Assembly (NCBI GenBank): GCA_025358575.1
Contig: JANYJA010000141.1
Location: forward strand, 1 to 36,907
Length of the DNA: 36,907 nucleotides
Source of the DNA: Terriglobia bacterium
Lineage (GTDB): Bacteria; Acidobacteriota; Terriglobia; Bryobacterales; Bryobacteraceae
Direction: 5' to 3'
Below the pieces are notes generated by a model. It was not told the origin of the DNA. It was given only the letters and a program-made list of their open reading frames with translations, and did no database searches. This document shows positions 1-36,907 of the stretch, one piece after another. Every line of letters starts with the position of its first letter. Within the stretch, counting starts at the first letter, position 1. A program made the translations under genes and the position numbers.

Positions 1-1
1 C

Positions 2-607
2 TCTATTAAGGTTAGCTACAAAACAGCGTGGTATTTGTGCCATCGCATCCGCAAGGCAATGACTGAAACGGAACCAGATAAGCTTTCCGGTACGGTGGAA
101 TGCGACGAGTCCTACATTGGCGGCAAGCGCCGTCACGTCGGATCTGGTTATGTTGGCAATAAGACCATGGTACTTGGGGCACTTCAACGCGGCGGTGAAG
201 TTCGCCTTCGCGTGGAAACGCGCACTAAACGGGGAGATAAGAAGGTTCTCCACGGATTCATCGCTGAAACCACAGAAGGGAATACCGAAAAAATCTACAC
301 CGATGACAACCCTGGATACATCGGTATTGCTGATGCGGATACTGAGCACCACAGCGTCAATCACAGCATGGAAGAGTGGGTTCGTGGCGACGTTCACACG
401 AACGGCATCGAGGGTGTGTGGTCGCTGTTCAAGAGATCCATCGTCGGGTCCTACCATCAGGTGAGCGCGAAGCACCTTGACCGCTATCTTGAAGAGTTTG
501 AGTGGCGTTTCAATCAACGTGAAAACCCTTTCCTGTTCCGTGACACGATGTGCCGACTGTTGACTACGGAGAAGATGGAGTATAAAACACTCATCGAGTC
601 ATCCTAA
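2..607 (+). mobile_element. IS1595/ISXO2-type transposase, 5' end cut by the window edge
   Basis: DDE-type transposase catalytic domain of the ISXO2 type, which cuts and rejoins the ends of its insertion sequence. The frame is open from base 2 and reads SIKVSYKTAWYLCHRIRKAM through the first possible in-window start, a TTG at 35, so the true N-terminus (normally a zinc-ribbon region) lies outside. Counting from that TTG, the first catalytic Asp is in ECDESYIGG (D24), the second in IYTDDNPGY (D90), and the third position lies in HTNGIEGVWSLFKR (N123 or E126), followed by the usual tail with EFEWRFNQR. The catalytic core looks intact. The stop is 9 bp from the stop of the converging gene, leaving almost no room for the usual right terminal repeat. 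No terminal repeats could be identified because the left end is missing. Confidence 0.9.
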
Positions 608-616
608 AAACCACCG

Positions 617-1390
617 TTAATTACAAAAATGCCACACTGCTTGTTTTAAATCTGCCGAAGAATTTAGGTCCGAGAACCAAGAACAGAAATAGGAATAAAA
701 AACCTCGTGGTTCTCGTTGTTCCACGCCATGCCAACGGTAAAATACATCTTATAAGTACCTTTCTTTAGGCCCTCCAATTGTTCCGCAGTTAGAGGCTCA
801 CTGACCGCCGTTGACCACTGTTCCTGACCAACTCCAATTGTAGGCCCCCCACCTTTAAACTTTGTGTACGCGTCTTCGATCCCCTTTCTCAACACCGTCA
901 TAAGGCGGCTATCCGGGTTCTTCTTGGCGTCGAGGCATATGAGCATCCCCCAGGACTGTGTATCCAATACTGGCCTGTTTCCTCTATTGAATAAGTGGTA
1001 GTTCATTTGAAATCTCTCCCCAACCCTCAGTAACGTGTCGCTGGTACGCAATATTTCTTTTTTCTCAAGCTGCATGAATCCACCGCTATCATTGTGATAT
1101 TGCGGCCCGTTGGGTACGGATTTCGCTGTGGACGGCCGTTGCGTGGTCGCACTGACGGCCTTCTCTATGCGATCCAGTTGTGCCGACACTTGGGCTCCGG
1201 AATCGAGCCCGCGCTTCACTGCGACGCCAGAGAATACCGCGCCAACGATAACCATTAGAAAGAAAAATAACTTGTGCTTCCAATGGCTCAATTTGAGCCC
1301 CACCCAGGCAAGGCCGCACTGGATAAAAAAGTTTGCAACCGCAATCGCGATGTCCGTGTTTGGTGGGGACCAAACGAAGGTAAAGGGCAT
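617..1390 (-). CDS. Hypothetical membrane-anchored protein
   Basis: A 257-residue protein I do not recognise. The N-terminus has two hydrophobic segments, about residues 10-30 (IAIAVANFFIQCGLAWVGL) and 39-58 (FFFLMVIVGAVFSGVAV). A short polar linker that may form a coiled coil follows (QLDRIEKAV), then a soluble domain of about 170 residues rich in aromatic residues (FQMNYHLFNRG, GTYKMYFTVGMAW). The start at 1390 (MPFTFVW) is preferred over an upstream TTG at 1429 because it is an ATG just before the first membrane segment; neither has a clear ribosome site. The gene converges on the IS1595-type transposase with 9 bp between stops and lies next to an IS630 relic. It could be a passenger gene of the IS or a host gene whose 3' end was altered by insertion. 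Confidence 0.6.
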   Translation of the reverse strand: MPFTFVWSPPNTDIAIAVANFFIQCGLAWVGLKLSHWKHKLFFFLMVIVGAVFSGVAVKRGLDSGAQVSAQLDRIEKAVSATTQRPSTAKSVPNGPQYHNDSGGFMQLEKKEILRTSDTLLRVGERFQMNYHLFNRGNRPVLDTQSWGMLICLDAKKNPDSRLMTVLRKGIEDAYTKFKGGGPTIGVGQEQWSTAVSEPLTAEQLEGLKKGTYKMYFTVGMAWNNENHEVFYSYFCSWFSDLNSSADLKQAVWHFCN

Positions 1391-1928
1391 ACCGGAAAGT
1401 CTAACACGGGCCTTGTGTGAAGTATACAATCACGCACTTATCAGTGCCACCAAAGCGGTAGAGAGAATCGAAATGCCAAAGACTCCAGAAGAAGAAGTCG
1501 TGTCTGTCCTAGTCCGAAGAACCGGACTTTCCCCGGAACGAATAGCGCCCGAAGCTTCTTGCCATCGCAGAAGAAACGGGCCGCTCCGAAGCAGATCCTG
1601 ACTGTTGGAGAGTTGACCCGTGCTGCCCGTGAGGGGTGTTTGCGATCCCACTAGCAGCGGTCCCGCTGATTTTGTTAGCACGAATGAGGCGGTGAGTATC
1701 GGAGTAGGTTCGGCGGAACGGTCATGCTGATTTCGAGTAGGCCCGAATATACTTGCGAAGCTTGTTGCCAGAATCGATCAACGACTTAATCGCGGGCTGC
1801 TGTACGCTTTAAAGAGAGCCGAGGCATCGCGGCGCGGGTGGGTGATGTCTTCAAGTGGTGGATTGCCCGACTCACGCTCTTTTTTGCCCCCCGCTTCACA
1901 TCGATAAAGCCTTACGTTTGAGGGCTGA
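1391..1928. other. Long intergenic stretch between the accessory patch and ispH
   Basis: About 540 bp without a convincing intact gene. Open frames on both strands have low-complexity, unrecognisable translations and no good ribosome sites. The part at 1655-1808 is recognisable as decayed IS630-type transposase on the minus strand (listed separately). The right end carries the ispH promoter. I see no tRNA, CRISPR or clear hairpin. Confidence 0.5.
1655..1808 (-). pseudogene. Decayed C-terminus of an IS630-type transposase
   Basis: Reading the minus strand from about 1808 gives NKLRKYIRAYSKSA, then a TGA at 1724-1722, then in the same frame PFRRTYSDTHRLIRANKISG. Together this matches the usual end of one IS630 transposase group, where the tail reads roughly KLRKYI-AYSKSARPFRWTYSDP-RRI. 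The TGA stands where a CGA arginine codon is expected, so a single C-to-T change explains it. Upstream the frame is closed by TAA at 1811-1809 and no catalytic Asp or Glu motif remains. It is a truncated, mutated relic. Family assignment rests on recalled sequence patterns. Confidence 0.5.
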
Positions 1929-1934
1929 TATAAT
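1926..1934 (+). promoter_or_regulatory. Extended -10 promoter of the ispH-shc-hpnA operon
   Basis: TGATATAAT at 1926-1934 is a consensus TATAAT with the TGn extension, 26 bp before the ispH ATG. No good -35 box lies at the right spacing (1906-1911 is aaagcc), as expected for extended -10 promoters. The predicted transcript would start near 1941 with a leader of about 20 nt carrying the AGGAAAAT ribosome site. Confidence 0.6.
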
Positions 1935-1960
1935 GTTCAATTCAGCTAAACAGGAAAATT

Positions 1961-2968
1961 ATGCCTCTGAAACCGATCGCCGCGAATGAGGGCAATGAGA
2001 AGAAAATCTACCTGCTAAAACCGCGGGGGTTTTGCGCTGGCGTGGTCCGCGCCATCGACGTAGTTCGGATTGCCCTTAACGAATATGGCCCGCCGGTGTA
2101 CGTCCGCAAAGAAATAGTGCACAACAAACACGTGGTGGATGAATTGCGCCAAGCGGGTGCGATTTTCGTGGAAGAACTGGACGAAATTCCAATGGGCGCG
2201 CGCGCTATCTACAGCGCTCATGGTGTCTCGCCGGACGTTCGTAAAGAAGCATTGCAACGCGGCTTGCAGGTAATTGATGCGACCTGCCCGCTGGTGACCA
2301 AGGTTCACGGCGAAGCCATTAAGTTTGCGCGCGAAAGCTATACAATCGTTCTGATTGGCCACAAAGATCACGACGAGGTGACCGGCACATTAGGCGAGGC
2401 ACCGACGCGGTCGCTTTTGGTGGAGTCCGTGGAAGACGTGGATGCACTGCGCGTGCCGCAAGATATTCCCGACGCATCCCGCGTAGCGTACTTGACACAG
2501 ACTACGCTGAGCCTGGATGAGACTCGCGACATCATGGCACGATTGCAAGAGCGATTCCCACTTATCAAAGGCCCGAAGACGCAGGACATCTGTTATGCAA
2601 CCGAGAACCGGCAGATGGCGGTGAAGGGAGTGGCCTCCTTCTGCGATCTGGTTTTGGTGGTGGGCTCGGCGAACAGCTCGAATTCCAAGCGCCTGGTGGA
2701 AGTGAGTGAAAAATTCGGTGTTCGCGGGTATCTGGTGAACGACTGGAGCGATGTGAATCCACAGTGGCTCGACGGCATCAAAAACATTGCGGTTACAGCC
2801 GGCGCGTCGGCACCCGAACATCTAGTGCAGGAATTGGTTGAGGCATTGCAGAATCAGGGTTTCACGGCTTTAGAAGAAGTAGAACTGGTGGAGGAGGACG
2901 TGCGGTTTTCGCTGCCCGCGGAACTGCTGCACGCCCCGGCTGCACTGACAACGATTTCGGCTCGATGA
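1961..2968 (+). CDS. ispH: 4-hydroxy-3-methylbut-2-enyl diphosphate reductase (IspH/LytB)
   Basis: Last enzyme of the MEP isoprenoid pathway: it reductively dehydrates HMBPP to isopentenyl and dimethylallyl diphosphate in the cytosol, using a [4Fe-4S] cluster. All hallmarks are visible: PRGFCAGVVRAI with the first cluster Cys (C25), EIVHNKHVVDEL, YSAHGVSP, DATCPLVTKVH with the second Cys, IGHKDHDEV with the conserved His, LTQTTLS, and DICYATENRQ with the third Cys and the E-N-R-Q region, then VGSANSSNS for diphosphate binding. The 335-residue length is normal. An AGGA ribosome site lies before ATG 1961. It is first in an operon with squalene-hopene cyclase 13 bp downstream, placing precursor supply next to triterpenoid synthesis. 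Confidence 0.97.
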   Translation: MPLKPIAANEGNEKKIYLLKPRGFCAGVVRAIDVVRIALNEYGPPVYVRKEIVHNKHVVDELRQAGAIFVEELDEIPMGARAIYSAHGVSPDVRKEALQRGLQVIDATCPLVTKVHGEAIKFARESYTIVLIGHKDHDEVTGTLGEAPTRSLLVESVEDVDALRVPQDIPDASRVAYLTQTTLSLDETRDIMARLQERFPLIKGPKTQDICYATENRQMAVKGVASFCDLVLVVGSANSSNSKRLVEVSEKFGVRGYLVNDWSDVNPQWLDGIKNIAVTAGASAPEHLVQELVEALQNQGFTALEEVELVEEDVRFSLPAELLHAPAALTTISAR

Positions 2969-2981
2969 GAGAGTTTTCTCA

Positions 2982-4937
2982 ATGAGTGCCAAGGCACGGT
3001 TACAAGAAACGCTCCTGCAAACGCTGAACGGTTCCATACGCCGGGCGGCGGAAAATCTGCTGATGCAGCAGCATCCGGACGGCTATTGGTGCGCGGAACT
3101 TACAGCGGATACCACGCTAGAATCGGATTATATACTTCTCGAACTGTGGCTGAATCCGCCGCAAAGCGGAGTGTGGAATCCTCCATCGCGGGCTCGCATC
3201 GACAAAGCGGCACAGTCGATTTTGGCGCGGCAACTTCCAGACGGCGGCTTCAACATCTACGTGGAAGGGCCGAGCGAAATCAGTGCCACCGTCAAAGCTT
3301 ATTTCGCCCTGAAGCTCGCGGGTATACCGATGACCGATGCGCGCATGGTGCTGGCCCGCGAACGAATCGTCGCTCTTGGCGGCATCCAGGCGGCGAATAG
3401 CTATGTCAAAGTCAATCTGAATTTGTTCGACCTTTACCCGCGCGAGCATTGCCCCAGCATTCCGCCGGAAATCGTTCTGCTGCCGGGCAAAGTGCTGTAC
3501 CAGATGTCGTCGTGGACACGCGCCATTCTAGTGGCCCTCGCGATCGTGCATGCGCACAATCCACGGCGTCCGGTTCCGGAAGGTTTCAACCTCGACGAAC
3601 TATTCGTTCCGGACAAGAGTTGCGCCCTTCCAGGCGATGACTCATGGCTCACGCTTCGCAAGGTGTTTTTCGAGTCGGACAAGATTCTCAAGCTATGGGA
3701 AAAATATGGGTTCTCGCGCATTCGCCGCATTGCAATTCGTAAGTGCGAGCATTGGATGCTGGAGCGATTCAAGAATTCGGATGGCTTGGGGGCGATCTAC
3801 CCGCCCATGATGTACGCCATCATGGCCCTCGATGTTCTGGGCTATGCGCCGGATCATCCGCTGCGCGTGGAAGCTCTGACGCAGTTTATGAAGCTGCTGG
3901 TGGATGACGGCGACCGTTTCTTTTTTCAGCCCTGCTTCTCGCCCATTTGGGACACGTCGATTGCCGCTTATGCGCTGGGCGAAGCGGGGTACGGAAATGC
4001 CCCCCAGTTGCAAAAAGCCGGTGATTGGATACTCAGCAAGGAAATTCGTCGAAAGGGCGATTGGTCGGTTAAGCGGCCTAACACGGAGCCTTCCGGGTGG
4101 GCTTTCGAATTCAATAACGAGTTTTATCCCGACATCGACGACGCTGGAATGGTGATGCTAAGCCTGCGGCATGCCCACGCGACTAACGAGTCGGCGCAGT
4201 TAGCGTGCCAGCGGCGAGCGATTGACTGGCTGCTCGCCATGCAATCGCGCGATGGCGGATGGGCGGCATTCGACGTCGATAACAACTGGGAATTTCTGAG
4301 TCAGGTTCCGTTTGCCGATCACAACGCCATGCTGGATCCGACCTGCGCCGATATCACCGGGCGAGTGCTGGAATCGTTGGCAGCGCATGGCGTTGAAAAG
4401 AATCATCCCGCGGTGCGGCGTGGCGTGGAATATCTGATTCGCACTCAAGAGGCGGACGGCAGTTGGTACGGAAGGTGGGGCGTGGCCTATGTCTACGGCA
4501 CGTGCTTCGCCCTGCGCGGTCTTGCGGCATCTGGCGAGGACGATCTTGAGCCCCACATTCAGAGAGCCAACGAATGGTTGCGCGCCTGCCAGCATGCCGA
4601 TGGCGGATGGGGCGAAAGCTGCGCCAGTTATGACAACGGAATCTACACTTCCGGGGCGAGCACGCCTTCGCAGACCGCGTGGGCGTTAATGGGATTGATG
4701 TCGGGCGGTGACGTGACTAGTTCCAGCTTGCAGCACGGCATCGATTACTTACTGGAAACGCAGCGGCCGGACGGCGCGTGGAGCGAAGAACTCGCGACGG
4801 GGACGGGCTTTCCAAAAGTCTTCTACTTGAACTACCATCTGTATCAACTTTATTTCCCGCTGATGGCTCTCGCCACATTCCGAAAGGTGAAGTCGGCGCA
4901 GCTTGCCGGCGCATCCATGGCGGGAGCGCAGCGGTAA
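2982..4937 (+). CDS. shc: Squalene-hopene cyclase
   Basis: Class II triterpene cyclase that folds squalene into hopene/hopanol at the inner membrane, the first committed step of hopanoid synthesis. The protonating DXDD motif is present as DIDD at residues 384-387, equivalent to D374-D377 of the Alicyclobacillus enzyme, inside FYPDIDDAGM. Several QW repeats are seen: QQHPDGYWCAEL near the N-terminus, RQLPDGGFNIY, MQSRDGGWAAFD, RTQEADGSWYGRWG and CQHADGGWGES. The length of 651 residues is typical. The ATG at 2982 follows a GAGAGAG ribosome site. It lies 13 bp after ispH and 3 bp before hpnA, so translation is probably coupled. No hpnC/D/E squalene synthesis genes occur in the window. Confidence 0.97.
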   Translation: MSAKARLQETLLQTLNGSIRRAAENLLMQQHPDGYWCAELTADTTLESDYILLELWLNPPQSGVWNPPSRARIDKAAQSILARQLPDGGFNIYVEGPSEISATVKAYFALKLAGIPMTDARMVLARERIVALGGIQAANSYVKVNLNLFDLYPREHCPSIPPEIVLLPGKVLYQMSSWTRAILVALAIVHAHNPRRPVPEGFNLDELFVPDKSCALPGDDSWLTLRKVFFESDKILKLWEKYGFSRIRRIAIRKCEHWMLERFKNSDGLGAIYPPMMYAIMALDVLGYAPDHPLRVEALTQFMKLLVDDGDRFFFQPCFSPIWDTSIAAYALGEAGYGNAPQLQKAGDWILSKEIRRKGDWSVKRPNTEPSGWAFEFNNEFYPDIDDAGMVMLSLRHAHATNESAQLACQRRAIDWLLAMQSRDGGWAAFDVDNNWEFLSQVPFADHNAMLDPTCADITGRVLESLAAHGVEKNHPAVRRGVEYLIRTQEADGSWYGRWGVAYVYGTCFALRGLAASGEDDLEPHIQRANEWLRACQHADGGWGESCASYDNGIYTSGASTPSQTAWALMGLMSGGDVTSSSLQHGIDYLLETQRPDGAWSEELATGTGFPKVFYLNYHLYQLYFPLMALATFRKVKSAQLAGASMAGAQR

Positions 4938-4940
4938 CGG

Positions 4941-5915
4941 TTGCGCCCGACTCTGGTCACTGGCGCTTCCGGATTTATCGGCTGGCACGTTGCGCGCGCT
5001 CTTCTTGAGCGAGGCCACACGGTGCGAGCGCTGGCGCGTCCGAACAGCAAAATCGGGGGGCTTGCAATCGAAAAGGCGACCGGCGACCTTCGCGACGCCG
5101 ATTCACTTCAGCGTGCCGTCGCTGGTTGCGGGCTGGTCTTTCACGTGGCGGCCGACTACCGATTGTGGGCTGCCGATCCAACTGAGCTATATCAATCAAA
5201 CGTCGACGGTACTCGCAATCTTCTGGAAGCGGCGCGCGCCGCGGGGGTCGAAAGGTTCGTCTACACCAGCACAGTCGGCTGCATCGGCATTCCTCCGGGG
5301 GGCGTGGGCGACGAGACGCAGCCCGTTGCGATTGAACAGATGTCCGGGGCTTACAAGCGTTCTAAGTTCCTGGCGGAGCAGGTTGCGCTTGAGTTCGCGC
5401 GCGCCGGTTTCCCGGTGGTCATCGTGAACCCCACGGCCCCGGTGGGCGACCACGACGTGAAGCCTACTCCTACCGGCAAGATCATCCTCGATTTCATCAG
5501 AGGTGACATGCCAGCCTATATCGATACCGGATTAAACTTGGTTGACGTGCGTGATGTGGCGCTGGGTCACGTACTCGCCGCTGAAAAAGGGCGGGTGGGG
5601 GAACGGTACATATTGGGTAACCGGAACATGACGCTGCGCGAGATTCTGGAGATGATGGCGCGGATTACGGGTAAGAAGGCACCCACGATTCAGCTTCCAT
5701 ATGCGGTGGCGTATGCCGCGGGCGTGGTGACGACGGCTTGGGCGAAGGTTTCGGGGAAGCCGCCACGCGCACCGCTCGATGCGGTAAAGATGGCGCGGAA
5801 GAAGATGTTCGTGAGCCACGCGAAGGCCGAGCGCGAGCTTGGGTTTCATCCGGGACCCGTGGAAGATGCTTTGCGCCGAGCGGTGGAGTGGTTTGACGAA
5901 TCGTTCAGTGCCTAA
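4941..5915 (+). CDS. hpnA: Hopanoid-associated sugar epimerase HpnA
   Basis: Short-chain dehydrogenase/epimerase of the extended SDR type, linked to hopanoid clusters and thought to act on the sugar-derived side chain of extended hopanoids. The NAD(P)-binding motif TGASGFIG is at residues 6-13. The catalytic Ser-Tyr-Lys set shows as YTSTVG followed by YKRSK. VNPTAPVG and NLVDVRDVA are typical of HpnA. The 324-residue length fits the family. The start is a TTG at 4941, 3 bp after the shc stop; it gives the standard N-terminus RPTLVTGASG, and no better ATG lies nearby. Last gene of the ispH-shc-hpnA operon; convergent with tsaB. Confidence 0.93.
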   Translation: MRPTLVTGASGFIGWHVARALLERGHTVRALARPNSKIGGLAIEKATGDLRDADSLQRAVAGCGLVFHVAADYRLWAADPTELYQSNVDGTRNLLEAARAAGVERFVYTSTVGCIGIPPGGVGDETQPVAIEQMSGAYKRSKFLAEQVALEFARAGFPVVIVNPTAPVGDHDVKPTPTGKIILDFIRGDMPAYIDTGLNLVDVRDVALGHVLAAEKGRVGERYILGNRNMTLREILEMMARITGKKAPTIQLPYAVAYAAGVVTTAWAKVSGKPPRAPLDAVKMARKKMFVSHAKAERELGFHPGPVEDALRRAVEWFDESFSA

Positions 5916-5929
5916 ACTTTGCGCAAAGT
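5916..5929. terminator. Short palindrome between convergent hpnA and tsaB
   Basis: ACTTTGCGCAAAGT is a perfect 14-bp palindrome directly after the hpnA stop, followed by an AT-rich stretch. It could form only a small hairpin (5-bp stem, 4-nt loop), so it is a weak bidirectional terminator candidate or a chance palindrome. Confidence 0.3.
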
Positions 5930-5956
5930 ATTCTTCTATATTCAGTGAGAGTTAAC

Positions 5957-6604
5957 CTACGGTTTGAACAGCAGCTCGGCATCGGAACGCCGGACATAGT
6001 TGGCGTCAAGAAATGCCGAGTGGCGAGAGCGCCGGGCTGCGATGGAGCCGATAGAGGAAGCAATCGCGCGCGGGGCGTTGATTACAGAGCAGTCGGCGAA
6101 ACGAGTGCCGCTCAGCGCGGGGCGGAATGGTGCAAAGTCGTTGGCAATGAATTCGACCGGCCCTGGGGGAAGCTGGTCCAAAAACGCCGGGAATGGCAGG
6201 ACGGACTCAGCCATTGTGGCGTCGCCATAGAGAGCGGCGTAAACTTCACCGCGGCGGGCGTCGATGATGACGGCGCGGCGCGGACCGGTTCCGAACTCGG
6301 CGAGAGCTTCCAGATTCGAGACGCCGTCAGCAGGCTTGCCAGTAGCTTCGGCGAGTCCCGCAATGCATGCGAGACCGATACGAACGCCGGTAAAAGATCC
6401 GGGGCCGGAGGCAGCGGCGAAAAGAGCGATGTCGCTTACGCTGAGGCTATTCCGGCGCAGCAAACGCTCGATGTTCTCGAACAGAATGTGGCCAAAGCCG
6501 TCAGGCGCGTGCAGCGGGATCTGGTCGATTGTTTCAACGGCTGTGACAAGCGCAATGCTGCCGAATTCGCGCGTGGTATCGAGCGCAAGAATCAGCACGC
6601 TCAC
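5957..6604 (-). CDS. tsaB: tRNA threonylcarbamoyladenosine synthesis protein TsaB
   Basis: Non-catalytic ASKHA-fold partner that dimerises with TsaD and, with TsaE, places threonylcarbamoyl on A37 of ANN-decoding tRNAs. The N-terminus MSVLILALDTT is the family hallmark, followed by the GPGSFTGVRIGLA motif (about residues 68-80) and ALYGD-type strands. The 215-residue length is typical. The ATG overlaps the stop of the upstream DUF5060 gene by 4 bp, so the two are co-transcribed although functionally unrelated. TsaD and TsaE are not in the window. Confidence 0.92.
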   Translation of the reverse strand: MSVLILALDTTREFGSIALVTAVETIDQIPLHAPDGFGHILFENIERLLRRNSLSVSDIALFAAASGPGSFTGVRIGLACIAGLAEATGKPADGVSNLEALAEFGTGPRRAVIIDARRGEVYAALYGDATMAESVLPFPAFLDQLPPGPVEFIANDFAPFRPALSGTRFADCSVINAPRAIASSIGSIAARRSRHSAFLDANYVRRSDAELLFKP

Positions 6605-8385
6605 TGCGTCAGCTCGTAATTGCGATCAACCTGGTAGAGCTTGCCGAGAGCGTTTAACCCATAAGCGCGCAGGTGGATCGATCCGGGGATGCGACGCGCA
6701 ATATTGGATGGGATATCCAGGATTCCCTGGGGTCCGGTGCCGACGATTCGATAACTTTGCCCGTCCGCGGTTACTTCGGCGGTCCAGAGATAAAGCATGC
6801 TTTTATTGGCGCGCGTCTCGCGTTTGAGTTTGATTTTGTAGGGAGCCGCGCGGTGAATCGAGATGGAGTCCGATGAGGGATCGACAACGTCGAAGGGCAC
6901 CTTGGCAGGGTCGGATTCAATCTCCTGTTGCGGCACCAGTTGGGATTCGAACTTGTAACTCTTTAGAAGGGAGGCTTTATGGCCCTCCCGGTAGAGATGC
7001 AGCACCCAGTCGTGATTACGGTCGGGCGGCTCGCCGACGTAACGGTCGACTTTTTCGCTCTTGAAGTCCAACGATTCTCCCGTGACGGGGTTGAACCAGG
7101 TCACGTCGTATCTGTGCTTGGCATCAAGCTGGACTTCCACGGGACCGGGTTTTTCGACGTAGACAATGTATTCGACCTCTTCAAGCCCGAGCGCGCGGCC
7201 GCCGACCACATCGAAGAACGGCTCCAGTTCCCAGTGCCGCGTGCCGGAAAAGAATTTGTACCAGAAGGTCATTTGGCTGGCGGCCTCCTCGTTAGGGGTG
7301 GCGGCCTCCGGATACTGGCCATTCATGGCGGCGTTCCAGAGACGATGGCGAAATTCCTCCGTCGAGATGTGGGCTGTGGCGAAGTTATTGATGGCCGGCT
7401 GGGTGAAGATCTGATGTTCAATTGCGCCCACGGCGTTGTCTGATGAGGTGTAAGTCAGGAAGTGCATCCAACCGTCGTCGGCGAGCGGGGAGGAGGACGC
7501 AAAAGTACCGGTGGAGCGCGCGTGATGGTAGGGGTCATTTGCCTTTAGGAAATCACCGATTTCGCGCGTGAGATCCCGGCCGGAAGGGACCGAATCGAAG
7601 GCACCGAGCAGTTCCCAAGTGATGTTGAGGGGCGCAAATCGGGCGATGATGACACGGAGCAGAGCTTCACGCTGGCTGCGATCCGGGAATAAGCTAGCGA
7701 TTTGGCCGTGGGGGTCGAGGACCACATCGGCAACGATTCCTTTGCGGTTCATGAATTGAACGCGCCCATCGATTTCGCGAAGGTAAGCGGGATCGAAGCC
7801 ATTTTGAGGAGCGAGAGAGATCCGCAGGTGGTTGAATTTTTGGGTGGCGCGGTCGGTGACCGTTCGTTCGAAATCGGCGGGGGTGAGGGGATCGGGCAGG
7901 ACGGCGCCCATCCAAAGGTGAGGTTTTTGATAGCCGCTTGCGGCGTCGACGGTGTAGGAAAAATGGTGGGTGTTGGCGGGCTGGACAAAGCCGGGGGAGT
8001 CCGAAGCGGTGGCCGTGAAAACTCCTTGCTTCTCGTTGAAGGCAGAGATGTTACTGGTGACGCGGAAGTCCCAGGTGCCGGGTTCCAGAGGGGTGATACG
8101 GAGGACCATGCGAATGCCGCCATCCCAAAATGCCCCAACGCGATAAGTCTTGTGACTGGGCGCGCGGAATTCGGCGTGAAGATCGATGGATTGGTGGGGT
8201 TTCGGATGAATTGTGGCGTCGGCAGGGGAAAGATCGAAGGCGATGTCGCACGGCGAGAAGACAGGGGTTGCGGGACAAATTGTCTGAGCGGGAGCGGGAA
8301 GAAAAAGTGTAAAAAAGGCAGCCGCGACAAGCAGTGGCGCGTGGACGTGGAGCGTCATGCACTTATGGTAGCGTGGCGGCATCAT
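6601..8385 (-). CDS. Secreted DUF5060-type glycoside hydrolase-like protein
   Basis: Exported protein of about 594 residues. The start chosen is the ATG at 8385, which has GAGG five bases upstream; ATGs at 8418, 8382 and 8358 are alternatives. A signal peptide follows: a basic n-region (MMPPRYHK), a hydrophobic core (LLVAAAFFTLFLP) and likely cleavage near APAQT. Next is a beta-sandwich like DUF5060 (AEFRAPSHKTYRVGAFWDGG, PLEPGTWDFRVTS), then a region like the TIM barrel of DUF4038/apiosidase-like hydrolases (FNHLRISLAP, ADVVLDPHGQIA), and a C-terminal beta domain (YDVTWFNPVTGE). The stretch where relatives carry a catalytic Asn-Glu reads ITWELLGAFD, so activity is uncertain. A role in polysaccharide use outside the cytoplasm is inferred. 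Confidence 0.65.
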   Translation of the reverse strand: MMPPRYHKCMTLHVHAPLLVAAAFFTLFLPAPAQTICPATPVFSPCDIAFDLSPADATIHPKPHQSIDLHAEFRAPSHKTYRVGAFWDGGIRMVLRITPLEPGTWDFRVTSNISAFNEKQGVFTATASDSPGFVQPANTHHFSYTVDAASGYQKPHLWMGAVLPDPLTPADFERTVTDRATQKFNHLRISLAPQNGFDPAYLREIDGRVQFMNRKGIVADVVLDPHGQIASLFPDRSQREALLRVIIARFAPLNITWELLGAFDSVPSGRDLTREIGDFLKANDPYHHARSTGTFASSSPLADDGWMHFLTYTSSDNAVGAIEHQIFTQPAINNFATAHISTEEFRHRLWNAAMNGQYPEAATPNEEAASQMTFWYKFFSGTRHWELEPFFDVVGGRALGLEEVEYIVYVEKPGPVEVQLDAKHRYDVTWFNPVTGESLDFKSEKVDRYVGEPPDRNHDWVLHLYREGHKASLLKSYKFESQLVPQQEIESDPAKVPFDVVDPSSDSISIHRAAPYKIKLKRETRANKSMLYLWTAEVTADGQSYRIVGTGPQGILDIPSNIARRIPGSIHLRAYGLNALGKLYQVDRNYELTQ

Positions 8386-8534
8386 CGTTACCTCGCAACT
8401 AATTCGTAACTTCAGCATCTGATGGACTTATGCCGGGGGGAAAGCGCAGAAATCAGCACTAGGGTTTGCACCTTCCGTTTAGCTGGCTTATTGACCATAC
8501 AAGAAAGAAAACAAGCAGTTTAAGGGTTTTGGTA

Positions 8535-8561
8535 TTGCCCTTAGCCAAAATATCGTATGCT
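8535..8561 (+). promoter_or_regulatory. Candidate promoter of the radical-SAM lipid-synthase-like gene
   Basis: TTGCCC (8535-8540) and TATGCT (8556-8561) are separated by 15 bp and directly precede the repeat element. Spacing is short of the 17-bp ideal, so support is moderate. A TTGACC at 8491-8496 has no good -10 partner. Confidence 0.35.
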
Positions 8562-8589
8562 TTGGGATTATCCCAGAGTGTTATCCCAA
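8562..8589 (+). repeat. Inverted and direct repeat element in the leader of the radical-SAM gene
   Basis: TTGGGAT (8562-8568) and ATCCCAA (8583-8589) are inverted repeats. An inner TGGGA-TTA-TCCCA palindrome spans 8563-8575, and TTATCCCA occurs twice in direct orientation (8568-8575 and 8581-8588, period 13). The left arm can pair with either right arm, giving two exclusive hairpins. The second would include the first base of the AGGAG ribosome site's neighbourhood (8589-8593). This suits an operator or a leader switch; which one is not decidable from sequence. Confidence 0.45.
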
Positions 8590-8604
8590 GGAGAATAGAG
8601 GAAT

Positions 8605-10719
8605 ATGCAAAAGCCGATGAAGTACCTGGAGAAGGCGGTCACGGTCGCAGCTGGCGCAGCTTGGAACGTGTTTGATCGCCTCAACCAAATTCATCAGAAC
8701 CCTTCTTTCACTCCCAAGTGGTCGGATAAACCGCTCCTCAAGTCCTACCAGAAGACGAAACCGCCACTCGGCTGGCCCCGCACTACCGATTCCCTTTGTC
8801 CGCGCTGCATTCCCGAGATCCGGCAGCAGATTGTGGATGGCAAGATTCCCCACGAGATCCTGCTGAACGACAAGGTCGGCGAGATCAAAGCGCAGATTAT
8901 CGAACGCGATGGCCAGATTCTGATGGTGAAGGACTGCCCGATTCACGGACATTTTGAAGACGTGATGGCCATCGATACGGCGTTTTTCAAACACCTCGAA
9001 GATGTTTTCCCGGGCCGCGACATCCGCGCCCACAATGACGAAAAGTTACACAATCACGGGACCAGCACGGTGAAGCACGGGCGCGGCTCGGTGCTGACGA
9101 TCGATTTGACCAACCGCTGCAACATGATGTGCGATCCGTGTTTCATGGACGCTAATCAGGTGGGCTTCGTCCACGAATTATCGTGGGAAGAGATCCAGAC
9201 CATGCTGGACAATGCGATCTCAATCAAGCCGCGGCGGCAGATGTCGGTGCAATTTTCGGGCGGCGAGCCAACGCTTTCGCCTCACTTCTTGAAAGCGGTA
9301 GCGTATTCGCGCAAGGTTGGGTATAACAGCGTGCAGGCGGCAACCAACGGGATCGAGTTCGCCAAGAGCCCGGAATTTTGCAGGGAATCAGCGAAGGCTG
9401 GGTTGCGGTACGCGTATTTGCAGTTCGACGGGATCGGGAATGCGGCGAATTCGCACCGGGCGGTAGGCAATCTGTTCGATGTAAAGCTTCGGGCAATTGA
9501 GAATCTGCATTCGGCGGGCGTCGATATTGTGCCGGTGACTACGATCATCAACGGAGTGAACAACGAGCAGGTCGGACACATTATTCAGTTTGCGCTAGAT
9601 AATCCGAAGAAAATTTCATTCCTTTCATTTCAGCCGGTCTCGTTCACGGGCCGCGATGAAGCAGTGACCGATGAACGCCGCGCGGCACAGCGTTATACGC
9701 TTTCGCACTTGGCGCTCGATGTGAAGAATCAAGTCGGCATGGGCGAACCCACCCGCGACTGGTTCCCGATTTCATTCATGAGCACGTTTTCCGACTGGGC
9801 CGATCTAGTGCATGGACCGAGCGCGGATTGGGGTCAGTTGAGCTGCGGGTGCCATCCGAATTGCGGCATCGGCATGGCGCTGATGATTGACAAGGAAACC
9901 AAGGAATTCGCGCCTGTGACGGCATTCTTGAATGCCGAACAGTTGTCGAAGGACGTGGCGCGGATCAACGATGCCGGGCGCGGGAAGTCTCTGTCCATCT
10001 TCGGTATCTCGCTCGCGATGCTGCGCAATTACGACCCGTTCATGGCGCCGAGCACGTTCCGGCTGACGGACATGCTGACGAAGTTCGATAAGTGCTTCGG
10101 CGGAACCAAGCGCAACTACGGCAAGGTTACAGCGGACCGCACCGAGAAAGATATCGAGATGCGGCGGCAGGATCGCTGGAACTTCCTATTCATAGCGGGA
10201 ATGTGGTTCCAGGATCTCTTCAATTACGACTTCCGTCGAACGGAACAGTGCATTATTCCTTACGCCACGCAGGAAGGCGAAATTTCCTTCTGCGCGTATA
10301 ACACCGGTGTGGGGTGGCGCAACATTATCGAGAAGATGCACATGACGGCGTCGCTTACCAAGTGGTATGAGGAGCACGGGCGTCATGAAATTTTCGCGGG
10401 CGGCAAGAACGTGGGTCTGGAGACGACGGCGCATTCACTTCGCTTGAATGACGAACACGTGGCTTTCGGACTGCAGCACGATCTGGACGATAAGGGCATC
10501 GCCAAGACGGCTCGTGAGGAGAAGACTCGGGCGCGCGATGCGAAGCTGAAGCAGTCGGCGGAAAATGCGCGGATGGCGAAGCTGTATCGCGAGCAAGTGC
10601 TCAAAGAAAAGCCGGCGGACGCGGGATTTGTGCCGCTGGGCTCGCTCGGGATTGCTCCGGCAGCGCCGGCGAAGCCGAAGGTGGAAGAGCGGGAAGAAGT
10701 GGGGAGTTTCGGCGACTAG
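8605..10719 (+). CDS. Tetraether/membrane-spanning lipid synthase-like radical SAM protein
   Basis: A 704-residue radical-SAM enzyme. The SAM cluster motif is C172-x3-C176-x2-C179 (TNRCNMMCDPCF), followed by FSGGEPTLS. An N-terminal four-ligand site, LCPRC (C65, C68) with DCPIHG (C111, H114), looks like the rubredoxin-like module of archaeal tetraether synthase Tes. C-terminal cysteines for extra clusters occur in LSCGCHPNCGIG, DKCFGG, RRTEQCIIPYAT and ISFCAYN. The last 75 residues are a charged, probably helical tail ending in a proline/alanine-rich stretch. Tes-type enzymes join two lipid tails through an sp3 C-C bond; bacterial homologues are linked to membrane-spanning iso-diabolic acid or branched GDGT lipids of Acidobacteriota. 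The assignment is by motif architecture. It is longer than, and lacks the N-terminal sequence of, the hopanoid enzyme HpnH. It is monocistronic, between a repeat-rich leader and a strong terminator. Confidence 0.75.
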   Translation: MQKPMKYLEKAVTVAAGAAWNVFDRLNQIHQNPSFTPKWSDKPLLKSYQKTKPPLGWPRTTDSLCPRCIPEIRQQIVDGKIPHEILLNDKVGEIKAQIIERDGQILMVKDCPIHGHFEDVMAIDTAFFKHLEDVFPGRDIRAHNDEKLHNHGTSTVKHGRGSVLTIDLTNRCNMMCDPCFMDANQVGFVHELSWEEIQTMLDNAISIKPRRQMSVQFSGGEPTLSPHFLKAVAYSRKVGYNSVQAATNGIEFAKSPEFCRESAKAGLRYAYLQFDGIGNAANSHRAVGNLFDVKLRAIENLHSAGVDIVPVTTIINGVNNEQVGHIIQFALDNPKKISFLSFQPVSFTGRDEAVTDERRAAQRYTLSHLALDVKNQVGMGEPTRDWFPISFMSTFSDWADLVHGPSADWGQLSCGCHPNCGIGMALMIDKETKEFAPVTAFLNAEQLSKDVARINDAGRGKSLSIFGISLAMLRNYDPFMAPSTFRLTDMLTKFDKCFGGTKRNYGKVTADRTEKDIEMRRQDRWNFLFIAGMWFQDLFNYDFRRTEQCIIPYATQEGEISFCAYNTGVGWRNIIEKMHMTASLTKWYEEHGRHEIFAGGKNVGLETTAHSLRLNDEHVAFGLQHDLDDKGIAKTAREEKTRARDAKLKQSAENARMAKLYREQVLKEKPADAGFVPLGSLGIAPAAPAKPKVEEREEVGSFGD

Positions 10720-10738
10720 TTTCGTCGGGTTTTTAGCG

Positions 10739-10776
10739 AAAAGGCCCCCACGGAGTAAGGTCGTGGGGGCCTTTTT
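10739..10776 (+). terminator. Strong intrinsic terminator after the radical-SAM gene
   Basis: A 14-bp perfect stem, AAAAGGCCCCCACG (10739-10752) with CGTGGGGGCCTTTT (10762-10775), has a 9-nt loop and a short T-run to 10776. It begins 20 bp after the stop and isolates the gene from msrA. Confidence 0.93.
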
Positions 10777-10842
10777 AGTTTTATGGCGGTGAGACGGCAT
10801 AACTTAAAGTGTTCGGGGCGCGAAGTATCTAGTGAGGACATA

Positions 10843-11508
10843 ATGCAAATACCTAAAGCCTTTTCAACGGCACTTCTTCTGGGTGGAGTTCTGCTAACGC
10901 AATTTTCATCGACCGCTACGGCGGCGCGGTTTCCAGATCCGCCCGATGGCGGGAACATTGGCGCAGTTGGGGCAATCGAGACAGCGGTGTTTGCCGGCGG
11001 ATGCTTCTGGGGTGTCGACGGAGTTTTCAAGAATGTGAAGGGCGTGTCGAAGGTCGTGTCCGGATACTCGGGCGGCAGCCAGGCCACGGCTCAATATGAA
11101 ATCGTGAGCACGGGCACGACCGGGCATGCGGAGTCTGTGCAGATCACGTTCGATCCGAAACAGGTCACGTTCGGGCAGCTCTTGAAAGTCTATTTCTCAG
11201 TCGCGCACGACCCGACCGAACTAAATCGCCAGGGGCCGGATAGCGGGACGCAGTACCGGTCGGCAATCTTCTATACTTCCGACGAACAGAAGCGTCTCGC
11301 TCAGGCATACGTCGAGGAGTTGAATCAGGCGCATGTATTTCGGCGGCCGATCGTGACGCAGATCGTTCCGTTGAAAGCCTTCTATGCGGCGGAGGCTTAT
11401 CACCAGAATTACCTGGAGCTGCATCCCAACCAGCCTTATATCGCAATCAACGACCTGCCCAAGGTCGAGCATCTTCGGAAGCAGTATCCGGAATTGTGCA
11501 AGCGGTAG
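10843..11508 (+). CDS. msrA: Exported peptide-methionine (S)-S-oxide reductase MsrA
   Basis: Reduces methionine-S-sulfoxide in oxidised proteins. The catalytic Cys is C54 in AGGCFWGVDGVF; VVSGYSGG, HAESVQITFDP and the YFSVAHDPTELNRQGPD region are all family hallmarks. The ATG at 10843 has GAGGA seven bases upstream and is preferred over one at 10783. It gives a 221-residue protein whose first 27 residues are a signal peptide (KAF, then STALLLGGVLL, then STATA), so action outside the cytoplasm is likely. Resolving cysteines may include the C-terminal one in YPELCKR. It converges with the GT39 gene, with only 4 bp between the ends. Confidence 0.93.
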   Translation: MQIPKAFSTALLLGGVLLTQFSSTATAARFPDPPDGGNIGAVGAIETAVFAGGCFWGVDGVFKNVKGVSKVVSGYSGGSQATAQYEIVSTGTTGHAESVQITFDPKQVTFGQLLKVYFSVAHDPTELNRQGPDSGTQYRSAIFYTSDEQKRLAQAYVEELNQAHVFRRPIVTQIVPLKAFYAAEAYHQNYLELHPNQPYIAINDLPKVEHLRKQYPELCKR

Positions 11509-11512
11509 CACG

Positions 11513-13120
11513 TCAGATCCGGCAGGACCAGCCGGGTTGGGGAGCGGCTTGGTTCTCGGCGGGATTCTTCGATAAAAGCAGGACATCGGGGGCTCGCGTA
11601 GATACAAGATCATAAGCGGCGACCGTGCTGGGGTCTAACGTTGCCAGCAGGCTTCGTGGCAAGAGATAATCGCTCTGCGCGCGGCCTCTGACGAGCATCC
11701 GCAAGTCGTCAAGATCTCGGGCGACGAGGGCCTGACCGATGGGTTGATCGGAGGGCGCTTTCCAATCGAGGAGACGCTGGCGAAAGGGAGATTCATCGGA
11801 CGGAAGACCCAGAAACTGCCCGAGCCGCAGCGATATTCCTAAGTATCGGAAATAGGGTACGAGCCTTGCGTCAACATCGGACGGGTCCACCCAGGCGTAG
11901 CGCACACGCGCGAGGGGCAGCACGGACGAATAGAATTCATCATCCACATTGAGCAGGATCAGATCGGTGTGGCGATGCATTTCGCAGTACTGCGTGAGAA
12001 GGGGTGCGGGAGAGAGCGTGGTTCCAGATTCGTAAGATAGTCCCCATGTCGTTTCCGGATTGGCGCCTTCGAAAAAGAACGCGATCGCGAAAAGCGCACA
12101 GACGATCCAGGCGGAGCGCGGGGACATGATTGGGCTGTAGAACGCAGCGGCAAGACTGAGGGCCGGGATCAACGGAAGCATGTATTGCACGCTGCGATGG
12201 CGGTATAGCAGCAGGCCAATGAGAAAAACGGCGGTCCAAGCCAGCAGAGCGCGGGCAACGGGATCGCGGCGTCGCAGGGATATCATCCAAGATGGAATCG
12301 CGGTCAATAGGGTCGCCGTCAGCAGGGGCGCGTTGAGAGCCGCGCGCTTGGCGTAGAACCAGAGTTCCCACTCCTGCGCCGCTTGCGGAGTTTGGCCGAG
12401 GCCCATGACGAGCACCCCGGAGTAGTGTGCCATCAGCCACTCGCGGTGGACCACGAACTGGTAGAGGAACCAGGGCGCGGCAATGACGACGATCCAGGCG
12501 AGGGTTTTGACTGGAAATTTAGGCTTGCGGCCCCACATGCCGACGAGTGCGAGCAGCGGGAGAAATCCCATGAGGCTTTTGGCGAGGATGGCGAGGGCGG
12601 TGGAGACGGCAAATCCGCCAGCGCCGCCGCGCAACGCAAAGTAGAGCGCGGCGGTGACGCAGGCGGTAAGAAGCATGTCGGTCAGATTCAACCGGGCGAG
12701 GATGTGGAAGGGCTGCGTCGCGAGCATGAGAATTGCGGCGGCAATGGCGGCGGCGAGCGATCGAATTTGCCAAGCGAGCAGGAATATGAGCGTGCACGCA
12801 AGCGCGCCACTCACTAGCGATGGGACGCGCGCGGCGAACGCATTGATTCCGAGGAGCTTCATGCTGAGGGCCGAGAGCCACATGAGCAGCGGCGGCTTCG
12901 ACATTTCGTAGCGGTCGAGCCAGTTCTGCGTGCTCCATTGGTTGGTGGTAACCATGTGGATGGCTTCGCGGGTGTAAAGCGATTCATCTTGCGCGCCGAG
13001 CTTGAGGACAGTGTCGATGGAGCCGCTGGCGATGCCGGCGTTTTGGACGTTCCAGCCAAGGGCGATGAAGGACAGCACGAAGCAGGCGAGTGCGGCGGCG
13101 CGGCGGCGGGACGGGGTCAT
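11513..13120 (-). CDS. GT39/PMT-like membrane glycosyltransferase
   Basis: A 535-residue integral membrane protein of the ArnT/PMT-like GT-C group, which moves a sugar from a polyprenyl-phosphate donor to lipids, glycans or proteins on the outer face of the membrane. Residues 10-25 form the first membrane helix. The first outer loop has the acidic motif DESLYTREA and KPPLLMWL, both typical of the family. About ten more hydrophobic segments follow (LVSGALACTLIFLLAW, LALVGMW, ALLAWTAVFLIGLLLY), then a soluble C-terminal part of about 150 residues. The substrate cannot be told. It is divergent from the HemW-like gene, with 26 bp between starts. Confidence 0.8.
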   Translation of the reverse strand: MTPSRRRAAALACFVLSFIALGWNVQNAGIASGSIDTVLKLGAQDESLYTREAIHMVTTNQWSTQNWLDRYEMSKPPLLMWLSALSMKLLGINAFAARVPSLVSGALACTLIFLLAWQIRSLAAAIAAAILMLATQPFHILARLNLTDMLLTACVTAALYFALRGGAGGFAVSTALAILAKSLMGFLPLLALVGMWGRKPKFPVKTLAWIVVIAAPWFLYQFVVHREWLMAHYSGVLVMGLGQTPQAAQEWELWFYAKRAALNAPLLTATLLTAIPSWMISLRRRDPVARALLAWTAVFLIGLLLYRHRSVQYMLPLIPALSLAAAFYSPIMSPRSAWIVCALFAIAFFFEGANPETTWGLSYESGTTLSPAPLLTQYCEMHRHTDLILLNVDDEFYSSVLPLARVRYAWVDPSDVDARLVPYFRYLGISLRLGQFLGLPSDESPFRQRLLDWKAPSDQPIGQALVARDLDDLRMLVRGRAQSDYLLPRSLLATLDPSTVAAYDLVSTRAPDVLLLSKNPAENQAAPQPGWSCRI

Positions 13121-13146
13121 TGCGAACCGCTATCATAAAGGTTTCC

Positions 13147-14244
13147 GTGACAGGTATTTACATCTCGTACCCGTTTTGCGCGCAGAAGTGCACCTATTGC
13201 AATTTCGCATCGGGGGTTTTTCCGCGCGCGCTAGAAGAAAAGTACGGACAAGCGTTGTCAGCGGAGATACGCACCAGCTCGTTTGCTGGCGGCGTAGATA
13301 CGGTGTATCTCGGTGGCGGTACTCCCAGTGCGATGCCGCTGGAGTTGCTGGATGAGATCCTGCGCGCGATTCCAGGTCGGCCTTGGCGCGAGGCAACGAT
13401 TGAGACGGCTCCAGGTACTGTGACGCTCGAACGGGCGCGGGCATGGATTTTGAGCGGTATCAATCGCGTCAGTCTCGGGGTGCAGTCGTTCGTACAACAC
13501 GAACTGGCGCGGACGGGGCGCAGGCACTCGGCGGCTGTGGTGGAAGCTGAGATCGCGCTGCTACGTGGGTGCGGGTTGAGTAATCTCAACATCGATTTGA
13601 TCGCGGGATTGCCGGGGCAGACTGAGGCGAGCTGGCGGGAGTCGCTCGACTGGATTGAGAAATTAGCGCCGCCGCACGTCTCCATCTACATGCTGGAAGT
13701 GGATGAGGACAGCCGGCTGGGGGCCGAGATTTTACTCGGCGGCAAGCGATATGGAGCGTTCGATGCTCCGTCGGACGACATGTGCGCGGCGTTTTATGAG
13801 ACCGCGGTAGAGCGCCTGCGCGGGATGGGAATTCCGCGTTACGAGATCTCGAATTTCGCGCGGCCCGGGTGGGAGTCAATTCACAATTTGAAGTACTGGC
13901 AGCGTACGCCGTACACGGGTTTCGGCGCCGACGCGCATTCGTTCGATGGAGCGCGGCGGTGGCAGAATGTGGAAAGCGCGGCCGACTACGTGGCACGCTG
14001 GGATCGCGGGGAATCGGCGCGAGAGGAGAGTTCGGATGCAAATGCGGGCGAAGAGAAATTTTTCGTGGGGCTACGGCTTTCCGAAGGCGTTGAGACCAGC
14101 GCGGAGGATCGGAAGCAGTACGCGGAACCCATCGAACGGTTCGTTGAATCGGGCCTTCTGGAGCGCGATGGCGCGCGCATCCGCCTAACGAATCAGGGAG
14201 TGCTTTTGTCGAACGAAGTTTTTCAGGAATTTCTAAACGCATGA
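13147..14244 (+). CDS. hemW: HemW-like radical SAM protein (coproporphyrinogen oxidase family)
   Basis: Radical-SAM protein of the HemN/HemW family; HemW is regarded as a haem chaperone rather than an oxidase. The GTG start at 13147 (AAAGG five bases upstream) gives VTGIYISYPFC and 365 residues. An in-frame ATG-like start at 13090 would lie inside the divergent GT39 gene. The cluster motif is C11-x3-C15-x2-C18 (CAQKCTYCNF). YLGGGTPS, NRVSLGVQSF, NIDLIAGLPGQT and NLKYWQ are clear HemW/HemN signatures. The widely conserved His before the cluster motif (YIHIPxC) is Ser here (YISYPFC). The gene overlaps ltaE by 4 bp (ATGA), showing translational coupling. Confidence 0.88.
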   Translation: MTGIYISYPFCAQKCTYCNFASGVFPRALEEKYGQALSAEIRTSSFAGGVDTVYLGGGTPSAMPLELLDEILRAIPGRPWREATIETAPGTVTLERARAWILSGINRVSLGVQSFVQHELARTGRRHSAAVVEAEIALLRGCGLSNLNIDLIAGLPGQTEASWRESLDWIEKLAPPHVSIYMLEVDEDSRLGAEILLGGKRYGAFDAPSDDMCAAFYETAVERLRGMGIPRYEISNFARPGWESIHNLKYWQRTPYTGFGADAHSFDGARRWQNVESAADYVARWDRGESAREESSDANAGEEKFFVGLRLSEGVETSAEDRKQYAEPIERFVESGLLERDGARIRLTNQGVLLSNEVFQEFLNA

Positions 14245-15272
14245 TCGACCTTCGCAGCGACACAGTCACCAAGCCCACAGCCGCCATGCGCGCGGCGATG
14301 GCAAATGCCGAAGTGGGAGACGACGTCTACGGCGAAGACCCGACGATCAACCGGTTGGAGCAGCGGGCCGCCGAAACCGTGGGGAAAGAGGCCGCGCTGT
14401 TCGTGCCGACCGGCACCATGGGCAACACCATCGCCATCAAGCTGCATACCGAGCATGGGCAGGAAGTGGTGTGCGATTCGCGGGCGCATCTGCTCGATTG
14501 GGAACTCTCGATGGTGGCGTGGTTTTCTGGATGCGTGATTCGCGCCATCCCGACCGAAGACGGAATTCTGCGCTGGAGCCAGATTCGCAAAGTGGTGAGG
14601 CCCCTGGGTCCGCACTCGGCTCCGACGGGCTGCATCGAGATTGAGAACACGCACAACATGGCGGGCGGGCGCATTTATCCGCTCGAAGTGATCGAAGAAA
14701 TCTGCAGCGGCGCGCATGACGCGGGGCTCCCGGTGCACATGGACGGGGCGCGCGTATTCAATGCGGCCGCGGCAATGGGGCGCCCGGTGCGCGACATTGT
14801 GGCTCACGTCGACACGGTGATGTTCTGCCTGTCGAAAGCTCTCGGTGCGCCAGTGGGCTCGATGCTGGCGGGAACGGCGGAGAAAATCGCGAAGGGGCGG
14901 CTGTATCGGAAGCGGCTGGGAGGCGGGATGCGGCAGGCGGGCGTGCTAGCGGCGGCTGGATTGCTGGCCTTGGAAGAATCGCCGAAGCTGCTGACCCAAG
15001 ATCACGCAAACGCGCGATGGCTTGCGAGTGAGCTGCAGAAACTTCGAGGAATTCAGATTCATCTCTCGGCGATAGAAACGAATATCGTGATTTTCGACAT
15101 CAGCGGGACGGGGATGAGCGTGGCCGATATCAGCCGCGAGTTGAGGTCGCGGGGCGTGCTGATCAACGGAATCAACGACCGGCAGATGCGCGCGGTGACG
15201 CACTACGACGTCGACAGGGACGCTTGCGCAAGTGCCGTGGCGGCTCTGCGCGAAGTGCTATCCAGCCAATAG
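14241..15272 (+). CDS. ltaE: Low-specificity L-threonine aldolase
   Basis: PLP enzyme that cleaves L-threonine or L-allo-threonine to glycine and acetaldehyde. The N-terminus MIDLRSDTVTKPT and VGDDVYGEDPTINRLE are family hallmarks. VPTGTMGN supports the cofactor phosphate, HMDGARVFNAA holds the PLP-ring Asp, and the Schiff-base Lys is K199 in FCLSKALGAPVGS. Length (343) is typical. It is coupled to the HemW-like gene by an ATGA overlap. Glycine made here could feed other pathways, but a link with HemW is not evident. Confidence 0.95.
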   Translation: MIDLRSDTVTKPTAAMRAAMANAEVGDDVYGEDPTINRLEQRAAETVGKEAALFVPTGTMGNTIAIKLHTEHGQEVVCDSRAHLLDWELSMVAWFSGCVIRAIPTEDGILRWSQIRKVVRPLGPHSAPTGCIEIENTHNMAGGRIYPLEVIEEICSGAHDAGLPVHMDGARVFNAAAAMGRPVRDIVAHVDTVMFCLSKALGAPVGSMLAGTAEKIAKGRLYRKRLGGGMRQAGVLAAAGLLALEESPKLLTQDHANARWLASELQKLRGIQIHLSAIETNIVIFDISGTGMSVADISRELRSRGVLINGINDRQMRAVTHYDVDRDACASAVAALREVLSSQ

Positions 15273-15293
15273 GGCGGAGGCCCTTTGTCCGCC
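15273..15293. terminator. Possible hairpin between convergent ltaE and transporter gene
   Basis: GGCGGA (15273-15278) pairs with TCCGCC (15288-15293) around a 9-nt loop, directly after the ltaE stop. There is no T-run, so it is at best a weak terminator. Confidence 0.3.
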
Positions 15294-15305
15294 TAGAGAG
15301 AGAAT

Positions 15306-16346
15306 TTACGGAAATAACGGGGCAACTGAGACGAGCCCTAGGCCTACAACGAACAACACGAGCATGACGCCGAGCAGCATGCGAACACGCTGATCGGCAC
15401 CGGCGAATTCCTTCCAGACCAGCAGTCCCCAAAGGGCACTGACCATGGTCGCGCCTTGTCCAATGGCATAGCTCACGGCGGGGCCCACCTGCGCTTTGCC
15501 TTGGGCGCTGGCGGCGACGAAGTTGGAAACGGCGCCGGTGATCCAGATCATGCCGCCTATTATTCCAAGCGTGTGCTGCCTGAAGTTGCCCCGAAAATAT
15601 TCAGTGATTTCGACGGGTTTGCCTTCTACCGGGAGGTTCATGAAAAACATATTGAACGCGAACGTCGAGAGAAAAACTCCCAGTGCGAAAACGAACCCTA
15701 TGGCGTATGGGCCAAGTCCGAGTTCCCCGCCCTTACCCATTTCGACTAGAGGAAAAAACGAGCCCATGAGCACACCGCTGACGAGCGCCAATGAAATACC
15801 CTTCAAACTCACCGCTTTTCGCGTGCTCTTAGCGTTGCCAGCGCGAGCTTCCCGCTCGACTTTGGCGAGCGCATAAGTTTTGTATGCGAGCGCATCGACG
15901 ACAATGGCCGCGACTATGACAGCGGCTCCGCCGAAGAGAAATGCCGGGTTTCCATGCGGCGCAAGAATGTAATTCCACACGACGCCAATGACGAGGGCAA
16001 CGCCGATGCCGACGGGGAATGCGACGGCCATCCCCGCGACCGAGATGGCGGCAACGAGCAGCATATTGGCGAGATTGAAGATAACGCCGCCAGCGAAACC
16101 GTATAAATCCTGGCGGCGGCCGGCATGCAGCAGATCATCCATGAACTCGAACCCGTCGTAACCGAGAGTGCCAAAGGTCAGTGCCAGGATGATGGCACCG
16201 AGCAAGACACCCGCGGAATAATCGAAGTAGAAAAGTTCGAAACGCCACTTACCAGACAACTTGAATGTGTTCGCCCAAGATCCCCAGCAGAGCATGGTGA
16301 GGACCGTCAATAGCAGGGTGATCAGGTAAGACGAAGGTAGCAGCAT
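15306..16346 (-). CDS. DMT-superfamily sugar transporter (GRP/RhaT-like)
   Basis: A 346-residue carrier with about ten membrane helices, related to the glucose/rhamnose (GRP/RhaT) or ureide permease branch of the drug/metabolite transporter superfamily. Visible features are the first helix with LCWGSWANTFKL, the FYFDYSAG loop, FNLANMLLVAAISVAGMAVAFPVGIG, and a second repeat with NFVAASAQG and VSYAIGQGATMVSALWGLLVWKEF. A cytosolic loop rich in Lys/Arg (about residues 165-185) separates the halves. The ATG at 16346 is favoured because a TATAAT on the same strand lies just upstream (16379-16374), which would leave a GTG at 16397 outside the transcript. The substrate is not known. Confidence 0.8.
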   Translation of the reverse strand: MLLPSSYLITLLLTVLTMLCWGSWANTFKLSGKWRFELFYFDYSAGVLLGAIILALTFGTLGYDGFEFMDDLLHAGRRQDLYGFAGGVIFNLANMLLVAAISVAGMAVAFPVGIGVALVIGVVWNYILAPHGNPAFLFGGAAVIVAAIVVDALAYKTYALAKVEREARAGNAKSTRKAVSLKGISLALVSGVLMGSFFPLVEMGKGGELGLGPYAIGFVFALGVFLSTFAFNMFFMNLPVEGKPVEITEYFRGNFRQHTLGIIGGMIWITGAVSNFVAASAQGKAQVGPAVSYAIGQGATMVSALWGLLVWKEFAGADQRVRMLLGVMLVLFVVGLGLVSVAPLFP

Positions 16347-16373
16347 GGTTGCGTCAGGCGCAGGGAAGAATTC

Positions 16374-16379
16374 ATTATA
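16374..16379 (-). promoter_or_regulatory. -10 box of the sugar transporter gene
   Basis: Minus-strand TATAAT at 16379-16374, 28 bp before ATG 16346. The -35 region is weak. It sits within a few bases of the divergent ggt start at 16389, so the two genes' control regions overlap. Confidence 0.45.
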
Positions 16380-16388
16380 TAGTGAACC

Positions 16389-18218
16389 ATGAAGCACAAA
16401 CGCCTTTTGCTTCTTCTAATTCCCGCGCTGCTGATTTTCGGACAGCGCAACAATATTGAACGCCCGCAAAGAACGGCTTCGCGCGGGACGCATGGTGCCA
16501 TTGCCGCGGGCAGCGATTATGCCACGGATGCGGGCATGCGCATGTACTACCAGGGAGGGAATGCGGTAGATGCCGGGGTTGCGGCGATGTTTGCGGCTTC
16601 CGTCACGGAGTTTTCCCACTTCGGATTTGGCGGCGAAGCGCCCATTCTGATTCGCACGGCGGATGGCAAAGTTCATGCCATCGCGGGGGTCGGGACGATG
16701 CCGAAATTGGCCACGGCGGCATTCTTTCGGAATCGGGCCTTTTTGCCGGGCGAGGTCATGCAGGCCCCTGAGAAAAACGGGCTGCGCGGCATGGTTCCGG
16801 TGGCCGGGATCATGCCCGCGCTGGTGCCGGGCATGGTGGACGCGGCTTTGGTGGCGCTACGCGACTTCGGCACGAAGTCGTTCGGCGAAGCAATCGCAAC
16901 TGCGACGGAGCTAGCGGATGGCGAGCCGATCGATGAAGTCCGATCAATCACGGTGGAGCGCAGCCGGCGATTTCTGGAGCTGTGGCCCACTTCGGAGAGG
17001 CACTGGCTTCCCGACGGGCACGCGCCGCAACCGGGGGAGTTGTTTCGTCAGCCGGATTTAGCGCGCACGCTTCGGGCGTTGGCGGCCGCGGAGAAAAAGG
17101 CGCTGGAATCGGGCGCGTCGCGCCTAGCGGGGATCGATGCGGTGCGGGACTATTTCTATCGCGGCGAAATCGCGAGAAAGATCGATGCGTTTTGCAAAAC
17201 CAATCACGGGCTGCTTCGCTATGAGGACATGGCTGCGTTCCGGCTGGCGCCGGAGGACGCGGTCTCAACGAACTATCACGGCTTCGAAGTTTACAAGCCG
17301 GGATTCTGGACCCAAGGCCCCTCGATGATCGAAGCCTTAAACCTGCTCAGCAGCTACGACCTGGGCGCGATGCGTCTGAATTCGGCGGACTATATTCACA
17401 CGCTGGTGGAAGCGCTCAAGCTTGCCTATGCGGATCGCGACACATATTATGGCGATCCAAAGTTTTCGCCCGTGCCGGCGGACAAGCTGCTGTCGATGGC
17501 GTACGCGGAAGGGCGCCGGAAGTTGATAGGAGCCGACGCTTCGATGGATTTTCGTCCGGGCAGGATTGCCGATCATCCAGGAATCCATCCCTCGAATTCC
17601 GAGACGGCGAACGTGAAGATCGACGACGCGCTGATGGCGAAGGACACCACGTGCATCGACGCGGTGGACCGGAATGGTGTGATGTTTTCGTCAACGCCAT
17701 CGGGTGCGTGGATGCCTTCGGTGATTGCAGGGGACACGGGAATTCCGCTGACGCAGCGCGCGGAAAATTTCCTGCTGATTCCGGGACACCCGAACGAACT
17801 CGCCGGGGGCAAGCGCCCCCGGGTAACGCTCAGCCCCACGCTGGTGACGCATAACGGGCAAGCTTATATAGCGCTTTCCACTCCTGGCGGCGACAATCAG
17901 GACCAATCGCTGATACAGATTTTGCTCGACGTGATCCAATTCGGGATGGGTGTGGAGGCGGCGATTGAAGCACCGCGTTTCCAGACTCGACATTTGGTTT
18001 CGAGCTTTGATAATCACGCGATGAATCCGGGCGATCTGTTGCTTGACGAGCGGATCCCGGCAGCGGTGATGAGTGAATTGGGCGAGCGAAAGCACAAAAT
18101 TGGCACGCGGTCGCGGTGGGCTAGCGGGGCTGCGCCGGTGATCGTTCGCATCATGCCCGACGGCGTGATCGAAGCGGCGGCAGACCCTTACGGATATCGA
18201 TCGGCGCGAGCCTGGTAG
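16389..18218 (+). CDS. ggt: Gamma-glutamyltransferase/hydrolase
   Basis: Ntn-hydrolase that cleaves gamma-glutamyl bonds (glutathione and related substrates) after autoprocessing into two subunits. The 609-residue protein starts with a short hydrophobic signal (LLLLLIPALLIFG), so it is probably periplasmic. SDYATDAGMRMYYQGGNAVDA is the usual N-terminal region. The likely nucleophile is T420 at the start of TTCIDAVDRNG, where cleavage makes the new N-terminus, and FSSTPSGAWMPS follows. The C-terminal part has VTLSPTLV, STPGGDNQDQ and an IEAPRFQTRH region as in the family. The usual HTTH-type context is replaced by DTTC, as in some bacterial homologues. Co-directional with the DUF72 gene 3 bp downstream. 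Confidence 0.9.
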   Translation: MKHKRLLLLLIPALLIFGQRNNIERPQRTASRGTHGAIAAGSDYATDAGMRMYYQGGNAVDAGVAAMFAASVTEFSHFGFGGEAPILIRTADGKVHAIAGVGTMPKLATAAFFRNRAFLPGEVMQAPEKNGLRGMVPVAGIMPALVPGMVDAALVALRDFGTKSFGEAIATATELADGEPIDEVRSITVERSRRFLELWPTSERHWLPDGHAPQPGELFRQPDLARTLRALAAAEKKALESGASRLAGIDAVRDYFYRGEIARKIDAFCKTNHGLLRYEDMAAFRLAPEDAVSTNYHGFEVYKPGFWTQGPSMIEALNLLSSYDLGAMRLNSADYIHTLVEALKLAYADRDTYYGDPKFSPVPADKLLSMAYAEGRRKLIGADASMDFRPGRIADHPGIHPSNSETANVKIDDALMAKDTTCIDAVDRNGVMFSSTPSGAWMPSVIAGDTGIPLTQRAENFLLIPGHPNELAGGKRPRVTLSPTLVTHNGQAYIALSTPGGDNQDQSLIQILLDVIQFGMGVEAAIEAPRFQTRHLVSSFDNHAMNPGDLLLDERIPAAVMSELGERKHKIGTRSRWASGAAPVIVRIMPDGVIEAAADPYGYRSARAW

Positions 18219-18220
18219 CG

Positions 18221-19168
18221 GTGGATTCGCTCTTCGATGAAGGGCCAGAGTTCGATCGCGACGGCTTGGCGCGGCGTCTCGCGGAGTTAGCACGGGAGCG
18301 AATCTATATCGGCGGAAGTTCCTGGAAGTATGAAGGCTGGCTAGGACAGATTTACTCGCGGTCGCGATATTTGTCGCGCGGGCGATTTTCCAAGGCGGCG
18401 TTTGAAGCCAACTGCCTGGCAGAGTACGCGTCGGTGTTTCCGGCAGTCTGCGGCGACTTCGCCTTCTATCAATTCCCGAGTGAAGAGTTCTGGCACAAGC
18501 TGTTTTCGCAGACGCCGGAAGGTTTCCAGTTCGCGTTTAAGGTGCCGGAGCAGATTACTTGCGCGAGCTTTCCCATGCATGCGAGGTACGGTTTGCAGGG
18601 CGGCTTGGAGAATCCGACGTTTCTCGATCCCGTGCTGTTCGACGATGCATTCCTGCGTCCGCTGCGGCCGTTTCGAGCGAAGACAGGGGTGCTGATCTTC
18701 GAGTTCGGCGCGTTTGCGCGAAAGACCTTCGGAAGCGCGGCGGAATTTCTGGATCGGCTCGACCCGTTCTTGCGCGCGATTGATGGCGATTTCCGTTATG
18801 CGGTGGAGATTCGCAATGCTGAGTTTCTGGGGGACGAGTATTTCGGGCTGTTGCGCGAGCACAATGTGGCGCACGTTTTCAATTCCTGGACTCGCATGCC
18901 GGATTTGCCTTCGCAAATCGCGATCCCCGGCGCCTTCACGGCCGACTTTACGGTGTGCCGCGCATTGTTGAAGCCGGGGCGCTTGTATGAAGACGCAGTG
19001 AAATCGTTTGCGCCCTATGCCGAGGTGCAGGAGGTGTGTGAGAGCGCGCGGGAGGGGTTGCGCGAACTTGTCTCCATTGCCCGGGCTGAACGCCGAACAA
19101 GTTTCCTGTTCGTCAATAATCGTCTCGAAGGCAACACGCCAGGGACTGTGATTTCAATAATCGATTAG
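18221..19168 (+). CDS. DUF72 domain protein (TIM-barrel, function unknown)
   Basis: A 315-residue DUF72 protein. This family forms a TIM barrel distantly like xylose isomerase/endonuclease IV, and its biochemical role is not settled. Hallmarks are IYIGGSSWKYEGWLG, the YASVFPAVCGDFAFYQFP strand, GFQFAFKVPEQIT, LIFEFGAF, YAVEIRNAEFLGDEY and a C-terminal FLFVNNRLEGNTPGT. Relatives usually have W-R and E-R pairs in the barrel; E-I-R is kept. The start is a GTG at 18221, 3 bp after the ggt stop, implying co-transcription with ggt. Confidence 0.85.
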   Translation: MDSLFDEGPEFDRDGLARRLAELARERIYIGGSSWKYEGWLGQIYSRSRYLSRGRFSKAAFEANCLAEYASVFPAVCGDFAFYQFPSEEFWHKLFSQTPEGFQFAFKVPEQITCASFPMHARYGLQGGLENPTFLDPVLFDDAFLRPLRPFRAKTGVLIFEFGAFARKTFGSAAEFLDRLDPFLRAIDGDFRYAVEIRNAEFLGDEYFGLLREHNVAHVFNSWTRMPDLPSQIAIPGAFTADFTVCRALLKPGRLYEDAVKSFAPYAEVQEVCESAREGLRELVSIARAERRTSFLFVNNRLEGNTPGTVISIID

Positions 19169-19189
19169 CACGCGGAATCGCTTTAGCCG

Positions 19190-20626
19190 CTACGCCTTTC
19201 CGCCCACCCAAGCCGGCCCACGGAAACCGCTTCGGCGCACGAACCCATAGAGCACCACCGCCAGCGCTACCACCGCGGCCAGCATCTGACCGGCGATCTG
19301 ATTTGGCGGCATCACCATGATGAAGCACACGGCCGCCGCGAAGAAGATTGCGATCAAATTGAGCCCGCGACCATACCGCCCAAGGGTCCAGACGGCCTCG
19401 CGCGTCCAGTCCTGCCCTCCCCGCGATCGCGCGCGGTAGGCAAATAGAATCGGCAATCCGTAAGAGAGATAAGCCGCCACCGTTGCCATCGACGTAATCA
19501 CCGGAATCGCACTAGTCACCAAGATCCCGCAAAAGGCCACCGCGACGATGAACCAGATCGCCGCCGCCGGAGTTCCGTGACTCACACTCACCTTCCGAAG
19601 TATCCGCGAGAACGGAGTTCCGTTATCGCGCGCCAAGGAGAACAGCATACGCGATGTCGAGGTCAACGATCCCAGCCCACAGAACCACATCGCCAGCGCC
19701 GCGAGGCCTCCCATCGCGTTTCCGGCCTTCACTCCCAAGCCGCCTTGCAGGATTCCGATGACCGCCGGAAGCGCATTGCCCTGCGCATCCACCGCGTGCA
19801 GCGCATTCGGGATTGTAGAGATCGCGAGCGTGATTGCAAGCACTAGCACATACCCCACGACGCCCGACACCGCTACCGCCAGAAAAATCCCCCACGGAGC
19901 GCGCGTGCGGGGGGACTCGGTCTCTTCCGCAATCGCCGCCGACGCATCGAAGCCTGTGTAAGTCCACTGCGCCTGCAATAGCCCCAGAAGGAACGCCCAC
20001 CCATAGAAGTGCTGACCGTTGCTATTGACCGCCAGCAGCAGAAAGGAAACCGGCTGCTTCGGCGCGAACCAAAACAGCGCGGCAACCACCACCAGCACTC
20101 CAGCGATATGAACCGTTACGCTGAAATCGTTCAGCCACGCGACCAGGCGCACGCCATAGTGATTGATCAGCGCCTGCAACAACAGTATGACGATCAGAGC
20201 TTCGACCAAATGCCTCGCACTGGATGTTATCTGCAGGAACGGCAGCACGAACTGCGCGCAGCTGTAGTCCACGCCTAGCAGCGTCGCCGTCGCACCCACA
20301 ATGTTGAGCACGCACACAAACCAGCCCGCATGCATGCCCCCCAGCGCCGAGGCCCAATGATACGTGCCCCCCGCCGTGGGATAAGCCGAGCAAAGTTCCG
20401 CCATGCTGGCCGCCACCGTTAACGTGCCCAGCGTGGCGATCGGCCACCCCAGCGTCATCTCCAGCGGGCCGCCCATCTCCAGGCCGTATCCGTACAGAGT
20501 GCAGACGCCGGTGATGATGGAAACGATTGAAAACGAGATCGCGAAACTGGAGAACCCGCCGACGTTCCGGAACAACTCCTGGGCGTACCCGAAGTGACCG
20601 GTGTCGCTCTGCTCTCGAGATTTCAT
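19190..20626 (-). CDS. APC-family amino acid permease
   Basis: A 478-residue secondary transporter of the amino acid-polyamine-organocation superfamily with about 12 helices, most like the GABA/choline permease (ACT) branch. The N-terminus RNVGGFSSFAISFSIVSIITG followed by the GGP segment in EMGGPLEM is typical. AELCSAYPTAGGTYHWA matches the conserved TM3 region. TGFDASAAIAEETESP is the TM6-7 signature, and SMLFSLARDNGTPFS is seen as SRMLFSLARDNG. The start is 7 bp after the cyaY stop, so it is the last gene of a four-gene minus-strand operon. The substrate is unknown; no link to metals is evident. Confidence 0.88.
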   Translation of the reverse strand: MKSREQSDTGHFGYAQELFRNVGGFSSFAISFSIVSIITGVCTLYGYGLEMGGPLEMTLGWPIATLGTLTVAASMAELCSAYPTAGGTYHWASALGGMHAGWFVCVLNIVGATATLLGVDYSCAQFVLPFLQITSSARHLVEALIVILLLQALINHYGVRLVAWLNDFSVTVHIAGVLVVVAALFWFAPKQPVSFLLLAVNSNGQHFYGWAFLLGLLQAQWTYTGFDASAAIAEETESPRTRAPWGIFLAVAVSGVVGYVLVLAITLAISTIPNALHAVDAQGNALPAVIGILQGGLGVKAGNAMGGLAALAMWFCGLGSLTSTSRMLFSLARDNGTPFSRILRKVSVSHGTPAAAIWFIVAVAFCGILVTSAIPVITSMATVAAYLSYGLPILFAYRARSRGGQDWTREAVWTLGRYGRGLNLIAIFFAAAVCFIMVMPPNQIAGQMLAAVVALAVVLYGFVRRSGFRGPAWVGGKA

Positions 20627-20633
20627 TTATGAA

Positions 20634-20963
20634 CTATAGAGTAACTTCCTGACCCAGGTGTTTGCTGATGACTGTACCCATCAGTTTCATGAGCGACTCG
20701 CCCGACTCGCGATGCACAAATGCGCTTTGCACCACGTCCCACTCCAACTTGAAACTGCGCGACAGCGCCGAAACCCAAATCTGCCGGACGGGCGTATTCG
20801 GACTTATCACGAACTTCGCCGGGGGGTCCACAAACTCCACCGTCACCGCGCCCGCCTGCGAATCTACTTCGAAGTCGAAATCGTCCCCGGCCGACATCAT
20901 CGCGCGCGTCACGGAATTAAGCGCGTGGTCGGCGTGCTTCTTGAATTCCTGTTCATCCATCAT
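20634..20963 (-). CDS. cyaY: Frataxin-like iron protein CyaY
   Basis: Small acidic cytosolic protein of the frataxin family, which binds iron and tunes iron-sulfur cluster assembly on IscS. The start at 20963 (MMDEQEFKKHAD) is 2 bp after the Nramp stop and gives 109 residues, the normal size. Features are an acidic first helix (DEQEFKKHADHAL, GDDFDFEVDS), the sheet segment GAVTVEF, and the strongly conserved VISPNTPVRQIWVSALSRSFKLEW. A longer upstream frame from 21038 would overlap the Nramp gene and is not needed. It sits directly downstream of a metal-carrier gene, which fits coordinated metal handling. Confidence 0.87.
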   Translation of the reverse strand: MMDEQEFKKHADHALNSVTRAMMSAGDDFDFEVDSQAGAVTVEFVDPPAKFVISPNTPVRQIWVSALSRSFKLEWDVVQSAFVHRESGESLMKLMGTVISKHLGQEVTL

Positions 20964-20965
20964 GC

Positions 20966-22213
20966 TTAATGCAATCCTCGCAAACTGATCCCCGCGTACG
21001 CCGCGGTCAACCCAATCATCACCACTACCGTAGCCCACGCGATGATGTTATACGCCCGCGAATTGGTCCACTCCTTCATTAGATTATGTTTTTTCATCAG
21101 CAAGATCATGAAGATCAAAACGAAAGGCAGCAGCACGCCATTAACGACCTGCGAAAACAAAATCATCTGGAAGAGCGGGAAATTTGGAATCAGGATTACG
21201 CCCGCACCCACAACAATCAACAGCGTGTAGAGCCAATAGAAAATAGGGGCCTCGCGAAAAGTTTTGCTCACTCCCGATTCGAATCCCAGCCCCTCGCATA
21301 CCGAGTACGCCGTCGAGAGCGGCAGAATGCACGCCGCAAACACCGAAGCGTTGAGCAGGCCTCCGCTAAATAAAAGGAACGCGTATTGCCCAAAAGGTTT
21401 CAACCCTTGCGCCGCCTCCGCCCCGTCGTTAATGTTCTTCGGCCCCGTCGACCAGATCGCGCCCGCGCACGCCACAATGATGAAGAAGGCAATGATCTGC
21501 GTGATGAAGCACCCCACGATCACTTCCACGCGCGATTCCTTGTACTCGCGCACGGTGATTCCCTTCTCCACGACAGCGGCCTGCAAGTAGAACTGCATCC
21601 ACGGCGCGATGGTGGTCCCCACCATCCCGATCAGCATGTAGATATATTCGTTGTCGAGCATCAAGACCGGTTTCACGCTGTAGAGTGCCGCTTGTTTCCA
21701 ATCCGGCTTCACGAGAAATCCCGAGATGATATAGGTCACGTAGATCACGCACGCCAGCAGAAAGATCTTCTCGATGCTGCGGTAGTTGCCTTTCACCGCG
21801 AGGAACCAAACCGCCGCCGCACCCAGTGGCACCGAAATATACCGGCTCACCCCGAACAGGCCGAGCGAACTCGCAATGCCCGCGAATTCGCACATGATGT
21901 TGGTCAGATTCACCAGCACCAACAGCGCCATGATGATGAACGTCATGCGCAGCCCGAACTCTTCGCGAATCAGATCGGAGAGGCCCTTGCCGGTGACCGC
22001 GCCCATGCGCGAGCACATCTCCTGGGTCATGATCAGCACTACCGTAATCGGCAGCAGTGTCCACAACGGCAGATAGCCCCAGCGCGCGCCCGCTTGCGAG
22101 TAGGTCACGATACCGCCCGCGTCATTGTCAACCACCGCGGTGATCAGACCTGGCCCCAAAACGGCCATGAACACGACGATGTGTTGTCGAAAGCGGCTGA
22201 CGAAAGTTGGCAT
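20966..22213 (-). CDS. Nramp-related metal transporter with altered metal site
   Basis: A 415-residue carrier with about 11 membrane helices and the Nramp (SLC11) fold. GPGLITAVVDNDAGG aligns with the TM1 motif, and YSQAGARWGY with the start of the next segment; NIMCEFAGIASSLGLFG matches TM3. Normal Nramp proteins bind Mn/Fe with TM1 DPGN and TM6 MPH. Here TM1 reads D31-A-G-G34 and TM6 reads A203-P-W205-M (GTTIAPWMQ). The Asp is kept, but the Asn, Met and His positions are Gly, Ala and Trp. Loss of the Met is known to relax selection against hard ions such as Mg2+ or Ca2+. It starts 3 bp after a PRC/MgtE_N/CBS gene, so magnesium or another hard metal is a reasonable substrate by inference. 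Confidence 0.85.
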   Translation of the reverse strand: MPTFVSRFRQHIVVFMAVLGPGLITAVVDNDAGGIVTYSQAGARWGYLPLWTLLPITVVLIMTQEMCSRMGAVTGKGLSDLIREEFGLRMTFIIMALLVLVNLTNIMCEFAGIASSLGLFGVSRYISVPLGAAAVWFLAVKGNYRSIEKIFLLACVIYVTYIISGFLVKPDWKQAALYSVKPVLMLDNEYIYMLIGMVGTTIAPWMQFYLQAAVVEKGITVREYKESRVEVIVGCFITQIIAFFIIVACAGAIWSTGPKNINDGAEAAQGLKPFGQYAFLLFSGGLLNASVFAACILPLSTAYSVCEGLGFESGVSKTFREAPIFYWLYTLLIVVGAGVILIPNFPLFQMILFSQVVNGVLLPFVLIFMILLMKKHNLMKEWTNSRAYNIIAWATVVVMIGLTAAYAGISLRGLH

Positions 22214-22216
22214 CCG

Positions 22217-23467
22217 CTACCTGTGCCTTAACACCGAAATAATGTCGTCCGCCGTCACCACGCCGGCGAGGCGCTTTTGCTCGTCGACGATCGGGAGCGT
22301 CAGCACGTTGTATTTATCGAACAACTCCGTCAGCCGGTCCTGTTTCATGTCAACTCGCGCATAAATAAGCGTGTCCGAAACAAAAGTCGAGAGCGGCGTC
22401 GACATGTCGGAAACAAAGAGACGCGCCAGCGGAACGGCTCCGGTCAAACGCCCTTCGGTATCCACCAGGAACAGCACATTTAGGGACTCCAGCAAATCTT
22501 CTTGACCTCGCAGCGCGGCCAGCGCCGTCTCCACCGTGGCGTCCTCAGGCAGCGCTACATACTCGGTGTTCATCATGCCGCCGGCTGTATCCTCATCATG
22601 TTCCAGAAGCTCGCGCACTTCCTCGCCGGGCGCGTTTTCCATCTCATCCAGAATTTCCTCGCTGGTCCCCTCTCCCAGTTCAGCCAGCGCGTCGGCCGCC
22701 TCATCGGGCGACATCTCTTCAATGATGTCCGCGGCCACCTCGGGCTCGAGCGATTCCAGAATGCGCGCCTGCGTTTTCGGATCGACTTCCGACAGCGCCT
22801 CCGCCGCCACTTGGCTGTCCATGGTTTCAAAAATAGCCTCGCGCTCATCCGGCCCCAGCTCTTCCACAATGTCGGCGAGGTCGGCAGGGTGGAGGCGCTC
22901 CAGCTTGTCATTAGAGATGTTCAAATGCAGCCTTCGCTGCGGGTCAGCCTCTACAATGTTGCAGAACTCCCAGCGGATGGAATGCGGGCTGATGCGCCGC
23001 TGCATGCGACGAATCCAGCGCGGCGGCACCCCGCCTTGCAGCAGGCGGCGCACGATGCTGCGAATCCCCACATCCACTTCGAGCACCGAGAGGGTGTCTC
23101 GCCCGTTAGTCTGCAGGTCGAAGCTGACATCGGTAACGCGCACCACCTTGCGCCCGTTGACGTCGATGATCTGCTGGTCGAGCAGATCGCGCCCGATGCG
23201 CAGCATGTATTCGTCGGAGTGGTAGGGGAAAAGCTTCTCGTCGCTGAGGTGGATGCCGTCGAGCGAGATGCGCGCCACCTGATCGTAGCGGAGCGAAAGC
23301 CACGTCATGCCGCCGCTCACCAAATACCGGTCGACGCGTGCCGGATGGATTAGCGGGACCACCGCCGCGTCCTTAACGCGACCGATGCGCCGGCCCTTGA
23401 GGTCGTAGACCGGGAGGCCCAGCAGCTCCGTGAAATAGAGATACGTTTCGTTCATCGCCGTACTCAT
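22217..23467 (-). CDS. Soluble PRC-barrel/MgtE_N/CBS protein (no channel domain)
   Basis: A 416-residue cytosolic protein with no membrane segment. Two PRC-barrel-like units come first (GLPVYDLKGRRIGRVKDA at about 16-33; IDVNGRKVVRVTDVSFD at about 101-117). Next is the superhelical MgtE_N domain (about 180-285: LHPADLADIVEELGPDE, EVAADIIEEMSPDEAADAL, highly acidic) and then two CBS repeats (EYVALPEDATVETAL, FVSDTLIYARV to VTADDIISVL). In true MgtE channels the N and CBS domains sense cytosolic Mg2+ and gate a five-helix pore, which is missing here. The gene ends 3 bp before the Nramp-like carrier, so it probably regulates or senses for it. Start ATG 23467; ATG 23455 is also possible. Confidence 0.85.
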   Translation of the reverse strand: MSTAMNETYLYFTELLGLPVYDLKGRRIGRVKDAAVVPLIHPARVDRYLVSGGMTWLSLRYDQVARISLDGIHLSDEKLFPYHSDEYMLRIGRDLLDQQIIDVNGRKVVRVTDVSFDLQTNGRDTLSVLEVDVGIRSIVRRLLQGGVPPRWIRRMQRRISPHSIRWEFCNIVEADPQRRLHLNISNDKLERLHPADLADIVEELGPDEREAIFETMDSQVAAEALSEVDPKTQARILESLEPEVAADIIEEMSPDEAADALAELGEGTSEEILDEMENAPGEEVRELLEHDEDTAGGMMNTEYVALPEDATVETALAALRGQEDLLESLNVLFLVDTEGRLTGAVPLARLFVSDMSTPLSTFVSDTLIYARVDMKQDRLTELFDKYNVLTLPIVDEQKRLAGVVTADDIISVLRHR

Positions 23468-23629
23468 CGCCGTTTTGCGTCAGGGCAAGCGCGATACGGG
23501 CGTTGGAAGCCCAGTACAGCCGATACGAGTGCGCTCTACATTTCCGGTCTGACGCCTAATTCACTATGACGCAGGGTGTATCGCAGGGGCAAGAACAAAT
23601 TTGGGTGGGACGCAGAGGCAAGGGCAAAG
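23468..23629. other. Intergenic region upstream of the metal operon
   Basis: Carries the upstream control region of the minus-strand MgtE_N/CBS operon and the tail of the preceding gene. Promoter boxes are not convincing, and no hairpin resembling an Mg2+ riboswitch could be made out by eye. Confidence 0.3.
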
Positions 23630-24298
23630 TCAGGCGGCTTTGGGGAGCCGTTTTTGGTGGCTGAGGGCGGTTTCGAGCATGGACTCGTAGCGGATGTGGG
23701 CGTCGATCTTCTCGATTGTCAAAACGAAGCCAAAGTCCGCGGGGACGAAGGTTCTCTGGATTGATTTCAGGTACTTGGCCATGGCGCTGGCAGCTTCGAG
23801 CGTGGCCTTTTCGAGGAGTTTGCGCTCGGTTTGGAGGGCGAGCAGCTGGTCCATGGCTTCTTTGAGGCCGCGTTGCAGGCGGCTGGTGGCGCGGCTCAAG
23901 GCTTCCAGCGACGGAACGTTGTTCTTGAGCACACGCGGGGCGGTGATGGCGGCGTGCAGCGAGGGGTCCGGCATCAGCATGTTGCCATCCGCGGTCATGT
24001 GGCCGGCGGAGAACATGTTTTCACTCATGGCCGTGCAGCGGCCAAGGCGCCAGGCGGAGTCGGCGATCTGCTGGACGACCACTTTTTCTAAGATGTTCGC
24101 CGGTCGGCAGTGTTTGGTGAATTCGTCGCAGAGGGCTTTGTAGGCTAAGGCATCCTCGTTGGGGAGCAGGATGGTTTGAGCGGTTAGGCCGTGCCGCACA
24201 GCATTCAATTTCGACCTTTCTTTCCCGTGCTTGGTGTTGGGGCCGGTGGATTTTAAGGCATTGCTTAGATTGGCTGCAAGCCGCGCGTAAGTTGACAT
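23630..24298 (-). CDS. Hypothetical protein, 'GPxTxxGKxRSKxNAxxHGL' family
   Basis: A 222-residue soluble protein of unknown function. Its N-terminus has the pattern ALKSTGPNTKHGKERSKLNA followed by VRHGLTAQTILLP, which recurs in many hypothetical, often multi-copy proteins of Acidobacteriota and Planctomycetota. The rest is mostly helical: EKVVVQQIADSAWRLGRC is the usual second block, and residues 140-190 could be coiled coil (LQRGLKEAMDQLLALQTERKLLEKA). The ATG at 24298 is chosen because AGGAG lies nine bases upstream, overlapping an earlier ATG at 24316. No catalytic motif or membrane segment was seen. Confidence 0.7.
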   Translation of the reverse strand: MSTYARLAANLSNALKSTGPNTKHGKERSKLNAVRHGLTAQTILLPNEDALAYKALCDEFTKHCRPANILEKVVVQQIADSAWRLGRCTAMSENMFSAGHMTADGNMLMPDPSLHAAITAPRVLKNNVPSLEALSRATSRLQRGLKEAMDQLLALQTERKLLEKATLEAASAMAKYLKSIQRTFVPADFGFVLTIEKIDAHIRYESMLETALSHQKRLPKAA

Positions 24299-24677
24299 GA
24301 TGTGGATCTCCTGCATCGAGAGTTACATGGGGGCGGGGCGGGATTTCGGTAAGTGGTTGAGAGGAATGAGGGGAAGGGCTGTGATTTCCCGTCGTGGTAT
24401 GCAAACAACGTGGGACGGAAAAGCGCCTGTGGGCACCGATTACGCGGTCCAGGTCCGCTAAACTCCTAGCCGTTGATTCTAAATTGGCTTTCACGCAGGA
24501 AAATTTCCGGTGCTAACGAAAATCTTGCTTTGGACAACCGGTGTGTACTTGGCCCGCACGCGATCGCGTGCGGCCTCATTGAAGCCTGATGGGTGAGTTA
24601 GGCGCTCCTAGTTCCGCAGGTGACGGGCTTGCCCCGTAAATTTGCGAAAGTCCTGCGTCTCGTGATAACGTCGCCTC
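24299..24677. other. Divergent intergenic region with a 20-bp palindrome
   Basis: About 380 bp between divergent genes with no credible gene. The main structure is CCGCACGCGATCGCGTGCGG at 24554-24573, a perfect palindrome, 104 bp before the GMC oxidoreductase start. It contains GATC at its centre and has no T-run, so an operator or a methylation-rich site is more likely than a terminator. Confidence 0.4.
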
Positions 24678-26390
24678 GTGCCCCAGACCGCGACTAAACT
24701 CAAGACATACGATGTCGTAATCGTTGGCTCCGGAGCCGGAGGCGGCATCGCGGCTCACGTGCTGGCCCAAGCCGGCGCCAAGATCTGCATGCTTGAAGCG
24801 GGCGACTGGTTCGACTGCTCCAAGCAATCGAAAATGTTCGCGTGGCCGTACGCGGCGCCCCATCGCGGCGCATCCACGAAGGAAAAACCTTTCGGTTATT
24901 TCGATGCCACTCTGCTGGGCGGCTGGCAAATCCCCGGTGAACCCTACACCTCAGCTCCCGGTTCCGATTTCCGCTGGTGGCGCGGTCGCATGCTCGGAGG
25001 GCGAACCAATCACTATGGCCGCATCTCCCTGCGCATGGGGCCTTACGATTTCAAGCCATACAGCCGCGACGGCAAGGGCTTCGACTGGCCTATCACCTAC
25101 GACGATCTGGCGCCTTACTATGACAAGGCCGAAGAACTCATCGGCGTTTTCGGAACCCAGGAAGGCCTCGAAAATACGCCCGACGGGAAATTTCAGCCCG
25201 CGCCCGCGCCGCGTGGTTATGAACGCCTCATTAAACGCGCGAGCGACGACCTCAAAATTCCCTGCATCCCCTCGCGTCTCGCTATCCTGACGCGTCCCTT
25301 GAACGGACGCGCCGCCTGCCACTACTGCGCGCAATGCGGGCGCTCGTGCTCCGCGAATGCCAACTTCAATTCGCCCGGCGTGCACATTTTTCCCGCGATG
25401 AAGACCGGCAACCTCGAAGTCCGCACCGGGGCCATGGTACGGGAAGTCTTGGTCGGACCCGATGGCCTGGCGAGCGGCGTTTCGTACGTCGACACCAAAA
25501 CGCGCCGTGAGGTGACGGTGCGCGCGAAGATCGTGGTGCTGGCCGCAAGCTGCTGCGAGACCGCGCGCATCATGCTCAATTCCAAAAGCACGGCGTTCCC
25601 GGACGGCATCGCGAACTCTACCGGGCTGGTGGGCAAATACATCATGGACACGGTGGGGTCCTCGGTCGGCGGCTACCTCCCCATCCTGCAGGATCTTCCG
25701 CCATTTAACGAAGACGGCGTCGGGGGCATGCACATGTACATGCCATGGTGGCTTTATAAAGAACAGAAGGCAGAAAAAATGCCTTTCGCGCGGGGTTACC
25801 ACATCGAGATCGGCGGGGGGCGCGGGATGCCTGAGGCCGGGGTCCTTTCGGGATCGCACAACATTCTAGGCGGCGGCTATGGGGTCGACCTCAAGCGCAA
25901 TCTCCGGAAAATCTACGGCTGCGATGTCTACTTCGCGGGGCGCGGCGAGATGATCCCGAATGCCAACAGCTTCTGCGAGATCGACCCCCACGTGGTGGAC
26001 CAGTGGGGCATTCCGGTTCTGCGATTCCATTTCAAATGGAGTCAGGACGAGATTCTGCAGGCTAAGCACATGCAGGAAACGTTCCAGGCGATCATCGAAG
26101 CAGCCGGCGGCAAGGTTACCGATAAATCTGGCGCAGACGACAACTGGGGTATCGCGCGGGGCGGCGAAATCATTCACGAGGTGGGGGCAACCAAGATGGG
26201 GGACAATGCCAAGACTTCCGTGCTCAACGATCACTGCCAGGCGTGGGATTGCAAGAATTTGTTCATTACCGATGCCGCGCCGTTCGTCAGCAACGCGGAC
26301 AAGAATCCGACGCTGACGATTACCGCTCTCGGTTGGCGAACGACCGATTACATTGTTGAGCAGGTGAAGAAGTTGAACGTGAAGGTCTAG
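24678..26390 (+). CDS. GMC-family FAD oxidoreductase, large dehydrogenase subunit
   Basis: A 570-residue flavoprotein oxidising an alcohol or sugar substrate. The FAD Rossmann motif VGSGAGGGIAAH is near residue 15, followed by the Glu in CMLEAGDWF. The large insertion and CHYCAQCGRSCSANA, with Cys pairs that may bind a cluster or metal, are typical of bacterial dehydrogenase large subunits. The C-terminal FAD region reads FITDAAPFVSNADKNPTLTITALGWRTTDY, and the active-site His region is HEVGATKMG followed by a conserved Asn in NADKNP. There is no signal peptide. It is followed 8 bp later by a small subunit with a twin-arginine signal, so the complex may be exported by hitch-hiking. Start is a GTG at 24678. 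Confidence 0.88.
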   Translation: MPQTATKLKTYDVVIVGSGAGGGIAAHVLAQAGAKICMLEAGDWFDCSKQSKMFAWPYAAPHRGASTKEKPFGYFDATLLGGWQIPGEPYTSAPGSDFRWWRGRMLGGRTNHYGRISLRMGPYDFKPYSRDGKGFDWPITYDDLAPYYDKAEELIGVFGTQEGLENTPDGKFQPAPAPRGYERLIKRASDDLKIPCIPSRLAILTRPLNGRAACHYCAQCGRSCSANANFNSPGVHIFPAMKTGNLEVRTGAMVREVLVGPDGLASGVSYVDTKTRREVTVRAKIVVLAASCCETARIMLNSKSTAFPDGIANSTGLVGKYIMDTVGSSVGGYLPILQDLPPFNEDGVGGMHMYMPWWLYKEQKAEKMPFARGYHIEIGGGRGMPEAGVLSGSHNILGGGYGVDLKRNLRKIYGCDVYFAGRGEMIPNANSFCEIDPHVVDQWGIPVLRFHFKWSQDEILQAKHMQETFQAIIEAAGGKVTDKSGADDNWGIARGGEIIHEVGATKMGDNAKTSVLNDHCQAWDCKNLFITDAAPFVSNADKNPTLTITALGWRTTDYIVEQVKKLNVKV

Positions 26391-26398
26391 AGAAAACC

Positions 26399-27058
26399 AT
26401 GCCGACTCGACGCGATCTCTTTCACATCATAGGCGGTGTCCCCGCGCTCGCGTTGGCGCAGGGAACGGACCGTCACCCCGACATTCACGAAAACAATCCG
26501 GGGAACGAAGCTCTCGCCCCTGTTGGCCCTTATCCGCACAAAGTTTTTACGGACGCACAGTGGCGCACGGTGCGCATCCTCTGCGACCTGATCATTCCGG
26601 CCGATGAGCGCAGCGGCAGCGCTACGCAAGCCGCGGTGCCCGAGTTCATTGACGACTGGCTGCGCTTCCGCGTCGACCAGGACGGTAATGACAATCTAAA
26701 GGCGCAGATTCTCGGCGGGCTGATGTGGCTGGACCACGAGTCGATGCGACAGAATCAGAAAGCATTCGCCGACGCTTCCGTAGCGCAGCAGAAAGCGCTC
26801 CTTGATCGGATTGCGTGGCCCGCAAAGGCGTCCGTATCGGACCAAGCGGGAGTGCAGTTCTTCAATCACTTCCGCGATCTGACGGTGAGCGGATTCTTCT
26901 CGAGCAAAATGGGCGTGAAAGATCTGCCCTATCTGGGCAACCGCCCCGTCGCCGAATGGACCGGCTGCGATCCCAAGGTCTGGACGATTATCGAGGAGCG
27001 GCTTAAGAACGGATATAGCGGCGTCGGCGGCGATGTGAAAGCCGCAGCCGCGAAGTAA
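26399..27058 (+). CDS. Gluconate 2-dehydrogenase subunit 3-like small subunit
   Basis: A 219-residue protein of the gluconate 2-dehydrogenase subunit 3 family, the small partner of GMC-type membrane-bound dehydrogenases. It begins PTRRDLFHIIGGVPALALAQG, a probable Tat signal with RR followed by a short hydrophobic stretch. The family core is seen in FTDAQWRTVRILCDLIIPADERSGSA (here starting KVFTD), VPEFIDDWLRFR and FFNHFRDLTVSGFFSSKMGVKDL. It lacks haem CxxCH motifs, and the cytochrome c subunit usually receiving the electrons is not in the window. Co-transcribed with the GMC subunit, and it very probably carries that subunit through the membrane. Confidence 0.85.
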   Translation: MPTRRDLFHIIGGVPALALAQGTDRHPDIHENNPGNEALAPVGPYPHKVFTDAQWRTVRILCDLIIPADERSGSATQAAVPEFIDDWLRFRVDQDGNDNLKAQILGGLMWLDHESMRQNQKAFADASVAQQKALLDRIAWPAKASVSDQAGVQFFNHFRDLTVSGFFSSKMGVKDLPYLGNRPVAEWTGCDPKVWTIIEERLKNGYSGVGGDVKAAAAK

Positions 27059-27062
27059 GCGA

Positions 27063-28340
27063 CTACTGAATCGCGAGCACCAAGTTCTGCGGGACATTCA
27101 GATCGCCAAGCTTGAACGCCACGGGAACGGTGTCGCTGGCCGCGACATTCGGCACCACTACATTGAATTGATAGAGGCCCACGTAGCCCGGCGCGAATCC
27201 AGCGTAATTCACCGTGGCGGGAACTCCCGCAAACGTTACCTGCAGATTCGCTTGGAGCTTATTGGTCTGTTGAACGATCTGGCCGGCGGGGATGTCCGGG
27301 GTCACGGGTCCAAAGCCGATTCCGTATAGCGTGAGATTGTCTCCGACTTTCGCCCGGGCCGTGGCCGCGCCGGAAACCTTATTGGGAAGAACATAGGTGA
27401 GCGTATTGGAAAAAAGCGCTACGACATTCTGTGTCCCGTTGATAATAAAGGCTAGCGGCGCAAGCAAACCGGGCTCAACCGGATTGACGTTGATTTTATA
27501 GGCTGCGCTGATTCCGCCCGCCGTTGTCACCACAATATCCTGCGATCCGGCGGCCACCCCCGACGGCACCTGCACGTTCACTTGTCCTGGACTGACGAAG
27601 CGGATGTACGCAGGCGCGCCGGCAACAGTTACCGTGGTTCCACCCAATGCCGACGGCGCCTGACTCCCCTTGAAATCCGTGCCGGCCCACTCTTGACTGC
27701 GGGTATTGGCTAGATTTACGCCGTACATCTCAATCCAGGTTGCGGGCGCGATGGAAGAGAACCCACCGTAGTTGCCGGCGCTGACGACTCCCGAAGGAGA
27801 AATGGCGGGAGCCGGATCAAAGCTGCCCGTGATCGGTCCCGTGATGGTGGCGTTGGGGGTTAGCCCCACCTGCCCGACACCGCAAGATGTGGAGGGAACT
27901 CCGGTGCATGCGAAGGTGCTGCCAAAGAGAAAATTGAAATTGGCAAAACTATAAAACGAGATCGTCGGCCCGCCTGTTTCCGCAAGTGTGATTACGAAAT
28001 TGTAGTTACCGGTAGCCTGGGCGAAAAAAAAGTCGCCGCCTGGGGTTTGGGAAACGGCGTTGAGCGGAAAAGGTCCGTTGCCTGCGTAGGAAACGACAAA
28101 ACTGTAAGTGCCGCCCGCCCCGAGCCCAGTGAAGGGGCCGGAGAGGGTGCAAGTGGTGGTGGTTCCGTCATACGTGCAAGCGCCCCAGCTCATCTTGCTC
28201 TGACCCTGCCCGGCTGAGTTGCCGCCAATGCCGGTGAGTCCGAAGTTTTGAGTGCTAGTGCCGAGTGTGACGATCGCCGATGCGTGTGGCGATGCCGCCG
28301 CGAGAAATAGGAGAAATGCCGGTATGGTGATGAGCTTCAT
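27063..28340 (-). CDS. Secreted protein with Solibacter-type C-terminal domain (TIGR03437)
   Basis: A 425-residue exported protein. The ATG at 28340 follows AGGA and gives a signal peptide (MKLITIPAFLLFLAAASPHA, cleavage after SA). Residues about 25-170 form a Gly/Thr-rich beta region with four cysteines (TYDGTTTTCTL, CTGVPSTSCGVG) of no recognised family. From about 190 to the end is a TIGR03437-type domain, known from Solibacter and relatives: VVSAGNYGGFSSIAPATWIE, YGVNLAN, YIRFVSPGQVNVQVPSGV, GIGFGPVTPDIPAGQIV and a final GLYQFNVVVPNVA. The domain is common at the C-termini of acidobacterial exoproteins, and its role is unknown. An extracellular or surface location is inferred. Confidence 0.85.
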   Translation of the reverse strand: MKLITIPAFLLFLAAASPHASAIVTLGTSTQNFGLTGIGGNSAGQGQSKMSWGACTYDGTTTTCTLSGPFTGLGAGGTYSFVVSYAGNGPFPLNAVSQTPGGDFFFAQATGNYNFVITLAETGGPTISFYSFANFNFLFGSTFACTGVPSTSCGVGQVGLTPNATITGPITGSFDPAPAISPSGVVSAGNYGGFSSIAPATWIEMYGVNLANTRSQEWAGTDFKGSQAPSALGGTTVTVAGAPAYIRFVSPGQVNVQVPSGVAAGSQDIVVTTAGGISAAYKINVNPVEPGLLAPLAFIINGTQNVVALFSNTLTYVLPNKVSGAATARAKVGDNLTLYGIGFGPVTPDIPAGQIVQQTNKLQANLQVTFAGVPATVNYAGFAPGYVGLYQFNVVVPNVAASDTVPVAFKLGDLNVPQNLVLAIQ

Positions 28341-28424
28341 TGAGTTAGGTCCTTTCCACAGACTACGTGTTCGTAGCGTAAGGCACAAGGCGGGGACAAT
28401 GCGGACAAGACCACGGACGCTTTT

Positions 28425-29020
28425 GTGGCTCACAATTTCGCTGAAGAACTCGTTACGCGATCCAACACCAACATTGAACCTTCACGGCTGATCGACATGC
28501 TGAGAGATCAAGAATCGGCTATTCAGCTCGTTATCGATTGCGTCGCGAAAAGCCGGGAGCTTACGAAAGGCCTCATTCACGAGTTGCATGCAATCCTGAC
28601 TCGGCATCAGGAGACCACGGTGGCCGTGGACCAATTCGGGAACCGGTTAGATATAGTTCTCGTCAAGGGCAAATACAAGGAACAGCCGAACAATTCGCGC
28701 CGCCCTGAAGGAACCACCAACGAATACTGCCCGCCGATACACGTCGAGAGTGAGATGGACAAGCTTATCGCGTGGCTCGCCGGATATCGCGATGACGATC
28801 CTGTGATCGTCGCAGGGACCTGACAGGAATTATGGAAGGCACTGCCTTCTTAAGATTGGAATCTTTTGAGGATTCCGATGACCTCGACTCCGAAAACGAG
28901 AGTTTCTTGGTTTGTTCGAAGGAGCCCTTCGTATTCACCCATCGCACCGATACCTTAAAAATTGTCGATGCCTTTAACCGATGGCTCGACGCTTCCCTCG
29001 CCGTTGCTCTCAAGGAGTAA
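28425..29020 (+). pseudogene. Fic-family gene remnant with the catalytic core deleted
   Basis: Two adjoining fragments of what appears to be a long Fic (AMPylation-type) protein. The first (28425-28823, GTG start) has the N-terminal part seen before the Fic core: LIDMLRDQESAIQLV, LTKGLIHELHAILTRHQ, KEQPNNSRRPEGT, NEYCPPIHVESEMDKLIAWL. It stops after DDDPVIVAGT, where intact relatives continue into an H-P-F/Y-x-D/E-G-N-G-R core. The second (from 28832, another frame) reads FLVCSKEPFVFTHRTDTLKIV then FNRWLDASLAVALKE, resembling the C-terminal tail of the same proteins. The signature core is absent from every frame between them, so the gene seems inactivated by an internal deletion. The tail assignment is less certain than the first. 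Confidence 0.6.
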
Positions 29021-29091
29021 GGCGATCGGCTTTAGAGCGCCAGAATTCTTGCCCGCCATGCTGCGAGATGGTAGGCAAATTTCCGCTTCAA

Positions 29092-30831
29092 TTACCTTAC
29101 CTCCAGCGTAAACGGCACCAGACTAAGCATCCCACCCTTCATCCAGGCCCGCAGCCTCACCTTCTTCGCGATGTCCCCCACTCGCGGATCCACCTGGCTC
29201 AGCACATCGACCGAAGGCGGCGAAAACATCACATCCAAAATCGACCGCTTGGGCGGGTACCCCACGAGGGTGATCTTCGTATCGGCGGCGATACCCGCCT
29301 TGTGCTTTACGAGTTCGATCGCCTTGTCGATACCGCCCAGCTGATCCACCAGCCCGCGATCTTTCGCCTGATCGCCAAGCCACACACGGCCTTGCGCCAG
29401 CGGTTCCACGTCATCGAATTTCCGCTTTCGGGCCGTCGCCACTTTGCTCACGAATGCGCGGTAATTTTCATCAATGCCCTCGCGCAACTTGGTGCGGCCC
29501 TCGTCGCTCAGCGGCTGGTAGTCGGAATCTAGATCCGCGAATCGCCCTCGTTTCAACGTGTCCTTGTCGACGCCCAGCTTGTCGTAGAGCCCGTGGAGAT
29601 TCGGCTTGCCGTACACCACCCCGATCGACCCCGTCAACGTCCCGGGATACGCCACGATCGGGTCACCCGTCATCGCCATATAGTACCCGCCGGAGGCCGC
29701 GGCGTCCGACATCGAAATGACCACCGGCTTCTTTTTGCTCAACAGATTCATCTCACGCCAAATGGCGTCCGATGCAAACACTTCGCCGCCCGGCGAATCG
29801 ATCCGAACGATCACGCCCTTGATGCTGGAATCGCTTCCCACGGCGCGCAGCAATCGATCGAAGTGCTCGGACTCGATCCCACTGTCACTGCCAGACCCCT
29901 CGGGATCGCCTTGGGTTATCTCGCCATCCGCGGTCACGAACGCAATGCGCTGCGGCCCAGTCAAGCCCAATGAGGATGACTCCACCCGCGCGTATTCCTT
30001 ATCGGAAACTTTTTTGACGTCGGCGTGCAGCGCGGCTTTTAGCTCCCCAAACATCTCGTCTTCGAACCGGAGCTCATCCACCAAACCCTTCGACAGAGCT
30101 TGCGTCGACAGGAACGGTCCTTCATCCATCGTGGCCCGAATCTCCTCGGGGGATTTCTTGCGGCCCTTCGCAATAGTGTTCACCAGATCCGCATAGAGAT
30201 CGTCGATTACGCTGTCGAGCACCTCTTTGGTTTCGGGACTCATCGACGTGCGCGTGAACATGTCGCCGTAGTCTTTATACTTGCCGGCGTGCTCCACGTC
30301 CACCTGCACTCCAACCTTATCCAGCGTGCGCTTGAAGTACATCAGCTCGAAGCGCATGCCCTTCATATTCAGCAGGTCGGTCGGTGGGATGTAGATGCGC
30401 GAGGCCGCGGTTGCCAGATAATATTCGCGCGTGCCCGGCGACTTCAAATATGCGTAAAGCGGCTTCCCCGATTTCACCCGGAACTGTTCCAGATCGGCGC
30501 GAATCTCCTGCAGCTTGCCCCAACCCACCTGGATTCCCCGCGGCTCCAGAACCACGGACTTGATGTGCGGGTCCACCGCGGCTTTCCGCAGCAGACTCCA
30601 GACGCCCTCCACCGTCAGCGGCGTCTTGCGCTGGAAAAAGGGGATCGGATACTCGATCGGCGCGCGCTCCGGAATCTCACCATCCAGACGCAAAACCAGC
30701 GTGGACCCATCCGCGATGACCGCCGGTCTTTCGCGAAACTTCACCAGTGAAAAAAAGGCGATCACAACGATCAAAAAAGTCACAACCACCCCGGTCAGCA
30801 AGCCCAGTATGAATTTCAGCACACGCCTCAA
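29092..30831 (-). CDS. sppA: Signal peptide peptidase SppA, 67K type
   Basis: Membrane-bound Ser-Lys protease that degrades cleaved signal peptides. One N-terminal helix (about 5-30: VLKFILGLLTGVVVTFLIVV) anchors a duplicated periplasmic crotonase-like region. The catalytic Lys is K186 in GKYKDYGDMF, the equivalent of E. coli K209 in YKSAVE. The nucleophile is S380 in DAAASGGYYMA. GVIVRIDSPGGEVFASD and GTLTGSIGVVYGKPN are further hallmarks. The 579-residue length fits the long, duplicated form. The start is a TTG at 30831 close behind AAGGAG; a GTG nine bases later is an alternative. No anything-like LepB neighbour is present. Confidence 0.93.
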   Translation of the reverse strand: MRRVLKFILGLLTGVVVTFLIVVIAFFSLVKFRERPAVIADGSTLVLRLDGEIPERAPIEYPIPFFQRKTPLTVEGVWSLLRKAAVDPHIKSVVLEPRGIQVGWGKLQEIRADLEQFRVKSGKPLYAYLKSPGTREYYLATAASRIYIPPTDLLNMKGMRFELMYFKRTLDKVGVQVDVEHAGKYKDYGDMFTRTSMSPETKEVLDSVIDDLYADLVNTIAKGRKKSPEEIRATMDEGPFLSTQALSKGLVDELRFEDEMFGELKAALHADVKKVSDKEYARVESSSLGLTGPQRIAFVTADGEITQGDPEGSGSDSGIESEHFDRLLRAVGSDSSIKGVIVRIDSPGGEVFASDAIWREMNLLSKKKPVVISMSDAAASGGYYMAMTGDPIVAYPGTLTGSIGVVYGKPNLHGLYDKLGVDKDTLKRGRFADLDSDYQPLSDEGRTKLREGIDENYRAFVSKVATARKRKFDDVEPLAQGRVWLGDQAKDRGLVDQLGGIDKAIELVKHKAGIAADTKITLVGYPPKRSILDVMFSPPSVDVLSQVDPRVGDIAKKVRLRAWMKGGMLSLVPFTLEVR

Positions 30832-30852
30832 GTCTCCTTCTATAAGGAACTT

Positions 30853-30882
30853 AGCATAGGCCGTTGGTAGACGGACTGTAAG
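30853..30882 (-). promoter_or_regulatory. Candidate sppA promoter
   Basis: On the minus strand CTTACA (30882-30877) and TATGCT (30858-30853) are 18 bp apart, with a predicted start about 15 nt before the TTG start codon. The leader includes the AAGGAG ribosome site. Confidence 0.4.
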
Positions 30883-30946
30883 AAAACTACGCAGTTCACC
30901 CTAAAGGATTTTGGCGGGACCGCCGAAGGTACGGGAGAGGATTGAC

Positions 30947-33742
30947 TTGAACATGTATTTTCTAAAACTAATTCGACCATTGACCAGCCGCCTAATCGGC
31001 GCCATCGCTCTTTTATCCGTCGGGATTGCCTCCCTGTCGGGAATTCCGCGCGATAACGCCGGTGACCCAACTATTCCCTCGTTCTTCGTTGAGAATCGTG
31101 GGCAGGCCGCGCCTGCCGTGCGTTATATCCTGAAGCGCCCCGGGTTGACCGCGTATTTTGGGCCAACCGGCGCGATCCTAACCTTTGGAGACCACGAACT
31201 TCCCCTGTTCTTGGACAATGCGAGCGCGGGTACCGTGATCGTGCCCGGACAAACTATGGAAGGCCGCGGGAATTACTTCCTTGGCGGCGACCGCAGTAAG
31301 TGGGCGACCGATCTGCCGCTCTACCAATCCATCACGTTCCAAAAGCCGTGGCCTGGCATCGATATCCGCTACTCCGATAGCGGCCGCAAGCTCAAAACCG
31401 ACTTCTTCGTGGCCCCGGGAGCTGACACGTCGCAAATTCGATGGCACTATGGCCCGGGCGCCGCAGTCAGTATCACTCCTAATGGCAATCTGCGCGTCAA
31501 AACCGCCGACGTTGAGTTGATGGAGGACGCGCCCCAACTCTACCAGGATAAGGACGACCATCGAATCCCCGTCTCCGGCACTTATCGTCTTTACCCCGAT
31601 GGCTCGGTCGGATTCGATCTCGGCGTTTACGATCACCAGCGGACGTTAGTCATCGACCCCGTAATCAATTACAGCAGCTATCTCGGCGGCAACGGGGCCG
31701 ACAGCATCACCGCCGTCGCTCTGGATGCCAGCGGCAACAGCATAGTGACTGGATTCACCGCGTCCGGTAACATGCCAGTGACCAGCGCGGTTCAATCCGT
31801 CATCGGTGGAAGTGTCGACGTTTTTGTCGCCAAGTTCAGTGCAACGGGAAATCACCTGGTTTATTGCACGTACTTCGGCGGCAGCGGGGACGATCGCGCT
31901 TTCGCTCTGGCGGTCGATCATTCAGGCAACGCCTACATCACGGGTTGGACCGGCTCGAAAAATTTACCCTTGCTGAATCCCCTTCAGAACAGGCTCGCCA
32001 GCGGCAGAGACGCTTTCGTGGCCAAGCTCAACCCGACCGGGAACGCGCTTCTTTTCAGCACCTATCTTGGCGGGAATGCCGATGACATCGGAAACGGAAT
32101 CGCGGTGGACGGCCCCGGGAATGTCTATGTTGTCGGCGACACCTCATCGACTAACTTTCCGCTCGTGATTCCATTTCAACCTGTACCCGGCGGCGGGGTC
32201 GACGTCTTCATCGCTAAGCTGAACCCCGCGGGATCGTCTATCGTTTTCAGCACCTATCTCGGAGGCGCTTACGACGAGCACGCCGCTGCCGTCGCGCTGG
32301 ACGGCTGGGCTAGTGTCTACATAACCGGTTCTACGTCTTCAACTAACTTCCCCGTTGCTGGCGCTTTTCAGCCCATGACGGGCGGCAATCAGGATGCCTT
32401 CGTCACAAAGCTAGCGGCCGGCGGGAACTTCCTTGTATACAGCAGCTATCTAGGTGGCAGCGGCGGTACCCCTGGGCTCCCTGAAACCGGCACGGGTATT
32501 GCGGTTGACGCGTCCCTCAGTGTCTATGTCGCCGGCACCACCAGCTCAGTCAATTTCCCGACCACTGCCGGAGCCTTCCAGACCGCAAGTATGGGAGGGA
32601 ATCTCGATGCCTTCGTTTCCAAGATCAATCCCAGCGGATCGGCTTTGGTCTACAGTACTTACCTCAGCGGGAGCAGCATCGATCAGGCCACGGGCATCGC
32701 CATCGATTTCGTCGGAAACGCCTACGTAGCAGGCTACACCGCGTCTCAGGACTTCCCTAATGTGCGCTCTATTCAATCGGCCAATCATGGCGGATACGAC
32801 GCTTTTCTGACCAAGTTGAACCAATCGGGGACCGGATTGCTCTATAGCACCTATATTGGCGGCACGAGTAATGACTCAGCCAACGGCATCGCTGTCGATC
32901 GCTTCGGCACTGCTTTCATCGCCGGACTTACCACCTCCATCGATTACCCGATTGCCAACGCCGCCCAAACCACAAATCCGGATTACTATGCGGGCTTCGT
33001 CACCCGTGTGGCAACCGGTTGGATACCCTCGATCGTCACCGGCAACGCTTGGTGCATCGATGTGGCTCATGACGCTGGGGACGATGGATCTTCATTTACC
33101 GCGAAGACTTTCACGTTCGGCCAGACCGGGGACATTCCCATCTCGGGCGACTGGACGGGTTCGGGCCAAGTGCGCATGGGAGTGTTTCGCGCCGGGCAGT
33201 GGCTTTTGGATATCAACGGCAACGGCATCTGGGATGGTCCGTCGGGCGGCGACCGGCAGATCTCCTTTGGTCAAGCGGGCGATATCCCGGTGCTCGGCGA
33301 CTGGACGGGTTCCGGCACACTCAAAGCTGGAATTTTTCGCCAGGGTTACTGGATTCTCGACCTCAGCGGACATTTGTCGGGCGTTCCCACTGGGACTCAG
33401 GACTTCACCTTTTGGTTCGGAGGCAATGGCAACATCCCGGTGGTAGGCGATTGGACCGGTACCGGGACAACCAAGGTCGGCGTTTACAACGGCGGCACAT
33501 GGGCATTAGATTGGAACGGCGATTACATATTCAGCAATGCCGACAGAACTTTCTGGTATGGTCAGGCCGGCGATCAACCGATAGTTGGCGATTGGGACGG
33601 CTCCGGTACTTCGAAAATTGGTATATACCGGAACGGCTATTGGATGCTTAATTACGTCGGCAACGGAATCATGAACACCGCCTACAGTGACATTACGTTC
33701 TGGTTCGGCTCATCCGGCGCTGTTCCGATCATCATGAAGTAG
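30947..33742 (+). CDS. Large secreted SBBP-repeat and FG-GAP-like repeat protein
   Basis: A surface or secreted beta-propeller-type protein of about 932 residues. The TTG at 30947 has AGAGG six bases upstream; the ATG two codons later is also possible. A signal region (SRLIGAIALLSVGIASLSG) is followed by a DUF7948-type N-terminal domain (FVENRGQA, NYFLGGDRSKWATDLP, GIDIRYSD, VIDPVINYSSYLGG). Next come about seven SBBP repeats of roughly 55 residues (pattern YSTYLGGxxxD...GIAVDxxGNxYVxGxTxSxxFP). The last 250 residues hold about four repeats with GDWTGSG, VGVF-type and FWFGxxGxxPIVGDW motifs. It has few cysteines and no sorting signal I recognise. A role in adhesion or extracellular binding is inferred, not shown. 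Confidence 0.85.
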   Translation: MNMYFLKLIRPLTSRLIGAIALLSVGIASLSGIPRDNAGDPTIPSFFVENRGQAAPAVRYILKRPGLTAYFGPTGAILTFGDHELPLFLDNASAGTVIVPGQTMEGRGNYFLGGDRSKWATDLPLYQSITFQKPWPGIDIRYSDSGRKLKTDFFVAPGADTSQIRWHYGPGAAVSITPNGNLRVKTADVELMEDAPQLYQDKDDHRIPVSGTYRLYPDGSVGFDLGVYDHQRTLVIDPVINYSSYLGGNGADSITAVALDASGNSIVTGFTASGNMPVTSAVQSVIGGSVDVFVAKFSATGNHLVYCTYFGGSGDDRAFALAVDHSGNAYITGWTGSKNLPLLNPLQNRLASGRDAFVAKLNPTGNALLFSTYLGGNADDIGNGIAVDGPGNVYVVGDTSSTNFPLVIPFQPVPGGGVDVFIAKLNPAGSSIVFSTYLGGAYDEHAAAVALDGWASVYITGSTSSTNFPVAGAFQPMTGGNQDAFVTKLAAGGNFLVYSSYLGGSGGTPGLPETGTGIAVDASLSVYVAGTTSSVNFPTTAGAFQTASMGGNLDAFVSKINPSGSALVYSTYLSGSSIDQATGIAIDFVGNAYVAGYTASQDFPNVRSIQSANHGGYDAFLTKLNQSGTGLLYSTYIGGTSNDSANGIAVDRFGTAFIAGLTTSIDYPIANAAQTTNPDYYAGFVTRVATGWIPSIVTGNAWCIDVAHDAGDDGSSFTAKTFTFGQTGDIPISGDWTGSGQVRMGVFRAGQWLLDINGNGIWDGPSGGDRQISFGQAGDIPVLGDWTGSGTLKAGIFRQGYWILDLSGHLSGVPTGTQDFTFWFGGNGNIPVVGDWTGTGTTKVGVYNGGTWALDWNGDYIFSNADRTFWYGQAGDQPIVGDWDGSGTSKIGIYRNGYWMLNYVGNGIMNTAYSDITFWFGSSGAVPIIMK

Positions 33743-33802
33743 CCCTCAATTCGAGCGCGGTCGCGAAGCCGGTATAGCCCGCTTCCGCGCTAAAATCTAC
33801 CA

Positions 33803-34057
33803 ATGGCGCAAATGCAACCTGGGGATCAGCCGGGGGCCAACTTCGAAACTTGCCTCGACGAGCTAGAGAAGACGGTCAAACAACTGGAATCGGGGGATTT
33901 ACCCCTCGAACAATCGCTACAGCTCTTCGAACGTGGGATGGTGCTTAGTGAGAGCTGTCGCAAACAACTGGAAGAAGCCGAGACGCGTGTCGAAATGCTG
34001 ATCCGCAAGGAAGGCAAGCTGCAGCCCGAGCCGTTTCGCGCCGACGCCAAAACATGA
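33803..34057 (+). CDS. xseB: Exodeoxyribonuclease VII small subunit
   Basis: An 84-residue helical protein that binds XseA to form exonuclease VII, which degrades single-stranded DNA from both ends. The core FETCLDELEKTVKQLESGDLPLEQSLQLFERG matches the family's helical hairpin, followed by a second helix CRKQLEEAETRVEMLI. The length is typical. ATG 33803 begins the operon; its stop overlaps the ispA start by 4 bp (ATGA). xseA is not in the window. The xseB-ispA-tlyA-nadK order is a common bacterial arrangement. Confidence 0.95.
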   Translation: MAQMQPGDQPGANFETCLDELEKTVKQLESGDLPLEQSLQLFERGMVLSESCRKQLEEAETRVEMLIRKEGKLQPEPFRADAKT

Positions 34058-34938
34058 ATCTCGCCGAGTACCTTCCGGAGCAGCAGGAACTGGTTGAGAC
34101 TGAGCTGGACGCGTTGATCCCGCCAGAATCCGCGGCGCCCGGCACCATTCACCAAGCCATGCGCTACAGCCTGTTCGCGGGGGGCAAGCGCATTCGTCCC
34201 ATCCTCTGTATTGAGGCGGCTCGCACTGTTTCCGACGATTCGCCGGGCGTGATTAAGACGGCTTGTGCGCTGGAATGCATCCACACATATTCGTTGATCC
34301 ACGACGATTTGCCGGCGCTGGACAACGACGATTACCGCCGCGGCAAGCCAACCAACCACAAAGTTTTCGGCGAGGCCATGGCGGTGCTGGCAGGGGACGC
34401 GCTTCTCACCATCGCCTTCCAAATTCTCGCGGAACTGACGAACGTTTCGGCGGAGCGCAAGGTGCGGATGATTCGAGAGCTCGCGACGGCGTCAGGCACC
34501 GTGGGCGGCATGATCGGCGGGCAGGTGGCGGACATTCAGGGGGAAGGCCAGCAGCCTACGGCGGCGCTGTTGGATTCAATTCATCGCGCGAAAACCGGCG
34601 CACTTCTTCGGGCCAGCGTCCGGCTCGGAGCGCTGCACGCGGGCGGCACACACGACGAGGTGGGCGCGCTCTCCTGCTTCGGTGAACATATTGGGCTTGC
34701 ATTTCAGATTGTGGACGATATTTTGGACGTAGAGGAATCGTCGGACGCGCTGGGAAAGACGGCGGGCAAGGATGCGCACCAGCAGAAGATCACGTTTCCG
34801 GCAGTTTATGGGTTGGAGCGTTCACACGAAATGGCGCGCCTCGAATGCGATCGTGCGCATCGAACGCTGGATGTCTTCGGACAGAGGGCGGACAGGCTGC
34901 GCGAGATTGCCGACTTGATTGTGCATCGCAAGTCATGA
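34054..34938 (+). CDS. ispA: Farnesyl/geranylgeranyl diphosphate synthase (IspA-like)
   Basis: Trans-polyprenyl synthase that condenses IPP with allylic diphosphates, most likely to farnesyl diphosphate (C15), the precursor of squalene, quinone side chains and undecaprenyl carrier. The first Asp-rich motif is HDDLPALDND and the second is VDDILDVEES (FQIVDDILD). GGKRIRPILC, GKPTNHKVFGE and AVLAGDALLT are typical. The residues before the first Asp motif (CIHTYSLIHDD) and the two-residue insertion in it are of the short-chain bacterial FPP type. The 294-residue length is normal. It is translationally coupled with xseB and tlyA. Supplies substrate for the hopanoid genes elsewhere in the window. 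Confidence 0.94.
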   Translation: MNLAEYLPEQQELVETELDALIPPESAAPGTIHQAMRYSLFAGGKRIRPILCIEAARTVSDDSPGVIKTACALECIHTYSLIHDDLPALDNDDYRRGKPTNHKVFGEAMAVLAGDALLTIAFQILAELTNVSAERKVRMIRELATASGTVGGMIGGQVADIQGEGQQPTAALLDSIHRAKTGALLRASVRLGALHAGGTHDEVGALSCFGEHIGLAFQIVDDILDVEESSDALGKTAGKDAHQQKITFPAVYGLERSHEMARLECDRAHRTLDVFGQRADRLREIADLIVHRKS

Positions 34939-35669
34939 AGCAGCGTCTCGACGTCTTGCTTGTCGAAAAGGGGCTGGCGGATTCACGCGAGAAAGCGCAG
35001 CGCTTAATTATGGCGGGCGAAGTGAAGGTGGCGGGGCAGAAGGCGCAGAAGTCCGGGCAGACAGTGGATGCGGACGCGATGCTGGAAGTTCTGGCGCGGC
35101 CGCCTTTTGTAGGGCGGGGCGGATTTAAGCTTGCGACGGCGCTGGCGCAATTTGGAATTGATGCGTCGGGCAAAGTTTGTGTCGACATTGGGTCTTCGAC
35201 CGGCGGCTTCACGGATTGCCTGCTGCAAGCCGGCGCGGCGCGGGTTCACGCGGTGGATGTTGGAGCTGGCCAGCTCGATTGGAAACTGCGGACGGATGCG
35301 CGCGTTGTGCTGCATGAAGGGATCAACGCCCGTCTTTTGACGCCGGAAGATATTGGAGAGGTTGCCGACATCATTGTTTGCGACGTAAGCTTCATTTCCG
35401 TGACTCTTATTTTGCCGGCGCTGATTCCGTTGCTTCGTCCCGAGGGAGAGATGGTGATTCTGGTGAAGCCGCAGTTCGAAGTGGGAAAGGGCCAAGTGGG
35501 AAAAGGCGGGATTGTGCGCGACGCGATGCTTCATGAAGCGGCGTGCAAACGTGTTGAAGACGCAGTGCGCGCGAGTGGTTTCAATACGGTCATCATCGAT
35601 AGTCCGATACTTGGCGCAGAAGGGAATCGCGAATTTCTGTTGCATGCGAGGCGAGCGGGAGGAAACTGA
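34935..35669 (+). CDS. tlyA: TlyA-family rRNA methyltransferase (S4 domain plus FtsJ-like)
   Basis: RNA methyltransferase of the TlyA/hemolysin A family; known members 2'-O-methylate rRNA. The ATG at 34935 overlaps the ispA stop (ATGA) and gives 244 residues. An earlier in-frame start at 34845 lies in ispA and is rejected. Residues 1-60 form the S4 RNA-binding domain (MKQRLDVLLVEKGLADSREK). RGGFKLATAL starts the Rossmann methyltransferase domain, with the SAM loop DIGSSTGGFTD, VDVGAGQLDWKLR, CDVSFIS and LVKPQFEVGK. The K-D-K-E-type catalytic residues are consistent with the K in KPQFEV. It lies 2 bp before nadK. Confidence 0.93.
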   Translation: MKQRLDVLLVEKGLADSREKAQRLIMAGEVKVAGQKAQKSGQTVDADAMLEVLARPPFVGRGGFKLATALAQFGIDASGKVCVDIGSSTGGFTDCLLQAGAARVHAVDVGAGQLDWKLRTDARVVLHEGINARLLTPEDIGEVADIIVCDVSFISVTLILPALIPLLRPEGEMVILVKPQFEVGKGQVGKGGIVRDAMLHEAACKRVEDAVRASGFNTVIIDSPILGAEGNREFLLHARRAGGN

Positions 35670-35671
35670 CC

Positions 35672-36526
35672 ATGGCCGCAACTGTTGGCATTTTTTCGAA
35701 ACCGAACGTAAAGGAGGCGGCGGTGGTGGTGCCGCGACTCATGGCGTGGCTGAAGGCGCGAAACATCGCCATCCGGTGCGATCATGAGACGGCGAAGTAT
35801 ACCGATTGCGAAGGCATGTCGCGCGAAGCGGTGCCGGATGGATGCGAGCTGGTCATCGTGCTGGGCGGCGATGGGACGCTGCTGTCCGCGGCACGGGCCA
35901 TAAAGGGGCGCGAGATCCCGCTGTTCGCGGTGAACCTGGGCGGTCTGGGTTTTTTAACGGCCATCACCTCGGACGATTTGTTTCCGGAGCTTGAACGAGC
36001 CCTCAAAGCTGAGCATCGCATCGGCAAACGAAGGCTGCTTCACGCCGATGTGGTTCGGGCGGGAACGGTAGTGGCGCGATATGAAGCGCTCAACGACGTG
36101 GTCCTCACCAAGGCGGCCATCGCACGCATGATCGACCTGGAGGCGCTGGTGGATCAGAAATTTGTCTGCGCGTACAAGGCGGACGGATTGATTGTTTCGA
36201 CTCCGACTGGGTCCACCGCGTACTCGCTGTCGGCGGGCGGCCCGATTGTGTACCCGTCGGTGGAAGCGTTTTGTCTCACGCCGATTTGCCCACACATGCT
36301 GGCGAACCGTCCGGTGATCGTGCCGTCGTCGAGCGTCATCACGGTGGTGAATCGCGCTGCGGATTTAGATGCTTATCTGACGATCGACGGTCAGGTCGGA
36401 GAGCATTTGAATGAAGGCGACCGAATCGAGTGCCGTATTTCGGACTATTCGCTGCATCTGGTGCGTCCGCCGCATAAGATGTTTTTCGATGTCTTGCGGC
36501 AAAAGCTGAAATGGGGCGAGAGGTGA
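35672..36526 (+). CDS. nadK: NAD kinase
   Basis: Phosphorylates NAD to NADP in the cytosol. The GGDGT motif (residues about 70-74: VLGGDGTLL) and GFLTAI region are present. The ALNDVVLTK segment is the family's conserved N-E/N-D motif, and DGLIVSTPTGSTAYSLSAGGP is the diagnostic C-terminal signature. TPICPHMLANRPVIVP follows as expected. The 284-residue length is normal. It starts 2 bp after tlyA and its stop overlaps the next gene's GTG by 4 bp, so all five genes probably share one transcript. The isoprenoid enzyme neighbours need NADPH, but the clustering is widespread and need not be functional. Confidence 0.96.
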   Translation: MAATVGIFSKPNVKEAAVVVPRLMAWLKARNIAIRCDHETAKYTDCEGMSREAVPDGCELVIVLGGDGTLLSAARAIKGREIPLFAVNLGGLGFLTAITSDDLFPELERALKAEHRIGKRRLLHADVVRAGTVVARYEALNDVVLTKAAIARMIDLEALVDQKFVCAYKADGLIVSTPTGSTAYSLSAGGPIVYPSVEAFCLTPICPHMLANRPVIVPSSSVITVVNRAADLDAYLTIDGQVGEHLNEGDRIECRISDYSLHLVRPPHKMFFDVLRQKLKWGER

Positions 36527-36907
36527 CATGGCCCCCGCGCATTTCGCTAACTAAGTGGATCTTTGTCGCGATGGCGGGTGGAATCGCGCTCGGTATTTTC
36601 GCTCCCGGCGTGGCCGTGCAACTGGCACCCGTAAGCAACGTTTTTCTAAGACTGATTAAGTCGATCATTGCGCCGCTAATTTTCGGCACGCTGGTCTATG
36701 GAGTGGCAGGCGCGGGCGACATCAAACAGATGGGGCGCATCGGGCTGAAGGCCATCGTCTACTTCGAGATAGTGACGACGGCTGCTTTATTTCTGGGACT
36801 GGGGATGGTGAACCTCTTCCGTCCGGGCGATGGCGTGCATCTGACGAAATCGGCGGCCGAGGCTTCGGTGATGGCGGTCGCGCCTACGGTCGCGTCGGTG
36901 ATTGAGC
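36523..36907 (+). CDS. Dicarboxylate/amino acid:cation symporter, partial
   Basis: N-terminal 128 residues of a glutamate/dicarboxylate symporter (GltP/DctA family), cut by the window edge. The start is the GTG at 36523 in GTGA, overlapping the nadK stop; an ATG at 36528 leads to an early stop and is rejected. First helix is WIFVAMAGGIALGIFAPG, then SNVFLRLIKSIIAPLIFGTLVYGVAGAGD, the family's conserved early segment with its P in IAPLIFGTLV, and a third helix FEIVTTAALFLGLGMVNLF. Electrochemical-gradient-driven uptake of C4-dicarboxylates, glutamate or aspartate is expected. The substrate signature lies beyond the window. Confidence 0.88.
   Translation, partial: MTWPPRISLTKWIFVAMAGGIALGIFAPGVAVQLAPVSNVFLRLIKSIIAPLIFGTLVYGVAGAGDIKQMGRIGLKAIVYFEIVTTAALFLGLGMVNLFRPGDGVHLTKSAAEASVMAVAPTVASVIE

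Follow-up and report, generated by a model that had tools for sequence, protein, structure and literature searches.

A Tes-like radical SAM protein of Acidobacteriota without the ligands of the N-terminal auxiliary cluster, a candidate for iso-diabolic acid synthesis

The stretch of DNA analysed here (the window, a contig of 36,907 nucleotides from a Terriglobia bacterium of the Bryobacteraceae) carries a gene for a radical SAM protein that has the predicted fold of the archaeal tetraether synthase Tes and that, judging from alignment, has lost the ligands of one auxiliary cluster, the N-terminal [4Fe-4S]. The loss marks a whole clade of proteins, called clade A below; clades B and C comprise other Tes relatives, B being the canonical bacterial Tes homologues. 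Clade A proteins are most likely Tes-type radical SAM enzymes that do without the N-terminal cluster ligands and join two iso-C15 acyl tails of membrane glycerolipids, giving iso-diabolic acid and membrane-spanning lipids. The fold, the ligand set, the loss of the N-terminal site, the one-branch origin, the spread and the gene pairing were computed here; the features of the gene are collected in Table 1. A general lipid role of bacterial Tes homologues is a proposal already in print (PMC8941075, in its available text). Two points are new relative to print: the cluster-site loss in clade A, and the finding that a bacterium which produces iso-diabolic acid has no other strong candidate gene.

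Table 1. Position of the clade A gene and of the sites discussed in the text (window coordinates; residue numbers are those of the window protein; Mj, M. jannaschii Tes)
Feature	Coordinates	Strand	Evidence
Clade A Tes-like radical SAM protein, 704 aa	8605..10719	+	ORF; 7TOL 1.3e-59; model pLDDT 89.2
N-terminal helix, residues 2-29, weakly amphipathic	8608..8691	+	AlphaFold2, block pLDDT 87-97; hydrophobic moment 0.47
Rubredoxin-like iron ligands C65, C68 (putative)	8797..8808	+	104/104 clade A, 21/21 clade B
Rubredoxin-like iron ligands C111, H114 (Mj C33, H36; putative)	8935..8946	+	C111 104/104, H114 103/104 clade A
Putative remnant of N-terminal [4Fe-4S] site, residues 139-160	9019..9084	+	Alignment; block pLDDT 59-65 (141-160)
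Radical SAM ligands C172, C176, C179 (CX3CX2C)	9118..9141	+	104/104 clade A, 21/21 clade B, 8/8 clade C
C414, C416 and C420 (the last a C-terminal cluster ligand by Mj alignment)	9844..9864	+	Each 104/104 clade A
M533 (Mj Met439 equivalent)	10201..10203	+	104/104 clade A, 21/21 clade B
C549, C-terminal cluster ligand by alignment	10249..10251	+	104/104 clade A, 21/21 clade B
Y553 (Mj Tyr459 equivalent)	10261..10263	+	103/104 clade A, 21/21 clade B
C563, C-terminal cluster ligand by alignment	10291..10293	+	104/104 clade A, 21/21 clade B
C-terminal extension, residues 595-704: charged helix 636-664, disordered end	10387..10716	+	AlphaFold2 secondary structure, pLDDT

The frame opens with an ATG immediately preceded by the purine-rich stretch aggagaatagagg, and its Pfam and NCBIfam matches together with its close relatives establish it as a real gene, beyond chance. 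Pfam finds Radical_SAM (1e-18) and, at the N-terminus, the zinc-ribbon-like Zn_ribbon_HMPTM (2.3e-12). The top NCBIfam model is that of tetraether synthase Tes, NF045702 (6.9e-93), which covers residues 61-580; the score of 311.9 bits misses the curated cut-off of 450 bits. Full-length or near-full-length relatives at 77-82% identity were found in 80 named loci (the best 80 of 572), and these named relatives bear out the home of the gene in Acidobacteriota that had been proposed from the sequence alone. One of the 80 (L105) is titled Rhodanobacteraceae and may be misbinned. The motifs on which that sequence-only reading was built are also where it had placed them once the codons are checked: the radical SAM motif at C172, C176 and C179, the N-terminal site with CPRC (C65-C68) and CPIHG (C111-H114 plus G115), and the C-terminal cysteines in SCGCHPNCG (residues 413-421) and ISFCAYN (560-566), all in a protein of 704 residues whose charged tail contains 15 Ala, 11 Lys and 11 Glu across residues 600-704.

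The nearest solved structure by sequence is M. jannaschii Tes/GDGT-MAS (7TOL, 1.3e-59 with phmmer), followed at a distance by MoaA (1.7e-5). An AlphaFold2 model of the window protein, calculated from an alignment of 68 sequences (67 of 131 usable relatives plus the window protein itself), has a pLDDT of 89.2 and a pTM of 0.88. It superposes on 7TOM with a Z of 42.3 and an rmsd of 2.5 over 478 of the 498 target residues, and on 7TOL with a Z of 38.3, against 20.4 for the next protein, MoaA; Foldseek likewise returns 7TOM and 7TOL as its top two entries. A clade B protein modelled by the same procedure reaches 42.8 to Tes, against 42.3 for the clade A model, i.e. as far as the models tell, the Tes fold is covered as fully in clade A as in clade B. 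The assignment to the Tes/MSS family therefore stands, Tes being nearest both by sequence and by fold and the top matches lying inside that family. The claim that the architecture is that of tetraether synthases is only partly right: the fold and the rubredoxin-like, radical SAM and C-terminal cluster sites support it, but the N-terminal [4Fe-4S] ligands are absent and the Tes model gives 312 bits where 450 are required. Similarly, the predicted structure contains the expected rubredoxin-like module, but of the extra-cluster ligands, which form two sets, one set is missing.

According to the available text of PMC9433317, the metal sites of M. jannaschii Tes are a rubredoxin-like iron, the radical SAM cluster and two auxiliary [4Fe-4S] clusters, N-terminal and C-terminal; the former, whose role that study left open, is held by C73, C77, C80 and a histidine, and the latter has Met439 as a labile ligand. 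To compare these sites, 133 relatives (104 of clade A, 21 of clade B and 8 of clade C, left from 171 sequences after reduction by length and similarity) were aligned by MAFFT with the window protein and M. jannaschii Tes. The rubredoxin-like CX2C...CX2H site appears to be kept, as C65, C68, C111 and H114. For C65 and C68 the correspondence with C9 and C12 of the archaeal protein comes from the motif given in the available text of PMC9433317, not from the alignment, and the only exception for H114 in clade A is L015, which reads CPNCGGH. The C-terminal [4Fe-4S] site also seems intact, with C420, C549 and C563 plus M533, the cysteine ligands of the archaeal enzyme being themselves deduced from the alignment. 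The position of C420 is a cysteine in M. jannaschii Tes and in 21/21 clade B sequences, among which C414 is found in 5/21 and C416 in 15/21. Y553 is replaced in clade A by Asn in L131 only. Outside the metal sites, residues 1-40 have 2-5% identity to clade B, where the N-terminal helix is not conserved; this helix might perhaps contact the membrane or a partner. The C-terminal tail is 39-64% identical by block among close relatives, while the columns of residues 641-700 are only 28-36% occupied in the distant members of clade A.

The site that is missing had no place in the sequence-only reading, whose list of features did not mention that the window protein is devoid of the N-terminal CX3CX2C of Tes. 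In the alignment C73, C77 and C80 of M. jannaschii correspond to K147, H151 and S154. None of the 104 dereplicated clade A relatives has a cysteine at any of these positions, and all three are cysteines in 21/21 clade B and 8/8 clade C sequences. The replacements are themselves conserved in clade A (H151 in 104/104, S154 in 102/104 with Ala in the other 2), and a lone cysteine elsewhere within residues 139-160 is seen in 3/104. A further 20 clade A members from the window's own family have no CX3CX2C ahead of the radical SAM motif either, a single cysteine being present in the region in one of them. Throughout the clade A sequences aligned, the N-terminal auxiliary [4Fe-4S] cluster thus appears to have lost its ligands, a loss of which we found no description in the available text of PMC8941075 or in the open-licence literature searched. 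The prediction is a Tes-type enzyme with two [4Fe-4S] clusters, not three, and if so, clade A is a natural experiment on whether the N-terminal cluster is needed for C-C coupling. Electrons would then have to reach the radical SAM cluster otherwise, perhaps via the rubredoxin-like iron. As for the cause of the loss, COX1 is present in 55/57 genomes with clade A only, 13/21 with clade B only, 5/7 with both and 47/64 with neither. A link to oxygen is suggestive only, since the families differ and since clade A arose once, which leaves one event to explain.

This single origin is seen in a tree of 73 rows, made by a quick method from 69 of the 133 relatives, the window protein, M. jannaschii Tes and two frames of Edaphobacter aggregans, with region 138-160 omitted. 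The 43 clade A rows form one side of a branch with an SH-aLRT of 100 and a stem of 1.05; the simplest reading is therefore that the cluster site was lost once. With the root placed on clade C, whose long branches make it unsure, clade A is nested among clade B and the archaeal protein falls outside. The window protein belongs to a separate clade and not to canonical Tes. With the window protein as query, clade A was found in 64 of 149 Acidobacteriota genomes, clade B in 28 and both in 7 (G035 being scored B from two fragments, and G080 and G140 scored A from fragments). Among 135 genomes of the window's order that are at least 95% complete, a search with a clade B query at 1e-60 found either clade in 130, namely clade A in 124, clade B in 24 and both in 18. 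The window genome itself has clade A as its only strong match to the Tes model, the next scoring 60 bits.

Iso-diabolic acid resembles the alkyl chains of branched GDGTs, which are used as soil thermometers. It makes up 49.2% of the fatty acids of one acidobacterial isolate (PMC12935467, available text) and, in the available text of PMC11354219, 30.4% in Edaphobacter modestus DSM 18101, 26.4% in E. aggregans DSM 19364 and 11.8% in E. lichenicola DSM 104462. No confirmed enzyme for it in Acidobacteriota was found in the literature searched, as far as the sources were available. The genome of E. modestus DSM 18101 (L093) has a clade A protein at 313.8 bits on the Tes model and nothing else above 52.7; that of E. 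aggregans DSM 19364 (L074) has one at 314.1 bits and a clade-A-like frame of 402 residues, breaking off, at 202.5. This second, diverged frame (L175:3997-5202) stops short within its contig, and at the position of the N-terminal cluster it shows no CX3CX2C. Across 12 named genomes that are not MAGs no match exceeds the Tes cut-off, the best reaching 312-332 bits, and with a clade B query no clade B was found in six of the 12, including E. modestus and E. aggregans; the clean comparison of one gene with the phenotype amounts to one isolate, E. modestus. Zeng et al., in the available text, counted one Tes homologue in E. aggregans, put forward branched tetraethers as the product of bacterial Tes homologues, and pointed out that iso-C15 and archaeal phytanyl tails both terminate in an isopropyl group (PMC8941075). 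The activity of bacterial Tes homologues still lacks confirmation (PMC11868695, available text). From the sequence alone the gene had been proposed as a candidate for both iso-diabolic acid and branched GDGTs; the case for the former is good, and that for the latter weaker in this organism, as no DUF2229 was found in its genome. What emerges is a conserved and usually stand-alone candidate gene for iso-diabolic acid in Acidobacteriota.

Ether-forming enzymes of the PlsA/Ger type carry a DUF2229 domain. Our search for it, positive in the control genome of T. maritima, detected it in 35/149 Acidobacteriota genomes, i.e. in 19/28 with clade B, 7/57 with clade A only and 9/64 with neither; BcrAD_BadFG was also present on 4/4 of the DUF2229 proteins scanned with Pfam. 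It was not found in the window genome, which is 95.6% complete, and we therefore predict that the product in the window's organism should stay ester-bound. DUF2229 genes split into two main types, T1 and T2, T1 being defined by at least 70% identity, so that the genes of G165 (38%, no clade B) and a third gene of G180 (32%) count as other types. In the 37 genomes of the window's family, T1 occurs in 13/13 genomes with clade B and in 0/24 others, and clade A occurs in 15/15 genomes with T2 versus 15/22 without it (p 0.028, uncorrected for ancestry). On a tree of 21 family rows and 2 others clade B needs 2 changes, i.e. 1-2 independent events, and the pairing of T1 with clade B is for that reason not statistically independent of ancestry. 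There are also exceptions: DUF2229 is lacking in 7/7 clade B genomes of another family (f4) and in G048 and G056, and G005 has T1 without clade B. The co-occurrence of DUF2229 and clade B was accepted only in part as proof of shared function, since shared ancestry explains much of it. According to the available text of PMC11354219 no glycerol ethers were found in Edaphobacter strains, and earlier work, cited in the available text of PMC13274423, reported small amounts in E. aggregans. A T2 gene is present in the genomes of E. aggregans DSM 19364 and E. lichenicola M8UP30, the latter not being the type strain measured.

Within the window, an operon of the clade A gene with its neighbours was considered and rejected, since the neighbours are not conserved at the 80 named loci of clade A. 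The counts are 0/80 for each of MsrA, LytB, squalene-hopene cyclase, the HpnA-like gene, the 5945-6619 frame and the mannosyltransferase-like gene, 2/80 for each of the HemN-like and aldolase-like genes and 1/80 for the apiosidase-like gene; they are lower bounds because many loci are short. The commonest flank family is seen in 19/109 clade A loci. A hopanoid-type gene run on the + strand of the window is made up of LytB at 1961-2968, squalene-hopene cyclase at 2982-4937 and, at 4941-5915, a gene of the epimerase family. The gene at 6601-8418 (-) encodes 605 aa that include DUF5060 and give weak matches of the apiosidase-like and collagen-binding kinds; the product is perhaps of the glycoside hydrolase type. 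At 20634-22213 (-) a frataxin/CyaY-like gene lies beside an Nramp metal transporter gene, plausibly an iron-handling pair.

In five other genomes the neighbours of clade A are DUF2229 or clade B genes. In G170 and G254, which belong to one genus, a frame of ~555 residues, T2 and clade A lie on one strand, the T2 stop being ~49 and 64 bases upstream of the first clade A ATG. In G271 a divergent T2 pair is beside clade A, the first T2 gene starting ~1.6 kb away, and in G269 and G275 the next gene downstream on the same strand is clade B, in a frame that begins at most 0.1 kb past the clade A stop. These DUF2229 or clade B neighbours fit a lipid role for clade A. At 14 of the 19 family loci with flanks (L179, L254-L271) neither is beside clade A; the 19 are not a random sample, G269, G275 and G254 having been picked after the neighbour had been shown or was suggested by kinship. 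Two further observations concern the surroundings of clade A. A radical SAM-like frame (RRCNLSCAYC; L179:9577-10629) lies directly downstream of clade A in G170, and at L147 and L148 (G073 and G121, one genus) clades A and B are ~3.4-5.8 kb apart on the same strand.

The substrate, product, mechanism and activity that we propose for clade A are drawn by analogy with the archaeal enzyme. We favour the coupling of lipid tails since Tes is nearest by sequence and fold; since the radical SAM triad, the equivalents of Met439 and Tyr459 and the cysteines of the C-terminal cluster are kept; since clade A adjoins DUF2229 or canonical Tes genes in the five genomes above; and since E. modestus makes iso-diabolic acid with clade A as its only strong Tes-model match. 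Weighing against it are the missed Tes cut-off, the residues fixed by clade, the unconserved neighbours in the window and Candidatus Solibacter usitatus, which, in the available text of PMC10087280, has branched tetraethers, no iso-diabolic acid and two Tes homologues. If the enzyme works like its M. jannaschii counterpart, the C172/C176/C179 cluster would bind SAM and cleave it to a 5'-deoxyadenosyl radical, which would abstract a hydrogen atom from the methyl group at the end of one tail. Until a second SAM turnover produces the partner radical, the resulting carbon radical could be parked on a cluster sulphide at the C-terminal site (C420, C549 and C563, and loosely bound M533); attack by the partner radical would then form the C-C bond. 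Residues altered near M533 and Y553 may fit the lipid, which differs from the archaeal one. Two routes to branched tetraethers are described in the available text of PMC10087280, one by which iso-diabolic acid is made first and one by which the diether is. At this point we may only speculate that the two routes correspond to the two Tes clades with their different DUF2229 partners: clade A, which lacks the N-terminal cluster and would suit aerobic cells, would couple ester lipids and make the bulk of the iso-diabolic acid of soil Acidobacteriota, with T2 where ethers are made, and clade B with T1 would handle ether lipids. We put this forward as a possibility that is somewhat doubtful; if it is true, Tes chemistry needs no N-terminal [4Fe-4S] cluster.

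One alternative keeps the lipid substrate and changes the product: a Tes-fold enzyme could join tails other than iso-C15, couple within one lipid, or cross-link lipids that already span the membrane. Between residues 93 and 589 there are twelve columns in which clade A is invariant for one state and clade B for another; the lost cysteines account for two of them and a gap for one. Since several of the twelve adjoin M533 and Y553 (W534, P552), substrate or product may differ. The clade-specific fixed residues of the C-terminal part, W534, T546, P552, Q556, S561 and W571, point the same way, and so does the coexistence of clades A and B, side by side in G269 and G275, which suggests jobs that are not identical. 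Against this, M533, Y553 and all ligands of the C-terminal cluster are retained, and in E. modestus, which has iso-diabolic acid, nothing but clade A matches the Tes model strongly. We hold this alternative to be unlikely.

It is more improbable still that iso-diabolic acid comes from an unrelated or very distant enzyme of the Mss type and that clade A modifies something else. Mss has reportedly been identified in other bacteria (by Sahonero-Canavesi in 2022, cited in PMC13274423). But nothing apart from clade A exceeds 52.7 bits in E. modestus, clade A has a DUF2229 or canonical Tes gene as its neighbour in five genomes, and Mss models are reported to have the same catalytic architecture as Tes (PMC13274423, available text), so that a match to the Tes model would be expected of such an enzyme. 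As to a radical SAM enzyme unconnected with lipids, of the TrsS, MoaA or AhbC kind and having only the fold in common with Tes, weak to moderate scores do exist on the corresponding NCBIfam models: 206 bits for TrsS (NF045646, whose cut-off of 490 bits is missed), 76 for NirJ1, 67 for AhbC and 60 for MoaA. They are all far under their cut-offs and cover about residues 93-378 or less, the Tes model scores highest over a much longer stretch, and the Z to Tes is about twice that to MoaA; we regard this last alternative as very improbable.

Compared with known systems, the window protein is closest to archaeal Tes (MJ0619; 7TOL, 7TOM), at 26-30% identity in structural alignments. Shared by the two are the fold, the rubredoxin-like CX2C...CX2H, the radical SAM triad, the ligands of the C-terminal cluster with the labile Met, and the Tyr459 equivalent. 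The archaeal enzyme has the N-terminal [4Fe-4S] cysteines, whereas the window protein does not; conversely, it is the window protein that has an N-terminal helix, a C-terminal extension of ~110 residues, cysteines at 414 and 416 where M. jannaschii has Leu and Ser, and a rubredoxin loop that is 42 residues long from C68 to C111, versus 20 in M. jannaschii. Clade B is found in the same phylum, sometimes in the same genome and in two genomes adjacent to clade A, and is 31-37% identical to the window protein. In contrast to clade A, it keeps the N-terminal CX3CX2C (21/21) and goes with another DUF2229 type, T1; the member for which bits are shown scores 551.9, over the NCBIfam cut-off that the window protein fails to reach. 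The ether-lipid enzymes PlsAR/Ger are a possible partner and not a relative: DUF2229 adjoins clade A in three genomes, and the window genome gives no DUF2229 match. With Mss, the bacterial membrane-spanning lipid synthase, the window protein has the proposed job in common, the tail-to-tail coupling of fatty acyl chains.
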